From NCBI GenBank assembly GCA_004802725.1, contig SGPM01000008.1:62001-126000 (forward strand): a DNA stretch of 64,000 nt, written 5' to 3'. Of this stretch, positions 1 through 64,000 are shown in pieces. The translations under genes and the position numbers were made by a program. Under the pieces are notes generated by a model that had not been told where the DNA came from, did not search any database, and worked only from the letters and a program-made list of their open reading frames with translations. This DNA is from Antrodiella citrinella. Lineage: Eukaryota; Basidiomycota; Agaricomycetes; Polyporales; Steccherinaceae. Every line of letters begins with the position of its first letter. Position 1 is the first letter of the stretch.

Positions 1-2308
1 GCATTGACCTGTTCGACAGCCGCAGCGCGCGAAGGGTGCAGATTCGACAAGAGACCAAGAGAGAGTTTCCTAGGTCGTGATGAGACGGAGAAATCGGTAG
101 GTACCGGATTGCTTGAACCAGACGAGCCTGAACCGCCGCGACTGCGAGTGCCAGGGACGTGAAGAGATTGTGGGAAGACCTCAATGCCTGCAGACAGGTC
201 GGAGTGGATGTAAGTATGTGGGTCGACAGGTATCTGGGGCGAGACGAGGGGTGACCACGGATTTGCTATCGGAACGGTAGGTTCTTCTGTCTGAATGACG
301 TGCAATGGGAAGAACGCCCTATCTTGTTTCCTGAGCTCCGCCTCCTCCTTTGCCTTCTTCAGTAGCTCCTCTTCTGCAGTAATCTTCTCCTCCAGATCCT
401 TCGCCCTCGCACTTAATGCAGCCACCACATCTTCGGCGACCTTCACTTCCTTCTTCTTCAGCTCCAACTCCTTCGCCATCTCCTCTTCAGCCTGGTCACC
501 TTCTTCCTTCGCATTCGTCATCGCTCGCACATCCTCACCCATCCGTTCCTTCAAAACTTCAATCTCTTTATCGAGCCTATCGATCCGCTCAGCAGCCTTA
601 TCCCTCTGACTCTCCGCCTGCTTCAATTTCTTATCCGCTTCTCGCTTCACCGCCTCCGCACTCCGCTTGCTCTCCTCCAACGTTTTGTTCTTCGTCTTCA
701 ACTCCACCTTCGCCGCATCCTCCGCGCGCTTCTGCTCCCTCTGCGCGTCCAAATCGCGCTGGATCGCCGACCGCGACTCCGCCGCAACCGCCTGCGACTC
801 CTGCAACGACGCGCGCACATCGACCACAGCGCCCTTGCTGAGCGCGATCTGACGCAGCAGCTCACTGATCACCGGGTTCTGATCAAACAACAACGAAGGC
901 GATGTCTGGATCTGCAACGGGCTAGGCACACCCGCTGTTGTCGATGCGGTCGCAGTCGCGACCACAGCGTGCTGCTGTGGTGCGATCAGAGCTGGCGTGG
1001 ATCGGGGCGCTGTGGTCTTGTCGTTGTTTCCCTTGGACGCTGTGGCGGTCACACGAGGCGCGTGCAGCGGGAGCGAGGCCGACTTCGGGAGCGGCGGCGG
1101 GGTGATGCTCCGCGGCACAGAGTTGGGTGCGCGTGTGCCAGCACGTGCAGTGTCTCGCAGTTGCGGTGGGCATGCCTTGCCATTGGGAGCGAGGTGAGGT
1201 GGCGGCGCCGTCAGTAATAAACCTGGGCGTCGTGTTAGTTATGATAATCACGGCAAGCGGAAATACACATGTTTGATTGGGAGAAATACGTACCATCATA
1301 GTCCTCCAGGCTGTCGAGAGATTTTACGTCAAGGATACCCGAGTTGCAACGTTCCGCGTCTTTGGTGTTCGCCACAGTTTCGATCCACCACGATTGGAGT
1401 GCGCCTCCTCGCCACCACTTGCCAAACGCACCGATGTACCACGAGTTGGAGACCATTGCGCCAGAGCCATCGATGCGCACACGGCGACCGTGATGGGACT
1501 GCGATCGTGCACCACTGGGGACGATCGCGGCGATGGTGAAGATGCCGAAGCTTTGGAACAGATGCTTGGGGGTCCGAAGAGCGACGGAGGCACGGTTGGT
1601 GAAATGGAAGGTGGTCGAAGCGGGGTCGTACGAGCGACCAGGCTGCTTGAAGGCAGCTGGTGCGGCGAGGCGACGAGGAGACAGTGTATAGTGAACGCCG
1701 GTGTCGTCGCGATGGGACTGGTCGTCGTGGTTGTCGTCTTCCAACCGCCTGAGATGTTGGCGAAAGGACTGCTCGGTCAAGAAGGTACGGAAGGAAGTCT
1801 CGGACGGGTTTGTGAGATAGGCTGATTCGGGGAATTAGATGAAAAAAGAGGGGAGATGAAGGGGGCGGAAAGGACTCACCGAGGATAACGAGAATGACGA
1901 GGAACATGGAGGCAAAGAAGAGGGACTGGATGTCTACTCTCCTGAGAGCTAGGTTGATGGACCAGAGAGCAGGCGGACCGGAGAACATCATGAGGCCGAG
2001 TCCGCCAAAAGCCATGGCCAGAGGGAGGAGAGATGGACTCCGCGTCCGACTGCTTGGGGGCGTTGATCTGGGATTGCGGATTTGCGGTGAGAGGAGTGTG
2101 GAATGAGCCGGGGAATGGATTGTGGTGCAAGAGGGACTGTTGGGGACGACAGATAGCGTCCCCAACCACAAATGAGCAACAAGAGGGAGGAGAAGGAAGA
2201 AAACTCGAAACCGAGTGAGATGGTCGAAAGCAAACAAGAAAAAAGGAGCCTACACAAACAGACGCCCGTATACTCACGTAAGCCTGAGGCGGCTCCGAGA
2301 TATCGCAT
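1..2308 (-). CDS. Multi-pass membrane protein with long coiled coil (3' end outside window)
   Basis: The minus-strand gene starts at 2308 with a 31-nt exon (MRYLGAASGL). A 2277-2211 intron joins this in frame to a hydrophobic stretch (LFFLLLPLVAHLWLGTL). Further hydrophobic segments follow (near FGGLGLMMF, SLFFASMFLVILVIL and FGIFTIAAIVP), separated by short introns near 1880-1830 and 1275-1215. After a Pro/Ser/Thr linker, positions about 860-300 encode a strongly charged Lys/Glu/Ala coiled coil (for example KREADKKLKQAESQRDKAA and EELLKKAKEEAELRKQ). A Ser/Pro-rich tail then runs open to base 1. The N-terminal part is best read as a signal anchor plus two or three membrane segments with the coiled coil on one face. 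I do not recognise the family. The start is inferred from splice phase; the last exon and stop lie beyond the edge. Confidence 0.7.
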
Positions 2309-2373
2309 GTCTTCTGGTCTGTTTTCTAAATGTCGTGTGACCGATGTCGCCTTTGAGACTTATCAGAAAGTTA

Positions 2374-2446
2374 TCAGCGACGACCAGCGACAGCGACGAC
2401 CGGTGACCAGCGACAGCCAGCGACCAGCGACAGCCAGCGACGACCA
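2374..2446. repeat. Imperfect AGCGAC/CCAGCGACAG tandem repeat
   Basis: The segment is built from permuted short words (gcgacgacca, gcgacagcga, ccagcgacag), at least seven consecutive partial copies. It lies upstream of the membrane/coiled-coil gene. It could be a slippage-prone microsatellite or a degenerate protein-binding array. Confidence 0.7.
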
Positions 2447-2804
2447 CCCACCATCGGAGCCTTCCGAGTCGACACGGTCCCGGCCCGACCCATCCCCTGC
2501 AGATCCCACCGCTGCAACACATCTCCAGCCCTGTACCACGATCCGCATGCTACCACCCTGGTAGAAGATCCGATTCTGATTACTGCTGCTTTGCGCACGA
2601 CGGCTCCGGGTTCGTTGATCACACTATAGCAGTCCTTATCTGGGACCGAGCTGCTCTATCGGTAGTCTTGGGATCAAGCGACTATCAAGCATTTCTTGCT
2701 TCTATCACCCATCGAAGACATGTGTGGTCATCTGAACCAGCTGTAATGCTGCAGGAGATTTGCATAAGAACGTGAGCTCGGCCACGAGTCCACTCGGATC
2801 CGAA

Positions 2805-2925
2805 CCCACAGGTCATATCCTGTTAGAAAGGGGAACCTGGGTTATTTGACCTGTACCTGCGGGTCAATTACACTCACAGGTATCTCAGACCTGCAAGTGA
2901 CCCACAAGTACCCGCGAGTCTCTCT
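2805..2925. repeat. Dispersed ACCTG-CGGGT words in direct and inverted orientation
   Basis: Variants of 'acctgcgggt' and its complement 'acccgcaggt' recur (acccacaggt, aacctgggtt, acctgtacctgcgggt, acctgcaagt, acccacaagtacccgcg). The arrangement resembles clustered imperfect palindromes, but no open frame or terminal repeat identifies a transposon. Confidence 0.4.
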
Positions 2926-4100
2926 CTGGTTCCATGTAATAATGTGCGTTGTGCAATAGACAACATGCCCGCCGCCTCGATAGTACTAGTGTCCGTTATA
3001 TACATGATCATAGTCTACGGCGCTGCAGCAAAACCTCATCGCAGTATATGATCCGATCGCAGCTTCATCGTCTCGATGTGCAATAACTACAATTACCGGA
3101 CAGGCATTATCGACTCATCGACCTTGCCAACGACATGACGCAATTGATTCAAAGTGAGCTCGAGTTGGACGTCGAACAATCCAAGTCGAAGTGGTTCTTC
3201 ATCAATGAAACTTGCGGGTTTTCCTGATTCAAGATAAAGGTATGTGATATACACGTTCTGTTCGTGTTTGTCTCACATCGTGGAAACAGCTGCCATGAAT
3301 ACGACGTGCTAGGTTCCTCCATCGTCTTCACCGTGACGCTCTTCCGAATCATGGTTGCCGTTCAAATTATCCTTTGGTGTTTCGTATTCGAGGCAACCTA
3401 ACATCGTATTACTGTATCCACGCTTGTTGTTGCAATGTTAAAATTATACCGATATGCGTTTTTCTTGTGCTCTGTTTCATTCAGATTTTCAGTTCTCTCA
3501 GTGCCGCGCGCAGGGCGACCTGCAGAGGGTCCGGAACGCTATAAACGCGTTTTTGCGTCGCCCAAGGTTGTATATACGACGCGCTTCTCGCGTCGCGTGA
3601 GGACAGGAAAGACTCCGAAAAGAGGAAGAGCGTCGGTCGGCGGTCGCTGTGTCTGAGGGTGGGCCTGGCACGAATATCAATACCTTTTTCTCTTTGCAGT
3701 TTCTCAAGTGGGTCCCTGGACCATTATGCCATATTTCTACTTCTTCTTACTGACCTTCCGTTCTAAGTCGAAGGGTATGGTGGTCCTACAAACTCCAACA
3801 AAATTTGTAACATTACATTAACACGGAATAAAATCTTGTATACGACGTATACAAACCCCTAGGTGACCGAAAGAACAAAACATGCAGACAGTAAACAAAC
3901 GCAACAATGGGAAAAGGCGTAGTTTGTAAGTAGTCTGTACAATGTCTGAGAGCGGAAGAAAGAAAACGAGCACGTGTAGTCCATCGTCCATTTCAAATTC
4001 CAGAATTCGGAAAGGTCGGAATCCTCGCACAACGAGAGGTAGAGACAACCCGGAAATAACAAACACTCGAGAGCGAGGTCTGAAGCCTTACCACTTACCA

Positions 4101-6458
4101 TTACAAAGCCATCAAGAAGGATAAAACTGTGACCGCGCCCGCAAGCACGAACGACCGCCCCACCTCAATCCCAGCTACCTCATTCCCCTGCGCTACACCA
4201 GTCGGCGCAGGCGCAGCCCCACTCGTCGTCGAGTTCGTCGTCACCACCGCCGCCGCACCAGCACATGACGGATACTGCGGCCTCGCGATATACGGCGTCT
4301 CCACCGTCGTCCCATCCGCATAGTCCGCCGCCAAATTGAACGGCCCGTTCGCCCAGTCCGAAAACGACAGCGTCACGGCCCACACCTCGTAGTTCCCCTG
4401 CACCGGAGCCGGGTTCGTGGCGTTGGGCGTCGGGATGTCGATCGTGGTCACGACGGGGATCGCGTTCAACGACAACGCAGTCCCGTTGTGTTCGGAGAAG
4501 TCGTCTGCTTTGATGTACACGCGTTTGGGGTTCGAGCCTTTTTGCACCTGTGATTATAACGCAAGACGGGAGGACGCAAGACGGGAGGATTTTGATGGAA
4601 AGGTGTAATGAGTGTGAGTGTTGGTGGCGGCGGGGGAATGGAGAAGGAATAGACGTACCGCGGCAGCAATAACCACTGTCTTGGGGAACCCCATGCACGT
4701 GGCGTTCGAAATCATGAGCCTAGGATCCTGCAACGCGAAGCCCACACCGCCTTGGTCTTGCACCACGGGTTTGCTGCCGTCGCCCTCGTCCACCTCGAAC
4801 CAGACCTTTGCCATCGGTGTCGTATCGTCCAGCGTCACGGCAGCGGACGGCGCGGCGGCTGTGGGTGGCATGAAGGAGTACCACAAGGCCGAGACGTTGC
4901 CGGGCGTGAAGGTGCTGACTTGGTTCTGGCCGTGGCTTAGGACCAGAGAGCAGTTAGAACATGATGTGCCATTCTTGTCTGCCCACAAAAGCGTGACCTT
5001 TCGTTTTGGATTTTCCTGCATGTTCCAAAACTATGAGAACATAGTCAGCATTGCGCAGAAGGACACAGGACTCCGATGCTCACCCGAACTTGGCCAGAGA
5101 GCTGCACCGCGCTGCTATTCCCATGCAGCAATTGCATAAGGAATGGCTTGACGGGCAACGGACTGATTACATCGGTCAGGGTGACACCTTTTGGCACAGA
5201 ATTTAACATCCTGGCTAAAAGAGTAGGGCAAGTGCTTGCGAATGTGCCAGCATCGCTTAGCCTACGAGAGACGATCAATGGGAAGGTTGGTCCGGACAGC
5301 AAACAATCACTTACTTGGTGACAGTAGCGTTCTTATCACTTGCAAAAATACGTTTGTCCGAGTTGGTGGTATCGTTGGTTCCGACGACAAGCGGGTTCTT
5401 TGTCGTGCCGGCCAAGTACTCCGTGAGACTGCAACATATACATTCCTTAGCCTTGGACAAACACAAAAACCATCCACTCGTTCAACACTCACACTTTGGT
5501 ATCAAACTGCGAACTAGTGGTATCAAAGGGCACGTTTCCCTGGGTATTGTTCGGATCGGTATTAGCAGGGACGATGTCCGGGAAAGAAACGTGTTGTGTG
5601 CCTCCGAAAGTATGTCCACACGCGACGAGCCCGATCATCTCCTCTTGGGTGAACCCTTGACGTTTGAAGTTCGCGATGTGCGAGTCTAGGGTGTCTTGAG
5701 GCTGGGGTACGCCCGCGGTGTTGGCCACCATTGCGTCGACGCGTCCGCCTTTGAAGTCGATCGGAGCACTTCCGCTGAGGATGAAAGATCGGGAGTCAAG
5801 ACCAAAAGTAAAATAATGCACCATTCGTAGGATACGTACCATTCCTCGTAGGCAATTATAGCTGCCAATGCAAGCTCGTCGGCCACTGCACGCACACGGT
5901 TCCGTTGAGCTTGAATCACTCTACAAGCTTGTAAACTCACGCGAAACAAAACGGTTTGCAGCGACATTGACAACATTGAGCGTATTGGCAAACCCATCAC
6001 CGACGTTCTGCCAACAAAGTCATCAATGATTGGACAGTGGACGCGTCGGAAACGCATGCACACACCTCAGGTCTATCCCGCTCCAACCGAATCGAGGCGT
6101 CCAGCCCCCCAGTCCCCTCCGCCGCATTGAACGTAGCCATATCATGATACGCCTGTCATCATGATCCAGAATATAAGATCTCCTCCCGTTCGGAATCGTG
6201 AGGTAGACTCACAGTCCGAATCCAATCCGCTGCATTGCTCCGTCCTCCGCTCACACCAAAGTCGAACCTATCGCACGGCTTGACAGACCCCGCGACCGTA
6301 CGCGCGTTGAACCCAATCCTGTCGTACCGCTGCGACTCGAGCTCGTCGAGTTGCGGGTTGGGCCATGTGTACGCGTTGACTAGGTTCGAACATGTGGTCG
6401 AAAGGAGGATGCCAGTGCCGATGAGCGCGAACGCCCGAGAGGTTCGGGGGGCTTTCAT
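4101..6458 (-). CDS. Secreted heme peroxidase, plant/fungal peroxidase superfamily, probable GPI anchor
   Basis: Multi-exon gene starting at 6458 (exon 1 6213-6458, donor GTGAGT). The N terminus (KAPRTSRAFALIGTGIL...CSNLVNAY) is a signal peptide. The exon 1/2 junction gives WIRT-AYHDMATF, the distal Arg and His signature of heme peroxidases. Next come GLDASIRLERDRPE and NVGDGFANTLNVV. The exon around 5489-5780 carries GLVACGHTFGGTQH, with the proximal heme-ligand His. About 350 further residues form a C-terminal region with a GNYEVWAVTLSFSDWANGPF segment. It ends in a Ser/Thr/Ala/Pro linker and a hydrophobic tail (SFVLAGAVTVLSFLMAL), as in GPI-anchored wall proteins. The protein should use H2O2 to oxidise extracellular substrates. 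It lacks the compact layout of a classical lignin peroxidase and looks like a basal or hybrid secreted peroxidase. A TATAAATT box lies near 6553-6560, about 95 nt upstream of the ATG. Confidence 0.88.
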
Positions 6459-7151
6459 TGATGGTACCGGTTAGGATTGGACGTGCGGCAGAGACGATGA
6501 GCTACACAGAAAGGAGAACGGGAGATGGAAAGAAGAGGAAGAGGAAGCTAGAATTTATACGTTGGCGTTTTGTGGCACTGGGGTCGTGCATTCCTGTATG
6601 GCGCGGGCAGCTCTCCCCGAGGCGGCTGCTGCACACAGGTCCGGAGAACCAAGCAGGTACCAAATCTCCTTGCACAATCCCGAAAGTCGACGGCAATATA
6701 AATATCGGATTTGACCAAGGTCATGGTTGTACTCAGTCAACTTCTTCGACGAACTCTCAAAGGATAGCCGGCGCTTGCAAAGCCGTATGCGCGATTACTC
6801 TTATACAGTGTGCACACCGTTGTATCATGCCGGACTTGCATCGACTTGTCCACATATCCATAAGGTGTTGCAAAAGCCGGCTGCAGAACCCAGGGTGACA
6901 GGAATCTTTGAGACCAGCACAACCGACTGGTCCGTTCGACATAGGCACTGGGTAGCATGGCTCTCTGCGCCTTACAACACACTCGCCGTCTTGGAGAGCA
7001 AGGGCTGTGGATCAGACTGGAAAAGCACATGTTCCGAGTTTGGTATGTGACCTATGTATTGAGGAAGAATCATTGAATATGGTATGGTCCAGTGAATGGG
7101 GGTGGCGGAAATAGTAGTGAATAATGTATCGTGTGACGACGTGAGACAACA
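6459..7151. other. Intergenic: peroxidase promoter and PAM16 3' flank
   Basis: Contains the TATA box of the peroxidase near 6555 and a second AT-rich box near 6698-6706 (aatataaatat). Open frames in this interval (6458-6898 plus, 6727-7050 plus) show no domain or splice logic. I see no gene here. Confidence 0.6.
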
Positions 7152-7866
7152 TTAGCTTGACTTCCCGCCTTCTGGTGGAGGTGGTGGGGGTGTGCCCTGT
7201 GATGGCGGTGGTGGTGTCAGGTCGGAGGGATTTGGCTGCTGGCCTTCCGACTTCAACCCGTGCACTTCGGCTTCGATTCGTTCTCGTGCGCGGACCACTT
7301 TTGACTGCACGTAATGTGAATAGGCTGGTAGAGGTTTTGGCTTTCCCTTCGTCTTCGGTGTGGGGGTCACTTCCGCTGCAGGAGGTGAATTGGCCTTGAA
7401 TAGGTGTTCATAGTGCTGTGCCGAGCAGACGCGTCAGAGAGACCTTGAGTCAGACAGGTATTAGCACGCACCTGCAATACACTCTCCAACGGCTGCTCCT
7501 TCTTCGTGTTCAAAATCAAATGCGCCTCATCCAGTGTCATTCGATGGTCCCTCGTGAGTCTGTCCGTCAGTGACCCAGATGTGGCATTCCGAAGCCCGGC
7601 AACGTCAGGACCACCCATTGCTTCTGGTCTATGTTTCGCATCTAGGAGTAAGCGTAAACAATCAAACGTAGCTGTGAGCATACGCAGACATCTAGATCTA
7701 GACGAAACGTACTTTGAACTGCCTGTCTCCCCGCTGCGAGAAATGCCCTTCCGAATATTTGCGCACCGGCAATCGCAATTTGGACAATGATTTTCGGGGC
7801 TGACTGCAAGCAAACAGCAGATAAAGACAGCGGTTTGTTGTGGGGATTTAACGTGGTGCTCACCAT
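7152..7866 (-). CDS. PAM16: Mitochondrial import motor subunit Tim16/Pam16
   Basis: The J-like subunit of the presequence-translocase motor pairs with Pam18 and restrains it at the matrix face of TIM23. The first exon is only the ATG (7866-7864). A 60-nt intron (7863-7804, GTGAGC...CTTGCAG) follows, then SAPKIIVQIAIAGAQIFGRAFLAAGRQAVQ, the hydrophobic N-terminal segment of the family. The core has the Pam16 signature MTLDEAHLILNTKKEQPLESVLQ, where the HPD motif of true J proteins is absent, then HYEHLFKANSP and HYVQSKVVRARERIEAEV. The tail is Pro-rich and extends beyond the usual fungal length. The three introns are phase-consistent. It is divergent from RPA43 over a 260-bp shared promoter. 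Confidence 0.95.
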
Positions 7867-8126
7867 TGTATTAATGATAATAAAGTCAGACGGGGTTGTA
7901 TAGGTCTATGGGAAGAGTGCAAGGCTTCGAGCTTCGAGGACCGTCAATTGGCCCACGGAGATTGACAAATCAGCGTCTATTCAACGTGGCGAAGCAGACG
8001 CCCAAAAATTCTGCTCGATCCATTGAATTCCGGCGCGGCTCACTGAAGTACTGATACAAAACACACCACAAACCTCTCAATCCTTCTTCCAAGTTCATAT
8101 TCTCATAGGGCACCAAGGATTCGACA

Positions 8127-9355
8127 ATGCCGACACATTCACAAACCGAAGCCGTAGCGAAAAAGCGGAAGCACGCTTCCGCAGACGTGCTTGGAGAGCC
8201 GTCTACAAAACGATCGAAAACGGAGAAGACGTCGAAGAAGGAGCACAAGGACAGGAAGGAGAAGAAGGATAAGGGAAAGGCTAAGGAAGAGGATGGACAG
8301 TTCAAGGTGTTCCAGGCTACATTGGCTCTGTCAATAGCTCCAATTTTCGCGAGCAACCTGCAAGCGGGCGCGGAGGAGATGCTGGATTCTATGATTATGA
8401 GGTATGTTGTATGTTACACGTCCAAATACGTGTAACTCAGATAGCTCACGTCGTGCTCTTGTATAGGTACATTCCGGCGTTGCAGGGCGTCGTGCTTTCG
8501 CATAGCAATCTGCAATTTCTCGACTCGGCGTCGACTATCAAGGCCGACTGTCCGTTCTGTAATGTACGGGTTGGTTTTGAAGCGACTGTATGGTGTCCTC
8601 ACGTCGGCATGAAACTCTGTATGTACACATGTCCTAGAAGTATTCGTCTATTCACCAACTTATGTCTCAGCGGGCAAAGTGAACCTCTGTTCACCGGACC
8701 ACGTTTCGTTACTGGTACACCGGACATTCAACGTATCAATACCTCGGCGACATATCACGACGGACAACTGGGAATTCGAGTATGGTCCGGCGGAAAACGA
8801 TCCAGAGTTCGGTGCAACCGCAGCGGAAGGAGAGCAGACAGCAGAAGGGGAAGAAGGGGAAGGGGCCGTAATCACGATAGAAGGAAGTGGGAAGTGGGTG
8901 CACAAAGTTACTGGAACTACGTTAGGAGGCCTTAGCGGAGAGTTGGAATTCACCGTGATAGGGTATGTTTCGTTTCATGATCATACTCGGAAGTAACTTA
9001 CGCGTGTACGTGCTATAGATTGATCATCGCGAACCAGATGCTGTCGCTCGTTGGGTCAATACAGCCTGATCCGTTTCCAATAGAGGAGGAATATCAACAG
9101 CTGACAGCTGCAACGACTGCCTCCGAGGTCCGAACATCAATATCTCCCGAAGACGAGAGCGATGTGGAAGATGCGGACGACAGCGACGACAATGACGAAG
9201 AAATGTCGGACGCATTGACCGAGGTGGCTCGCAAGCCAGTCACTGAGGTTGTGGAACGGCGAGTCAAGAATACTGAAGGGGCTGCAGCTGAGAAGAAGAG
9301 GAAACAGCGGGATTTGGACAAAGATAAAAGCAAAGGCAAGAAGTCGAAGAGCTGA
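8127..9355 (+). CDS. RPA43: RNA polymerase I subunit Rpa43
   Basis: Four exons (8127-8401, 8467-8618, 8671-8962, 9019-9355) give 351 residues with all phases consistent. A Lys-rich N-terminal tail (KKEHKDRKEKKDKGKAK) precedes the SHS2-like region (FQATLALSIAPIFASNL...MIMRYIPALQGVVLS). The OB-fold half follows, with CPFCNVRVGFEATVWCP and GKVNLCSPDHVSLLVHRTFN, the diagnostic Rpa43 motif. An acidic insertion and a basic Lys/Arg nucleolar-type tail (EKKRKQRDLDKDKSKGKK) close the protein. It forms the stalk with Rpa14 and contacts Rrn3 for rDNA transcription. It shares a short divergent promoter with PAM16. Confidence 0.93.
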
Positions 9356-9578
9356 TTTTCTGTTTTGTCTACTATGTTTCGCATGTCTTGCTTTGAATGT
9401 ATTTCGCCTTTCATATATCAGAACTCGCAGCCTGCAGTCGGAAACGTTCAATTATTCCGCAACGTTGCTTGAGACTAGGTAGTACATCATCGAGACCGTC
9501 CAAGTACATTGGACTTAGGGTCGTAATTTGTTAAAGTTTAAGGTCGATGTCGATACTCAGGGAGGGAAAAATTTTGGA

Positions 9579-9587
9579 GAAAAAAAC
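9579..9587 (-). terminator. RNA polymerase III terminator of tRNA-Gln
   Basis: A run of seven A on the plus strand (T7 on the transcribed minus strand) lies about 20 nt beyond the 3' end of the tRNA, as expected for Pol III termination. Confidence 0.75.
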
Positions 9588-9605
9588 ACGAACGGTGAAA
9601 TCACA

Positions 9606-9685
9606 AGGCACTACCAGGGATCGAACCTGGGTCTTGGGAAAGTGTGAATCAGAATCCCAAGTGATAACCACTACACTATAGCGCC
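9606..9685 (-). tRNA. tRNA-Gln (anticodon CTG) with 8-nt intron
   Basis: Read on the minus strand, the acceptor stem GGCGCTA pairs with TAGTGCC (one G-T). The D arm contains GTGTAGTGGTTATCAC and the T arm is CCAGG-TTCGATC-CCTGG. The anticodon stem is TGGGA/TCCCA. The loop TTCTGA-T carries CTG at 9650-9652. It is interrupted after position 37 by an 8-nt intron (TTCACACT), the canonical 37/38 site. The discriminator is T and no CCA is encoded, as usual for eukaryotes. Internal A and B boxes are intact. Confidence 0.94.
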
Positions 9686-9687
9686 GA

Positions 9688-10218
9688 CGTCGTCCATAAG
9701 CCCCGTCAAACACTATGTGTCCACATCATCAAGATCGAAAACAGTCGAGCAGAGAATCTGAAAACCAGAGTGAAATACGTTGTTTGCACCAATTCCAAGC
9801 ATGATTCATATCCGATATTATTGATTGAAGATCTCGACATATTTATTGTGTAGATCTTGAATATCAGTCTTGTGAACCTCGAAGCACTTACAAGATCAAA
9901 ATTGCCTAAAATGACAACACACGTAGCGCCACACTCACGTGGAGGCGTTTGGTAACGGCGCTGAATACGCGCCGCATTCCTGGGATGATGATCCCTCGCG
10001 TCGACAGAATACTGTTGCATCCCGACCTCCAACACCCAAGAACGCATTGAACATCAGAGACATTGAGGGCATATAGGGGTATCCTTGAGTTGTTGCTAGT
10101 ATCGATTGTGAGTCCCTTCCTATGATTAGCATGCGTTACTTGGTGACTGACGCTGCACAGCAAGAGTCGAAGTCTCTACGGGGTCTGCGCATCACTCACA
10201 CAACTTTCGCACGGGACC
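9688..10218. other. Intergenic between tRNA-Gln and BTB gene
   Basis: Promoter and 5' leader of the BTB gene. The minus-strand open frame 9706-10047 has no recognisable feature and overlaps this leader. I see no gene. Confidence 0.55.
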
Positions 10219-12140
10219 ATGTCGACAAACCCTTCTCATATCCTCATAGCCCGAAACTCTAGAGGTCCCAATCCATCTGCGGCACTCAGCTCTCCCACAG
10301 AGACGCATGCTGCCGCAGCTGGTATATTTAGGTCTGCGGGGTCACCGCCATGGAACCTTGAGGAGTGCGAGACAGACGACCTCATCTCAGATATGAGCAC
10401 AGACGGTGACTTCGATGATCCCATTGAGATTGATCCCACGTTTCTGAAGGGTAGCAAGATGCCTGGGACCGTCAAGATAATTGTTGAGAGCACTACGTTC
10501 TGGTCAGTACCTTGTCCATTCATCGACACTGATGTCCGGCTCATTTCGTATAGGGCACATAAGGAAGTGCTATACTTTGCCTCCCCATTCTTTGAGGCCG
10601 CTCTGAGTGGTAACTGGGCTGAAACGGGTCGACCTACATCTATGTCTTCAGTGATCACAATCCCGCAACCTCCTTCTATTCCTGGCGGTGAATCACGGAA
10701 TTCCGACTGCTCCACAGAGATTTCCTTTGCACCAGTGGATGAGCTGTATGGAGACGACGAGCATGATATTGTGTACGCGAGTGAAGGAGAGCAGAGTGAT
10801 ACTGGCGCCAGTGCTGGTGTCAGTGATGAGGAGAAAGTCCAAGAGAGGAAGAAGAGTCTTGACATCCTACAAAGCGCGCCTCAGACAATCGGGTCTGAGC
10901 CTCCAGATGTAGAAAAGGGGAAACTCAAAATACCTGAAATCAGCAAGCCCAAAGCCCTGGCGAAGGTGCACAGACGGCCCAAGACGAATGGTCAAGATGC
11001 TGTCATTGTACTGAAGGAAGAGAAGGTATTTCGTGTCCGTACGTTTCTTGATGAAGTACTAATAGAATATGTTCACAAAGGCCAGTACGTTCCATGACTT
11101 TTTGAAATGGATTTACCCGCAGTGAGTCTAAACACTATGTGCCGTGGGTTCTGACATATATGAACACGCCACAGTCTGGTCTGCACCATCACCTGGAACA
11201 ACGTCGAGGGACTGATGAACATCTCCCACAAACTTTCAATCACGGGGCTCCAACAAGCATGTTTGACCTTCCTTCTTACCCATGCGGCCGGCCGCCCCAT
11301 CAAAGCCATGCGTATCGCCGAGCTGTTCGAGGAGGAGGAGCTGTACCGTGAGTCTAGTCGGTTCGTCTTGGACAACCCCGGAGGATGGTCAGATCAGGAG
11401 ATGAGCACGCTGAGTCCAGAAACGCTGCTCAAGCTCGAGAAACGGTACGCGAATGTGGACACAACGAACGAGAACTGGGCTGACCTGTTGGAAGGCGTAC
11501 ATGGTTCTTGGAACGTGTTTTGAAGTTAGGTCTGGTACAAATGGCGAAAGAGTACCAATGCGTACGTTTCACTCACAGAGAACCGAGGCATTACCATTGA
11601 CGACATTCCCCCAGTGTCTTACATGTCCTGATCCCAATACCTGTGCACGTCTTCTCGATGAGAAGTGGCGTCAGTCTTATCATGCAATGTTCCGTTTCGG
11701 TCAGTACTGGTCGCTCATGATATAAATTCTCTCATTGAACTGCTACCTTTGTTAGGACCATGCCAGCCCTCCATGGTATTCCGGTACCTTCGCATGTTGG
11801 AGGGTGTTAGTCCGCCATTGCTACTCACTCATCTCAACTGCCAGGCAACGGCAAAAGCTTTCACTGCAGCGCGTAAGCACCTCACTGTTGTTCCCTGTAA
11901 TGAGCATGTCTGATTACATTTTTCCCAGTGTTCGACAGGATGTTCTCCTTGGGCATGCGAGGCAACGGCCCAGATGCCCAGCCCATCGGTACCTCTCGTG
12001 TCGCCACTGCGGGAGCAGCCACCACAGGCCCACGCCGTCACTTCATATACTGCACGCTCAAAACGGAAAACAACAACAAGACCCATAGAAGCCAGCGTTC
12101 TCGCGAGCTGCTGCACGGTCTCGGTGGTCAGTCCAGTTAG
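10219..12140 (+). CDS. BTB/POZ domain protein
   Basis: Eight phase-consistent exons (10219-10502, 10554-11025, 11081-11121, 11175-11444, 11495-11561, 11615-11699, 11756-11872, 11929-12140) encode 515 residues. After an acidic N terminus, the BTB fold starts at VKIIVESTTFWAHKEVL and continues with YFASPFFEAALSGNW. A long acidic/charged insertion interrupts the fold before FHDFLKWIYPHLVCTITWNNVEGLMNI. A helical BACK-like region (SITGLQQACLTFLLTHA) and a conserved C-terminal part (EKRRTWFLERVLKLG; QMAKEYQCCLTCPDPNTC; MFRFGPCQPSMVFRYLRML) follow. Such proteins usually act as Cul3 adaptors or oligomerising scaffolds; the partner here is unknown. Intron 1 (51 nt) is a multiple of three without a stop, so retention would keep the frame. 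Intron 2 contains a perfect TACTAAT branch site. Confidence 0.88.
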
Positions 12141-12749
12141 ACGGACATGAACCATGGTACGGACTGTACATTATGATACCCTCGCTTTCTCCTCCTCTAT
12201 GTATATCTTCCGTGGATGGACTTCTTTCGTATCTATAGTGCGCTGCCCCATTATGTATCTCATGTGGATTCTTCGGATTGGATCATTGTATAAATCATTT
12301 CTCGTCGCAGTTTCAGCCTAGGGTATCCAGCACACTAACCAGGGAGCAGTGATATCGAGTCAAGCCATGGTATATTGACAGGACGGGGATCTGCTTGATA
12401 ACGGAAGGGTAAAACATCTGGTGGGTGCTAGTATACGTGAAAGAGTGAACGAAACTCAAAAAAAAAAAGTGTGGTGATATCAAATAGATACAATGGAAGG
12501 ATGAAAAAACGCACGTATCAAACGAGAGGGGGATACAATCTGAACGTGAAAAGCGGGCAGAGTAAGTAAGATAAAACAGGCAGGCAGGTGGAGTGACAGC
12601 ATGGCACGGGAGTGTGATGGTACATAGCTGGGGTAAAATCCCAAATCAATCTGAGTGTGCTGCGGCGTTAGCAAATTCCCAAGCCCAATATAACACCACG
12701 AGAAAGGTGAAAGGTATAGAATAGTCATAAACAATCCGGGTCTTGTTCG
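12141..12749. other. Convergent intergenic region
   Basis: 3' flanks of the BTB gene and of the RhoGAP gene facing it. An A10 run is at about 12460. The minus-strand open frame 12480-12734 is hydrophobic but lies in the RhoGAP 3' UTR position and has no support. Confidence 0.55.
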
Positions 12750-15700
12750 TTAGGGTGTTATCGTTTGCTCTGATTCCTCGTTGAAGATTTCTGGGGCGTG
12801 TTCGACGAGCCATTCGACGGAGAGGGCTTTGCCGGCCATGTCGCTGAACTCCATGGTGGTGTCCCGAGATCGCATGAGTGTCGCTGAGGTCAGCAAAACC
12901 GTCCGTCAGTCAATACATAATAATCACTTCAAAAAACTCACGTCCAAACACGACCCCGAGGTTCCTAGCGTGCATGAGATTGATATCACTTTTCTCACGT
13001 ACCCTGCAATGCCCATTTAGTTCGACGAACATACATTCAGATTCAAATGCGCCTCACCTGTGCAAATGGAGCATCAACGCTCGAGCAGTGTAATAATGCT
13101 CGCTAGGCAGCTCAGAAACGATCTGTCGCATCGTCTCCGTCTTGATCGTTGGCTCCTTGATGCTGGAAGCCTCGATGAATCTATCGTGGAGGTCGAACGT
13201 GAGCAACGGGTCAGGCATCTGCCTGAAGTATGTCTTCAGGACGGAAGTGATACTACAGATGTCGTTGAACTCGTCCGTGTCGCGCAAGTCGAACGCGTCG
13301 TAGTCACCCCTGTCGAACAGGTTGTTGATGACTTTGACTAGTCGCGTACCACCGCTCTTGCGATAGATGCCCTCATACTCGAGACCTGCCGTGAGGATTC
13401 AGTTATATGTATGTCACAGGAAGCGAGTTATGTATGCGTACCGAGGAAGTCAACTGCATCAATGCACTTCTCTACAATCACGGGGATAAGCCGTTGACTC
13501 GTCCTTGAGTCCGCGCGTACTTGCTCAGCAAGTTCACGTCCCAGAATAGATGGGTCTGGGAGGGTACATATGCATTGAGTAAAGAAAGTATACGCAACGC
13601 GTTTACAATGTACTCACAGTCTGGGACATTCGGCATTTGTGGCACGTCATCACGACCATTCGACTGCGAGCACGAAAGATGAACATGATGCACACAACGA
13701 GTATGCACAGCAATATTGCAGCCTACACAATCAAATCAATCGTTCAGCATCACCTCTCAAACTGTTCGTTGGGGCGAATAGACTCACGAGTACACCGGAG
13801 CTGCGACCCCCACATCTTGTCTCCACAATGATCGCACCTCTGCGGACGCAAGACGCTGATCTGCACGAACGTATGCTCCGCATGCACCTTCTGCTTCCCA
13901 CCGTCCGGCCACACAACAGGCACATGATCTTTCGGAGTCTTCGACCCGCCCCATTTCATACCAAACTTCGACACCTTATGCTGGGGCGTCGGCACGTCCG
14001 GAATGTCGAGTCTCTGCACCTTGTGGAACGACTTGGAATCGGACTCCTCGGTGGAGCCTGCGACGGAAGACGACAGCGAGGACGAGAGGTTCTGCAGCAT
14101 CCGGATCTTGTTCGCGGTGAGGTCGGCTTTGTTCTCGTGAGATGAGTCACTCGCAAGCTCGAAGTCTTGCGACTGAGCGGGACCGGACGCTTCCATCCGA
14201 CGGATGTACTGCGCGTTGAGCTGTGCCAACTCCTCGTTCCGGGCGTTGAGCATGGTCGTCTCTTCGAGGAACGATTCGCGGCAGGCTTTGAGATCCTCGA
14301 CCTCTCGGATGAGGGTTTCTCGCTCTTGAGTCAACGGAAGGAGCTGGTGTTCGTATTGGGACTTGATACTGTCGAAGCGCACTGAAAGAGCACGACCGAG
14401 CTTCGCTGGGGCATCGCCAGCGCTAGGAATACTATCCAGTTCCACAATCTGTCAGTGCGGTCAAAATATCAAATACCAGCAACACGCACCTCTTGTTGGC
14501 AGACAGCTCTTCTACCTCGGCCAACGTCAAGTCCCGTTCGACCTTCAGCTTAGACAGGTTACGCTCCAGCTGTGACAGACTGTCGCTCATCTTTCGAGTC
14601 CTCTCCCGCTGAGCCTCTTGCCGTTTCGACTCTCCAGAGATGACAGACAAACGAACAGCTTGACCGGATAGCAGAACACGTAGGCGGGTAACTTCCGCTT
14701 CCGCCTCCCGTCTCGCTTTCAGCTCAGCATCATACTCCGTCTGCGCGACAGTCAACCCATCCATATACTGCTGACTGGCCCTCTTCAAAGCCCGCAATAT
14801 CATCAGTCATGAAGTCTGCAGCACGAGAAAAAAGAAGCGGAAAAAAGGCATACCTTCATACCATCAAGCTTCTTCTTTAAATCATTCACCTCATCCTTGC
14901 GCTGATCCAGCAACATCAGGATAGCATCGACGAAATCAAGGTTCAGCTTGACGTGCGAGACTTTGCGCGCATTCGCGTCAGACACAGCCTCCTGCAGACG
15001 TTGCTTGACGAGATGCCCCGCATCAAGTCGGCCGTTGGGCTGAGCGGACGAGTCCGACGCTGTCATGCGGATCGGCGGAGCGGGTGCGCCACGATATGCC
15101 GAGTCGACTGACCGATCCCGCCCATCGCGGTCACGCTGCAGGGAGGGCAGGCGGTCGAGCGATGGTCCAAGCAATTTCGGCCGTGGGCGTCCCCTATCGG
15201 CCTGTACGTCGAGCCTGGGTACATCCTCTGATGAGCGTGACGATTCCGAATGCCCGTTGGGAATATCTGAGGATGTTCGGGATACGGATGAATTGTAATA
15301 TGTCGATGATTGGTTCAAAGACTGCGGTGAAGGAGAGTTGCTGCGCTGCGACGCTGGGTCCCGCCGGACAGTTTGATCCTGGTCGCCCTTAGCAACATTG
15401 TCGCGGCGTTTGACTGGAGTAGCATCATTGTAGTATGGGGTTTCCGAGCTGATGATCGTTATATCACTAGTTGGAGTGGAAACCTGCTTGGTATATGCTG
15501 GCGGTGTCAGTGTGGTATTCACGCTAAGCCCGTTAGGTCCTTCATTAGACACCTCCTTGAGAACTCGCATGGGTGGTTTCTGCGTAGACGGGCTCCCCAC
15601 GGACCTCAGTAAGTCTCCGAAGTCCGCACCACTCATTGAGAACCGGATGGGTGGCAGAGCAGGGGCGATGAATGTTGCATGCGAGGTCTGTTCGACTGGC

Positions 15701-17776
15701 GAAGACTCGTGCGACAGCTCCGACGAGAGATCTTCGTCATTCAGCAGTTCCGAGTTGTCGTTCTCGATGTCGTCTGTCTTGAGCTTGAGCTCTGGTGGTC
15801 GGGTGCCATGTTTCGCGCCTTTGACTTCCTTGGGTGGCGGCAGCGGTGGCATGTCGTCCTCCGAAGGCCCCTCGGGCGCTGAGGTATCCTCCGGTTCGCC
15901 TTCGGTGTCTGTCCCGCTTTCGACGCCGTGAGGGACGTCCACCCTATGAGACGGCGAAGTAGGCTGACTATTGTCCCGTGTAGGCACCACGATCGTTTGA
16001 CCCAAGTTGATCGACGAGGAGCTGTTCCGAAGAGAAGACGATCCGGGCCGCCTTTCATCGAACGACTTCTGCTGCCGAAGGGGGCTTCCTGCGCCTGGTG
16101 ACCAGCCCTCTTGATAACGTCGTCCGCTCTCGGTAGAGATCGGCGTGAATCCAGGTGGTGGGGAGTCTTGCACAGAAGTGTGGTCAAGCCGACTGCTTGT
16201 ACGAGCTGGCACTCGATCTAAAGTGACGGGTAGTCGTAACGGCGGTCTCGGAGAGCTTTGCTCTGTATACATACCAGACGATGCAGAACGCGCTCGCCCG
16301 TGGATTTCATCCTGCTCTGCCAACGAAGCAGGAACGCCGGGCATGGGTTGCGTTGGAGAAAAATGCTCTCGAAGTGGAGAAGGTAACCGGCTTGCGGCTG
16401 ACGTCTCTGTCCGCGTCGTGGAGGCATTGTTGTAAGCAGGAGGAGGACCGTTGGTGGACGCCGGTTCAGACGTCGAAAACGACAGCGCGAAAGCCGGGTT
16501 TATGGATCGTCGCTTCTCTGCCCGTGAACTGCCGCCATCGGGAACTGCGAGACCATTGGCCTGTGGGTGAGGCGTGGGTGGACCCTCCTTAAGCAGCATG
16601 TTCAATGGCCGATCATCGTAGCTCTTTCTCTTCTGCAAAGTCTTGTCTCGATCCGGAAGATTGAGGGTATCATTGCGAGGTGCAGTGACCGAGCGCGCGT
16701 GATCCGGGTTGACCGTGGCTGAGGGAGGCGCACTATTTGAACTGCTGATGTCTTGAGTTGGACGCGGGGAGGACACACGGTTGATGACAGATGGATGAGA
16801 CGGTGTCAATGATGGTGGATGAATGGGGGGAGAAGGGGTTGGCTGGGGGAGAGAAACGGAGTGTCCCAGACGAGCAGGGCTCTCAGACCAAGGTGCTCTT
16901 TCGCCTATCGACGAAGCTGAGCCTCGTCTTTCGTAGAGGAGATTTGATGAAGCAGCTGTCGACTGATCAACAGGACGCGGAACATTAGCTCTCGCCTGCG
17001 ACCTCGCGCTTGAGCTCGGCGTGCTGGTCTGCGAGACTGACTGTGATGGAGGAGACATCACGGCATGGGACGGAGGCTGGGTCTTCATCGTACACATTGA
17101 TTAGTAGAGCATGAGCATCATAGATTAAGTCGGGACGATGATCGAGAAACTCACCCCGCTCGGTCTCTCTCTTTCAAGGCTCCCTCTCGAATTGACACTT
17201 CCTTCAGCTGCAGCTCTGTCCCGCTTTTCTTTCTCCCTTCTCTGTTGGTGTCGTCTACTCCTGGCAACGCGCTCGTTGTGACAGTCCATGCAATAGATGC
17301 CCTGACTTGTCTTGGCGAATACAAGTTCGTCAATGCGCTTCTTGCAGACTTTGCAATTGAAGCAATGTGCATGGTAGGAATCGTCCCCAGTCATGATGGC
17401 TTCGTCAAGGATCGGTTGACCACAGACGTTACATGAGTAGGAGCAATTAGCGCAAACGGGTGAGCCATCAGACAGCAAGAGGAGATTAGTATCGGCTGTG
17501 ACTTTGTTGTTGCACTTGGCACACTTGAAGCAATCTACGTGGAAGAACGATTGCCTGCGCAGTAATCATTGGTTTAAATTTCGACGCATTGGACCACTAT
17601 GAGACGCACCCAAAGGCAACCACAACCCCTCCATCCTCTGTCATGACTGTGTTCTTGCATCCTGGGCAAACGCGGTTCTCTGAAGCCTGCGGCGCTGGTT
17701 GTTGATTTGCATTTCCTCCATAATCGGCGGGGAGTGGGAAAGGCACAGAAGCATTGGGTGGGTGAGCAGCGAGCAT
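12750..17776 (-). CDS. Rho GTPase-activating protein with two LIM domains and a C1 domain
   Basis: Large multi-exon gene, roughly 1,450-1,500 residues. Two LIM zinc modules come first: CPGC...HVDCFKCAKC...CANC, then CNVCGQPI...HAHCFNCKVCKKRI...CMDC. A 750-residue disordered Ser/Pro/Thr region follows. Next is a coiled coil (DGLTVAQTEYDAELKARRE onward, about 14870-14240). A C1 zinc finger comes after it (HTFVQISVLRPQRCDHCGDKMW...HTRCVHHVHLSC). The C-terminal RhoGAP domain has the arginine-finger motif YEGIYRKSGG and the core helix LKTYFRQMPDPLLTF. It should accelerate GTP hydrolysis on Rho/Cdc42-type GTPases in cell-polarity control, like fungal Rga proteins; the C1 finger suggests lipid or membrane recruitment. 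The ATG chosen is 17776 (MLAAHPPNASVPFP); an upstream exon cannot be excluded. Confidence 0.92.
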
Positions 17777-19228
17777 GCTGTGAACACTGAAAGGCTAATG
17801 AACCCGCGAAAGGGGAGGAACCCGGTGCTAGGAAACGAAGAGAAGTTGGGTAACTTTCGTGGAAAGGCGGGAAAGTGAATGAGGTGAATGGAAACGCGTG
17901 ACCTGGCAACGACGAAGAGTAGGTCTAACGGCTGTCCAGAGCCTGATGAGAGGGGGAGGATGAGGAGTGAGCGGGAGAGGATGGTGAAGAGGACCACTTT
18001 TGCCAGAGCCAGGACGTGGAACGTTGTCAAGGCGGGTTTCAATTATTAGTAGCAGGTCGGGTGAGTGCGGGGCTGCTGTACTCCCGATATGGTTACTGCT
18101 GACAAAGCCACTCATGTCAGGCGTCGTCTCACTTGTGACAGTGATACGTCCACGTCGTCCACAGCTTGCTTGAGCTCGTCGTCCAACATCCATGCAGTCC
18201 GACCACATGTTTTCACCTACACACGGTAAATCGAACATTCGAGACTCGATGTCCAACTACGAGAATTGTCTCAGGATGGTCGAGGTCGTTACCCCGCGTT
18301 CTGTAACCGGCCGACGTCAAATGTACAGCTCTGTGCCCATTCCCGCTGCTCGATGTAACATCATGCCAAGGTCGCGACGCTTCGGAAAGCCAGCACAGAT
18401 CATACAATGTAAATCATGTGTAAGAATCGCGACCAGAGAAATACAAAGACCTGCCTTGATATATGATTCAAAGCTCTGTCAACGGCTATGTCTGAAACGT
18501 GCATTTACACTGGTCGAGCGATTCCTGGGCATACTGGAGCAGGAATGGTGTAGCGCCACAGTCTCACTTGCAAAGGAGTCGCTGATCAGACCCACGAGAT
18601 GGCCGATCGCAACAAAATCACGGAAAGAAGACAAGATAGAGCTGCTGCAGATTGTCGTCGGTACCATGTCCGTGATTATACCGCCGGGGTCTTGAGCCGT
18701 GGCGGATCAGCTGCGTCCTTGACTCTCCACCGCCAGCTCTATCCCCGACAAACGTGCTCTTCAACGACCACCTGGGTCTACCGTACTTACTTCCACCACC
18801 GTTGTCACGGCCCATGCTTGTGTACATTCACGATACTGTAGGTGCGTCGCAGGAGCACCATCAAGGGCCAAGGTCAACCTGGGATGTGGCATAGAAGCCA
18901 CGCGATATATATGTCTGCCGGTCTATGGACAATCTCGTTCAGATATCGAAGCATATGCACGCGTCGTCCAGGATATCAATAGTACCCCCAAGTACCTCGC
19001 ACGGGTCTGGAATGCCAAGGTTCTCCCTCTCAAGATGTGCGCCAAGCTCCCTTTCTCACCAAGAAGAAATGTCTGCCGTCAATTCTCCACATGCTCTCCA
19101 GCTGTTAGGTACCTTGCACGGAGGAACATCTCCCGAGCAATGTAAAAATGACCTGCGCATAAATAGTCGTCGTTCTCGACGTCTCTTCAGTCCCCGGTAC
19201 ACCACACTTACTCGGACAGGCAATCACG
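17777..19228. other. Long divergent intergenic region
   Basis: Separates the start of the RhoGAP gene from RNase T2. The plus frame 18192-18695 (167 codons) has no domain, no signal and no intron pattern, and I do not call it. A TATA-like ATAAATAG at about 19159-19166 lies some 65 nt upstream of the RNase T2 ATG. Confidence 0.55.
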
Positions 19229-20999
19229 ATGCTCCAACTGGCATATCTCGCCCCCCTTATCGCTGGTGTTGTTCATGCGACTGCTGTTTCACCGCGGGCG
19301 ACCGTCGCAGACTCGCTGTTGGACCTGTCCTCGCTTCTCCCGCCGGGTTTCTCAAAGTGTGGTCCCTTGAACGACATACTGAGTCCCATTTCCTGCCAAA
19401 ATACCACCGTGCAACAGAATACGTGCTGCTTCAACGCTCCGGGAGGTCACTTCCTACAGACCCAGTTCTGGGATTTTGATGCTCCAGTTCAGTTCTCTGG
19501 TCCAGCAGACAGCTGGACTGTACATGGTACGTCATGCATATTTAGGTGGCTGTTGGAACTGGTCTCACTTGTGTTGTAGGTCTGTGGCCGGACCATTGTG
19601 ATGGATCCTTCGACGAGTTCTGCTCTCCGGAGCGTGAATCCACCAATATCACTGGCGTTCTCGAGTTCAACAAAGAGTTTGAGATCTTGGCGTTCATGAA
19701 GAAGTTCTGGACGGACGACACAGGTAATGATGAGGTATGTTTTGACTCTTATGCCATTCAAGATCTATTTTTCAGTTAACTCACACGTGCATAGTCTTTC
19801 TGGGAGCACGAGTGGAACAAGCGTAAGCTCTCATTCCTTCTACGTATCCCTATACTAACGTGAACATTGCCCTCAGACGGAACATGCATGTCCACCCTCG
19901 AGCCGCAGTGCATCCTTGGCTTCAACGAGGAGGCCCGCACCGACATCATCATCTTCCTCAAACGCACTATCGGACTATACCAAAACCTCAACACCTTCGA
20001 GTTCCTCGAGCGTAAGAACATCGTCCCGACTACTACCAAAACATACAAGTTCGCGGATGTCCTCTCTGCATTGGTGGCTGCGACTGTACGTGTTATTCTG
20101 ATATGAGCGTGTGTGCGATGTCTTGACGGAAGATATTTACAGGGCAAGACACCTACTGTCCAGTGCGACGGCACGAACAATGCTTTCTTGAACGAGGTTC
20201 GTTCATTACAGTCATGTTGAGAGAGTCAGTGAACTGATTCGTCGCGTATTCTCCAGTTGTGGTACCAGTACGTTCATTTCCCAGTGCCCTGCTTGTCTTG
20301 TCTTGCATGAACGTTCGAATTGACCTGTTCCTGTTTTCCAGCTTCGAAACCAAGGGAAGCGTGGTCGACGGTATCTTCCTGCACGCCGATCCGGACCCCG
20401 GTTCAGACTCTAACTGCCCCGAAGACGTCTACTACTGGCCCAAAGGCGCGCCCCTCCCCACACCCTCACCTACGTCTACGTCNGCCGCACCCGTACGTCC
20501 CAATCCTCACATTATCCTCTGCGTCCGCTTACTCGAGTGACCCGAACTATGCAGAGTCCCACCTCGACCGAAGACAAAGGCACGATCCAAGTGTACACCG
20601 CCACAGGCTCCAACGTCGGCTGCATCCTCTCGAAAGGCACCTGGTCTCAACAAACTTGCGCCACTTTTCGCCCTACGCTCGGCTCTGCGGCAGGTAGCAT
20701 CCAGCTGACGTCGTCGAAGGGCCCGTGTGCGGTGAACGCGACGGACGGGACGCTGGATTGCGCGTCGGGCGTGACGGATGCGTCTGATTTCTCCAACGTG
20801 AGTTCACGGTTCTATGCGTGTCCGAAAGAGACGATGTTGAAAGAGCATGTAGTCGACGATCTCCACTGGAAGCCTGTTGGCGTTCAACGGTAGCTCGCAA
20901 TTCTCCGCTGACGTCCTCCCGACTGGACAAGTCCAGAGTCCCGTGTTCGTCGACGGCACCCACCCTCAAGCCATCACCTTGGTGTACACCCGTGTATGA
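19229..20999 (+). CDS. Secreted ribonuclease T2 with fungal C-terminal extension
   Basis: The signal peptide (MLQLAYLAPLIAGVVHATA) is followed by a cysteine-rich N terminus. The first intron splits the CAS I motif, and splicing restores WTVHGLWPDHC with the first catalytic His. CAS II is FWEHEWNKHGTC (His, Glu, His), itself split by a short intron. YKFADVLSALV, VQCDGTNNAFLNE and DPDPGSDSNCPEDVYYWPKG match the family. After a Pro/Thr/Ser linker a C-terminal domain of about 110 residues (GTIQVYTATGSNVGCILSKG...) ends FVDGTHPQAITLVYTRV. This extension is typical of basidiomycete T2 enzymes. The enzyme degrades RNA outside the cell or in the vacuole. One ambiguous base (N at 20483) falls in the third position of a serine codon and does not change the protein. 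Confidence 0.93.
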
Positions 21000-22336
21000 G
21001 TAAGTTATAGCTTGTATATCTGTATGACACAATACCATAGCTTTCGTCGTCAAAATCCGGCTGCTCGTCAAACCAAATTGCATCACACTCGTGACACTCC
21101 CACTCCCACGACACGCGACCCAAGAGACACCAAAGACAGGAATCCACCATGAATTTTTACTACTATATTTTTGTACCTAGCAAGGGACGAAGAGGGACGT
21201 CGCAGGAGGGGGAATAAAACCGTCGAGAACAAAATGCATTACTACTAACTAGTGGTCAGGGTGGAGTGGATGAGGGGGGTCATGGAAGAGGTCGTCACAT
21301 ATCATATGAAAAGAGAAAGAAGAAAAGTCCAGAGAGACTTGACTTTGAGGGAAGATCATAACGAAGAGAAAAGGGGGGCAGGACATGATGCGTGATGCGT
21401 GGTAAGAGTCATTTTCGTTTCGGAAGGGGGTCGTTGTGGCGTGAGGCGGCGGGGCCAGACGTAAAGAATCGGGCGAAAAATGAGGATGGGAAGAGAAGGA
21501 AGGAGGAATCCGGCCTGTTAACCAGAACCTCAATTAGTACCCAAGTCGCAAAATGTAGCTCAAAGGGACGCAGGTAGGTGGAGGCAAGAACAATAAGACT
21601 TGAAAGGCGGCGCCGCGACGTGACAAGAACAAGAATGGAACCGAAATAAAACACAAAACCAAAGGCACAAAAGGAGCATGTGAAAAAAGGGAGAGCACGG
21701 ACAGAAAGAGTATAACACTGGACAGGTGACAGAGAACTTGGAAGAGCAGACAGATCTGTGATACGGGAAGATCCATCATGCCGACGCCGTTCCAAACAAG
21801 TTGTCATGCATAGGGAAGGTAGGTTACAGCTCTAACGAGGGTGGGGTGCAACGCTGGCCGGGCAATCGTGTATGAAAGCGAATGGACAGTGGGAGCGTTG
21901 GAGGGCAAGAAATAGAGAACGATCAGGGAAAGGGATGGAGAATAATAGAGACGCAGTGCCACAGTGAAAAGACAGGTCCGACAATAATGAACAAGGTGCA
22001 AATAGCAGTGAAGAGGATGACAGTGATGAGTATAGCGAGGAGAGAGCTGACTGACTGGATGGATGGATGGAATTGCGGGGGTATACGGAAAAAGTAAAGT
22101 TGACTGTGTATGGGATGATCGATGATTGAAAAGGAGAAGCCCGAGCGGTAAAGAGTGACGACGCAGACCGTGGCCCCAGCAATGTGCATGCAAGGGGTAC
22201 AATAGGACGCACAGCCAAACCAGGTGAGGGATTGCTACAATGATAGGAATAGATGATAGACAGGGCGACAAGTCCCAGGGTGAGTCCGACGAATGAGTGT
22301 CCCACGTCAGATTAATAGGGTCCATACCAACCGCGA
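21000..22336. other. Convergent intergenic region, 3' flanks
   Basis: About 1.3 kb between the RNase T2 stop and the phosphatase stop. The minus open frames 21804-22325 and 21832-22305 are Ser/His/Leu-rich translations of a pyrimidine-rich strand. They overlap each other in different frames, have no domain, and look like 3' UTR of the phosphatase. Confidence 0.55.
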
Positions 22337-24336
22337 CTATACACCACCATCAAGAACGCCCCGTACATCGTCGACCTTTGCCAAATCAGTCAGGAATGGG
22401 CATAGATCATTGAGTTCTTGGTCGTGTGGGTCCGTGAACCATGACGAAACCGGTACGGCGTTGTTGGGGTGGAANATGTACGACGCCGGTGAGTTATCGA
22501 TAATAATAGTATCCGATATCGTCGTCCCAGCTGGACAAATCCTAAGAACACGAGGTGAGAATAAGCTTCAGCGTAACACAAAAGGAAACAAACCTTGACG
22601 TAGTTGCCTCTATGGTTGTAGCAACTCTCACGGAAAAGACGATGTGAAACAACATGATGGATATCAAGCTTGTCTAGCACAGGGTCTGCGTACTAGAAAT
22701 AGTGAATCAGACCACTTGTAAAATGGAGAAGAGAAGTAAGGAACTTACCTTGCTCAAACTCGCAGTAAAGACCACAACTTCGTAGATCTCTCCCATCTTC
22801 TTGAGAAAGTTGTCTACACCCGGCCTCTTGATAACGTATACATTGTGCCAGTGGTATTCAATCTCAACAGGAACGACATAGTCGGCTTGCGATATTGACT
22901 TGAAAGCGGTTCAGTAAGAGATTTTTGGTATGCACACGAATAGCGTACCTTGAAACTACTGTGCACCAACGTCTCATCGAGATCGAGCACTAAGCATTTC
23001 CTACCCGCGTGTTTGGGGGCCAGCGGTGGCAACAATGGTTTTGGTAATCCGTCCTAGAAATAAGCAGCATTTAGACTCGACAATGGTGACCCTCAACGCG
23101 ACAGCGCCACTCACCAATCCTATGGGTATCCCTGCACCTCCCTGCATAATTAATCGTTCCTCCTCGTCCTCTATCTCATCCATCTGAGCCTCCTCGTCCG
23201 ACTCCTCATCAGTCAAGCTCGTCGAGCCATCGGACTCGTTCTCGGAATCTTGGATGTGGGTATGGTGATCATGTGAAGAATCCTGATGTTCATGTCCAGT
23301 CGCGCCAGGAGGCACAACTGCACCCGAAGTCAGCCCCTCTGTCTCTTCCCTGGGTAAGAGCTTCGTCGGCGTGGGTGGCACGACGACAGAAGGATCCTCC
23401 GACGGGTCTGGGACCTCTATGGGGTACAGCGGCGCAGGCGTCTCCGGCCGTTCTGGTACGGGGTGCAATGGGACTGGCGCCTCCGAGTGTTCGGCCATCT
23501 GTTGTGGTTTCTCCTCCGCAGTGGGCGGGGCAGGGGCGTCACTAGAAACCGAGGGTTTCGGCGGAAGGTCCTCCGCCTCTTTAGCTGCCTGCTTCTCTTT
23601 GAGGGGTGTGGCGGCTTCTCCCTGGACCGCAGGTGCAGTGGGGACTGGAAGCGGGTCAAGGTCGTGGGCTCGTTTTGAAGGACCAACACACGGAACAAGA
23701 ACCTGGAACAACCGAGAGAACAAAGAACTCCTTGCCTTCTTGTTTGCGGACTTTACGGGCGACGAAGAGGCTTCCGCTGACGAGGACGCGCCATTACTAT
23801 GCGCCACATCCGACAACGACTTCGTTTCCTTCTGCCGTGACGGAGAGGATTGTGTCTGTGTGTGTGTTTGGGTACCGGTCAGCGTGGTGTTCAGAGACGC
23901 CTTGTCTTTCTCCGCGTCCTTCTTGTCTGAATCCTCCGACCTTTCCTTTACAGGGTGCGACAAGGGCAAAGAAACGGTAGGAGGACTCGTCGTTGTTTGG
24001 GGGGCCTCGGTGGGGCTCAGCTGTGTTGTTGAATGTGATTGAGACGGGACCTGCCCTGACTCTGCGGCGACTGGCGGCTCTGAGACAGTGACTTTGCCAT
24101 TTGGAACATCATGGTGTGGTGGAAGAGCGGTGTCACTGGGCTGAGCAGCGGCGGTGTCAGGGTGGACAGTGGTACTATCTGGGAGAGATAGTCCCTCTGC
24201 AGAGTGTGCCTTTGCTGGCCGACCGTTGAGATCCTTCTCCTTTGAATTCTGTGCAATGTCAATATTGTATACGAGATGGACGAGTGGAACGACGGACCTG
24301 GGTGGTGAGCGTTGAGTTGGACTGAGTCGTCGCCAT
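22337..24336 (-). CDS. HAD-type CTD-like phosphatase, Psr1/SCP family
   Basis: The short first exon ([13 protein letters not shown]) joins [11 protein letters not shown] at a phase-0 intron. About 400 residues of low-complexity Pro/Ser/Glu sequence follow, with a basic patch ([18 protein letters not shown]), then an acidic stretch. The phosphatase domain begins [19 protein letters not shown], the DxDxT catalytic motif. It continues with [62 protein letters not shown] and [19 protein letters not shown], very close to yeast Psr1/Psr2 and animal small CTD phosphatases. It probably dephosphorylates Ser/Thr sites at the plasma membrane or nucleus; Psr proteins act in sodium and general stress responses. 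The N at 22475 makes one residue Ile or Met. The stop is at 22337-22339. Confidence 0.92.
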
Positions 24337-26088
24337 GGGTAATGGCGTGCAGGAGCAGAGGGAGGAGTCGGGTATAAGAGCGCGAACGACGACGTCGACC
24401 TGCACATCCGTGTTTGCCGCGTGTTTGGTCACTACACCGTGGGAGCGCCGTCCTTTTTTAGACACGAGGCGATGGCACTAGTCGTAGTCACGGTACAAGT
24501 ACAGTACTATCTGCAATGGGCTTGCTGTCGAGAACATACGCTGCCTTCGAACGTTCGCTGCTCAATCGCTCGTTCTCGAATGACACCAACGACGACGCCC
24601 AGGTTCGCTTAAATGGCTCTTAGCCGACAACTGACTGTGGCGCGACGGCTGTTGCACCGTGTCGCCGTCGGTGTGAAGGATTATCACAAGTGAAGTGATC
24701 GCATGCGCGCCTGACATCCTGCTGTTGACCATTTTGATATTCGTATTCGTTTGTCGCCTACAACATACGTATGTACTTCTGTGAAGTTCTGTCAATTTGC
24801 ATGCGGAGATCAGCAGAAGTGCATTTCGTAAGGCAGCCTCGGTCATGGCAAGCACATTGCCGTGGTGTAGTCGTAAGCATACTTGCTAGCACGCACGACC
24901 TACACGAAGCCGAAAGTGGCCACCTTCCTGGTCAATGAGCACGAATCTGCCATGATGATCGCGGCGGAAGAAGCTCACCGGATTCTATATGAGACTCGCA
25001 GGATATCAGTCCGAGCAAGGAGCGTCACGATAGGCCATAACGAGAAACTGTAGTATCCATGTTCTTGGGCGAGCAGCGAGCCGCGGAAGAAAAGGGGGCA
25101 GGAAATCACTCACTCTTTTATACGCCGGACTTCTGAACGAGTCATCCAGGATGGATGGTATGTCGATGTCAGCAACTTGTAGTAGTCCTGTAGAGTTCTC
25201 ATAATGATAACCCGAGACCAAAGCCGATGTAATCCGTCTTGGCGCCAGAAAACGACGGGAGTATGACCTGGTCTCGAAGGCAACATCGATGGCTTCTCTC
25301 ACGTTCATCATGCATCGGGGAAGCCGGAAAGATTCGTACCTCGCCGGAGAGTGTGCTCAGCTGTAACAGTTGTGTAACCGAGTCCTACCGAGTCCTGGTG
25401 GCGTTGGAAATGCTGCGGGGAGAGAAAGGGAGAGAAAGAGGGCCCCCTGTTATCGCGGAACCGCAGTCGCCCGGCATACAACCGGAGACAATCGGTGACC
25501 AGGGGATTATGATCACCGAAAGAGTGGGGACAATTGTGCAAGATCGGTTTCGTCGCAGAGGGCATGCGATACAAAGTTCTGTAAACCATGGATAGCGTAA
25601 GGGAATGAATGAATGTATATCATTATGGAACATAGAGCGACCTACCCTTGCGTGTTCCTGATAACTCAGGCTGCATCGTCGCTCATTTGGGCGGTCTAGA
25701 GCGCAGACGGTAACGAGCTCACGGGGATGATGAAGCTGCACAAATAAAAAGTTTGTCATTTCCGGGATCGCAGCGGGAGAGGTCGAGATTGGTCAGCATT
25801 GACATGCTTATAGGGGGTAGCAGCTACGAAACGGTTTTGGATAGCCCGCACCGACAAGCATTATATAAGACGAGGCCGAAGACGAGCTGTCGTCACCTGC
25901 TCGAACTACAATTTTCTGATGAACATCTCGACGATGCTTCACGGAGGAGAGGGAATGTGGTCAGAAGGGGAGGGCGAGCACGTGAGCGCTGGTGAGTGGG
26001 CTGGGATGAGCGGGGAATTGAGACTCCGCCGGCACGCGTCTCTTACTAATACAGTGTGGAATTGTCTTTCCCTCTTCGCAAATTACCC
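24337..26088. other. Long intergenic region upstream of bZIP and phosphatase genes
   Basis: Divergent promoters of the phosphatase (left) and the bZIP gene (right). A minus-strand open frame 25006-25311 contains a plausible donor/acceptor pair (GTGAGTG near 25117 to CTACAG near 25050), but it has no upstream exon, domain or signal, and I do not call it. The plus-strand sequence TACTAATACAG at 26044-26054 looks like an intron end and may mark an upstream leader exon of the bZIP gene. Confidence 0.5.
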
Positions 26089-27015
26089 ATGTTAGCTCAT
26101 CCCCCCTTTCATCAGCAGCCTCAGCAGCAGCAACAGGCTCAACAACAGCAACAACAGCCTCCACAACAGCAACAACAGTCTGCTCAACAACAGCTGCAGC
26201 AACCCCCGCCCCCGCCGCCCGATGTCAATCCCGCCCTCGCCCAACCCCAGCCGCCGGGCACCTTCCAGACCCTCCGTCTGCGAGATGATCCTCCCCCCGT
26301 AACTCAGCCCGCGCCCCGCTCATCGCGCAAGCGCAAGTCACCCCCAACAGCAGATCCCCAACAGCAGCAGCAGCAGCCCCTACCTCCCACCCTCCAACAG
26401 CACCCGTCACAGCAACCCATGTCCGGTCTGCCACTCCCTTCACCGCACACCATGGTTCACCCCATGGGTCCCCCTCCGTTGCCCCATGGGTACCAGTACG
26501 TGCCCAGCGAGTACCCGCCGGGCGCAATCCCACAAATGCCGCCCGCACCGTCGTCGCCAGGCCAGACTCCTATTCTAGGACCTGACTCGGACTCGCAGGC
26601 TGCAAACGCAAACCGAACCCTGAGCCAGAGCAAAAGAGCAGAGCAGAACAGGAAAGCACAGCGGGCATTCCGAGAACGCAGAGACCAGTATGTCGTGTTG
26701 CTTCCCTTTTCCGTGTCGATCGCAAAATTTATTCGCGGTGTTTCTCTCAGGCATGTCAAAGCGCTGGAATCGCGTTCTCAGTTGCTCGACGCTGCGCTCG
26801 CGTCTGCGGACGAGGCGAATCGCCGTTGGGAGGAGTGCCGTGCGTTGGTGGACCAGCTGCGCATCGAGAATGCTGCTCTGCGATCAGCCTTGAACCAGGC
26901 TCAGATCATGAACGGAGGGGGCGCGAATGGCACCGAGAACAATGCACAAGGTCAACCGCCAGAGCAATCTGGTCAGGGTGGAGGTGGAGAGAACAAGGAT
27001 GGGAACGTGTCTTAG
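26089..27015 (+). CDS. bZIP transcription factor, AP-1/Yap-like, polyQ-rich
   Basis: Long Gln/Pro-rich activation-type region (Q runs at about 26110-26205 and 26350-26420), then NRTLSQSKRAEQNRKAQRAF and RERRDQHVKALE. NxxAQxxFR is the Yap/Pap1-type DNA-contact signature. A leucine zipper (HVKALESRSQLLDAALASA...LVDQLRIENAALRSAL) follows, ending in a Gly/Asn-rich tail. One 63-nt intron (26688-26750) lies exactly between basic region and zipper. It is a multiple of three and has no stop. The start is uncertain: 26089 is the first in-frame ATG, but the TACTAATACAG sequence just upstream suggests that an earlier exon may be spliced at 26055. No cysteine-rich redox domain is visible, unlike Yap1 itself. 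Confidence 0.85.
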   Translation: MLAHPPFHQQPQQQQQAQQQQQQPPQQQQQSAQQQLQQPPPPPPDVNPALAQPQPPGTFQTLRLRDDPPPVTQPAPRSSRKRKSPPTADPQQQQQQPLPPTLQQHPSQQPMSGLPLPSPHTMVHPMGPPPLPHGYQYVPSEYPPGAIPQMPPAPSSPGQTPILGPDSDSQAANANRTLSQSKRAEQNRKAQRAFRERRDQYVVLLPFSVSIAKFIRGVSLRHVKALESRSQLLDAALASADEANRRWEECRALVDQLRIENAALRSALNQAQIMNGGGANGTENNAQGQPPEQSGQGGGGENKDGNVS

Positions 27016-27362
27016 CTGTGTGGCGTGTCTTGTAGGTCGTGCTCCTTGCTATGTCGCTTTGGTTCTTCGGGTTCTCGTTCGTTTCCGACCATGTTCGTTG
27101 TTTTTATCGTAATTCATGTCAGACTTTCTTTTATAAAGAATCGTAGTTCGCGAACTGTATCCTAGCCTTTTCCTCACTCCATGTTTGCTATGAAAGTATG
27201 TCCGTAAATGAGACAATCACACGTTGTGCCAGTGGCAGGTATAGCTGCGGTAAGCCTAGGATGTCGGGGCGCTGGCCAGGTCATACAGTACAACTTACAT
27301 GCCGTTCGCGTTCACGACCTCCCTCACCCTCTGACTTCCACAACCCTGTATTCGGAGACGAC
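27016..27362. other. Intergenic: bZIP 3' flank and PHS1 promoter
   Basis: T-rich 3' flank with a possible polyadenylation region near 27130. The open frame entering from 27198 is in frame with the PHS1 N terminus but has no protein-like character upstream of 27363. Confidence 0.55.
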
Positions 27363-28434
27363 ATGGCACGTATAGAAGAGGTCGAAGAGACCCACGTCAC
27401 CCCTGGCCCCGCCAAAACCACGAAACGAAAAGGTCAGTCCCACCGCCGATACGCGTTCTACCCAATCCTGACAATGCCACGTTCTCGCTCCCCATTCACA
27501 TAATGACAACGAAATAGAAACACCACCGGTGATCAAGTACTACCTCGCAGCGTTCAACGCGCTCTCCGCCTTGGGGTGGTCGTACGTCCTCGTCGTCACT
27601 GCCATCCACCTCTTCCAGCTAGACAGTCCCAAGCACTCGCCGCTGCCCTTCCTCGTGCCCCTCGCGAAAAGCGTCCCCTTCGTCCCGCGTGCGCTCACGA
27701 AGTACCCTAACCTGAGGGACGTGGAGGCGGTGATCCCCGGGGTGCTCGTGCCGGTGTTGAGGCGGGCGACGACGACGTATGCGCGGGTCGGGTACCAGAC
27801 TGCACTCGTGCAGAGCTTGGCGATCATGGAGGTCGTGCATTCCCTGCTGGGCTTCGTGCGCAGCCCGCTGTTCACAACGGCGACGCAGGTGTGGAGCCGG
27901 TATATGCTAGTCTGGGGCGTCGCGAACGTCTTCCCCTCCGTAAGCACTATTTCCATCTCCCCGATTTGTAAGACTGAAATGAAATGGTACGCTACTTGTC
28001 CTCTGCAGTCGCAGACGAGCCCGTTCTACGCATCGATGGTCCTCTCCTGGTCCATCACCGAAGTGATCCGGTACTCACACTATACGCTCAACCTCCTCGA
28101 CGGGGAATCCTACCTCCTCCTCTGGCTCCGGTACACCACGTTCTACCTGCTGTACCCCACCGGCGCAGGCTCCGAAGCCTTCGTCATGCTCGCGTCTCTG
28201 CCGAAGAGCTACTCCGCGTACGCGGTGTACGATTGGGCGCGGGCGCTGTTCTTCGTGTTTTGGTGGCCAGGTGCGTTTCGCTATTCATTCATAAGAGGTG
28301 AAGGGGCGGAGTGCTGATATGTGCTACGCGTGAACATAGGTTTGGCGTTCTTGATGCTGCATATGCAGAAGCAGAGGAGTAAAGCCCTCGGTGGAGGCAA
28401 GAAGCGGTCGGGTGTGAAGTCGAAGACCTCATAG
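27363..28434 (+). CDS. PHS1: Very-long-chain 3-hydroxyacyl-CoA dehydratase (PTPLA/HACD family)
   Basis: Four exons (27363-27432, 27518-27939, 28009-28270, 28340-28434) give 282 residues with correct phases. The protein is a multi-pass ER membrane enzyme catalysing the third step of fatty-acid elongation: dehydration of 3-hydroxyacyl-CoA to enoyl-CoA, for sphingolipid and VLCFA synthesis. Family motifs are LAIMEVVHSLLGFVRSPL, TATQVWSRYMLVWGV, WSITEVIRYSHYTLNLL and LRYTTFYLLYPTGAGSE. The last contains the catalytic Tyr and, seven residues later, the catalytic Glu, the spacing of yeast Phs1. The C terminus is Lys-rich (KKRSGVKSKTS), suitable for ER retention. The start at 27363 is the first ATG that makes sense before intron 1. 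Confidence 0.95.
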
Positions 28435-28574
28435 TCGTGCCGACCCGTCCTTTGTTTACAGATTCAATTACAGTCCTAGGAACGTCTTATGAATTATGTG
28501 CACACATCTCACAATTCTTTCACCGCAAGTTGGACTCGCGGAAAAGACTCGCAGTGCACAACAATGAGCCTGAA

Positions 28575-30638
28575 TTAATCGCCAGCCTTGACAGGTACAT
28601 TATTCACACTAGGCGCAAACCCGACTCGTTCACCAGCATAGTCGAACGTCGAATACCCTAAACAGCGATCCCTTGCATGAGGATACACGTAAATTTGGGA
28701 GAAGCAACGGGAGACTCACATGACTTTAGGAACGCGTCGCCTGGCAACAACCAAAAAAACGGTGAACCGAGGCGTCAGAAGCAGGAACCGGACCAGGGAA
28801 CACGCACCGATGATTGCTAAGTTCGGCGGCACGCCTTCGCCAAGACCCACGATCCCACCCAAACAGTCGCTAAAAACACATCGATATCAGCCACAACTAT
28901 GACGGATCGACAGTGTGAACCCCGCCGACGGGGAGTGCGGCGAGAACATACTCACTCTGAGTTCTCGCTGACTGTGCCGATGTTCAGATCGTCCGTGTTG
29001 ACAGAGAACGCCTTCCCGGCGAATGACAAAGATATCTCGAGGGACGTGGCGCACGGGAACGTGTAGAATCCTAGGCATACGATACGTGAGGTCAGGCTTG
29101 TAAGATGGGCAGTCGGAAGACAAACCGGGTCCGAAATCTGCGGTGGCATCGTGCGAGCCGGGAATCTGGGAAGCATTTCCGTACGTTCACGGTTCACTCG
29201 GTGAGCATGATGACGGGGGAAAGGGTATGGAAACTAGCGCACCATATCATAGAAGTCCGCCGCGACACTATCCGGGAGGTGGATCAGACTGGCACCTGTA
29301 TCGATAGCCTACTCGGAAGTCAGAAAGGCATAAGCCCGGACGGTCATCGCTCAGAACGCACCGCGAGCAAATTAGTATGCAGCGTCTTGTTCTGCGTGGA
29401 TATACCGTCCATGGCCACTGTCCAATACGTCTGCGAGAATTACATGACTCAGGGTTTGTAGGGATTAAGAGTGGCTGACTCACCTTGGAGACCAGCGGCA
29501 CCCAAGTGATGCTCCCGGTGGCTGTCGTCTTTCGTGGATCAAAGCAGCCGAAGCAGATCTAGGATAAACACCATGAATTCCCGGAAGAAGAAGAAGAAGG
29601 CACACGCTGGATCACGAATAAGCACGTACTTCGGACCCTTCGATGTTCTGCCTCGTTAAATGCACCGAGAAGATGGGGAACTCGAGCTGGCGCGAGGCAA
29701 GGAGGTTCTCGAAGAACGTGAGCTTCTTGCACGTCGAGATCGTGCCAAACGCGAGGCCTATGAGACCGCTGTTCGGTTCCGCATTTAGGTCGTCCGACTC
29801 AACGCTGACTGCGCCGAAGTATTGGTTCTTCACTGACAGAGGGCCGATGGTCACGACATCCTGAACTAGGACGCCAACGGCTCGTCCTTGACCCTGTCAT
29901 GGCACTTGTAGGTGAGTGCATGGACGAGACATGGGCAGAGCAAACTGACATAAGTAATAGAGAACTTGTCCGCACTCTTTTTGAAAGTAGAGCTCGCTTT
30001 CGGCGTGAACTGAGCATCGTCACACGACCTGCAGTTCGCCGCCACCCATAAATCCGCAGAGCCAGTGTCGATAGACACCGTCAACGTCTGCGCCGGCGTG
30101 CCGAAGGCCATGGGACCGTAATACAAAAGGTCGAAGTTGGCGACGACGTCGTCTGTGAGCTTCATGATGTTCGCGACCTTGGTCTGGGTGAGGTTCTGCA
30201 AGCCGTCGGGCTCGGCCAGGACGGTGGAAGCGGACATCAGCGACGGTACGTTCGCAGACGAGTGGTTCCCTGATGCAGCCATGAGGTCGGCGTCGGTGAA
30301 TGGGATATAGCCATGCTCTGGGTGCGTATCCGAATTAAGATTGAGACCCGCCAGGAATTCGTTCGCGTTGGCGTATTTTCCGAGAACATTCTGCAGCTCC
30401 CCTTGCTAGAGAGAACGACACCAAGGTCAGCGTGATGGTCCTAGGTGAGTGTGAGTGCTCCACGTACTGCAAGACCTATGTTAACCAGCTGATGGCTCTT
30501 CGCTGGGGTACTCGCGCCTGGCGACTTGGGTCGTTGACTCGTCCGCTTGATAACAGCCTTGAACACCGTGGGAGATGCGCTGGACAACTCCAGAAAATAG
30601 CACAAGAAAAGGACGGTCGGAATAGAGTTGTGCTTCAT
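28575..30638 (-). CDS. Secreted pepsin-like aspartic protease
   Basis: Signal peptide KHNSIPTVLFLCYFLELSSA, then a propeptide region. The N-terminal catalytic motif is SIDTGSADLWVAA, and NSGLIGLAFG and VHLTRQN are present. After several short introns the second catalytic motif AIDTGASLIHLP appears. The C-terminal part reads FYTFPCATSLEISLSFAGK, DCLGGIVGLGEG and IGDAFLKSWYSTFDYAGERVGFAP, the last being the closing strand typical of A1 peptidases. It ends SVNNVPVKAGD and stop at 28575. I could join at least nine exons with correct phases. The ATG at 30638 directly precedes the signal peptide. It likely digests extracellular protein in acid surroundings. Confidence 0.92.
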
Positions 30639-31355
30639 GGCGCAAATCTGCCAGAGATTTGCAAAGAAAGAGGGGGATGCACCGGGCAATCTCCTGAAAG
30701 CAAATGAGCAAGATGAAAAGACACGACTACCAGACGATTCTGATTATAAATGGGGCATGGCATTGTTCACCATTCAAATCGCCGCAGACCGAATACGGGC
30801 TGGCGCCGTTTAAACCGGAGAAGAAGCACGGCGGTAAAAGCGACTTGCCTGCCGAGCGCCCGACACCGACGCGTTGCGATCCCGTGATGAGAGCATATTT
30901 CCCTCTTTGGATGAGCGGGTTATGGTCTCCCTCCTCCTCCTCTGCTTCTCCCCCTCTTGTCTTGCTACTCCTCGTGTGTTTCTTACCAGTTTTAAACTCT
31001 CAAAAGACGATTCCCGTGTTGTAACCTGGGAATGAGCTCATCGGGCCTGGGCGCGCTTCGACTCCTGAACTGGAATGCCGTATTCAATAGACATCTGGAC
31101 GTGTCGGTTGTTTCTTCCCTCTTGCTGCTCTCTCGACTCTAGGATCGACCTGAAGACGTCGCCTTGCCTCGACGATCGAATTCAAGATGTCCCGTCCAAA
31201 TCCCAATCAAGCCTCTCTTGTGGCTGACACTCCCAAACTTGCTTTAAAGTCGGTGCTCAGCGCTGTCTGCACGTTCTCTACCATCTCAGCCCTTCTCTTC
31301 GTCCGTCTGTGTCTCCAACCGCACCCCGTCCGCGTCCTACCCAATCCTTTCCATC
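30639..31355. other. Divergent intergenic region between protease and GH16 genes
   Basis: Promoters of two secreted hydrolases facing away from each other. An AT-rich element (attataaatgg) is at 30741-30751. The plus open frame from 31187 covers the 5' leader of the GH16 gene and is not supported as a separate gene. Confidence 0.55.
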
Positions 31356-32610
31356 ATGCGTACTGGTTATGCTCTACTTCTCTTCTTTGGCCATACATTT
31401 ATACCTGCCGCTAGCGCTCGTTTCTCTCTCAAGGACTCCTACGTGGGCCAGAACTTCTTGGACGGTTGGACCTGGGATACTTTGGACGACCCTACGCATG
31501 GTCGCGTCAACTACGTCGACAAGGAGGCCGCGCTGAGCTCCAATCTATCATATGGTGAGTTCTTGATTGCTTTCTTCCCCGTTCTTCTCTGATGTATGGG
31601 ACCGTCAGCCTCCGGCTCAAAGTTTGTCATGCGCGCGGACGACTGGAACACCGTTGATTCAGACGCCAGAGGACGAGACAGTGTCCGTATCATCTCGAGG
31701 AACGCATACGATGAAGCCCTCATTATATTGGATCTGCAACACATGCCGGAAGGATGCGGTACCTGGCCGGCGTTCTGGAGTCTCAGCCAGCAAGGACCTT
31801 GGCCGAACGGCGGTGAAATCGACTTCATCGAAGGTACGAGAGTTGTATTCGCAAGCACGAGACATGCTAAAGATTGCGCATAGGTGTCAATCTGGATACA
31901 CAAAACCTGGCTTCGCTCCACACTACGCCAGAATGTACGATGCCTCAATCGCGTCTAGAGTCCGGGTACGTCATCACGTTCTGCGTGTCATTGCCTGTCA
32001 CCTCATTGATTCACAGCAATCCGACTTCATTGGAGTGCAACGCAAATGTGAACTACAACCAAGGCTGCGGTGTCTCTTTCGCGAAACCTGCGTCCTATGG
32101 CTCTCCCTTCAACGCGGAAGGTGGCGGCTTCTATGTTATTGCTCGCACCAAACAAGAGGGCGTGCGTATCTGGTTCTGGTCAAGAAACGAAGCAACGATT
32201 CCTGATGAAGTCAGGAATCCACCGGACGAATCCCAGGCCATCGAGCCTCAAGATAGCTGGGGTATACCGGAGGCGGTCTTTCCGCTTGACAATAATTCGA
32301 CGTGCGACTACGACAGTCACTTCAATGCTCACCAGCTAGTATTCGACCTGACTTTTTGCGTCAGTTAGATCTTCGTACATTTTTGGATATACGTAACTGA
32401 CGCCGTTCTGTATACAGGGTGACTGGGCAGGCTCAGCTTATTCCACGTCGGGGTGTGGTGGAACCTGTGAAGACTGTACGTTTCTTCATCTCACATCTCA
32501 CAATCCACCCTCTAACGGTCAGTCTCACAGTTGTCAACAAGAATCCGCAAGCGTTCTCAAAAGCGTACTGGGAAGTCAACGCCCTCCGGATTTACACGGC
32601 TAACTACTGA
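31356..32610 (+). CDS. GH16 endo-beta-1,3(4)-glucanase (laminarinase-like)
   Basis: Six exons (31356-31554, 31609-31833, 31884-31965, 32017-32359, 32418-32475, 32531-32610) give 328 residues with all phases consistent. The signal peptide [18 protein letters not shown] is followed by the GH16 fold entry [18 protein letters not shown]. The catalytic motif GGEIDFIEG supplies the nucleophile Glu and acid/base Glu flanking Asp. [10 protein letters not shown] and VRIWFWSR are also typical. The C-terminal disulphide region [16 protein letters not shown] precedes [13 protein letters not shown]. It should cleave beta-1,3 (and mixed-linkage) glucans, either for wall remodelling or for feeding. Confidence 0.95.
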
Positions 32611-33070
32611 GACCGTCTTCCCTGGAGAATTGTGTACTATATCAGTCTTTGTAGACTCGTACTCATACCGCCTCACTAATCGGATACTACGTTCTTCTAT
32701 CTTTTGGGCTGCGAATCGTACACGCACACGCTCCAAGTGAAGTCCTCGTGGGAGCTCAGATCTAAGGCCTAAAGCCTCTCTCAACCTCGCAGTGCGCAAA
32801 TTCACTACTGTAAGGGATTGTTTGAGAGTTGGCGCAGCTCTCTGCATGAATACAGTCACTCGTTGTAGACTCCTTGAGTCGGTCGTCTGGATTCAGGCGA
32901 CTTCAAGTTAGAAGACCTTCCTTTATTCACTGCCGTTTCCGGGCCGATTGTACCAGCTGGTACCAAACTACCCTCTGCAGCGGTATTTATAGGATCGAAA
33001 TGACCATGGTTGTGTACAGGGTCAACCGGTCACGGTCATCCCAATAACCACTCCCATCCGCTATAACACC
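32611..33070. other. Intergenic: GH16 3' flank and promoter of CMD-like gene
   Basis: Nothing coding is visible. A TATTTATAGG element at 32983-32992 lies about 85 nt upstream of the ATG at 33071. Confidence 0.55.
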
Positions 33071-34068
33071 ATGGTCAGTTGAAATACCCAGCCTTTATTG
33101 AGACCCACACCGTTCATGCATTCCAACAGCCTGAACCATCTCAACCCACGTCCTCCCTGAAAGACGGAGAGGGGCTACTGCCCGCTCGAGTGCCATACGT
33201 ATTCCCTGCTCCCGGAGAGAGCGAGGTTCGTAGACCCTGAACCTACCACTACCAAGGGACTCTGACCCTGACTGTATGCGTTCGAATTCTTTGCGTAGGC
33301 TGCTGATCACACACGCGTCCGGAGGGCCGGCGGGCCTCTGCTAGCTCTCGATGGTGTCTTGTGCGTCCCACCGTCCCGCTGCTGATCGTGGTGGAGAGGA
33401 AGTTGTGCTGATGCTTGCGTGGAACAGGTTGAACTGTGAACCTCTCGCGGCTGGGTGGAACCAGATTGGGTATGCGTTGCGGGACTACAACACGATCCCG
33501 GCTGATATCAGGGAGCTTCTCGTACGTCTTATGCTGACCCCCCCGCCCCCCGCCCCTTTTTTTTTTTTTTCCGGTTTTGTGCTGCTCGTGGATGCAAATG
33601 CTGAATGCTGAATGCTCTGCAGGTCCTGCGCGTCGCGGTGCTGAACAAAGCCACGTTCGAATGGTAAGTTCACAACCATAGCTACAGAACGCATAGTAGT
33701 AGTAGCAGGCCCGAGTCCAAATGGCTGATGACGTCCCCGCTGACAGGCTCGAACACGAAGGCCCCGGGCGCAAAGCAGGCCTCACCACCGCCGACCTCCG
33801 CGCCATCCGTCTCTCCGCCCCGCTCTCCACCTCCACCCCCCTCACCCACCGCCTCGCCGCCGCCCAGCTCTTCGCCGACTACAGCACGACAGAGGTCAGA
33901 GTCCCACAAAACGTCTTCGACGCCCTCCGCGGGTACCTCGAGACCGACAGGCAGATGGTCGAGGCGGTGGCGACGGTGGCGTGCTATAACATGGTCAGCA
34001 GGATCCTCGTGGCGCTTGATGTGAATGCGAAGACAGATGTGGAGGTGCCGATACCTCAAGCCGAATGA
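33071..34068 (+). CDS. Carboxymuconolactone decarboxylase / AhpD-like protein
   Basis: Proposed exon 1 is only the ATG (33071-33073), followed by a GTCAGT donor and the acceptor CAACAG at about 33130. The protein then reads PARVPYVFPAPGESE, AADHTRVRRAGGPLLALDGV, LNCEPLAAGWNQIGYALRD, TIPADIRELLVLRVAVLNKA, FEWLEHEGPGRKAGLT and a helical tail ending VEVPIPQAE. The arrangement (LLALDGV...ALRD...RELLVLRVA...E..H) matches fungal CMD-domain proteins, which form helical oligomers. The usual CxxC thiol pair of AhpD is not visible, so a redox role is doubtful. The intron near 33525-33622 carries long C and T runs. The first exon is the least certain part; the rest joins in phase. Confidence 0.8.
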
Positions 34069-34455
34069 AGGTGTGCGAGGCAGACATGTACTTACACTGT
34101 GTTGTTGTCGGTGGAAAGGAAAGGCAGATCGTCGAATGCCTGTGTACAATCACAATATCATATTGATAAAATGTAACTAGGCAGTACTGCTATAGAGCAA
34201 GACCTGGCAGACCAACAATGTGAGGACTACATCGACAAACGTAAGAAGAGAAGGAAAAGAGAAGCCTTGGAATCAACAGAGTTACATGCGATAGCAAAGG
34301 ACAAGAGAGACGTGTGACAAAACAAGAAAAGAAAAATTAGCCAATCTAGACATCATGCATCATATCATGTAGAATCAATCGTACGAGTCATGACTCCCAA
34401 AGATAGTGTGCGGAGTATTCGATGTAAAAATGTTCAAGAGACAGATAGAGGTAGA
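34069..34455. other. Convergent 3' flanks
   Basis: AT-rich spacer between the CMD-like gene and RAD21, which face each other. No open frame of interest. Confidence 0.6.
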
Positions 34456-36939
34456 TCATAGACCAAGGGCAGAACCGATAGAAGGCGCGACGGATGCGTG
34501 TCTTCTTGAGGCCACCGAGGGGGCAGCGGAGCCTTGACGGAAGCTAGCGGGCACTTGAGAAGAGGAAGGCGCGGTAGAGCCGTGGCGTTGACGCTCCCAA
34601 AGCTTGTCCTTAGCGGTCACTTCGATATTCTCGAAAGGTCCAGCTTGGGTAAGTTTAACGCAGTCGCGCGTGCCAAGGACTAGCAACTCGAAGAAGAATG
34701 CCGAGGCTGCACGTCGCGAGCCCTGTAAATAAGACGTGAGTAAACGACATGATTTAATCAGTGAAGTAGAAACGCACCTTCTCCGACATCTTCTTGAAAC
34801 TCATTACTTTTTGCTCCTCCTGATCTGGGGAAGGTTGGAGCTCTCGGCGGATGATACCCAACGCTTGCACAGTATGCTTGCTGTAACCCTTGCCGTCATC
34901 ACTTGATGCCTGGGTACTCGTCTCCTGTGATTGCGAACCACGATCATCGAAAATCGCAATCGGGCACTTTGCATCCGCATACGACTCCTCTCCCTCCTCC
35001 AGTGGCGCATTCTCCGGCGCAGGCGTCGCCGACAACCTACTCAGCTCAGAAGAGAGCACCGACTTGCTCCTTCCCCTCTGCGCGGGCTCGATGCCAACAC
35101 CAGCATCCATCTCGAACTCAGGTACCTCCATTTGGAAGTCCTCCATTCCGCCTGTCTGATCACCGAAATCGAGTCCTGGACCCACACTGGCGCGTCCCCG
35201 AAGCGCCTCGCTGCCAATGGCAAGACTGGGTGCACGACTCGCCGCACGACGACCTTGCTCAATCTCTTCCTCCTCTTCGCCTTCTGGTGCGACGCTGCCA
35301 TCCGCTCGTCGCTTCTTCGGCGGGCTCTCGGCGGGCTCCTGGGAAGCTCTCCTCTTCCCTCCGGCCGCGAGGCTTCGTACGGGTCGCATGAACAACTCTG
35401 CGAGTTCCGGTGCAAGTCCCGGAGGTGCAGCAGAGAAAAAGGTGCCGTTCGGTGTGACCTTCGTCGGTAGGAAGTGTGCCAATGGGTCTTCTCTGATCTC
35501 TAAAAGGCGCATAACGAGAGGGGAACGAGGGAGGAACGGATGTTCAGTGAGGATGTCACTGGTGTCTACATTCTGTTGCGATTGGGCGTGACGTCCCCGA
35601 CCTGCGTTTGCACCAGGACCGTTGGCAAGTTCGGTGACCGAGTCGATAATCTGCTTTTGCTCTCTCGGTTTTCTCTTTCCCTTGGCGGCTTCTGGCTCGA
35701 TACGTGGCGTCAGATCCACGTCAGGAGGTGTTTGCGGCGGTGGAGTGAGTGGTGAAGCTGTCAAAATGCTTATTAGCTTGCAGTACCAAGGCGATAAAAT
35801 GATTGTCACTTACAGGCTCGAGAAGATGGTGTGAGGCGAGGAGTCTTCTCTCGGTCAAATGGCTGGTCTCCAAAGTCAAGACCAAGGTCGATTTCCATGT
35901 CCCCAACATCTGGACCAAAATCATTCATATCTCCCAGATGTGATGGCTCCCTGCTCCGGCGGGACAGGATATCCAAGTCTTCACGATCTCCCAGAAGGTG
36001 GGATCCCAATGATTCCCGGGCAGTTCGCATGGGTGCGGCATCACGACCAATTTCTACATCCATGTCGTCGTCTGCTTCTTCAGTAGGGGCTCTTGGCTCG
36101 GGTTGTGAGTGCACGGGACCATCCCCAAAGTCGAGTCCAAGGTCAAGCTCGTCAAGTGCTTCAAAATCCTGCGAGCCAATGCCGTCGGAAGGACCCAGGT
36201 CGAAGCCATAGTCCGGGGCATCGAAGTCGAAGGTAAAGTCGTTAGCAGACGCAAGTGTAATATCAGCTGACCGCGCCAAATGCTGTCCACCAGCGGCAGC
36301 AACGCGTGGTTCAAAGTCCATATCCCTTGGCGCAAACCGTTAATGCACAATAGAGACCGGAAACACAACTACTCACCAGTTGATATCTGGAAGCAGAGCA
36401 TCCAAATCCATGTTGCTGACTTGCAGGGTAATAGCGTTCTGGTTCACTGCGAGCTGGTCATCCGTCATGTCGACTACACCTGGTTTGAATGCCTAGAATG
36501 TAGAAAGGGGACTTTGGTCAAAGGCGGCAATAGAATGGCTGCATATAATCGAACGCACCATCTTGATTTTCAGCAAAGCTTCATTACAATCATCCAACAG
36601 ATACTTCGCTTTTCGACTGTAGATCCTGACAACACCCAGGAGAAGCTGCCCGCTCAGACGCAGAGCCATCACCTCAATCTCCTGGCCCATTATAGCATCT
36701 AAAGCCACCCAGTCTTGCGGTAAGCGAAATGCACAAATTGCAGTTTGAAGGGGATATGCTCACCAACGGACTGTTCAATATCGGTTTGGAGAGTCTGTGT
36801 CTTGGAGAGTTTCCTCTCCATATGTGCGGCCAACCATACTTTGGCCAAAGGTCCTCTGCGAGAGAGGATGGCTTCGGAATAGAACTGGAAAACGCGTTGA
36901 GGGGATTGTTTATGGTTGGCCTATCGTCAAACGCACCAT
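34456..36939 (-). CDS. RAD21: Cohesin kleisin subunit Rad21/Scc1
   Basis: Exon 1 is again only the ATG (36939-36937). A 52-nt intron (36936-36885) precedes [21 protein letters not shown], the universal kleisin N terminus that contacts Smc3. [24 protein letters not shown] and [18 protein letters not shown] follow. The middle is acidic and disordered (GLDFGD and [10 protein letters not shown] blocks) with a Lys/Arg-rich patch. The C-terminal winged helix that binds Smc1 reads [19 protein letters not shown], then [15 protein letters not shown]. The protein closes the cohesin ring and is cut by separase; I did not assign separase sites. It is divergent from the PPR gene over about 416 bp. Confidence 0.95.
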
Positions 36940-37355
36940 AGTGTGAGGGAAAGGGGTATCTAAGTGTGTTGTATGTGGGGCGCGTTCGAGGTATCAATTC
37001 GCGTTCGTAGCGGCCCAGCTGTATGCCAATGTCTCTGGGTCGAATTTGGGGAATCTAGGAGCCTGAAACCAATAGCGTGGTCTGTGTGTTCTCCAATCAA
37101 GAGACACAAGCAATAATCAAGGTGGTATCGCCAAAGCAAGGGATGATGAGGGTAGGAGGGAAAGGGGAATGGAGATGGTCGAGGGAGAGAGGAGAGTGTT
37201 GAAGTGCTTCCGCGAGCGGATTGGCCACGCTCCGCGTGTTTGTGCAGCTAGGGTTAGGTGTTCGGGAATAGCCGGCTGCACGAGCGAGCGTAGACCAGCG
37301 AATAACTTTTGACAATTGCTCAGATCACATTCCCCCACGGGCACAGCAGTTCTTC
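36940..37355. promoter_or_regulatory. Shared divergent promoter region of RAD21 and PPR gene
   Basis: About 416 bp between two start codons pointing apart. I do not recognise a specific element; minus-strand open frames here are short and unsupported. Confidence 0.5.
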
Positions 37356-39351
37356 ATGCTCGCATCTTGCTCACGGGTTGCTGGTCGACGATGTCAACGA
37401 CTACTCGCTGAGACCACTCCGTCTGTGACCTCTCAGCCCCAGTCATTCCTTCAAAGTGAGCCTGGCTAGCTACCTCCACCGGACATTTGCAGTAGTGACG
37501 TCTGTCCCCAGATCCTTCACAGCAGCAATGGAGACACTCTACTCTGAGTCATGTTGCAGGCCTTCGCAGGCCCAAACGTGCTGCTATCATGGACGAAGCT
37601 CTTGACATGTCCTGGGACAACCATTCCGAACCTGCACGGGTCGCTGCCTCGTCCTCCAGCGGGCTAGCAAAAGCAAACAAGGAATTGTCACGCTTCGCCA
37701 CCTATCACAGGATCGGAACTGTGTTTTCTATCGCTCGCAGAATGAAAGAAGACGAAATTCTCCCAGACCGGACCACGTACGACAACCTGCTCTCAGTATG
37801 TGCGGCGCATGCTACACCTTCGGAGGCTTGGGCTATTCTGGAGGACATGGCATCCGTGGGGATTGAGCCAGATAGGAGTGCGTTCCATCATGTCATTGGT
37901 GTAATGTCAATCCCCTTAAAATATCTATGAATTTATACTGATACTCGTACAGGCCTTGGAAGCAAGGGAGATGCGTGGAACCTGGGAGCTTTTGCAGGTC
38001 ATGCAGCATCTTAACGTCGAACCGGATGCGACGACATTCGACCTCATCATCACTCGTGTACTAAAATTAGACAACGTCGAACTTGCACTGCAGTATCTGG
38101 CATTGATGAGCGACCGAGGGATGGTACCTCTGGGGCATACAACCGAGGCTATCGTTCGCGCGTGCTGTAAACTCAGTATGCCACGCTTAGCATGGGATCT
38201 TGCAGTCTCATTTGAAGCTGTCTCTCCCCGCCGTCTGGATGGACACGTTTGGATGGAATGCTTGCTGGCTTCTGCAGAGACATTATATGTAAGTCGGACC
38301 CCTTACTCTGCACTTGATGTGTCTTACCCGCTGTCAGGTCGAGGGCGTACGTGACCTGTGGCAGAAATGCGTTCACGAGCTCAACATGATACCCGACGAA
38401 GGATGTTGTATCCATGTGCTCAACGTAGCAGCACGGGCAGGGGAGCCACAGCTTGCGCTCGACGTTATTCGTACCCTGCAGTTGTCGCGGATCGTCTGGG
38501 AAGAGTACCACTTCGCACCACTAGTCGAAGCCTTCTGCAAGAACAAGGATTTGAAACAAGCGGTCGAAGTCCTTGGCACGATGCAAGATTACAAGGTCAC
38601 TCCTGACGCTGGGACTGCGTACCCCATATTCCACACCATCGCCACAGCAGCCCGATTGGACCTAGCGTGGCAAGCTGCGGACAAGGTGCGCGAGGAAGGG
38701 AAGGTGGTAGACGTGACCGCTCTCAACGCAATCCTGCGCGGTGCTGTCAAGCTGAAAGATCTCCAAAGAGCGCTTGGAATCTACTCGGTCTACTCAGATT
38801 TCAAGGCCTCGCCCAATATTGATACTTTCAACATTCTGTTGGCCGGCTGCATCGCTACAGCGCATCGTCAACTTGGAGACAGGTTGTTGACGGAGATGAA
38901 GACAGCTGGTATCAAGCCGGACGCCGTCACCTTCCAACGTACTGTCATCCTCTGTCTGACCCAACCCACGTACGAGGACGCATTCTTCTACCTGGAAGAG
39001 ATGAAGAAAGAGGGCTTCGTGCCGTCGCGGAGCCTCTACGAGAACATCATCCGGAAATGTGTCTTGGCGGGTGACCCGAGACATAAGTTGGCTCTGGAGG
39101 AGATGTTGTCTCAGGGCCACGAAGTGTCTGCTACGTTGGAGGCGTTCGTCAACTCTGGGGGAGAGGTAGTTTCGAGCAAGGTGTACCACCCGGTGTCGGA
39201 TGTCTACGCATCTACGCATCCTCCTAGGAGACGCGGCTTCAGGGGTGAGCGGTCAAGGAATGAGGAGAGCCTAGAAGATGAAGGTGCGGGTGAGGGCCAA
39301 GAGTCAAGGGACGGATGGCGGCCTAGAGGCGCGGAGGCTCCTCTATCATAG
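37356..39351 (+). CDS. Mitochondrial pentatricopeptide-repeat (PPR) protein
   Basis: Four exons (37356-37455, 37512-37900, 37953-38288, 38338-39351) give 612 residues. The N terminus (MLASCSRVAGRRCQRLLAE) is Arg-rich without acids, a typical mitochondrial presequence. PPR-type helical pairs recur: DRTTYDNLLSVCAAHATPSE, DATTFDLIITRVLKL, DVTALNAILRGAVKLKDLQ, NIDTFNILLAGCIATAHRQ, DAVTFQRTVILC and SRSLYENIIRKCVLAG. The tail is charged and likely disordered. It presumably binds a mitochondrial transcript for processing or translation; the target cannot be read from sequence. No catalytic domain (such as SMR) is visible. Confidence 0.92.
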
Positions 39352-39614
39352 ATATACATACATTTCTATTCGTCTAATAAAACCATGCAAAAACAACTAG
39401 CTTACATGCCTTTCTCACCCAACGTGATGTCAAGGTGAATCCGGGTTCAGTACACATTCACGGCAGAGGCCGAAATGACGGACGCGACGCGTTTGTTGTC
39501 GTTTGTTGTCGCGTCCCTAAGTCGAACATGAATATGAACGCGTCCTGAAAGGACTGAACATCACTACTACTGTCCTTGGGCAATCCTCTTCTAAACGACA
39601 ACTCGACATACGAC

Positions 39615-42079
39615 ATGTTTGCAAAAGGAAACAGATTCCGACCCCCAAAGAGTATGTAGTTCGGGTGAATGGCATAAGCCCAAAGCTCATTGTTCTGTAT
39701 CACACAGTACCCGACGTGCCAGGACCTAACGCGTACGACACTCACGGTACGTTCGATCTCTCATACTCAATACGATGCGATACTTGAACTATACTAGATC
39801 CCGAATACGACGTCTACAAACGTGGCGCGTTCCTCGAGACGGCCGACCGATTCCAGCAAGACAAACCATCCGACGTACCAGGCCCAGGAGGTATGAGTCG
39901 CTGCGTTGGCGTGGTAAAAACCTGCTCACAGACTTCTTTATGTTTTGCTTTAGGACGTATAACACCTGACCCTTCCAAGAATCCAAACACCGCAAAACCA
40001 ACCAAAGGCGCGTCGGCCGATCGCTATGCCTTACTACAGCGCAAAGTGGAGGAGCTGGAGCGGATACACCATGAGGGGAAGAAGTCGGTGAGCCTAGCAC
40101 TCGTTCTTTGGACTCTTGCACGGACTCAAGTTGTGACAAAGCACCTGGCAGAGGTTGACAGGCTCAAACAAGAACTAAACCGCACCCAGAAGAGCAACTC
40201 TGAGCAGACGGAACGTTATGACAAACTCAAGAAACAATCCGAGCTGCTCGAGTCTAGACTGCAGGAGACGAAGAAACTCCACGACTCAAGTCAAGCCGAA
40301 GCCAAAGACCTCCGCGTCAAATTGCGCTTTGCAGAGCACGAGAAGACACAGCTGGCATCCAAGCAGGGTGAGGCGGGGGAGATGAGAAAGGCTATGCAAG
40401 CTCTCGAAGGGAAGAGACGCGACGAGGTCCGGGAGAGAGATAAGAAGATCGCCGACTTGGAGAAAGCGAATGCGGTGGAGAAGAAGAAGCGGGAGCTCCT
40501 GGAGGCGAAGCTCAGTGAAATTTCTGGCACAGTCCATGCACGGAGTGAACAGGCGAAGGCACGCGCACGCGAACTGGAAGAGAAGTTGCAAGAAGTGCAG
40601 TCCGACGCGTCACGCACTACTGCGTCCTTCACTCTCCTCAAGGAGAAAGCCGGTGACACCGAGCGAGAGCTCCTAGGTCAGCTGGAACAGCATCGACAGA
40701 TGATGTCGCGAGTTGCAGAAGAGTACGGTAGCCTGGCCTCTTCCTCTGTTCCCAAGGACCAGCACGACAGCGTCAAATTGGACTTGATCACGAGTCAACT
40801 ACGAGTAAATCGTCTGGATCGCAAACTCGCGAACTCAGAAAACCAAGTCCGAGACTTGGCTCAACTCATTCGTCAGAACCGAGACCAGAATCAACTCCTC
40901 CGCGAGCACCTCAAGGAAGCGGAGTCAACAGTCGCCGTCTATTCGTCCGCTTTGAAGAGCACTCTGAAGGAGCGACCGGAGGATCCATCAGTGGCCCAAG
41001 CTTTGCGCGATGACTTTGCTTCTCTTCAGAGAGGTCATCTGGAAGCAGAGCTCACCAAAGAACGCATCCTCACTACCGATGCGACGGTGTGGGCAGACTT
41101 ATGCAGCCGCAGGAGCGACTGGTTGCTCCTGAACAGTGCATTCTTGGTGAAGCACCTGGACGAGCGAGACAAGCAAGTCCAACACCAGTCTGCAGAACTT
41201 TCTGCTGCAAAGGCGAAGCACGATAACCTGCAAACCTCCCTCGCGGCTTTGCAATCCGAAAGCGACGGCCTGCGAGTCCAGCTCTTGACATCCGTAGCAA
41301 ACTTAGCTGAAGCCAACGGAAGGTTGGAGGTGTTGAAGAAGGAACGGGTGGATGTTGAGACACGTCTGAAGGCCAACTTTGGCAAGGTAGAACAAACACT
41401 CTCGCAAGAGAAAGAAGCGAACAAACGTCTTGCGAGTACGGTTCAGAAAGGCAGGCAGGCGGAGGAAGCTTTGCAAGCCGAGTTGGAGCAGTAAGTCGCT
41501 TTCTGGTCCATTTGAGGACGTCGTACTAACCGACTGCGATGTCAGGCTCACCACCCAGCTAGTTGAGGCTGAACAATACCAATATGCCTATGAAAATCTA
41601 CTGGATGAAGTGGAGTCTCTTGTTCAACGCAATGCTTTAGCGGAAGAAGAGACGCAACGCTTGAGCAAGTTCAACGCTGAGATAGTTGGCCACAACAACC
41701 CTGCTCAAAGAGTCGTGTACGTTGACAGGATTCGTCGGGAGCTGCATGAGACCAAGCAGGTCAGTTACTTTCAGCTCGTACGTGTTAGATCGTCACTCAC
41801 GTTGAGAATCTACAGCAAATCTTGGTGCTACAGCGCGACCGGGATGCCGTCGCATATGAAAACGACGACCTGCGACACGAACTGGGATTGTACAAGTCCG
41901 TGGCCGTACCAACTGATTACAAGGCTAAAGGACACGTCACGCGAGTGGGACGTACGGCTCTCGGGGACCAGAACCTGAATGTCAAACCCACGAACGCTAC
42001 CAGTGGCGGAGAAGATATGTTGAACTATCTTCCAGAGGAATATAGAGAGGGCGATTTGACCGTCGAAGAGATTATGTAG
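39615..42079 (+). CDS. HMMR-like coiled-coil protein with N-terminal PGP motifs
   Basis: Small first exons give MFAKGNRFRPPK, then IPDVPGPNAYDTHDPEYDVY and KRGAFLETADRFQQDKPSDVPGPGG. These are two DVPGP motifs with Tyr-Asp pairs, resembling the PGP-rich N terminus of hyaluronan-mediated motility receptor (HMMR/RHAMM) and SHIPPO repeats. About 550 residues of almost unbroken coiled coil follow (for example RELLEAKLSEI, RVNRLDRKLANSENQ). The C-terminal block GHNNPAQRVVYVDRIRREL resembles the HMMR C-terminal domain (G.N..QKI.H...L). Animal HMMR is a spindle and microtubule coiled-coil protein; by analogy this may act at spindle poles or microtubules. Intron phases agree across the gene. Family placement is by eye. 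Confidence 0.75.
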
Positions 42080-42205
42080 TGGAAGATACCCCGGAATGAT
42101 TTATATACCTTGCATCAAACGGCGCATCGTTATTTGCTTCCTCTCATCTTGTATATCACTCACATTGTTGAAGACTTCACACGGCCTGAAGAGAGAATAG
42201 ATTGG

Positions 42206-43562
42206 CTAGTCCAGTACAGCATACTTCTTGAGATGTTCTGGTATAGCACCGTCTAGCCCTTTCGATTGCAGCCACTTCTTCGAAAATAACCGACTTTGAT
42301 ATCGGTATGCACCGTCACACAGAATAGTTGCAATGGTCTTGCCTGAAATGAAAGTGTTCACCATCAGGAATGAAAGGTAGCAAGACATTGAAGAACTGAC
42401 CTGGACCGAGCTTCTGCGCAAGCTCTACAGCAGCGACGACGTTCAGAGCTGAGCTCGCACCAAGGTACAACCCCTCAGAATCCAGCAGGTCGAACAGCAT
42501 CGCGATAGATTTCTCATCACCAATACTGAATGACCCGTCAATATCGTTGACGAAGGTGCCCAGGTTGTTGGTAATTCTGCCTTGGCCGATACCTACCAGA
42601 CGACGGTCAAACATATGCTTTAGATCATTGTGCGTAGGACGCACCTTCCGTGATGGAACTTCCACTTCGTTCAGTCAACTTTCCTCCACTGCTGATGTAA
42701 CTGTGCAAGACACTGCCCGGAGGGTCTGCTAACCAGATCTGCGCCTTTCCATCGCTCTTCTCCTTCAAAGCCTTTCCAACTCCAGCAAGAGTGCCACCCG
42801 TCCCAGTTGCGCAGATAAACGCATCAACCTTTCCATTCGTTTGTTCCCAAATTTCTGGACCGGTAGAAATGTAATGTGCGTTCGCGTTAGATACGTTGTC
42901 GAACTGGTCCGTCCAGATAGTATTAGGGAGATCTTTGGCAAAGTCGCGTGCTTGGTGGTTATAGTTGGCAGGGTTGTCATACGCGACAGCGGGGACGGGG
43001 TAGACTTCAGCACCAAGCATGCGCAGGAGGTCAATTTTCTCCTGACTCTGTGTGCATTGCAAGACGTCAACGAAATACAGGTTGATTTGAATTGTGAATA
43101 TGCACCTGGGTATTGGGCATGAAGATCACGCACTTGTAGCCTCTTGCTCTACATACATGTGCGAGTCCAATACCAGTGTTACCAGCCGTCCCTTCAACGA
43201 CCGTTCCACCTGGCTTTAACCTAGACGCGTGTGTCAGCATCTCATTAGACGAATGAGTGCAGCACATACGCACAGACCGAGCTCCTCTGCATTCCGGACA
43301 ACACCCAAGGCTGCACGGTCCTTGACACTCCCTCCAGGATTCTGGAACTCGGCCTTCGCAACAATATTGCAGCCAGTCCTCTCGGACCATTTCTTCAGCA
43401 GTATCTACACATGATTGCAAGGTTTGATGTTAGCTTTGACAGCATGGGTTTCACGAGGAACGATCATACCAAAGGAGTGTTGCCCACAGCTCCGGTGAAG
43501 CCTTGGACCGAACGAGATGAAAACCCACGAGACAACACCTTCAGTCGTGAGGGTAGGGACAT
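42206..43562 (-). CDS. Cysteine synthase (PLP-dependent, beta-replacing), probably mitochondrial
   Basis: The start at 43562 gives [18 protein letters not shown], an Arg/Ser presequence of mitochondrial type. [11 protein letters not shown] then [16 protein letters not shown] contains the Schiff-base Lys. [18 protein letters not shown] is the substrate-binding motif, and [15 protein letters not shown] is the PLP phosphate-binding Gly loop. [26 protein letters not shown] and [16 protein letters not shown] complete the fold, ending [12 protein letters not shown]. The enzyme makes cysteine from O-acetylserine and sulphide. There is no CBS regulatory domain, so it is not a full cystathionine beta-synthase. 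The segment between NTPL and the catalytic Lys is slightly shorter than in most relatives. Confidence 0.92.
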
Positions 43563-44056
43563 GGTGGACGCGAGGACTCGGAGGAGCACATCAGGCTCGT
43601 CCACGACCCTTAAATAAGTGTCCGCTTGTCCTCAAGGCGTCATTGTGAGCACCTCCCAGCAGATCCCTTCATTATGCAATTTAGCGCCGTCAATAAAGTA
43701 ACGGGCTCGTGTATAATGCAATGGCAAGCAAACGGAACGGCAGCTCTATAAAAACACCCATCAGATTAACTGGCATATACATAGGTGTATCATTGAGAAG
43801 GGTAAATCCTGATCCACGGGGAGAGGGAGAGTAGGTCGGAGAAAACAATATAAGTAGGTAAACGAGCAGGAGATGATTGGGTCTGGGGAGTTGAATCAGA
43901 CGGATACGTGTGTGGACCGAAATATGTCCGTTCGTGCAGGGCGTGCGTCATGCGGGCCATGAGAATCAAAATTACCGAAGACTGGTGGGGTATAAAGCAG
44001 AGATGGAAACAGAGAGGAAGATAGAAATAGGTTCGCCAAGTGATCCCAAACAAATC
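43563..44056. other. Intergenic: cysteine synthase promoter and ARF6 3' flank
   Basis: No gene seen. The minus frame 43790-44053 and plus frame 43910-44194 are unsupported and lie in the ARF6 3' UTR position. Confidence 0.55.
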
Positions 44057-44926
<870 letters not shown>

Positions 44927-45206
44927 GTGAACGACTGTGTTGAAACTAAAGAACGACGGGAGGTGAGGAAAGAGGCCAGCAAAGAGGAAGCAATGGAACA
45001 AGTCAGGGCGCTTACCGACAGTCCAACTCCCAAAACAGTTCGCCTCAGGACTCCGGGCACCGCCTGTAAGTTCAAACTCAACATCTCTTCATCCATTCAG
45101 ACTCCGAACACCCCGGTCTACCGTCTTGGCAGTGTACAGTAAATTAAGTTCTACACAGGACATACATCCGACAAAAATAAAACCAAGAGCAATAACAGTA
45201 GGATCT

Positions 45207-47528
45207 TCAAGAGGGAACACCCGCAGGAGCAGAGTTCATGTGTGACTGATTGAACACCTTCAGCCACCCGTCTCCCATGTCTGACCTCAACGCCTCAATC
45301 CGCGCCCGGAACGCCTCAGCATCATCCAGCTGCTTTCCCACATCCTTCCCACTCTTCTCCGCCCCTGGCGGCTCATACACCGACGCAGATACGCGTGCAC
45401 GCCGTGCAGCAGACTTCATGGTGGCGGAACGTCTGCGGCCTGAGGACTGGATGTCGTCTTGAGGGTAAGACAAAAGCAACTCATCTACATCAGAGCGACT
45501 ATTCGTCGCTGGGCTGTATTCTGTATGGTGGCGACCATGACGAGACTTCGGCTTCTGTCGAGGCGACGACGGTCCGGCAGTCGGCGCCGGGGGAGACGAC
45601 ACATCCGCATCCTGGACAGTCGTCGTTGGCTTTGATGCTCCGGCAGGCGGCTCTGTCGATGCAGCAGGTGCTTTGAGCTCCTTTGGCCGCAGTACGGATG
45701 CCTTCCCGGGACTTGTAGCGCGCGCAGCAGCACTACTCGCCACATTAGAAGCAACGCGTGAATGTGATCCGCTCCTAGATCCACCAGTCTCGCTACCACC
45801 ATCCAGGTCAACGATCCGCTTGTTCTTCTTCTTGCGACCTCTGGCACCGACGGCAGAGATATGTGGTGATGCTGTATGGGAAGGTGGTAAAGAGGTCGGT
45901 GGAGATGTGTTCGGGCTTTCCTTCGATGGCGCCGTAACGGTATCTGTCGATGTCGACGCTGCCACTATCGGCGCCGCTTGACGTGGAGGGCTACTCACCG
46001 CCACCGCAGGAGGCGAGTATGCAGTCGAAACAGGTCTCGAGGACGTCATCTGTTCTGGCGGCGGCGAGGAGAGATACCTCTTCTCGTAGAATCCAGGCGG
46101 GGAACCATCCAGCAGCACTGTCTTCCCTTCCTTCAGGAACAGATCAAAGCACCGTATTCTGTACCCCTCCTCATAATCCACCAAGGGGTTGCCCTCTATC
46201 CAGACTTCCACAATATTAGGCAAAGCAGCCAAACGGCCCACTTCGGCGCTTTCCTCGACAACGTTGTGTCTCAGGTCAACGCGTTCGAGGGCACGCAGAC
46301 GCTCTAGACCGCATATTGACTCGAGTCTATTGCGAGCCAGGTTGAGATGAAGGACTTGCCCCAACATCGTGTATATGCCCAGAACAGAGTCAATCATGTT
46401 GTCCGAGAGGTTGAGGGATACGAGGTTATACAGAGCTGAGAGCCCCGACGGGACAGATACCAGGAGGTTGGAGGACAGATCTAGATGTGTGACTGAGGTA
46501 AGGTATTGCATGGGCGTGGTTGGAAGGAAAGTGAGAGCATTGTCGGCCAAGGATAGATATCGTAGGAAAGCCCACTTGTGTGACGGAAGAATTGGGGCAG
46601 TTCCGGAGGGTGCAGTGGAGTTCGAGGAAATATGGGAGGCACTATCTGCTGAGACTGGGATTTCTTGCGTAGGGGTATGCGGTGTATCCTCAGCATCCTC
46701 TGGCACTGAATCAGGTAATCGTGTGCCGTAGAATGACCCTTGTCGCGATGGTGGTGCTCGAATGGGTCGTGTCCCGTTCACTTTCCCCTCTCTCCGAGCC
46801 TGATCGTCCAATACAGCTGACATGAATATGTCGGACACATCTTCCAAGCCACTCCTCTTCACCGTTAAGCCCCACAGACTTTCCGCTAACCTGTCCCATC
46901 CCAAAAGGGTTCTCGGATCAATATCCAAGCATTCGAGAGACTGGATCGACTTGAAGGCGTCGAATGGCAGCGCGTTCTCGTTGGGAGACTCGTTCGCGAG
47001 TTCTGCTATCAGTCGAGACTCTGGTGCATGCAAAGATATGGCAGGCAGCTTGGTGAAGCAGCTGTAGATATACTTGAGCTCGACGTCAACGGACGCCGGT
47101 TGTCTACCCCACCAGCCTGCGCCTAGCGACAGACGGGACACAGCGGAGAGAGAGGTCGCGAAAGACATGAGGGACAGTGCATCAGACTTATCTGCACCGA
47201 GGAATAGATTGACATAGCTCATGGGGCGCGAGGGACTGTCGACTTTGACATCCAGACTGCCAACGTCTATCCCCAACGCCTCCATTCGCATGAGGAGATA
47301 GAAAAGGTGGTGTGTATCGAATGACAGGACGACCGGCTTGACCGACGATGATGGGCCATTGGCTTCTGGTCCACCGAACCATGCGAAGGGATTGAGAATA
47401 GAGCTGCCGTTGTCTGTGGCTTTCGTACGACGTTTCCGCTGGTAGGCCGCGGCTGCTAAGCCCTGCTCATTAGCGCGGATGTGAGTCGCGATGCGTCGTA
47501 TATAGTCGTCCCCGGTTTCGTGTTCCAT
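45207..47528 (-). CDS. Leucine-rich-repeat protein with long basic disordered tail
   Basis: A single exon of 773 residues, unusual beside its intron-rich neighbours. The start at 47528 (MEHETGDDYIRRIATHI) is preferred over open sequence upstream because that sequence lacks protein character. An N-terminal domain (SFDTHHLFYLLMRMEALGID) precedes four or five LRRs of the SDS22 style: LRYLSLADNALTFLPT, VTHLDLSSNLLVSVPSGL, LVSLNLSDNMIDSVLGI, VLHLNLARNRLESICGLERL and LERVDLRHNVVEESAEV. A cap follows (WIEGNPLVDYEEGYRIRCFD). The C-terminal 300 residues are Ser/Pro/Ala-rich with basic patches (RGRKKKNKRI). The order resembles STK11IP/nischarin-like LRR proteins, but I cannot assign it firmly. Confidence 0.88.
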   Translation of the reverse strand: MEHETGDDYIRRIATHIRANEQGLAAAAYQRKRRTKATDNGSSILNPFAWFGGPEANGPSSSVKPVVLSFDTHHLFYLLMRMEALGIDVGSLDVKVDSPSRPMSYVNLFLGADKSDALSLMSFATSLSAVSRLSLGAGWWGRQPASVDVELKYIYSCFTKLPAISLHAPESRLIAELANESPNENALPFDAFKSIQSLECLDIDPRTLLGWDRLAESLWGLTVKRSGLEDVSDIFMSAVLDDQARREGKVNGTRPIRAPPSRQGSFYGTRLPDSVPEDAEDTPHTPTQEIPVSADSASHISSNSTAPSGTAPILPSHKWAFLRYLSLADNALTFLPTTPMQYLTSVTHLDLSSNLLVSVPSGLSALYNLVSLNLSDNMIDSVLGIYTMLGQVLHLNLARNRLESICGLERLRALERVDLRHNVVEESAEVGRLAALPNIVEVWIEGNPLVDYEEGYRIRCFDLFLKEGKTVLLDGSPPGFYEKRYLSSPPPEQMTSSRPVSTAYSPPAVAVSSPPRQAAPIVAASTSTDTVTAPSKESPNTSPPTSLPPSHTASPHISAVGARGRKKKNKRIVDLDGGSETGGSRSGSHSRVASNVASSAAARATSPGKASVLRPKELKAPAASTEPPAGASKPTTTVQDADVSSPPAPTAGPSSPRQKPKSRHGRHHTEYSPATNSRSDVDELLLSYPQDDIQSSGRRRSATMKSAARRARVSASVYEPPGAEKSGKDVGKQLDDAEAFRARIEALRSDMGDGWLKVFNQSHMNSAPAGVPS

Positions 47529-47804
47529 GGCGAGGAGAATGAGACGAGAGGTGACAGAAGCCCTCGCGATAAAGAACTCGTGTGCAGGCCACGACGACCA
47601 AGACAGACGAGAGCACAAACACACCGGAGCTGCTAGGAGCGGCAGCACGGTTCACCCAAAGTAGTAAGTGCACGTGCTCCGGATATTGCCGATGGTCATG
47701 GGAGTACGCGTCGCTCTCTCCCGCTCATTCTACCTTCCGTTTCTCTCGTTTAGGCCCGTCCTTCTACTTTTGTTTTCTCGCACAGACCAGCTATCGGAAT
47801 AATA

Positions 47805-49366
47805 ATGAAGATCACAATCAAGACTTTGCAGCAGAAAGTGTTTCTGGTATGTCGTTTTGACTTCTTCAACCACTTCTGTGTGGCGCATTGTCTGAGCATC
47901 CGCGTTATCTTTGTACTTTGATTTAGCTCGAAGCTGAAGGATCGGACACCGTTGCCGATCTCAAGCAGAAGATCCAAGAATCTCAAGGTCACAGCCTTGA
48001 GAGCCAAAAGATCATCTACTCCGGTTAGGATCTGAACATCCGCGAATGCTGTTCCATATCTGACTTGTTGTGTTACAGGCAAAGTTCTGCCAGACACTAA
48101 GACTGTGGAGTCATGTAACATCAAGGAGAAGGATTTCCTGGTGCTGATGGTCGCAAAGGTGACTCATTCATCTCGAAATTGTCTGTAGTTCCAGCCAGGA
48201 CTAATGCTCGCACCAGCCGAAGCCGACACCCGCCGCGTCCACTAGTGCTGCTGCCACATCCAGTGCACCTGCTGCCCCGGCCGCTGCTGAGCTTGCCGCG
48301 CCAGCGCCTGCAGCTTCAAGTACACCCGCTGCCCAGCCTGCACCCCCGAATGCACCTATTCTGACACCCGCACAAGCCGCACCCGTGGAAGCTCCTGCAG
48401 CTGCAGCACCACCTCCCGCATTTGGCGACATGAGCGCGTTTGTTACTGGAGACCAGCTGCAGTCCACTGTCCAGAACATGATGGAGATGGGTTTCGAGCG
48501 TGATCAGGTTATGAGGGCTTTGAGGGCTAGCTTCAACAACCCAGATCGGGCTGTGGAATATCTGTTCAACGTTAGTCTCAACATCTGAGACATATCTTCA
48601 GCTGCTGATGTTTCAGCTGAAATACAGGGAATCCCGGCTCATCTGGAGCAAGTCGCTGGAGGCGGGGCCGCTCCTGCTGCTGCTGCCGCCCCTACTGGAG
48701 CCGCAGCTGCCCCTGCTCAACCCGCTGCTGCCGCCCCTGAACCAGCAGCACAAGCAGCTGCTGCACCCGCTGCCGGAAATGCTCCTCAAAATCTCTTCCA
48801 AGTATGTATCGTGCATCATCTTCCGCATACTGATCATTCTTGACGCAGTTTTCACAGCTCGCTCAACAGCAACAACAACAGCAGCCACTGGCTGCTGGTC
48901 CTCGCATGGGAGGAGGTGCTGCCGGTGCGATGCCCAACCTTGAGGCATTGGCCAACAGCCCTCAGATCCAACATCTCCGTCAAGCGATTGCCCAGAACCC
49001 CGAGATGATCCAGCCTATGCTCCAGCAGCTTGCCATGGAAAACCCTCAGCTAGCGCAGATGTTCGGCCAGAACCCGCATGCACTGCTGACGTTGCTTGGT
49101 ATCGGCGTTGGTGGTGAGGCTGGTGATGACGATGAAGCTATCCCCCCGGGTGCTCAAGTGATCAACGTTACGCCAGAGGAGCAAGAGGCGATTCAGCGTG
49201 TGCGTATTGATTTGTACTCCTTCATTTGTCCGTACTCATGCACGATTTGCAGTTGGAGGGTCTCGGCTTCCCAAGACATATCGCCATCGAGGCGTACTTC
49301 GCTTGTGACAAGAACGAGGAGATGGCCGCAAACTATTTGTTCGAGCACGGATTCGAAGATTCGTAG
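47805..49366 (+). CDS. RAD23: UV excision repair / proteasome shuttle protein Rad23
   Basis: N-terminal ubiquitin-like domain [14 protein letters not shown]...[15 protein letters not shown] (first intron 47847-47926). It is followed by an Ala/Pro linker, then UBA1 ([20 protein letters not shown]...[11 protein letters not shown]) and a second Ala/Pro/Gln linker with a Q7 run. The XPC-binding domain ([20 protein letters not shown]...[11 protein letters not shown]) comes next, and the C-terminal UBA2 ([14 protein letters not shown]...[13 protein letters not shown]) closes the protein. The order UBL-UBA-XPCB-UBA is diagnostic. It delivers ubiquitinated clients to the proteasome and stabilises Rad4 in nucleotide excision repair. 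It is divergent from the LRR gene over 276 bp. Confidence 0.96.
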
Positions 49367-50793
49367 ATCGTCAAAGAGCGCCATGCGACTTCTCAGTCTC
49401 TGAACGTCGGATTGCGGAACACGTTTGCAGTATTAGGTACTTCTGTATTATCTCTCTTCGGAGGACTGTTCAGTACAATATAATGAATTGCGATTGGCAT
49501 TTTTCACGTGCGATGTATGAGAGGCAGCGAGTACGACGATGATGTCACAGCATGCAGATCGTCACTGAGATTGCCGGTATGTTTGCCAGCCGGTTGCCGG
49601 TGACTCAGAAGATCGATTATAATTTGAAACGTCCGATCCTGAGGACTCCGACAGCCTTGTCACTGTCAGTGCAAATGTCTGCAAGTTTTGCGCGCAAACT
49701 GCATGCGCAGTCGCATCTTTGTCTTCTTAGACTTCTACATCCGTGGCAGACTGTGTAAGAACTCGAGCTCAATTATTTTCTTTTCTCTGCGCCAAATTAG
49801 ACATTCGTGCGAATGAATCATGTATAAAATCCGAGGCCCGGGCTGCTGCGGAAAAGTGGTATCATACAGGTGAAGGAACCCTCAGCGGACGGATTCTATT
49901 GAAAGTAGGCTGGTGTTTGTACTGAACGAGCGGGTACATAACTCAAAATTCACGTGAGAGGATAGCAGGAATAATCAAGAGAAACAATAGAGGTGGTAAT
50001 ACATACTCAATTCCCGTCGTAGAGAGGAGAACGAGACGAGAGAACTTCAATGGGATGGCAACAGGAACACACGGGGGCGCAAAGATGGGTATAAGGGATG
50101 TAGACTCGATTGGGTGTTCCCGAACTCGTNCACGACGAAGGGGACAGGCTTAGGCCAACTTACAGAGCTACAGAACTAATAGAACTATGTGAGAAGTGAG
50201 AAAGAAACAGTTTGTGATGAGAATCGGAACGAAATAAAACAATGAGGGGAATAGGTCGATGGGAGAGAGAAATCTATGCTGAAAGCGCAAGCAACGCTAC
50301 GAGCGGTGCGTCAGAGGCCGAAGGGAGAGAACGTCAAAGCATCGCCGCGTAGCTATATACTGCGGGGAAACACAGAAAACGAGGCACGAGGACTTAGAAA
50401 GGAAAACGAAACAAAGGAGAACGCGAATGCGCGGCGTCGCGGGACTCGGCGGGAGGGGACCGTCGAGTCATTGACCCACTGCATTACCACACCCCCAACA
50501 CAATGCACTGATCATTGCTATAGTTCAAGTCTCCATGAGAGGCATCTCGTCCTTGGTCGACTCCGCGACTTGAGGGAGAGGCAATTAAAAGAGAGGGGAC
50601 AGTTCACACCCGGGTCGACGCAGAAGAACGCCTCCGAGGCCGTGACTACGGGTAAGGGTCGCTGACCCATTTCTTACTCCGATGATTTATTTTCCTTTCC
50701 TTCTAATCGACTCGATTCGCGCTACTTGCAGGTTGTGACTTGGACTGATGTCGACAAACTTCAATCCGACTTTCAGAGGAAGAGTGCAAACGA
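49367..50793. other. Intergenic, Rad23 3' side to the secreted-protein cluster
   Basis: About 1.4 kb without a gene I can support. The plus open frame 50276-50665 is a purine-rich translation with no domain. One N at 50130. Confidence 0.55.
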
Positions 50794-50797
50794 AAGG

Positions 50798-51512
50798 CTA
50801 GTAGAAATTTCTACAATCCCAACTGATATCGACATGAGTGGTAACATCGATCCTGAATGAAGTCCGACAAGTCCGTTCTATAGAGTACTGCATCCGGGGG
50901 TTTATGGAGCGTGTATCCACCAAAACCGTCTCGGAGCTGTCGCCGTTAACGCCAACGGCATCACCGCTGATGGAGTGACCACCATCTTCGGCAGTGTCTA
51001 AGAGTGTACGGTCAGGACAGACTCCCAATGTTAGCAGAAAACAAGAAGACTTACTCGTTCCACCGTTGAGGATCTCGCTCTCAGCCGCTAGCAGAGTTGA
51101 TGACAGAACCGCCTCGGGCGTCGCCAGAGTTTCCGGAGCGTGCGTTTCCGCCACCGGGACCGTCTCCGCCGATAGCGTCTCCAGAGGTGGAGGAACCACC
51201 GTTTCCGGCAGTGTCTACAGATGACGAGAAGAACAATGTCAGCCAAGCTAGCTTATGCGATTAAGGGGGAGACGACGTACTACTGCCGCATTCGTTGTCG
51301 ATTTCACCTTCGCCGGTGGCCTCGTTGATGACGTCGCCACCTTCAGTGTTGCCAGAGCTGCCCGACTGAGCGCTACCCCCGTTGAAGTTGTTGAAGTTTT
51401 GGAACTCGGCGGCCTGGCGAAGGGCACCGATGTCAATGCGGGGGGCGGGGGCAGCAGCGACGGATGAGGCCGCAGTGACCATCAGGAGGAAGGTGAAGAC
51501 TGAGAAACACAT
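50798..51512 (-). pseudogene. Copy A of the modular small secreted protein family, truncated by a frameshift
   Basis: Exon 1 (51281-51512) encodes a signal peptide (MCFSVFTFLLMVTAASSVAA) and the first repeat unit (GGSAQSGSSGNTEGG...NEATGEG). Exon 2 begins at 51214 and reads NTAGNGGSSTSGDAIGG, then GGGNARSGNSGDARGG...NSASG. A stop (TGA, 51083-51081) then follows, so the readable protein is 121 residues. Against copy B the base order right after the SASG codons has one extra nucleotide. Removing it would restore the family pattern up to the donor at 51054. A third exon relic (5' end at 50997) reads NTAEDGGHSISGDAVG, then an unrelated tail to a stop at 50798. The gene may still make a short secreted protein. 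Promoter and signal peptide are intact, so 'pseudogene' is provisional. Confidence 0.75.
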
Positions 51513-51530
51513 TTTGACTGAAGTCGAGGT

Positions 51531-51632
51531 GGTACGAGTGAAAGATGTGAGGGGTGAGGGGTGCGTAGGAGATTAGAGGTGCTTGGATGACGAGACTTTG
51601 GAGGTGGTGGTCGACGAGGTTTTTATACCTGA
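51531..51632 (-). promoter_or_regulatory. Conserved TATA and 5' leader block of copy A
   Basis: TCAGGTATAAAA on the minus strand at 51632-51621, 109 nt before the ATG. The leader element TCACATCTTTCAC-TCGTACC at 51550-51531 is also found in copies B and C. Confidence 0.75.
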
Positions 51633-51754
51633 GGTAGTATGTGCGCGACCTGTCAGAGGTTTGAACATAAGAGTTAGACTCCGACAAACGTCCTGTGCCC
51701 CTCCATATTACTGAATCGGTAAGCCGCGGTGCTGAGCAAGCAGCCAGTTTGTGC

Positions 51755-52040
51755 GTACCTAGGAACACACGGCGAAGGAAGGGCGGAAGCAAATCGGAGA
51801 GTCGAGTGGCACCTTCTTCAACCATGGCAAGCGGAAACGATGAAAAGAGAATCGCAAAACAACGACCACAAAATGCGCATCTGCACATATTGTGCTTTTC
51901 AGTCTCTCGAGTTGACGGTCGACCATTGCAAGATGGGTACAATAGGCATATTGGCAATGAACGAGCTTGCCAGCGAAGAATGGATCCTTGGTCTAGGTGA
52001 CAAGACAACCGTCGGTCCAGATTGTGATCGAGGCGGCATT
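51755..52040. repeat. Upstream segment of copy A duplicated upstream of copy B
   Basis: Two ordered anchors match the copy B upstream region. A 'aggaacacacggcg...gcggaagcaaa' block near 51760-51793 matches 53478-53520. CGGTCCAGATTGTGATCGA at 52013-52031 matches 53812-53830. Spacing is roughly conserved (about 250 against 330 nt). Confidence 0.55.
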
Positions 52041-52646
52041 CCCAAATGTAGTGGGGCTGGGGTTGAGCAGGTGCTCAGACGCAGACGCAAAGTCGAATAC
52101 GGTTATGCACTCCTTCAATCCTCGGAATGAAGGCTCGACTTCTCCTGGTTTCGGGATTCCATAGAGTCCATGTCGGCGACGTTGGCAGAGCGGTACGTAG
52201 TAAGAAGAGCTTGAAGTAATGAGTAAGGTAAGCAGAGGATGGATGTGGTGGTAGTAGGTACTTAGGTAACCGATTCACGATCAATATACTCAATGACAAC
52301 GATCTGCTTTGTACGGAGATGTCCGAATGCGACTGTGGCGATGCGCTTACGTAACTCTACACTTCAGTCCTCCATCCGGCGGCAGGTACGTAGCCGCAGT
52401 GACCAACCCGAGGACGAGGACAAATTCAGTCGCACTCGCTTGAGATCGGACGGGAAAAGTGTGAGTCGAAATGAACGATAGTAGAGATTGATACAATGCT
52501 ACTACGATCCGACGTCGATACAGAGGTGACGTTAATCCCCGCAACACCAAAAGAAATCGTCCATGAAGTCCGTAAAGTCCAGGATACAGAGTACAACATC
52601 CGAGAAGCTCCAGAACATGCCTCCGAGTTGGGTAACACCCGTCCGC
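52041..52646. other. Spacer between copies A and B
   Basis: No gene seen. The part next to 52646 is the 3' UTR of copy B and keeps weak similarity to the end of copy A (GGACTT..CGGACTTCAT in both). Confidence 0.5.
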
Positions 52647-53214
52647 CTACTTCGCGTTTCCGCCAATGGCATTGCCGGTGGTAGAGGTACCGCCGTTTCC
52701 AGCAATGTCTGCAGGTTCATCGCAGTCAGATCGCAGGTTCAGATACTTGGGATAGTGACAGCAGAAGACTCACTTGCGCCACCGCTGAAGACCTCGCTCG
52801 CGCCGCTGGCACTGTTGATGACAGACCCGCCGTTCGCGTTGCCTGAGTTGCCCGAGCGTGCGTTTCCGCCGCCGAAGCCGTTTCCAGCGACAGCGGCGCC
52901 GGATGCGGAGTAACCACCGTTTCCGGCTTTGTCTAGCAGGGGAGAACGAGGAAAAGTCAGTGAGCTAGTAGGTGAAAGATGAGAGAGGAAGAGGGCGTAC
53001 TGAAGCCCCAGTTTTTGACGGTACTCTCGCCAGAGGCCTCGTTGACGACGCTACCGCCGTTGGTGTTGCCAGAGCTGCCTGACTGAGCAGAGCCAGCTTT
53101 GAAGTTATTGTATCCTCGAGCGACGACGTCGGGCTCGGGGGCGGGGGCGGGGGCGGCGGAGACGAAGGTGGCCGCGAGGACCATGACGAAGGATGCGAAG
53201 ATGGAGAAACGCAT
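52647..53214 (-). CDS. Copy B: small secreted Gly/Asn/Ser-rich repeat protein
   Basis: Three exons (53001-53214, 52774-52932, 52647-52708), all introns phase 1, give 144 residues. The signal peptide MRFSIFASFVMVLAATFVSA is followed by a Pro/Ala stretch. Unit 1 is AGSAQSGSSGNTNGG...NEASGES. Unit 2 is NKAGNGGYSASGAAV...GGGNARSGNSGNANGG...INSASGAS. Half-unit 3 is NIAGNGGTSTTGNAIGGNAK and stop. The mature chain has no cysteine, no catalytic motif and few hydrophobics. It looks like a structural or surface protein rather than an enzyme. No family is recognised. It is the best-preserved member together with copy C and shares their promoter block. Confidence 0.85.
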
Positions 53215-53231
53215 TTTAGCTGGATGAGAAG

Positions 53232-53310
53232 TGGTACGAGGTGTGAAAGATGTGATATGAGGTGGTGGGATGAAGAGACTTGGAGGTGTCGATGGGGCTT
53301 TTATACCTGA
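53232..53310 (-). promoter_or_regulatory. Conserved TATA and 5' leader block of copy B
   Basis: TCAGGTATAAAA at 53310-53299 (minus), 85 nt before the ATG, identical over 12 nt to copies A and C. The leader CACATCTTTCAC...CTCGTACCAC at about 53254-53232 matches the other copies. Confidence 0.75.
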
Positions 53311-53469
53311 TGATCTCCAGTATACGCGTATGCGTGAACATGGTCGGCGATGAGGGGTAAAGAGCTAGGAGCATCGTTGGACCATGTCTAGACTCGACCA
53401 ATGTCTTGTTGCTCCTGATTTTTCGCTTCTGAACTGGAAAGATCGACGAAGAAGCATACTACTTGTCTT

Positions 53470-53840
53470 AATGAATCCAGGAACACGCGCCGTAGTGTCA
53501 ATGAACGAGAACGGAAGCAAACCTGGTTGATGTTGTGAGACAGGCTGGTAGTGGGGTAGTGGGGTCGTCAGTGAGTAGTGGACACCTCAGCTGCAAATGA
53601 CAAGTGGACTGACCCATGACATGAACGAACGTTGTAGGAAGCAGAGAGGTTCAGGCCCGAAATACGCCTTAGTGTAGCGTCGATAACGCTCGCCTCGCCT
53701 TGACATACAGAAACCCATGTACGCCATATAACTTGTCGAGTTCCCTAGAATAACGGTCGTCGTTACAAGATTGGTGTAGTGAGCTAGACGCCGACGCCAA
53801 GAGAGTGAGATCGGTCCAGATTGTGATCGAAGCGGTAAAT
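53470..53840. repeat. Upstream segment of copy B duplicated from/to copy A
   Basis: Holds the counterparts (near 53478-53520 and 53812-53830) of the two anchors described for 51755-52040. This indicates that promoter and upstream sequence were duplicated together with the gene. Confidence 0.55.
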
Positions 53841-56430
53841 CCGAATATGGCAAGGCTAGGCCACCCCGTAGTAAACTATAGTATTACCTCGGACTAAAAT
53901 TGAGGTGAGGAGACTTAGGACATGTCAAAAACTTGCTTAGAGCAAAATGAATTGCTATTCCAAATATGTTAGACATTGGAAGGGGTATATCGTGCAGGGG
54001 GAAAGGGGGTAACAGGGGGAAGGGTATGGTTCCATACCCATCATAACATACCAGCAACACCGAAGCTCACGATTGCAACGGGGAGTCTCTCCGGCGAACT
54101 CTTGAAACGGAGATTACGGCGACCACGACAAATAAAAACAGCAACCAAGGCGATCGGTAGCTGGGCAAGTACGAGGGCGGAAGAAAAGTGACATCCGGAA
54201 GACCATAAACGCAGACGCTAGCCTCTCTCCGAGTGAGAGTCTCGTTCGCCGGTGATTCGGGCTTGATTAACCCCGGTAGAGGTGTCTTTGAGCGTGTCAC
54301 GAGGACGTCGTCGCACATCGTAGCGTAAGCTGTCGGTGTTGCCATGTCAGAAAGCAGATGACGCTACACAGTTCGGCCACGTACATTGCACTCTCGGTGG
54401 AATCTCAATCCAATAATCCCCAGCATATTCTCGAGAACTCTCCTGGATGTGGCACTGTAAACACGCTCGGATAACGTCGACCGGAGCGGTAGTACATGTG
54501 CAGTATGGGAGGCCGTTGCACAGCTACAGGTCGGGGTCAGTCACGCCGTGTGGAGACGAGAAGAGGCTATGCGCACCAACTGAGCCTGGAGTACGGGGTC
54601 ACAAATGCTTCCACACTGCGGAGAACGAGCATGAGCGATGGAACTGGAAGAGAGCCACATAAGAACCGACTTGGCTTGTCGTGGAGTTGATCGAAGCCGA
54701 TGCTCCGCAGGACATGAGTTCAACGGAGTATAACGTCGATGGAGCACCAAGCACGACTTGGAAAGCTGTGAGCCTTGGTCAGAATCACGTCGACCCCATG
54801 ATATGAGCGGGAACAAATACCTGCAAAGGTAGCCACTCCAGCGAGCAACTCGATAGGCAACATCTTGTCCAAAAGTCAGGTAGGATGCGAGTTCACGTTC
54901 ACGTTCCTCGCGATAGAAAGATTCGAGTGAGGATGGGAGGGAGGAAGGAAGACGCCATTTTCACAATTGGAGGGTTTTGAAGCTTGAGAGCGAGTGGCTC
55001 AGGATGATCGAGTGCGATGGCAAGACAAAAGAAACAATTAGGACGTCGCTTACATAACCATCAATGCAATATTGCAACGGTCAGCAGACCCGCAACCACT
55101 TGTCGCCCCCACAGTCCACTCATCTCATCCAAACAATACAACTCTGTTGCTACCTCTCGACAGAGACTTGAAAAAAGAGACTTGATTTCTGATTGTTTCG
55201 AGTCGCCTTGGTCGTGGTAGTCATTCAGATGTCGCTTTCACTTGCGCGAGAAGGACTCGCGTTATTATCTCGGTTCCTATGTTCCTTTACAATTAATCAT
55301 TTGATATGCTACTTTGCTTTGAATACTGCGGTATCGAGACGTGGTGTGCAGCAGATCTGTGTATTCGAGATATTGACCTTTTCACATCTAGCTTCGGGAG
55401 ACATGTACACAGTCGCGGGCACTGCGCTTCAACGTAAGATATGGCTCGTGGATTCAGAAATCGCTTTGATCGGGAGGCACTGGCTGGAACCCGTACGAGG
55501 TTATGGTGATTTGGTCTGTTCCTCGTATCAGATCTTCCTTCGTATGACAATGACTGGTCTCGCGGAGTTTGTGTTCTCTATTCGTCGGCGCAAGCCTCTG
55601 TGTTCGAGCCGGGACCTCAGGTGAGTCATAACTATTCGCGACTCTATCTGAATTCTAGATTTAAACCTCCACTGTGGAAAGACGACGCGATTGAAATTTC
55701 GGAAGTCGCTACATACTCAAGTCTTTCAGCGACCGATAATCTCAGCAGCACATCGCTTCCGCGAACAATCCTGGGTTGTATTTTGTACAGATCAGTACTA
55801 GTGTTATCCTTCTACCAGAAATCTCCGCAGATACGTCTTTTTGGTTTTGCTTCCTGAGTCGTCGCGCTTACAGCGTATGTAGGTCCGACGTATGCGATAT
55901 GTTTCCGTGCCTTCCAAAGACTCGTTTGTACGGGGCGACTGCAAGGACCGGCTCACGCTGTTGACTTGACTAAGACTTGGCGTGGATTGCCTAGGGCCTG
56001 GACTTTCGGCTTAGTCATCTATTTGTGCCTATGATGCATCGGCTTCTGCGGGGTTGCCTAATTCATGCGACCACTGGCCTCGGCCTGTCGGAGTCAGTCG
56101 GACGACGTAGTACCATGCTGGGACCAGATCACTCCAATTCTAGCCTTCGTCACAGGTGGCGCATCGCGAACAATCTTCACGTACGAATCGCGATATGACA
56201 TCGCTGGCGCACGTCCATAGTGACTTTAAGTGAGCAATGGAAACGCGTACTGTAGCCGAGTTTTTTCGACTGGCAGCAATCCGAGTCAGCGCGCGAGTAT
56301 GATGCTGACTTTGGGACGTTACAATATCAATATATCTGTATTGACTTATTTTCTTCACATGCTATTAACCAAGCTATATGATACCGAATGAAACACCAAC
56401 GCAATGTCGTCGACATCCAGAGGCTGTCGC
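53841..56430. other. 2.6-kb region without a supported gene
   Basis: Candidates looked at were a minus frame 54067-54345 (92 codons, ATG at 54345, C-terminal hydrophobic segment PWLLFLFVVVAVISV) and a plus frame whose first ATG is at about 55229. Neither has a recognisable domain, convincing splice partners or promoter. The region may hold eroded mobile or duplicated DNA, but I found no terminal repeats. Confidence 0.45.
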
Positions 56431-57395
56431 TCATGCGGATACACGGATCCTCTCAGCAAGACCCGCCTTGATGCCGGGGATCTCAAGCAGCTTCTGGTGC
56501 CACCTATTACGCAGCGTCGCGAGTCAGTATGTGCAACATGTCAACATGAGTATCAGAGCCAACTTACTTGTAAGTAGCAGGGAACTCCTTCTCAAAGTTG
56601 AAGCCCTCGCCGGCGAGGTGGGCCGCGCCGGTGTTCCATCTATGAGGCCCGTAAGTACATCCCAAGGGCATGGCAGGAGGAGGCGAGAACTCACGAAACG
56701 AACGACAGATCGGCGATGGTGAACTTTCCAGCGGCGAGCCACTCTTGCTTAGATAGCACGATTTCAAGGACACCCAAGACACGCTTGATTTCACTCTGGT
56801 ATCGCTCAATGGCAGAGGGGATCTTCTCGGGATGGAAGTTGGAGAACCAAGCGGCCTGGCCGAAGTACGGGCTGCGATAGAATGATCATCAGGGACTAGA
56901 ATTCCAAGGGATGGTGTAAGAAGAGCGTGAGCTACCCTTGACCGGAGACCTGGAAGAAGAGCCACTGGAGGACCTCGGTCTTGCCCGCTTCGTCGGTTGC
57001 AATGTACTTGTGAGCGGTGTCGTATTTGGACTCGAGGTAGAGCAGGATAGCACCGGATTCCCTATGTATGTAATATCATGTCAGACGGGGCTATCGGTAT
57101 AACGCGACTTGGGGGGGTACGTACCAGACGGTGAAGTCATTGTTCTTGTGATCGACAAGAGTAGGGACGCGTCCGTTGGGGTTCACTTTGATGTAATCAG
57201 GCTGCTTGTGCTCGCCGGTCTTTAAGTCGAGGTAAATGGTCTCGTAGGTGAGACGAGCTCGTTCAGGAGGAAGGCGACCTTCCTGTAGCAGGACGACTTC
57301 AATAAAAGTCCGTAATACGTATGTATACGTAAGACTGACCAGCCGTTGGGACCACTCTTGTGCGAGTAGAGAGTGAATTGCTTTCCGTGAGACAT
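56431..57395 (-). pseudogene. Ure2p-type glutathione S-transferase with apparent 1-nt frameshift
   Basis: Exon 1 (57340-57395) reads MSHGKQFTLYSHKSGPNG. A 57-nt intron (57339-57283) joins in phase to WKVAFLLNEL, the expected start of the thioredoxin-like domain. After NEL the frame is lost. The following LTYETIYLDLKTGEHKQPDY lies one frame over, because only two bases (57254-57253) stand where a Gly codon is expected. Downstream, NPNGRVPTLVDHKNNDFTVW, ESGAILLYLESKYD, YFGQAAWFSNFHPEKIPSA, FTIADLSFV and WHQKLLEIPGIKAGLAERI are all well preserved with correct splice sites, so decay is very recent or the base is a sequencing error. If intact it would be a glutathione-dependent detoxifying or protein-repair enzyme. 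Confidence 0.82.
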
Positions 57396-58391
57396 TGCGG
57401 GTTTTTAGAGGTGGTTGATAGAAGGGACTGCTTGGATGGGGATGGAAGGCGAAAGAAAGACGGTTCATAAAGTAAGAAGAGATCTCAGCTCCCAATGTCT
57501 TTATACTCATTGGCGTCCCGATGGAAATGAGATGAGGGTCTAGCTTTTACGACGCTTCTGTGAATGCGTCAGAGTTGTATATCCCGAGAATCGCTGTAAA
57601 TCATCAGTTTAATCAGCTCAGTACTTTCGACTGTAGCTCTACCCAGCTTTGGTCAAGGCGTTACGTGATGGTATTTGCGTGTTCCAAGTCATCGATGCAT
57701 CGTCATCAGTCTAGACTCTACACGATCGACCCCACCGTTTACGGGGATCATTTCTCTCTCAAAAAGAGTTCTTGTTGTTCGCAGTAGTGACTGAACCGTA
57801 CTAAAAACCTGCGTCGTGGGTCAAAGGTGTGCGTATATACTATACTACGAACCTGCGTCGTCGTGGCCCCTAAAGGAGACCTACAATGGGCGCTAATCTG
57901 CCGAGAGTGGGAGATTAAGACTCCGACAGAGAACTTCGTTCAACATTTCTTACTATGTTAGAGATGTTCGGCTTTCGTATACTTCGGATTTCCGTACCAT
58001 CCTTTCCATCAATTATAAACTGCATAAGCACCGGAGTCAAGTTCCGAAACTTGAAAATAAACTTATGGAACTGGCATGTCTCTCATTTGATGTCTGCCGT
58101 GCCGTCTCGTACCTATACTACCAACTGACGCAAACAAACCCAGATCCGTCGATCCGTCGATGCTTACGCCGGTGACGAGCTTACAGCGATTCGAGTCAGT
58201 TCAACAAATCCATATAGAGAAAACTATTACAGTAGAACCCTGCAATGTTAATCCCTACAATATCATATGAAATAGTTCAATCAGCCAACAAAGATCGTGT
58301 TCGACGAAACGACAAAGTCCAAGGATCCTCAAGAAAAGTGTCTCCAAGGAACCATCTAAAACCATTTATCCAAGGAACCATCCAAAACCGT
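57396..58391. other. Intergenic between GST and copy C
   Basis: GST promoter on the left, copy C 3' flank on the right. Two related words (acctgcgtcgt, near 57808 and 57851) occur 40 nt apart. No gene seen. Confidence 0.5.
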
Positions 58392-58938
58392 TTACTCGTC
58401 ACCACCGTTACCGCCAATGGCTTCGCCGGTGGTAGATGTACCTCCGTTGCCAGCAGTGTCTGAAAAGTATACCGTCAGAACATGGTTCCGATGGTTCTAA
58501 TTAATTGATAATACTTACTTGATCCAGCGTTGACAATGACACTCCCGCCACTGGCGTCGTTATCGACGTCGCCGCCGTCGGCATCGCCGGAGTTTCCAGA
58601 GAGCGCCGATCCGCCATACCCTCCATCGCCGCCATTTCCGCCCACAGCACCTCCAGACTCAGAGTAACCGCCGTTTCCGGCTGTGTCTACAGGTGGCGAG
58701 GACAGTGTCAGTCAAACCAGATAATGTAAAGGGGTGACAACGTACTATCGCCCAAGTTGAAGATTGCACTCTCTCCGGAAGCCTCGTTCGTGACATTGCC
58801 ACCGTTAGCGTTGCCAGCGCTGCCCGACTCAGCATTACCTCCGTCGCCGGTGTACCAACGGCGATCTGGACTGGGGGCAGCAGCGACGAAGGTCGCCGCG
58901 ACGACTATGACGAGAGAGGCGAAGACTGAGAAACGCAT
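58392..58938 (-). CDS. Copy C: small secreted Gly/Asn/Ser-rich repeat protein
   Basis: Three exons (58746-58938, 58519-58686, 58392-58459), both introns phase 1, give 142 residues. The signal peptide MRFSVFASLVIVVAATFVAA is followed by unit 1 GGNAESGSAGNANGGN...NEASGES. Unit 2 is NTAGNGGYSESGGAVGG, then a longer Gly-rich insert, then SALSGNSGDADGG...NDASGGS. Half-unit 3 is NTAGNGGTSTTGEAIGG ending GGDE. The exon borders are at the same positions as in copies A and B. Unit 2 here is Asp-richer, making the mature protein clearly acidic. Its function is unknown; secretion is well supported by the leader. Confidence 0.85.
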
Positions 58939-58955
58939 TTTGGATCAAAGCGAAG

Positions 58956-59054
58956 TGGGACGAGTGAAAGATGTAAGATTGAGTGTCGCGTTGGTAGTCC
59001 AAGGTATTTGGAATGATGAGATTTCGGCCTTGTCGACGAGGCTTTTATACCTGA
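58956..59054 (-). promoter_or_regulatory. Conserved TATA and 5' leader block of copy C
   Basis: TCAGGTATAAAA at 59054-59043 (minus), 105 nt before the ATG. The leader element TTACATCTTTCACTCGTCCC at about 58976-58957 matches copies A and B. Confidence 0.75.
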
Positions 59055-59887
59055 GGATCACCAGCGTATGTACACGATTTGTCGGCAGCAGAGACATAGG
59101 AGCATGGTCAAACAAGGCATCGATGCTGTTAATGTCCTTTCCCCTCGTTTCTGTAACGGCGAGTAGCAGATCTCAGCACGGCGCGCTTGTGTGATGATAT
59201 TAGTTAGGGAAACACACCGAATATTTGGAATTGACGGATGCAAAATCCGAGGCCCACCTGCAAGCAAAGTGGACTGAAACAAATGGAAAAGGCAATGCGA
59301 TGAGCGCAGAAGGTCGCTGCCAGTGTTAGTGACTAGGATTTCAAACCTGCTAACTTGCTGCCTTTTCTTATGTGCTGCCACGCTATTTCACGTATCACGC
59401 GTAGATTAGCTGGTCCGCAGAGGTGTTGGCATCCAAGAACTAGGATGTAAGGCTTGTTCAAGTTTGTAATAGGTAGCCGGTGGTAGAAGACCGCGTTTCG
59501 GAGATGTCCGATCGCTTCCGACAGCATAAGCGCTTAACGGATTAGTGACCGCAGTATCGACGCGGAGAGTGGACCTGGAGAGATCTGACTCCTAATTATC
59601 GAGCTGATATCAACTTCAAAGAAAGCTTGCCAGTACTTGCCAATAAACTTGCAAAACGAAGGATGAAGGTGCTACTACGACCAGGGACAGTTGATCTCCA
59701 TGTCAAGTCTGAGTTCATACTGTAGATACATCGTCCACTGGCAATCCGAGAACTCCAGGAATATATGCTTCCGATTCAGGAACCGAGACACTCGCAGCGG
59801 TAATGACCTAGCGGCCGTTTCGTCGTGGCCGTCGCCGCCACAACGCGTGAAGAGGTATCGCAATGTAACGAGACTCGGTGAACTATT
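59055..59887. other. Region between copy C and the copy D relic
   Basis: No supported gene. The frame 59675-60085 (minus) crosses the relic exon but its flanks are not protein-like. Confidence 0.5.
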
Positions 59888-60035
59888 TTCACCATCGACG
59901 ACCTCGCCCTCACCGTTGGAAGTATTGATGGCAGACTCCCTGTTCGCGTTGCCGCTAGAGTGGACGCACGTTTTCGCTTTCGAAACCGACCCGTCGATCG
60001 CGTTGCCGGAGCGGGAGGTGTCAGCTCGGTTCAAG
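59888..60035 (-). pseudogene. Copy D: relic of the unit-2 exon of the same family
   Basis: Minus-strand translation gives TSRSGNAIDGSVSKAK, then SSGNANRESAINTSNGEGEV and VDGENS. This aligns in order with copy B exon 2 (ARSGNSGNANGG, INSASGASEV). At base level the stretch AGCGGCAACGCGAACAGG matches the GGCAACGCGAACGGC of copy B. No signal-peptide exon, promoter block or following GNGG exon is present, so this is a degenerate fragment. Confidence 0.6.
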
Positions 60036-60690
60036 TACATTTTTATAGCTCTACCCCCCAAAACGTCTCCGATCTTGAACGACAAAAGGTAGGTAAATAT
60101 CTATTTTCGTGTAGCATGGCAGTGGACTCAGGGGACACGTGAGATCCAACGCAACGTCAACGAGACTCTGGAAGTAAGCTATATTATGACAATGTGGATC
60201 ATATGTATCCAAGACCAAGATTTACAGGTGTCGATATATGCATAGTTAGACGTGACAGTACTACGAGTGATGCTGTTCGTCCTAGCTCCCCAAATTATTC
60301 CTCCTGACACGAGCTTCTTCCCAAACGCACAGATGGCGGTGACGTTCTGGGGTGTGTAGGAGGAACGGTACGTGAGGGACGGAAATAGATGGATGACGAA
60401 GACGAGTAGGGCAAAGGTCGCCGCGTGAGGGTTTGCATTGACTAGAAGAATATTCCATGACTTCGTGCGAATTGTGTGCTGAGGTCGATGTAACTCCCGC
60501 TGGACTGGTATGCGTCAGGGTAGGGGCTGGTAAGGAGCAGCAAGCGGAATCGAGCGTTGAACCAGATGAAAGAGTAAGAGGAAAGACGGGGCGCAGAGGA
60601 AAGAGCTGAAAGCACGATAATGAATTGTATAATTCGACAGATAGAGTATAAGAACCAGAGAGTCGCGATGAGAAGAGCATGTCAGGGGGG
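60036..60690. other. 3' flank of kinase gene
   Basis: No gene supported. The minus frame 60282-60707 overlaps the kinase 3' end in another frame and is not protein-like. Confidence 0.55.
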
Positions 60691-62361
60691 TCACGAGACA
60701 GACGCAAGTTGTTTCCAGATGGCGTCGACCATATCCTTTAACTGGGAGAACACACGCTTGAAGGAGAAGGCGGAGGGAGAGCGCAATAATTCGGTGCAGA
60801 TGGCGTGTCCCGTGGTCCGTATAGCAACATGAGAGAGCGTCGAGTCGAGAGGAGTAGCCGGGACTAAAGATACCTCTTGCACATCAAATGTCATCAGGGA
60901 GGAGATGTCGCTAATAGACGTGGCTGAAGAGAAATCGCTGGACAAAGTGACGCCACATAGCGAGTGACTCGGTGATGGGACCTCGGCAAGGGCTTGTGCA
61001 GATGCGGGTTGCAGCAGCGCATCGTGGACGGAGGACGCAACGGGTTTGGCGGGGACCTCGACCGGTGTGTCGACCCAAACAACTTGAACGTTTGATTGTT
61101 CAGCGCCGGTGAAGGGCGTCCTGTCTGCACATGAAGCCCAAGACATGCCATCATCCCATGAGGAGGCAGGGGACGGCGATGCATCCTCGGGAACGGAGGC
61201 GGAGGTATGACTGGAGAGTATTAGCATAGCAAAGTCAAGTGACATCTCGTATGAGGGGTAAGCAAAAAGCGCTGGGCATGTCTGTGCTACATGATCGTCT
61301 GCGTACTCAGCCCCCTTCAGAGATCCTTGGGATCCCGTTTCATGGACAGAAACAGGAGCAATCCGAGGAAGAGAAAGATCTGAGGAGGGAGAGGCGATGA
61401 TCGTGGACGGAGGTCCTGTGGGAGGTCCAGACAACGGGATCGAGGTGAATGACTCATTGCCATCTTCCGTCGCGGTATCAAACAGCGCTGCACTACAGGT
61501 ACCTGGTGCGGTGGTAGACAGCTCGGGGTCAGGAGCTGTGGTGGGCACCGTGGGTGTCAAATGTGACAGTTGAGGAGACTTGTAGGTAAAGAAGGGGAAG
61601 GGGTCGTTGTGAGGTCCAATGGGTTTCCCCGGTGCAATAAAGGGTGGGTTCTTGTCGAATGCAAGATTCGACTGCGGCACCCAGCTTGCAGGCAGCTGCG
61701 ATGTTTTCAAAATATCCCAATTGCTGTGAAGAAAGAGCGTCAGACAAGGCTTGAAACATATGCGATAATACGCACATTCCCTTGAAAAGAGGGTGAGACT
61801 TGAGTCTGACGGCGGATGACCTATGCTCGGGTTTCGTTGCTAGCGTCTAGGCAAGCGGAAATTCAGCGACGGTGTCGTGCTCAGAAGCAAACCTGATTAC
61901 TCACTTGCTTCAAGAACAAAAATGCATCTTCAGTGATGATGAGCACGGCGCATTCCTCTTCATCGAACTGCAAGCCGCCTTGCGTGATCGCCATGCCGAA
62001 ATCATGGTACTGGACCGTATCCCAAGGAAGCTGCATAACATCGCACGTCAGACATGTTACGCCAATGTTAAGGGTGACACTTACATGTCCGAACAGCATC
62101 TCGTAGAAGATCGTGCCCATGGCGAAAATGTCGACCGGATAGGAGTAGAGAGAGCTAGTGTGCGTCTCGGGTGCCATGTAGGCCCGCGTACCACAATAAG
62201 TGTTGGTGATCTGGTTCACGTCGCCGTAGCCCTCGCAGTTCATTCGAAGAAGGTCGTAGGCGGCCTTCTCCGCTTCGCAGGAGTAGGTCTTGAATGCTCG
62301 AGCGAGGCCGAGGTCAGCGAGGACCAAATGTCCCTCTCCGTCGATCAGGATGTTCTCGGGT

Positions 62362-62393
<32 letters not shown>

Positions 62394-63978
62394 AAGAGCC
62401 ACGAGGCCCTGGAGCTGAGGAGAGTGTCAGTGCAACTCGAGGACCAACCGGAGTGAATACGAACGATTTCTGCACCATAAACGCGAGCTCTTTCCTGAGA
62501 GAAGCGGCCGTACCGGACCAACTCGCTGCGCAAGTCTCCTCCCGCGTAGAGTGGCTGAAGATGACACCGTTAGTTGAAAGTGGGCACTGGTACTCAGATT
62601 GAAACTCACCATGATGAAATAGAAATTGTCGGTATCACAGAACGACCCGAGCAACTGCACAACACCTGGAGCGCCTTCGCAACGGCGGAAGGTGAGCTGT
62701 TCGGCCACGGCCATGTTGACGTAGTACTCCTCTCTCTCCCGTTGCTGCGCCGCGGTCATCCCCGCCCTCCAAAGAGGCTTGCGCATGACTTTCATCGCGC
62801 ACAAGGCACCAGTCTCTCTGTACTGCACCATGTGTACAGTACCAAAAGTGCCGGACCCAAGCTTCTTGACTGACTGGAAGTCCCGTAAGGCGATGATTGC
62901 AAGAGGGACGGGTGGTGGAATAGCGAAGCACTGCGGCTCAGAGCGGTAGACCACACGGGTAGCATTGGCGCGTCGGGCGGTGAAGACTTCATCTCCACCG
63001 CGGAGAAGGGCAACGGCGTCGGCGCCGGGCGCGATGATAGGGAGGAGATACTCCGCACAAGACTCTGGAGTGTCGCTCACGTAGACAGGATCCGGTGTGA
63101 CCTCGTCAAAATCGCAGTCAGTCGAGGTGCCATGGAAATACTCTGCAGTGGAGGGCAAGTAGGGCGGGATACTGTGAATGCTATCGGATGCGACGATGTT
63201 GACTAATGTCCTGGACATGTCGGGTGTGCCCCCGAGAACATAGGGCGGCAGTGGAGAGAGTCGAGCAGTTGGAACTTCGGTTTGTGTATCAGAAAGTATA
63301 CCGTGCGGCTGAATGGGAGCAGCGACCCCCAAGTCGATGGATACAAGGACATCAGACCCTTCACCTGCGAGCTCGTCTTGTCCGAATGAGACGGCAATAT
63401 GGATGGCGTGCTCGGGTGGAGGCAGAGGAATGCGCTCGAGAGACTGGCTGGTGACTGTCAGACTTGAAGTGATGGCCTTGGTAACTGTCGCGGTGTCGCC
63501 ATGCTCGATCCCAAGGATAGTGGTTAAGTCCTTGATAGTGATCGTTCCAGTGCGCAACTAACACCAGAGAGTAAGACGGAGAAGTCCTTCCACCCGAATG
63601 ATGAAACTCACCGTTTGATCCATCCAGTCTGCCAACACACCCTGGCCCGGAGGAGGACGGATGTTGAGGAATCCCGGATCGTGGAAGGCCTCATCCATCG
63701 CTTCAAAAATCTGCTCCTCAGCCTTCAGGACTTCGGTGTGGGACTGAAATACTGCGTTAGCCAACGGTCATAGATAATAATTGCGTACATACAGTGATCA
63801 GGGAGAGTCGCTGGGGAGGAGAGAAAGATGCTGGCAAGGACGTGGGTCTTCTGGTCGGCTGCTCAGAATGACGGTCAGCCCGCCACTTCAAGAAAAGCTG
63901 AAGGGTCTACTTACTTCGATGTGTATAATATTGCTGGATTTAGGTTTGAAGATACGGAGTTTGAAAGAAAAAGCCATC
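60691..63978 (-). CDS. Serine/threonine protein kinase with long Ser/Thr/Pro-rich tail
   Basis: Start at 63978 (MAFSFKLRIFKPKSSNIIHIE, then a GTAAGT donor). The N-terminal 350 residues include HTEVLKAEEQIFEAMDEAF and DWMDQTLRTGTITIKDL, with no named domain. The kinase domain starts FQSVKKLGSGTFGTVHMVQY. It continues with CAMKVMRKPLWRAG (ATP Lys), FCDTDNFYFIM, HERGIIHRDLKPENILID, HLVLADLGLARAF (DLG instead of DFG), YCGTRAYMAPETHTSS and PVDIFAMGTIFYEMLFG. The C-lobe end HPLFKGINWDILKTSQLPAS resembles AGC/PKC-type kinases. An insertion (CEAEKAAYDLLRMNCEGYGD) sits between DLG and the APE motif. About 240 disordered Ser/Thr/Pro residues follow to the stop at 60691. Total length is roughly 950-1,000 residues. 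Substrates are unknown. Confidence 0.88.
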
Positions 63979-64000
63979 TTGAGGAGGGCTTGGACGATGC

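What the first reader, a model, noticed from the sequence alone, without database searches (positions are those of the whole stretch)
50798..60035. Undescribed four-copy family of small secreted proteins built from repeated phase-1 exons
Two intact genes, one frameshifted gene and one relic lie on the same strand within 9.3 kb. Each gene is a signal-peptide exon followed by exons that restate one unit: (N/D)xAGNGGxSxSGxAxGG...GGNAxSGxSGNAxGGxVxNxASGxS. Exon 1 ends in half of the unit, exon 2 holds a whole unit and exon 3 the first half again. Every intron is phase 1 and falls at the same point (codon A|AC before the unit), so an exon can be added or lost without a frameshift. Mature chains are almost cysteine-free, rich in Gly, Asn and Ser, and of similar size (about 120-125 residues). 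I know no named fungal family with this pattern. Structural surface coat, glycosylated matrix or effector are all possible.
Basis: partly seen in the sequence, partly recalled or inferred. Interest (0 to 1): 0.88.

Follow-up and report, generated by a model that had tools for sequence, protein, structure and literature searches.

The report
Secreted glycine-asparagine repeat protein family
A wood-decay fungus carries a family of small secreted glycine- and asparagine-rich proteins for which we found no name; the genes are built by repeating one exon, and the longer members look designed to be cut by a protease into similar modules of about 110-130 amino acids.

Summary
Two intact genes (B, C), one broken gene (A) and a short relic lie on the minus strand at the stated place. 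The organism is Antrodiella citrinella: public protein EUX98_g907 is identical to copy A up to its early stop. All 32 introns in 10 family genes modelled from this genome are phase 1, mostly A|AC, and dN/dS is below 1 in all six gene pairs tested. The family is larger than reported: about 14 loci here and 43 database proteins, the named ones from 15 species. Pfam gave nothing for B and C.

The chain is in essence (C-half, N-half)n, with introns inside that pair. Dibasic (Kex2-type) sites in the repeat region fall almost only in the linkers between N-half and C-half, never in two neighbouring linkers, and precede a C-N-C-N module of about 109-134 residues. Window genes are single modules. I propose secreted extracellular structural modules, matured by Kex2 in the longer members. 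Function is inferred: no expression data, weak fold predictions. AlphaFold models resemble springtail antifreeze proteins, but the defining G-x-x repeat is not met. Longer members work like Kex2-processed repeat proteins (KEPs); the window genes are not KEPs.

The parts
53001..53214 (-). Gene B exon 1: signal peptide, short stretch with Tyr and Phe, C-half
52774..52932 (-). Gene B exon 2: whole unit (N-half, short Gly linker, C-half), 159 bases
52647..52708 (-). Gene B exon 3: terminal N-half and stop
58746..58938 (-). Gene C exon 1: signal peptide, RR site, C-half
58519..58686 (-). Gene C exon 2: whole unit, 168 bases
58392..58459 (-). Gene C exon 3: terminal N-half and stop
51281..51512 (-). 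Gene A exon 1 (start of public protein EUX98_g907)
51081..51214 (-). Gene A exon 2 up to the early stop at which the public protein ends
50936..50998 (-). Gene A: remnant of a terminal N-half beyond the early stop
   Evidence: 16.4 bits
59897..60011 (-). Relic: degenerate piece of a unit exon

Best explanation
The genes belong to an unnamed family of secreted proteins of Polyporales and at least one other agaricomycete. SHOWN from sequence: the chain is a string of two half-repeats, C-half (like GGNAxSGNSGNANGGSVxN) and N-half (like xAGNGGxSxSGxAxGGN), in the typical member starting with C and ending with N. Phase-1 introns fall between C-half and N-half, so an internal exon (N-linker-C) can be duplicated or lost and the chain remains (C-N)n. 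Long members carry dibasic sites in every second N-to-C linker, and many members carry one before the first C-half; they mark modules C-N-(short Gly linker)-C-N of about 109-134 residues. A, B and C are laid out as one such module. INFERRED: long members are polyproteins cut by Kex2 in the secretory path into similar modules of roughly 10-13 kDa, each starting with a short tail that often holds Tyr or Phe; single-module genes make the same product after removal of the signal peptide (and of a short propeptide where a basic site precedes the module, as in C). INFERRED, weaker: the modules have no enzyme function; they are compact, non-helical, cysteine-poor building blocks that assemble in the cell wall, on the hyphal surface or in the extracellular matrix, much as the Kex2-released Rep1 peptides of Ustilago do.
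For: Intron phase 1 in 32 of 32 introns of 10 modelled genes, A|AC in 25. Half-repeat order and linkers. Among 53 proteins (10 own gene models + all 43 database proteins found) [KR]R occurs 29 times in N-to-C linkers (737 residues), 0 times inside halves (4760) and once in C-to-N linkers (1538; in P0040, a metagenomic frame that seems to read through an intron there); the others are before the first half (23 in 2852), between two C-halves just before a C-N-C-N module (6), NN 1, after the last half 7. Of 38 adjacent linker pairs 0 are dibasic-dibasic, 31 mixed, 7 have none. All 9 proteins with three or more mapped linkers and a dibasic site place it in every second linker (C117, C157, C357b, P0002, P0007-P0011; C357b after leaving out one zero-length linker that looks like a profile artefact). 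Dibasic linkers (25, KK counted too) are 11-33 residues long except one of 4; of the 66 others 63 are 0-8. The 11 modules cut out after a site measure 109-134 aa (P0010's was ended by me where its repeat ends). Single-module P0033 and P0035 also carry a basic site before the module. At least one Kex2-type P domain in this genome, C21. Selection against amino-acid change. Mature chains of 9 of 10 models lack Cys and all are 22-35% Gly. In several metagenomic frames the C-to-N spacer is lengthened by what looks like a read-through intron at the same place.
Against: No RNA or protein evidence for any copy. B, C124, C107 and C57 and the public fragment of A have no [KR]R, so cleavage cannot be general; of the window genes only C has one. 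The proteins are related, so the counts are not independent events. Dibasic linkers are not richer in aromatics than the others (0.165 against 0.168 of residues, 77 linkers). The order C-N is not perfect: C357a lacks an N-half in exon 3, C246a is irregular, and the profile makes some double calls. The structural role rests on composition, secretion and absence of known domains. Folds are weakly predicted: P0007 mean pLDDT 76 with the five models from 76.0 to 41.5, P0017 pLDDT 49.6. The signal peptide was judged by eye.
Confidence: 0.5

Rival explanations
1. Ice-binding proteins: the modules fold as polyproline/polyglycine II bundles like springtail antifreeze proteins and protect hyphae on frozen wood.
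Confidence: 0.08
2. Functional amyloid: half-repeats stack as beta-solenoid coils like CsgA or FapC and form surface fibrils.
Against: Both structural matches are weak (Foldseek prob 0.04 for FapC); no sequence match in the PDB with profile A3.
Confidence: 0.2
3. Secreted interaction proteins (antimicrobial, or acting on the host fungus Fomitopsis pinicola, since A. citrinella is considered a mycoparasite).
For: Small, secreted, multicopy; A. citrinella is considered a mycoparasite associated with F. pinicola (passage in PMC12878558).
Against: The family also occurs in Trametes, Phanerochaete, Gelatoporia and in a congener of the host, Fomitopsis serialis; dN/dS below 1, no cysteine scaffold.
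Confidence: 0.12
4. Dikaritin-like precursors: the Tyr-holding stretch after KR is a core peptide that UstYa-type enzymes cyclise.
For: KR followed by Tyr/Phe in several members (KRSYDGYT, KRGYPFFPG, KRQYGSYA); 15 UstYa matches in the genome.
Against: No UstYa match lies beside a family gene; the nearest is about 70 kb from copy A on the same contig, and the other six contigs with matches carry no family locus that I found. The stretch is short and variable, not flanked by sites on both sides, and the 100-residue repeat part is what is conserved.
Confidence: 0.03

Closest known systems
Kex2-processed repeat proteins (KEPs), including Ustilago Rep1
   Same: Signal peptide, repeats, dibasic sites between repeats in the longer members; Kex2-type P domain present in the genome
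   Different: Module is about 109-134 aa and is itself four half-repeats; only one own gene (C157) seems to reach three modules; window genes are single modules; one unit per exon with introns out of register with the cut sites
Springtail polyproline-II antifreeze proteins (PDB 7jjv, 2pne)
   Same: Gly-rich, small; best structural match of the predicted models
   Different: No G-x-x tripeptide periodicity, almost no cysteine; activity untested
Bacterial functional amyloids CsgA/FapC
   Same: Gly/Asn/Ser-rich repeats (recalled), predicted short strands
   Different: No sequence relation found; different maturation; fibril formation untested
Hydrophobins
   Same: Small secreted fungal surface candidates
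   Different: No cysteine in B and C; the eight-cysteine pattern (recalled) is absent
Progranulin-type modular precursors
   Same: Secreted chain of modules that may be released by proteolysis (abstract start in search listing, PMC4527844)
   Different: Cysteine-rich animal modules, unrelated

Membership tests
KEP | N-terminal secretion signal | tested here: met
   hydrophobic N-termini in 10 of 10 models, judged by eye, no predictor run
KEP | at least three repeated motifs separated by KEX2 sites (minimum of the survey PMC6339444) | tested here: not met
   window genes are single modules; two-module members C117, C357b and P0007-P0011 also fall short; C157 alone appears to have three
KEP | released peptides detected | not testable with these tools
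   needs mass spectrometry
Polyproline-II bundle antifreeze proteins | G-X-X tripeptide repeats, 3-4 per helix (passages of PMC10235112) | tested here: not met
   fewer such Gly runs than shuffles in both sets; no positive control could be run
Polyproline-II bundle antifreeze proteins | PPII bundle fold | tested here: inconclusive
Hydrophobin | eight-cysteine pattern (recalled) | tested here: not met
   0 Cys in B and C
Dikaritin precursors | UstYa/Yb genes in the cluster | tested here: not met
   none of the 15 listed matches is adjacent
Any Pfam family | profile match | tested here: not met
   0 families for B and C at E <= 1; 1 of 20 module sequences with a weak hit, Ten_N, E 0.034
Functional amyloid (CsgA/FapC type) | cross-beta fibril | not testable with these tools
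   only weak structural matches

The most novel reading that the evidence does not exclude
A new class of self-assembling extracellular fungal material: a four-half-repeat, cysteine-poor, Gly/Asn-rich fold made as Kex2-cut polyproteins, encoded by an 'open' exon design in which introns sit inside the repeat pair, so copy number can change freely while every product keeps whole modules.
Probability: 0.3. Interest if true: 0.75.

Novelty: new variant of a known kind. Interest (0 to 1): 0.52.

Why it matters
Many small secreted proteins of wood-decay fungi belong to no family (from general knowledge). This work defines one by three marks (half-repeat profile, phase-1 exon rule, alternating Kex2-type sites), finds it in 15 named species, and gives a product (a module of about 110-130 residues) that can be expressed and tested directly for wall, interface, ice or fibril properties. 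It is also a clear case in which exon borders are out of register with the protein modules and yet keep them whole.

Tried and rejected
C568:21408-21626 (E 0.017) was dropped: the unit profile found nothing there. C246b and C246c were left out of the gene models because their first exons could not be placed. A first C157 model with wrong donors had stops and was replaced; the accepted model uses one GC-AG intron. The first C357b frame was wrong and corrected. Three KEP papers were searched by term in the main text: PMC9769878 (glycine, Gly-rich, GGNA, asparagine, intron, exon: 0, 0, 0, 1, 1, 0), PMC6339444 (glycine 1, in the abbreviation list; basidiomycota 34; intron, exon, Polyporales 0), PMC7329392 (glycine, GGN, Polyporales, intron, exon: all 0); none of the passages seen describes this family; supplements were not seen. 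Paper searches whose listings (titles and abstract starts only) named no such family: (0 papers); held open-licence library only. hhalign of N-half against C-half gave probability 22 percent over 9 columns, so their relation to each other is only suggestive. PDB sequence search with the family profile: 0. A control search with two springtail AFP fragments from a paper found no PDB chain, so the G-x-x test has no positive control. BFVD: no match with E <= 0.001. Two scripts failed on option errors.
Full report
WHAT IS THERE. The window is G000:C581:62001-126000. Its copy A encodes, up to its early stop, exactly the public protein EUX98_g907 of Antrodiella citrinella, 121 aa (P0001), a polypore of the Steccherinaceae. 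B, C, A and the relic all lie on the minus strand. B and C splice into 144 and 142 aa; all four introns are phase 1 with an A|AC join. A has the same first intron but meets a stop in exon 2, where the public protein also ends, and a weak N-half remnant lies beyond it. The published A. citrinella assembly comes from Ion Torrent reads (PMC12878558, section 7 read whole); the genome held here is probably that assembly or a filtered form of it (30.0 Mb in 602 contigs here, 33 Mb in 1228 contigs in the paper), so I do not claim that A is a true pseudogene. The relic is supported by blastn (50.0 bits against a shuffled best of 31.0) and by profile (8.8 against 2.3 bits).

THE FAMILY IN THIS GENOME. 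Two protein searches gave 29 and 25 exon matches (lower bounds, as the tool says). Grouped and checked with a unit profile they make about 14 loci: A, B, C and the relic on C581, one each on C124, C107, C57, C117 and C157, two on C357, and three on C246. Ten were modelled to full length. All 32 introns are phase 1; joins are A|AC 25, A|AT 5, A|TT 1, C|CT 1; 31 are GT-AG and one, in C157, is GC-AG; lengths are 52-74 bases. The models chose splice sites with the repeat in view, so the rule is partly built in; but the exon frames themselves fix the phase. Internal exons are 111-213 bases, except two of 369 and 363 bases that hold two units each (apparent intron loss) in C357b and C246a. In a tree of 19 unit exons from 9 genes (the double exon of C357b and all of C246a left out) the three of C57, the three of C117 and the five of C157 each form a clade (support 0.97, 0.965 and 0.705), while those of C357a do not; inside C157 the short-linker exons 2, 4 and 6 group together (0.879): within-gene exon duplication or homogenisation. 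Six pairs among B, C, C124 and C107 give dN/dS 0.57 (B and C124) and 0.24-0.32 (the other five), which points to selection on the protein.

THE PROTEIN UNIT. Profiles for the two halves show a chain that typically begins with a C-half and, where complete, ends with an N-half; C-to-N spacers hold the intron, and N-to-C linkers are variable. Exceptions: C357a lacks an N-half in exon 3, C246a has neighbouring N-N and C-C, six Trametes/Fomitopsis/Daedalea proteins have an extra C-half, and the profile makes some double calls. Because exon 1 supplies a C-half and the last exon an N-half, any number of internal N-C exons leaves a complete (C-N)n chain. N-half and C-half share SGxAxGG, but profile comparison gives only 22 percent probability over 9 columns; that the halves are homologous is my inference.

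KEX2-TYPE SITES. In 53 proteins (10 models and all 43 database proteins) [KR]R dipeptides fall as follows: N-to-C linkers 29 in 737 residues, halves 0 in 4760, C-to-N linkers 1 in 1538, before the first half 23 in 2852, after the last 7 in 969, between two C-halves 6 in 280, between two N-halves 1 in 33. The 25 linkers with a dibasic pair (KK counted too) are 4-33 residues long, the 66 without 0-18, 63 of them at most 8. No two neighbouring linkers both carry a site (0 of 38 pairs; 31 mixed, 7 without any). The nine proteins with at least three mapped linkers and a site all place it between two-unit blocks (C357b after leaving out a zero-length linker). The blocks cut out after a site measure 109-134 aa in 11 cases. 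B and C without their signal peptides are of the same size (about 120 aa). Sites are often followed by Tyr or Phe, but the fraction of aromatics in dibasic linkers (0.165) equals that in the others (0.168) (77 linkers), so this is not a distinguishing mark. Against the model: four intact own genes (B, C124, C107, C57) and the public fragment of A have no [KR]R. The proteins are related, so these counts are not independent events. A Kex2-type P domain is present (C21).

DISTRIBUTION. Three searches of 5.8 billion proteins returned 6, 31 and 17 matches, 43 distinct. Fifteen species are named: Antrodiella citrinella, Steccherinum ochraceum, Panus rudis, Meripilus lineatus, Rhodofomes roseus, Fomitopsis serialis, Daedalea quercina, four Trametes, Phanerochaete carnosa, Gelatoporia subvermispora, Cytidiella melzeri and Cristinia sonorae. 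I looked up only Antrodiella (Polyporales) and Cristinia (Agaricales); the others are Polyporales from memory, and the unnamed metagenomic proteins are unassigned. Candidates were capped at 7984 and 7985 in two searches, so absence elsewhere is not shown. One relative (P0037) carries the database label 'Cell wall protein'; no basis for it is given. No Pfam domain is precomputed for any of the 43.

MECHANISM. Most likely: secretion, Kex2 cutting where sites exist, and use of similar compact modules of about 10-13 kDa as extracellular building blocks. Secretion (by eye) and modularity are read from sequence; cutting is inferred from a strong positional pattern; the structural role is the weakest step. 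Few N-glycosylation sequons (12 against 42.8 expected) argue against an N-glycosylated matrix protein; O-glycosylation was not tested.

KNOWN OR NEW. KEPs are described by signal, internal repeats and KEX2 sites between repeats, with three repeats as the least allowed in the original survey (passages of PMC6339444). The window genes fail the count; the longer members work like KEPs. The three KEP papers searched by term do not mention this family in the passages seen (supplements not seen). I call it a new variant of a known kind.

Noticed in passing
window 57094-57510 (minus), probably on to about 56400: A glutathione S-transferase gene (GST_N match) lies between copies B and C; its further exons were seen only by eye.
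   Followed up: partly
window about 54530-54870 (minus): By eye, a possible small secreted protein gene unrelated to the family; not modelled or searched.
   Followed up: no
window 45210-47648 (minus), 48840-49400 (plus), 62430-63557 (minus): Neighbours: leucine-rich repeat match, XPC-binding domain, and a protein kinase match below Pfam's cut-off (28.8 against 31.7 bits).
   Followed up: partly
G000:C581:41834-42933 and 14098-14307: UstYa (PF11807) matches on the same contig, about 70 kb and more from copy A; 15 matches listed genome-wide.
   Followed up: partly
L070:4310-4257 (minus): A GC-AG intron in C157 that keeps the phase-1 A|AC join.
   Followed up: yes
L066:4199-4567 and L067:2840-2478: Double-length exons with two units, apparently intron loss, in C357b and C246a.
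   Followed up: partly
P0015, P0016, P0034, P0036, P0037, P0038: A Trametes/Fomitopsis/Daedalea subfamily has an extra C-half before a dibasic site and then C-N-C-N, with a spacer of the GMPTLMN type.
   Followed up: no
window 9606-9685 (minus): A tRNA gene, the only Rfam match in the window.
   Followed up: no
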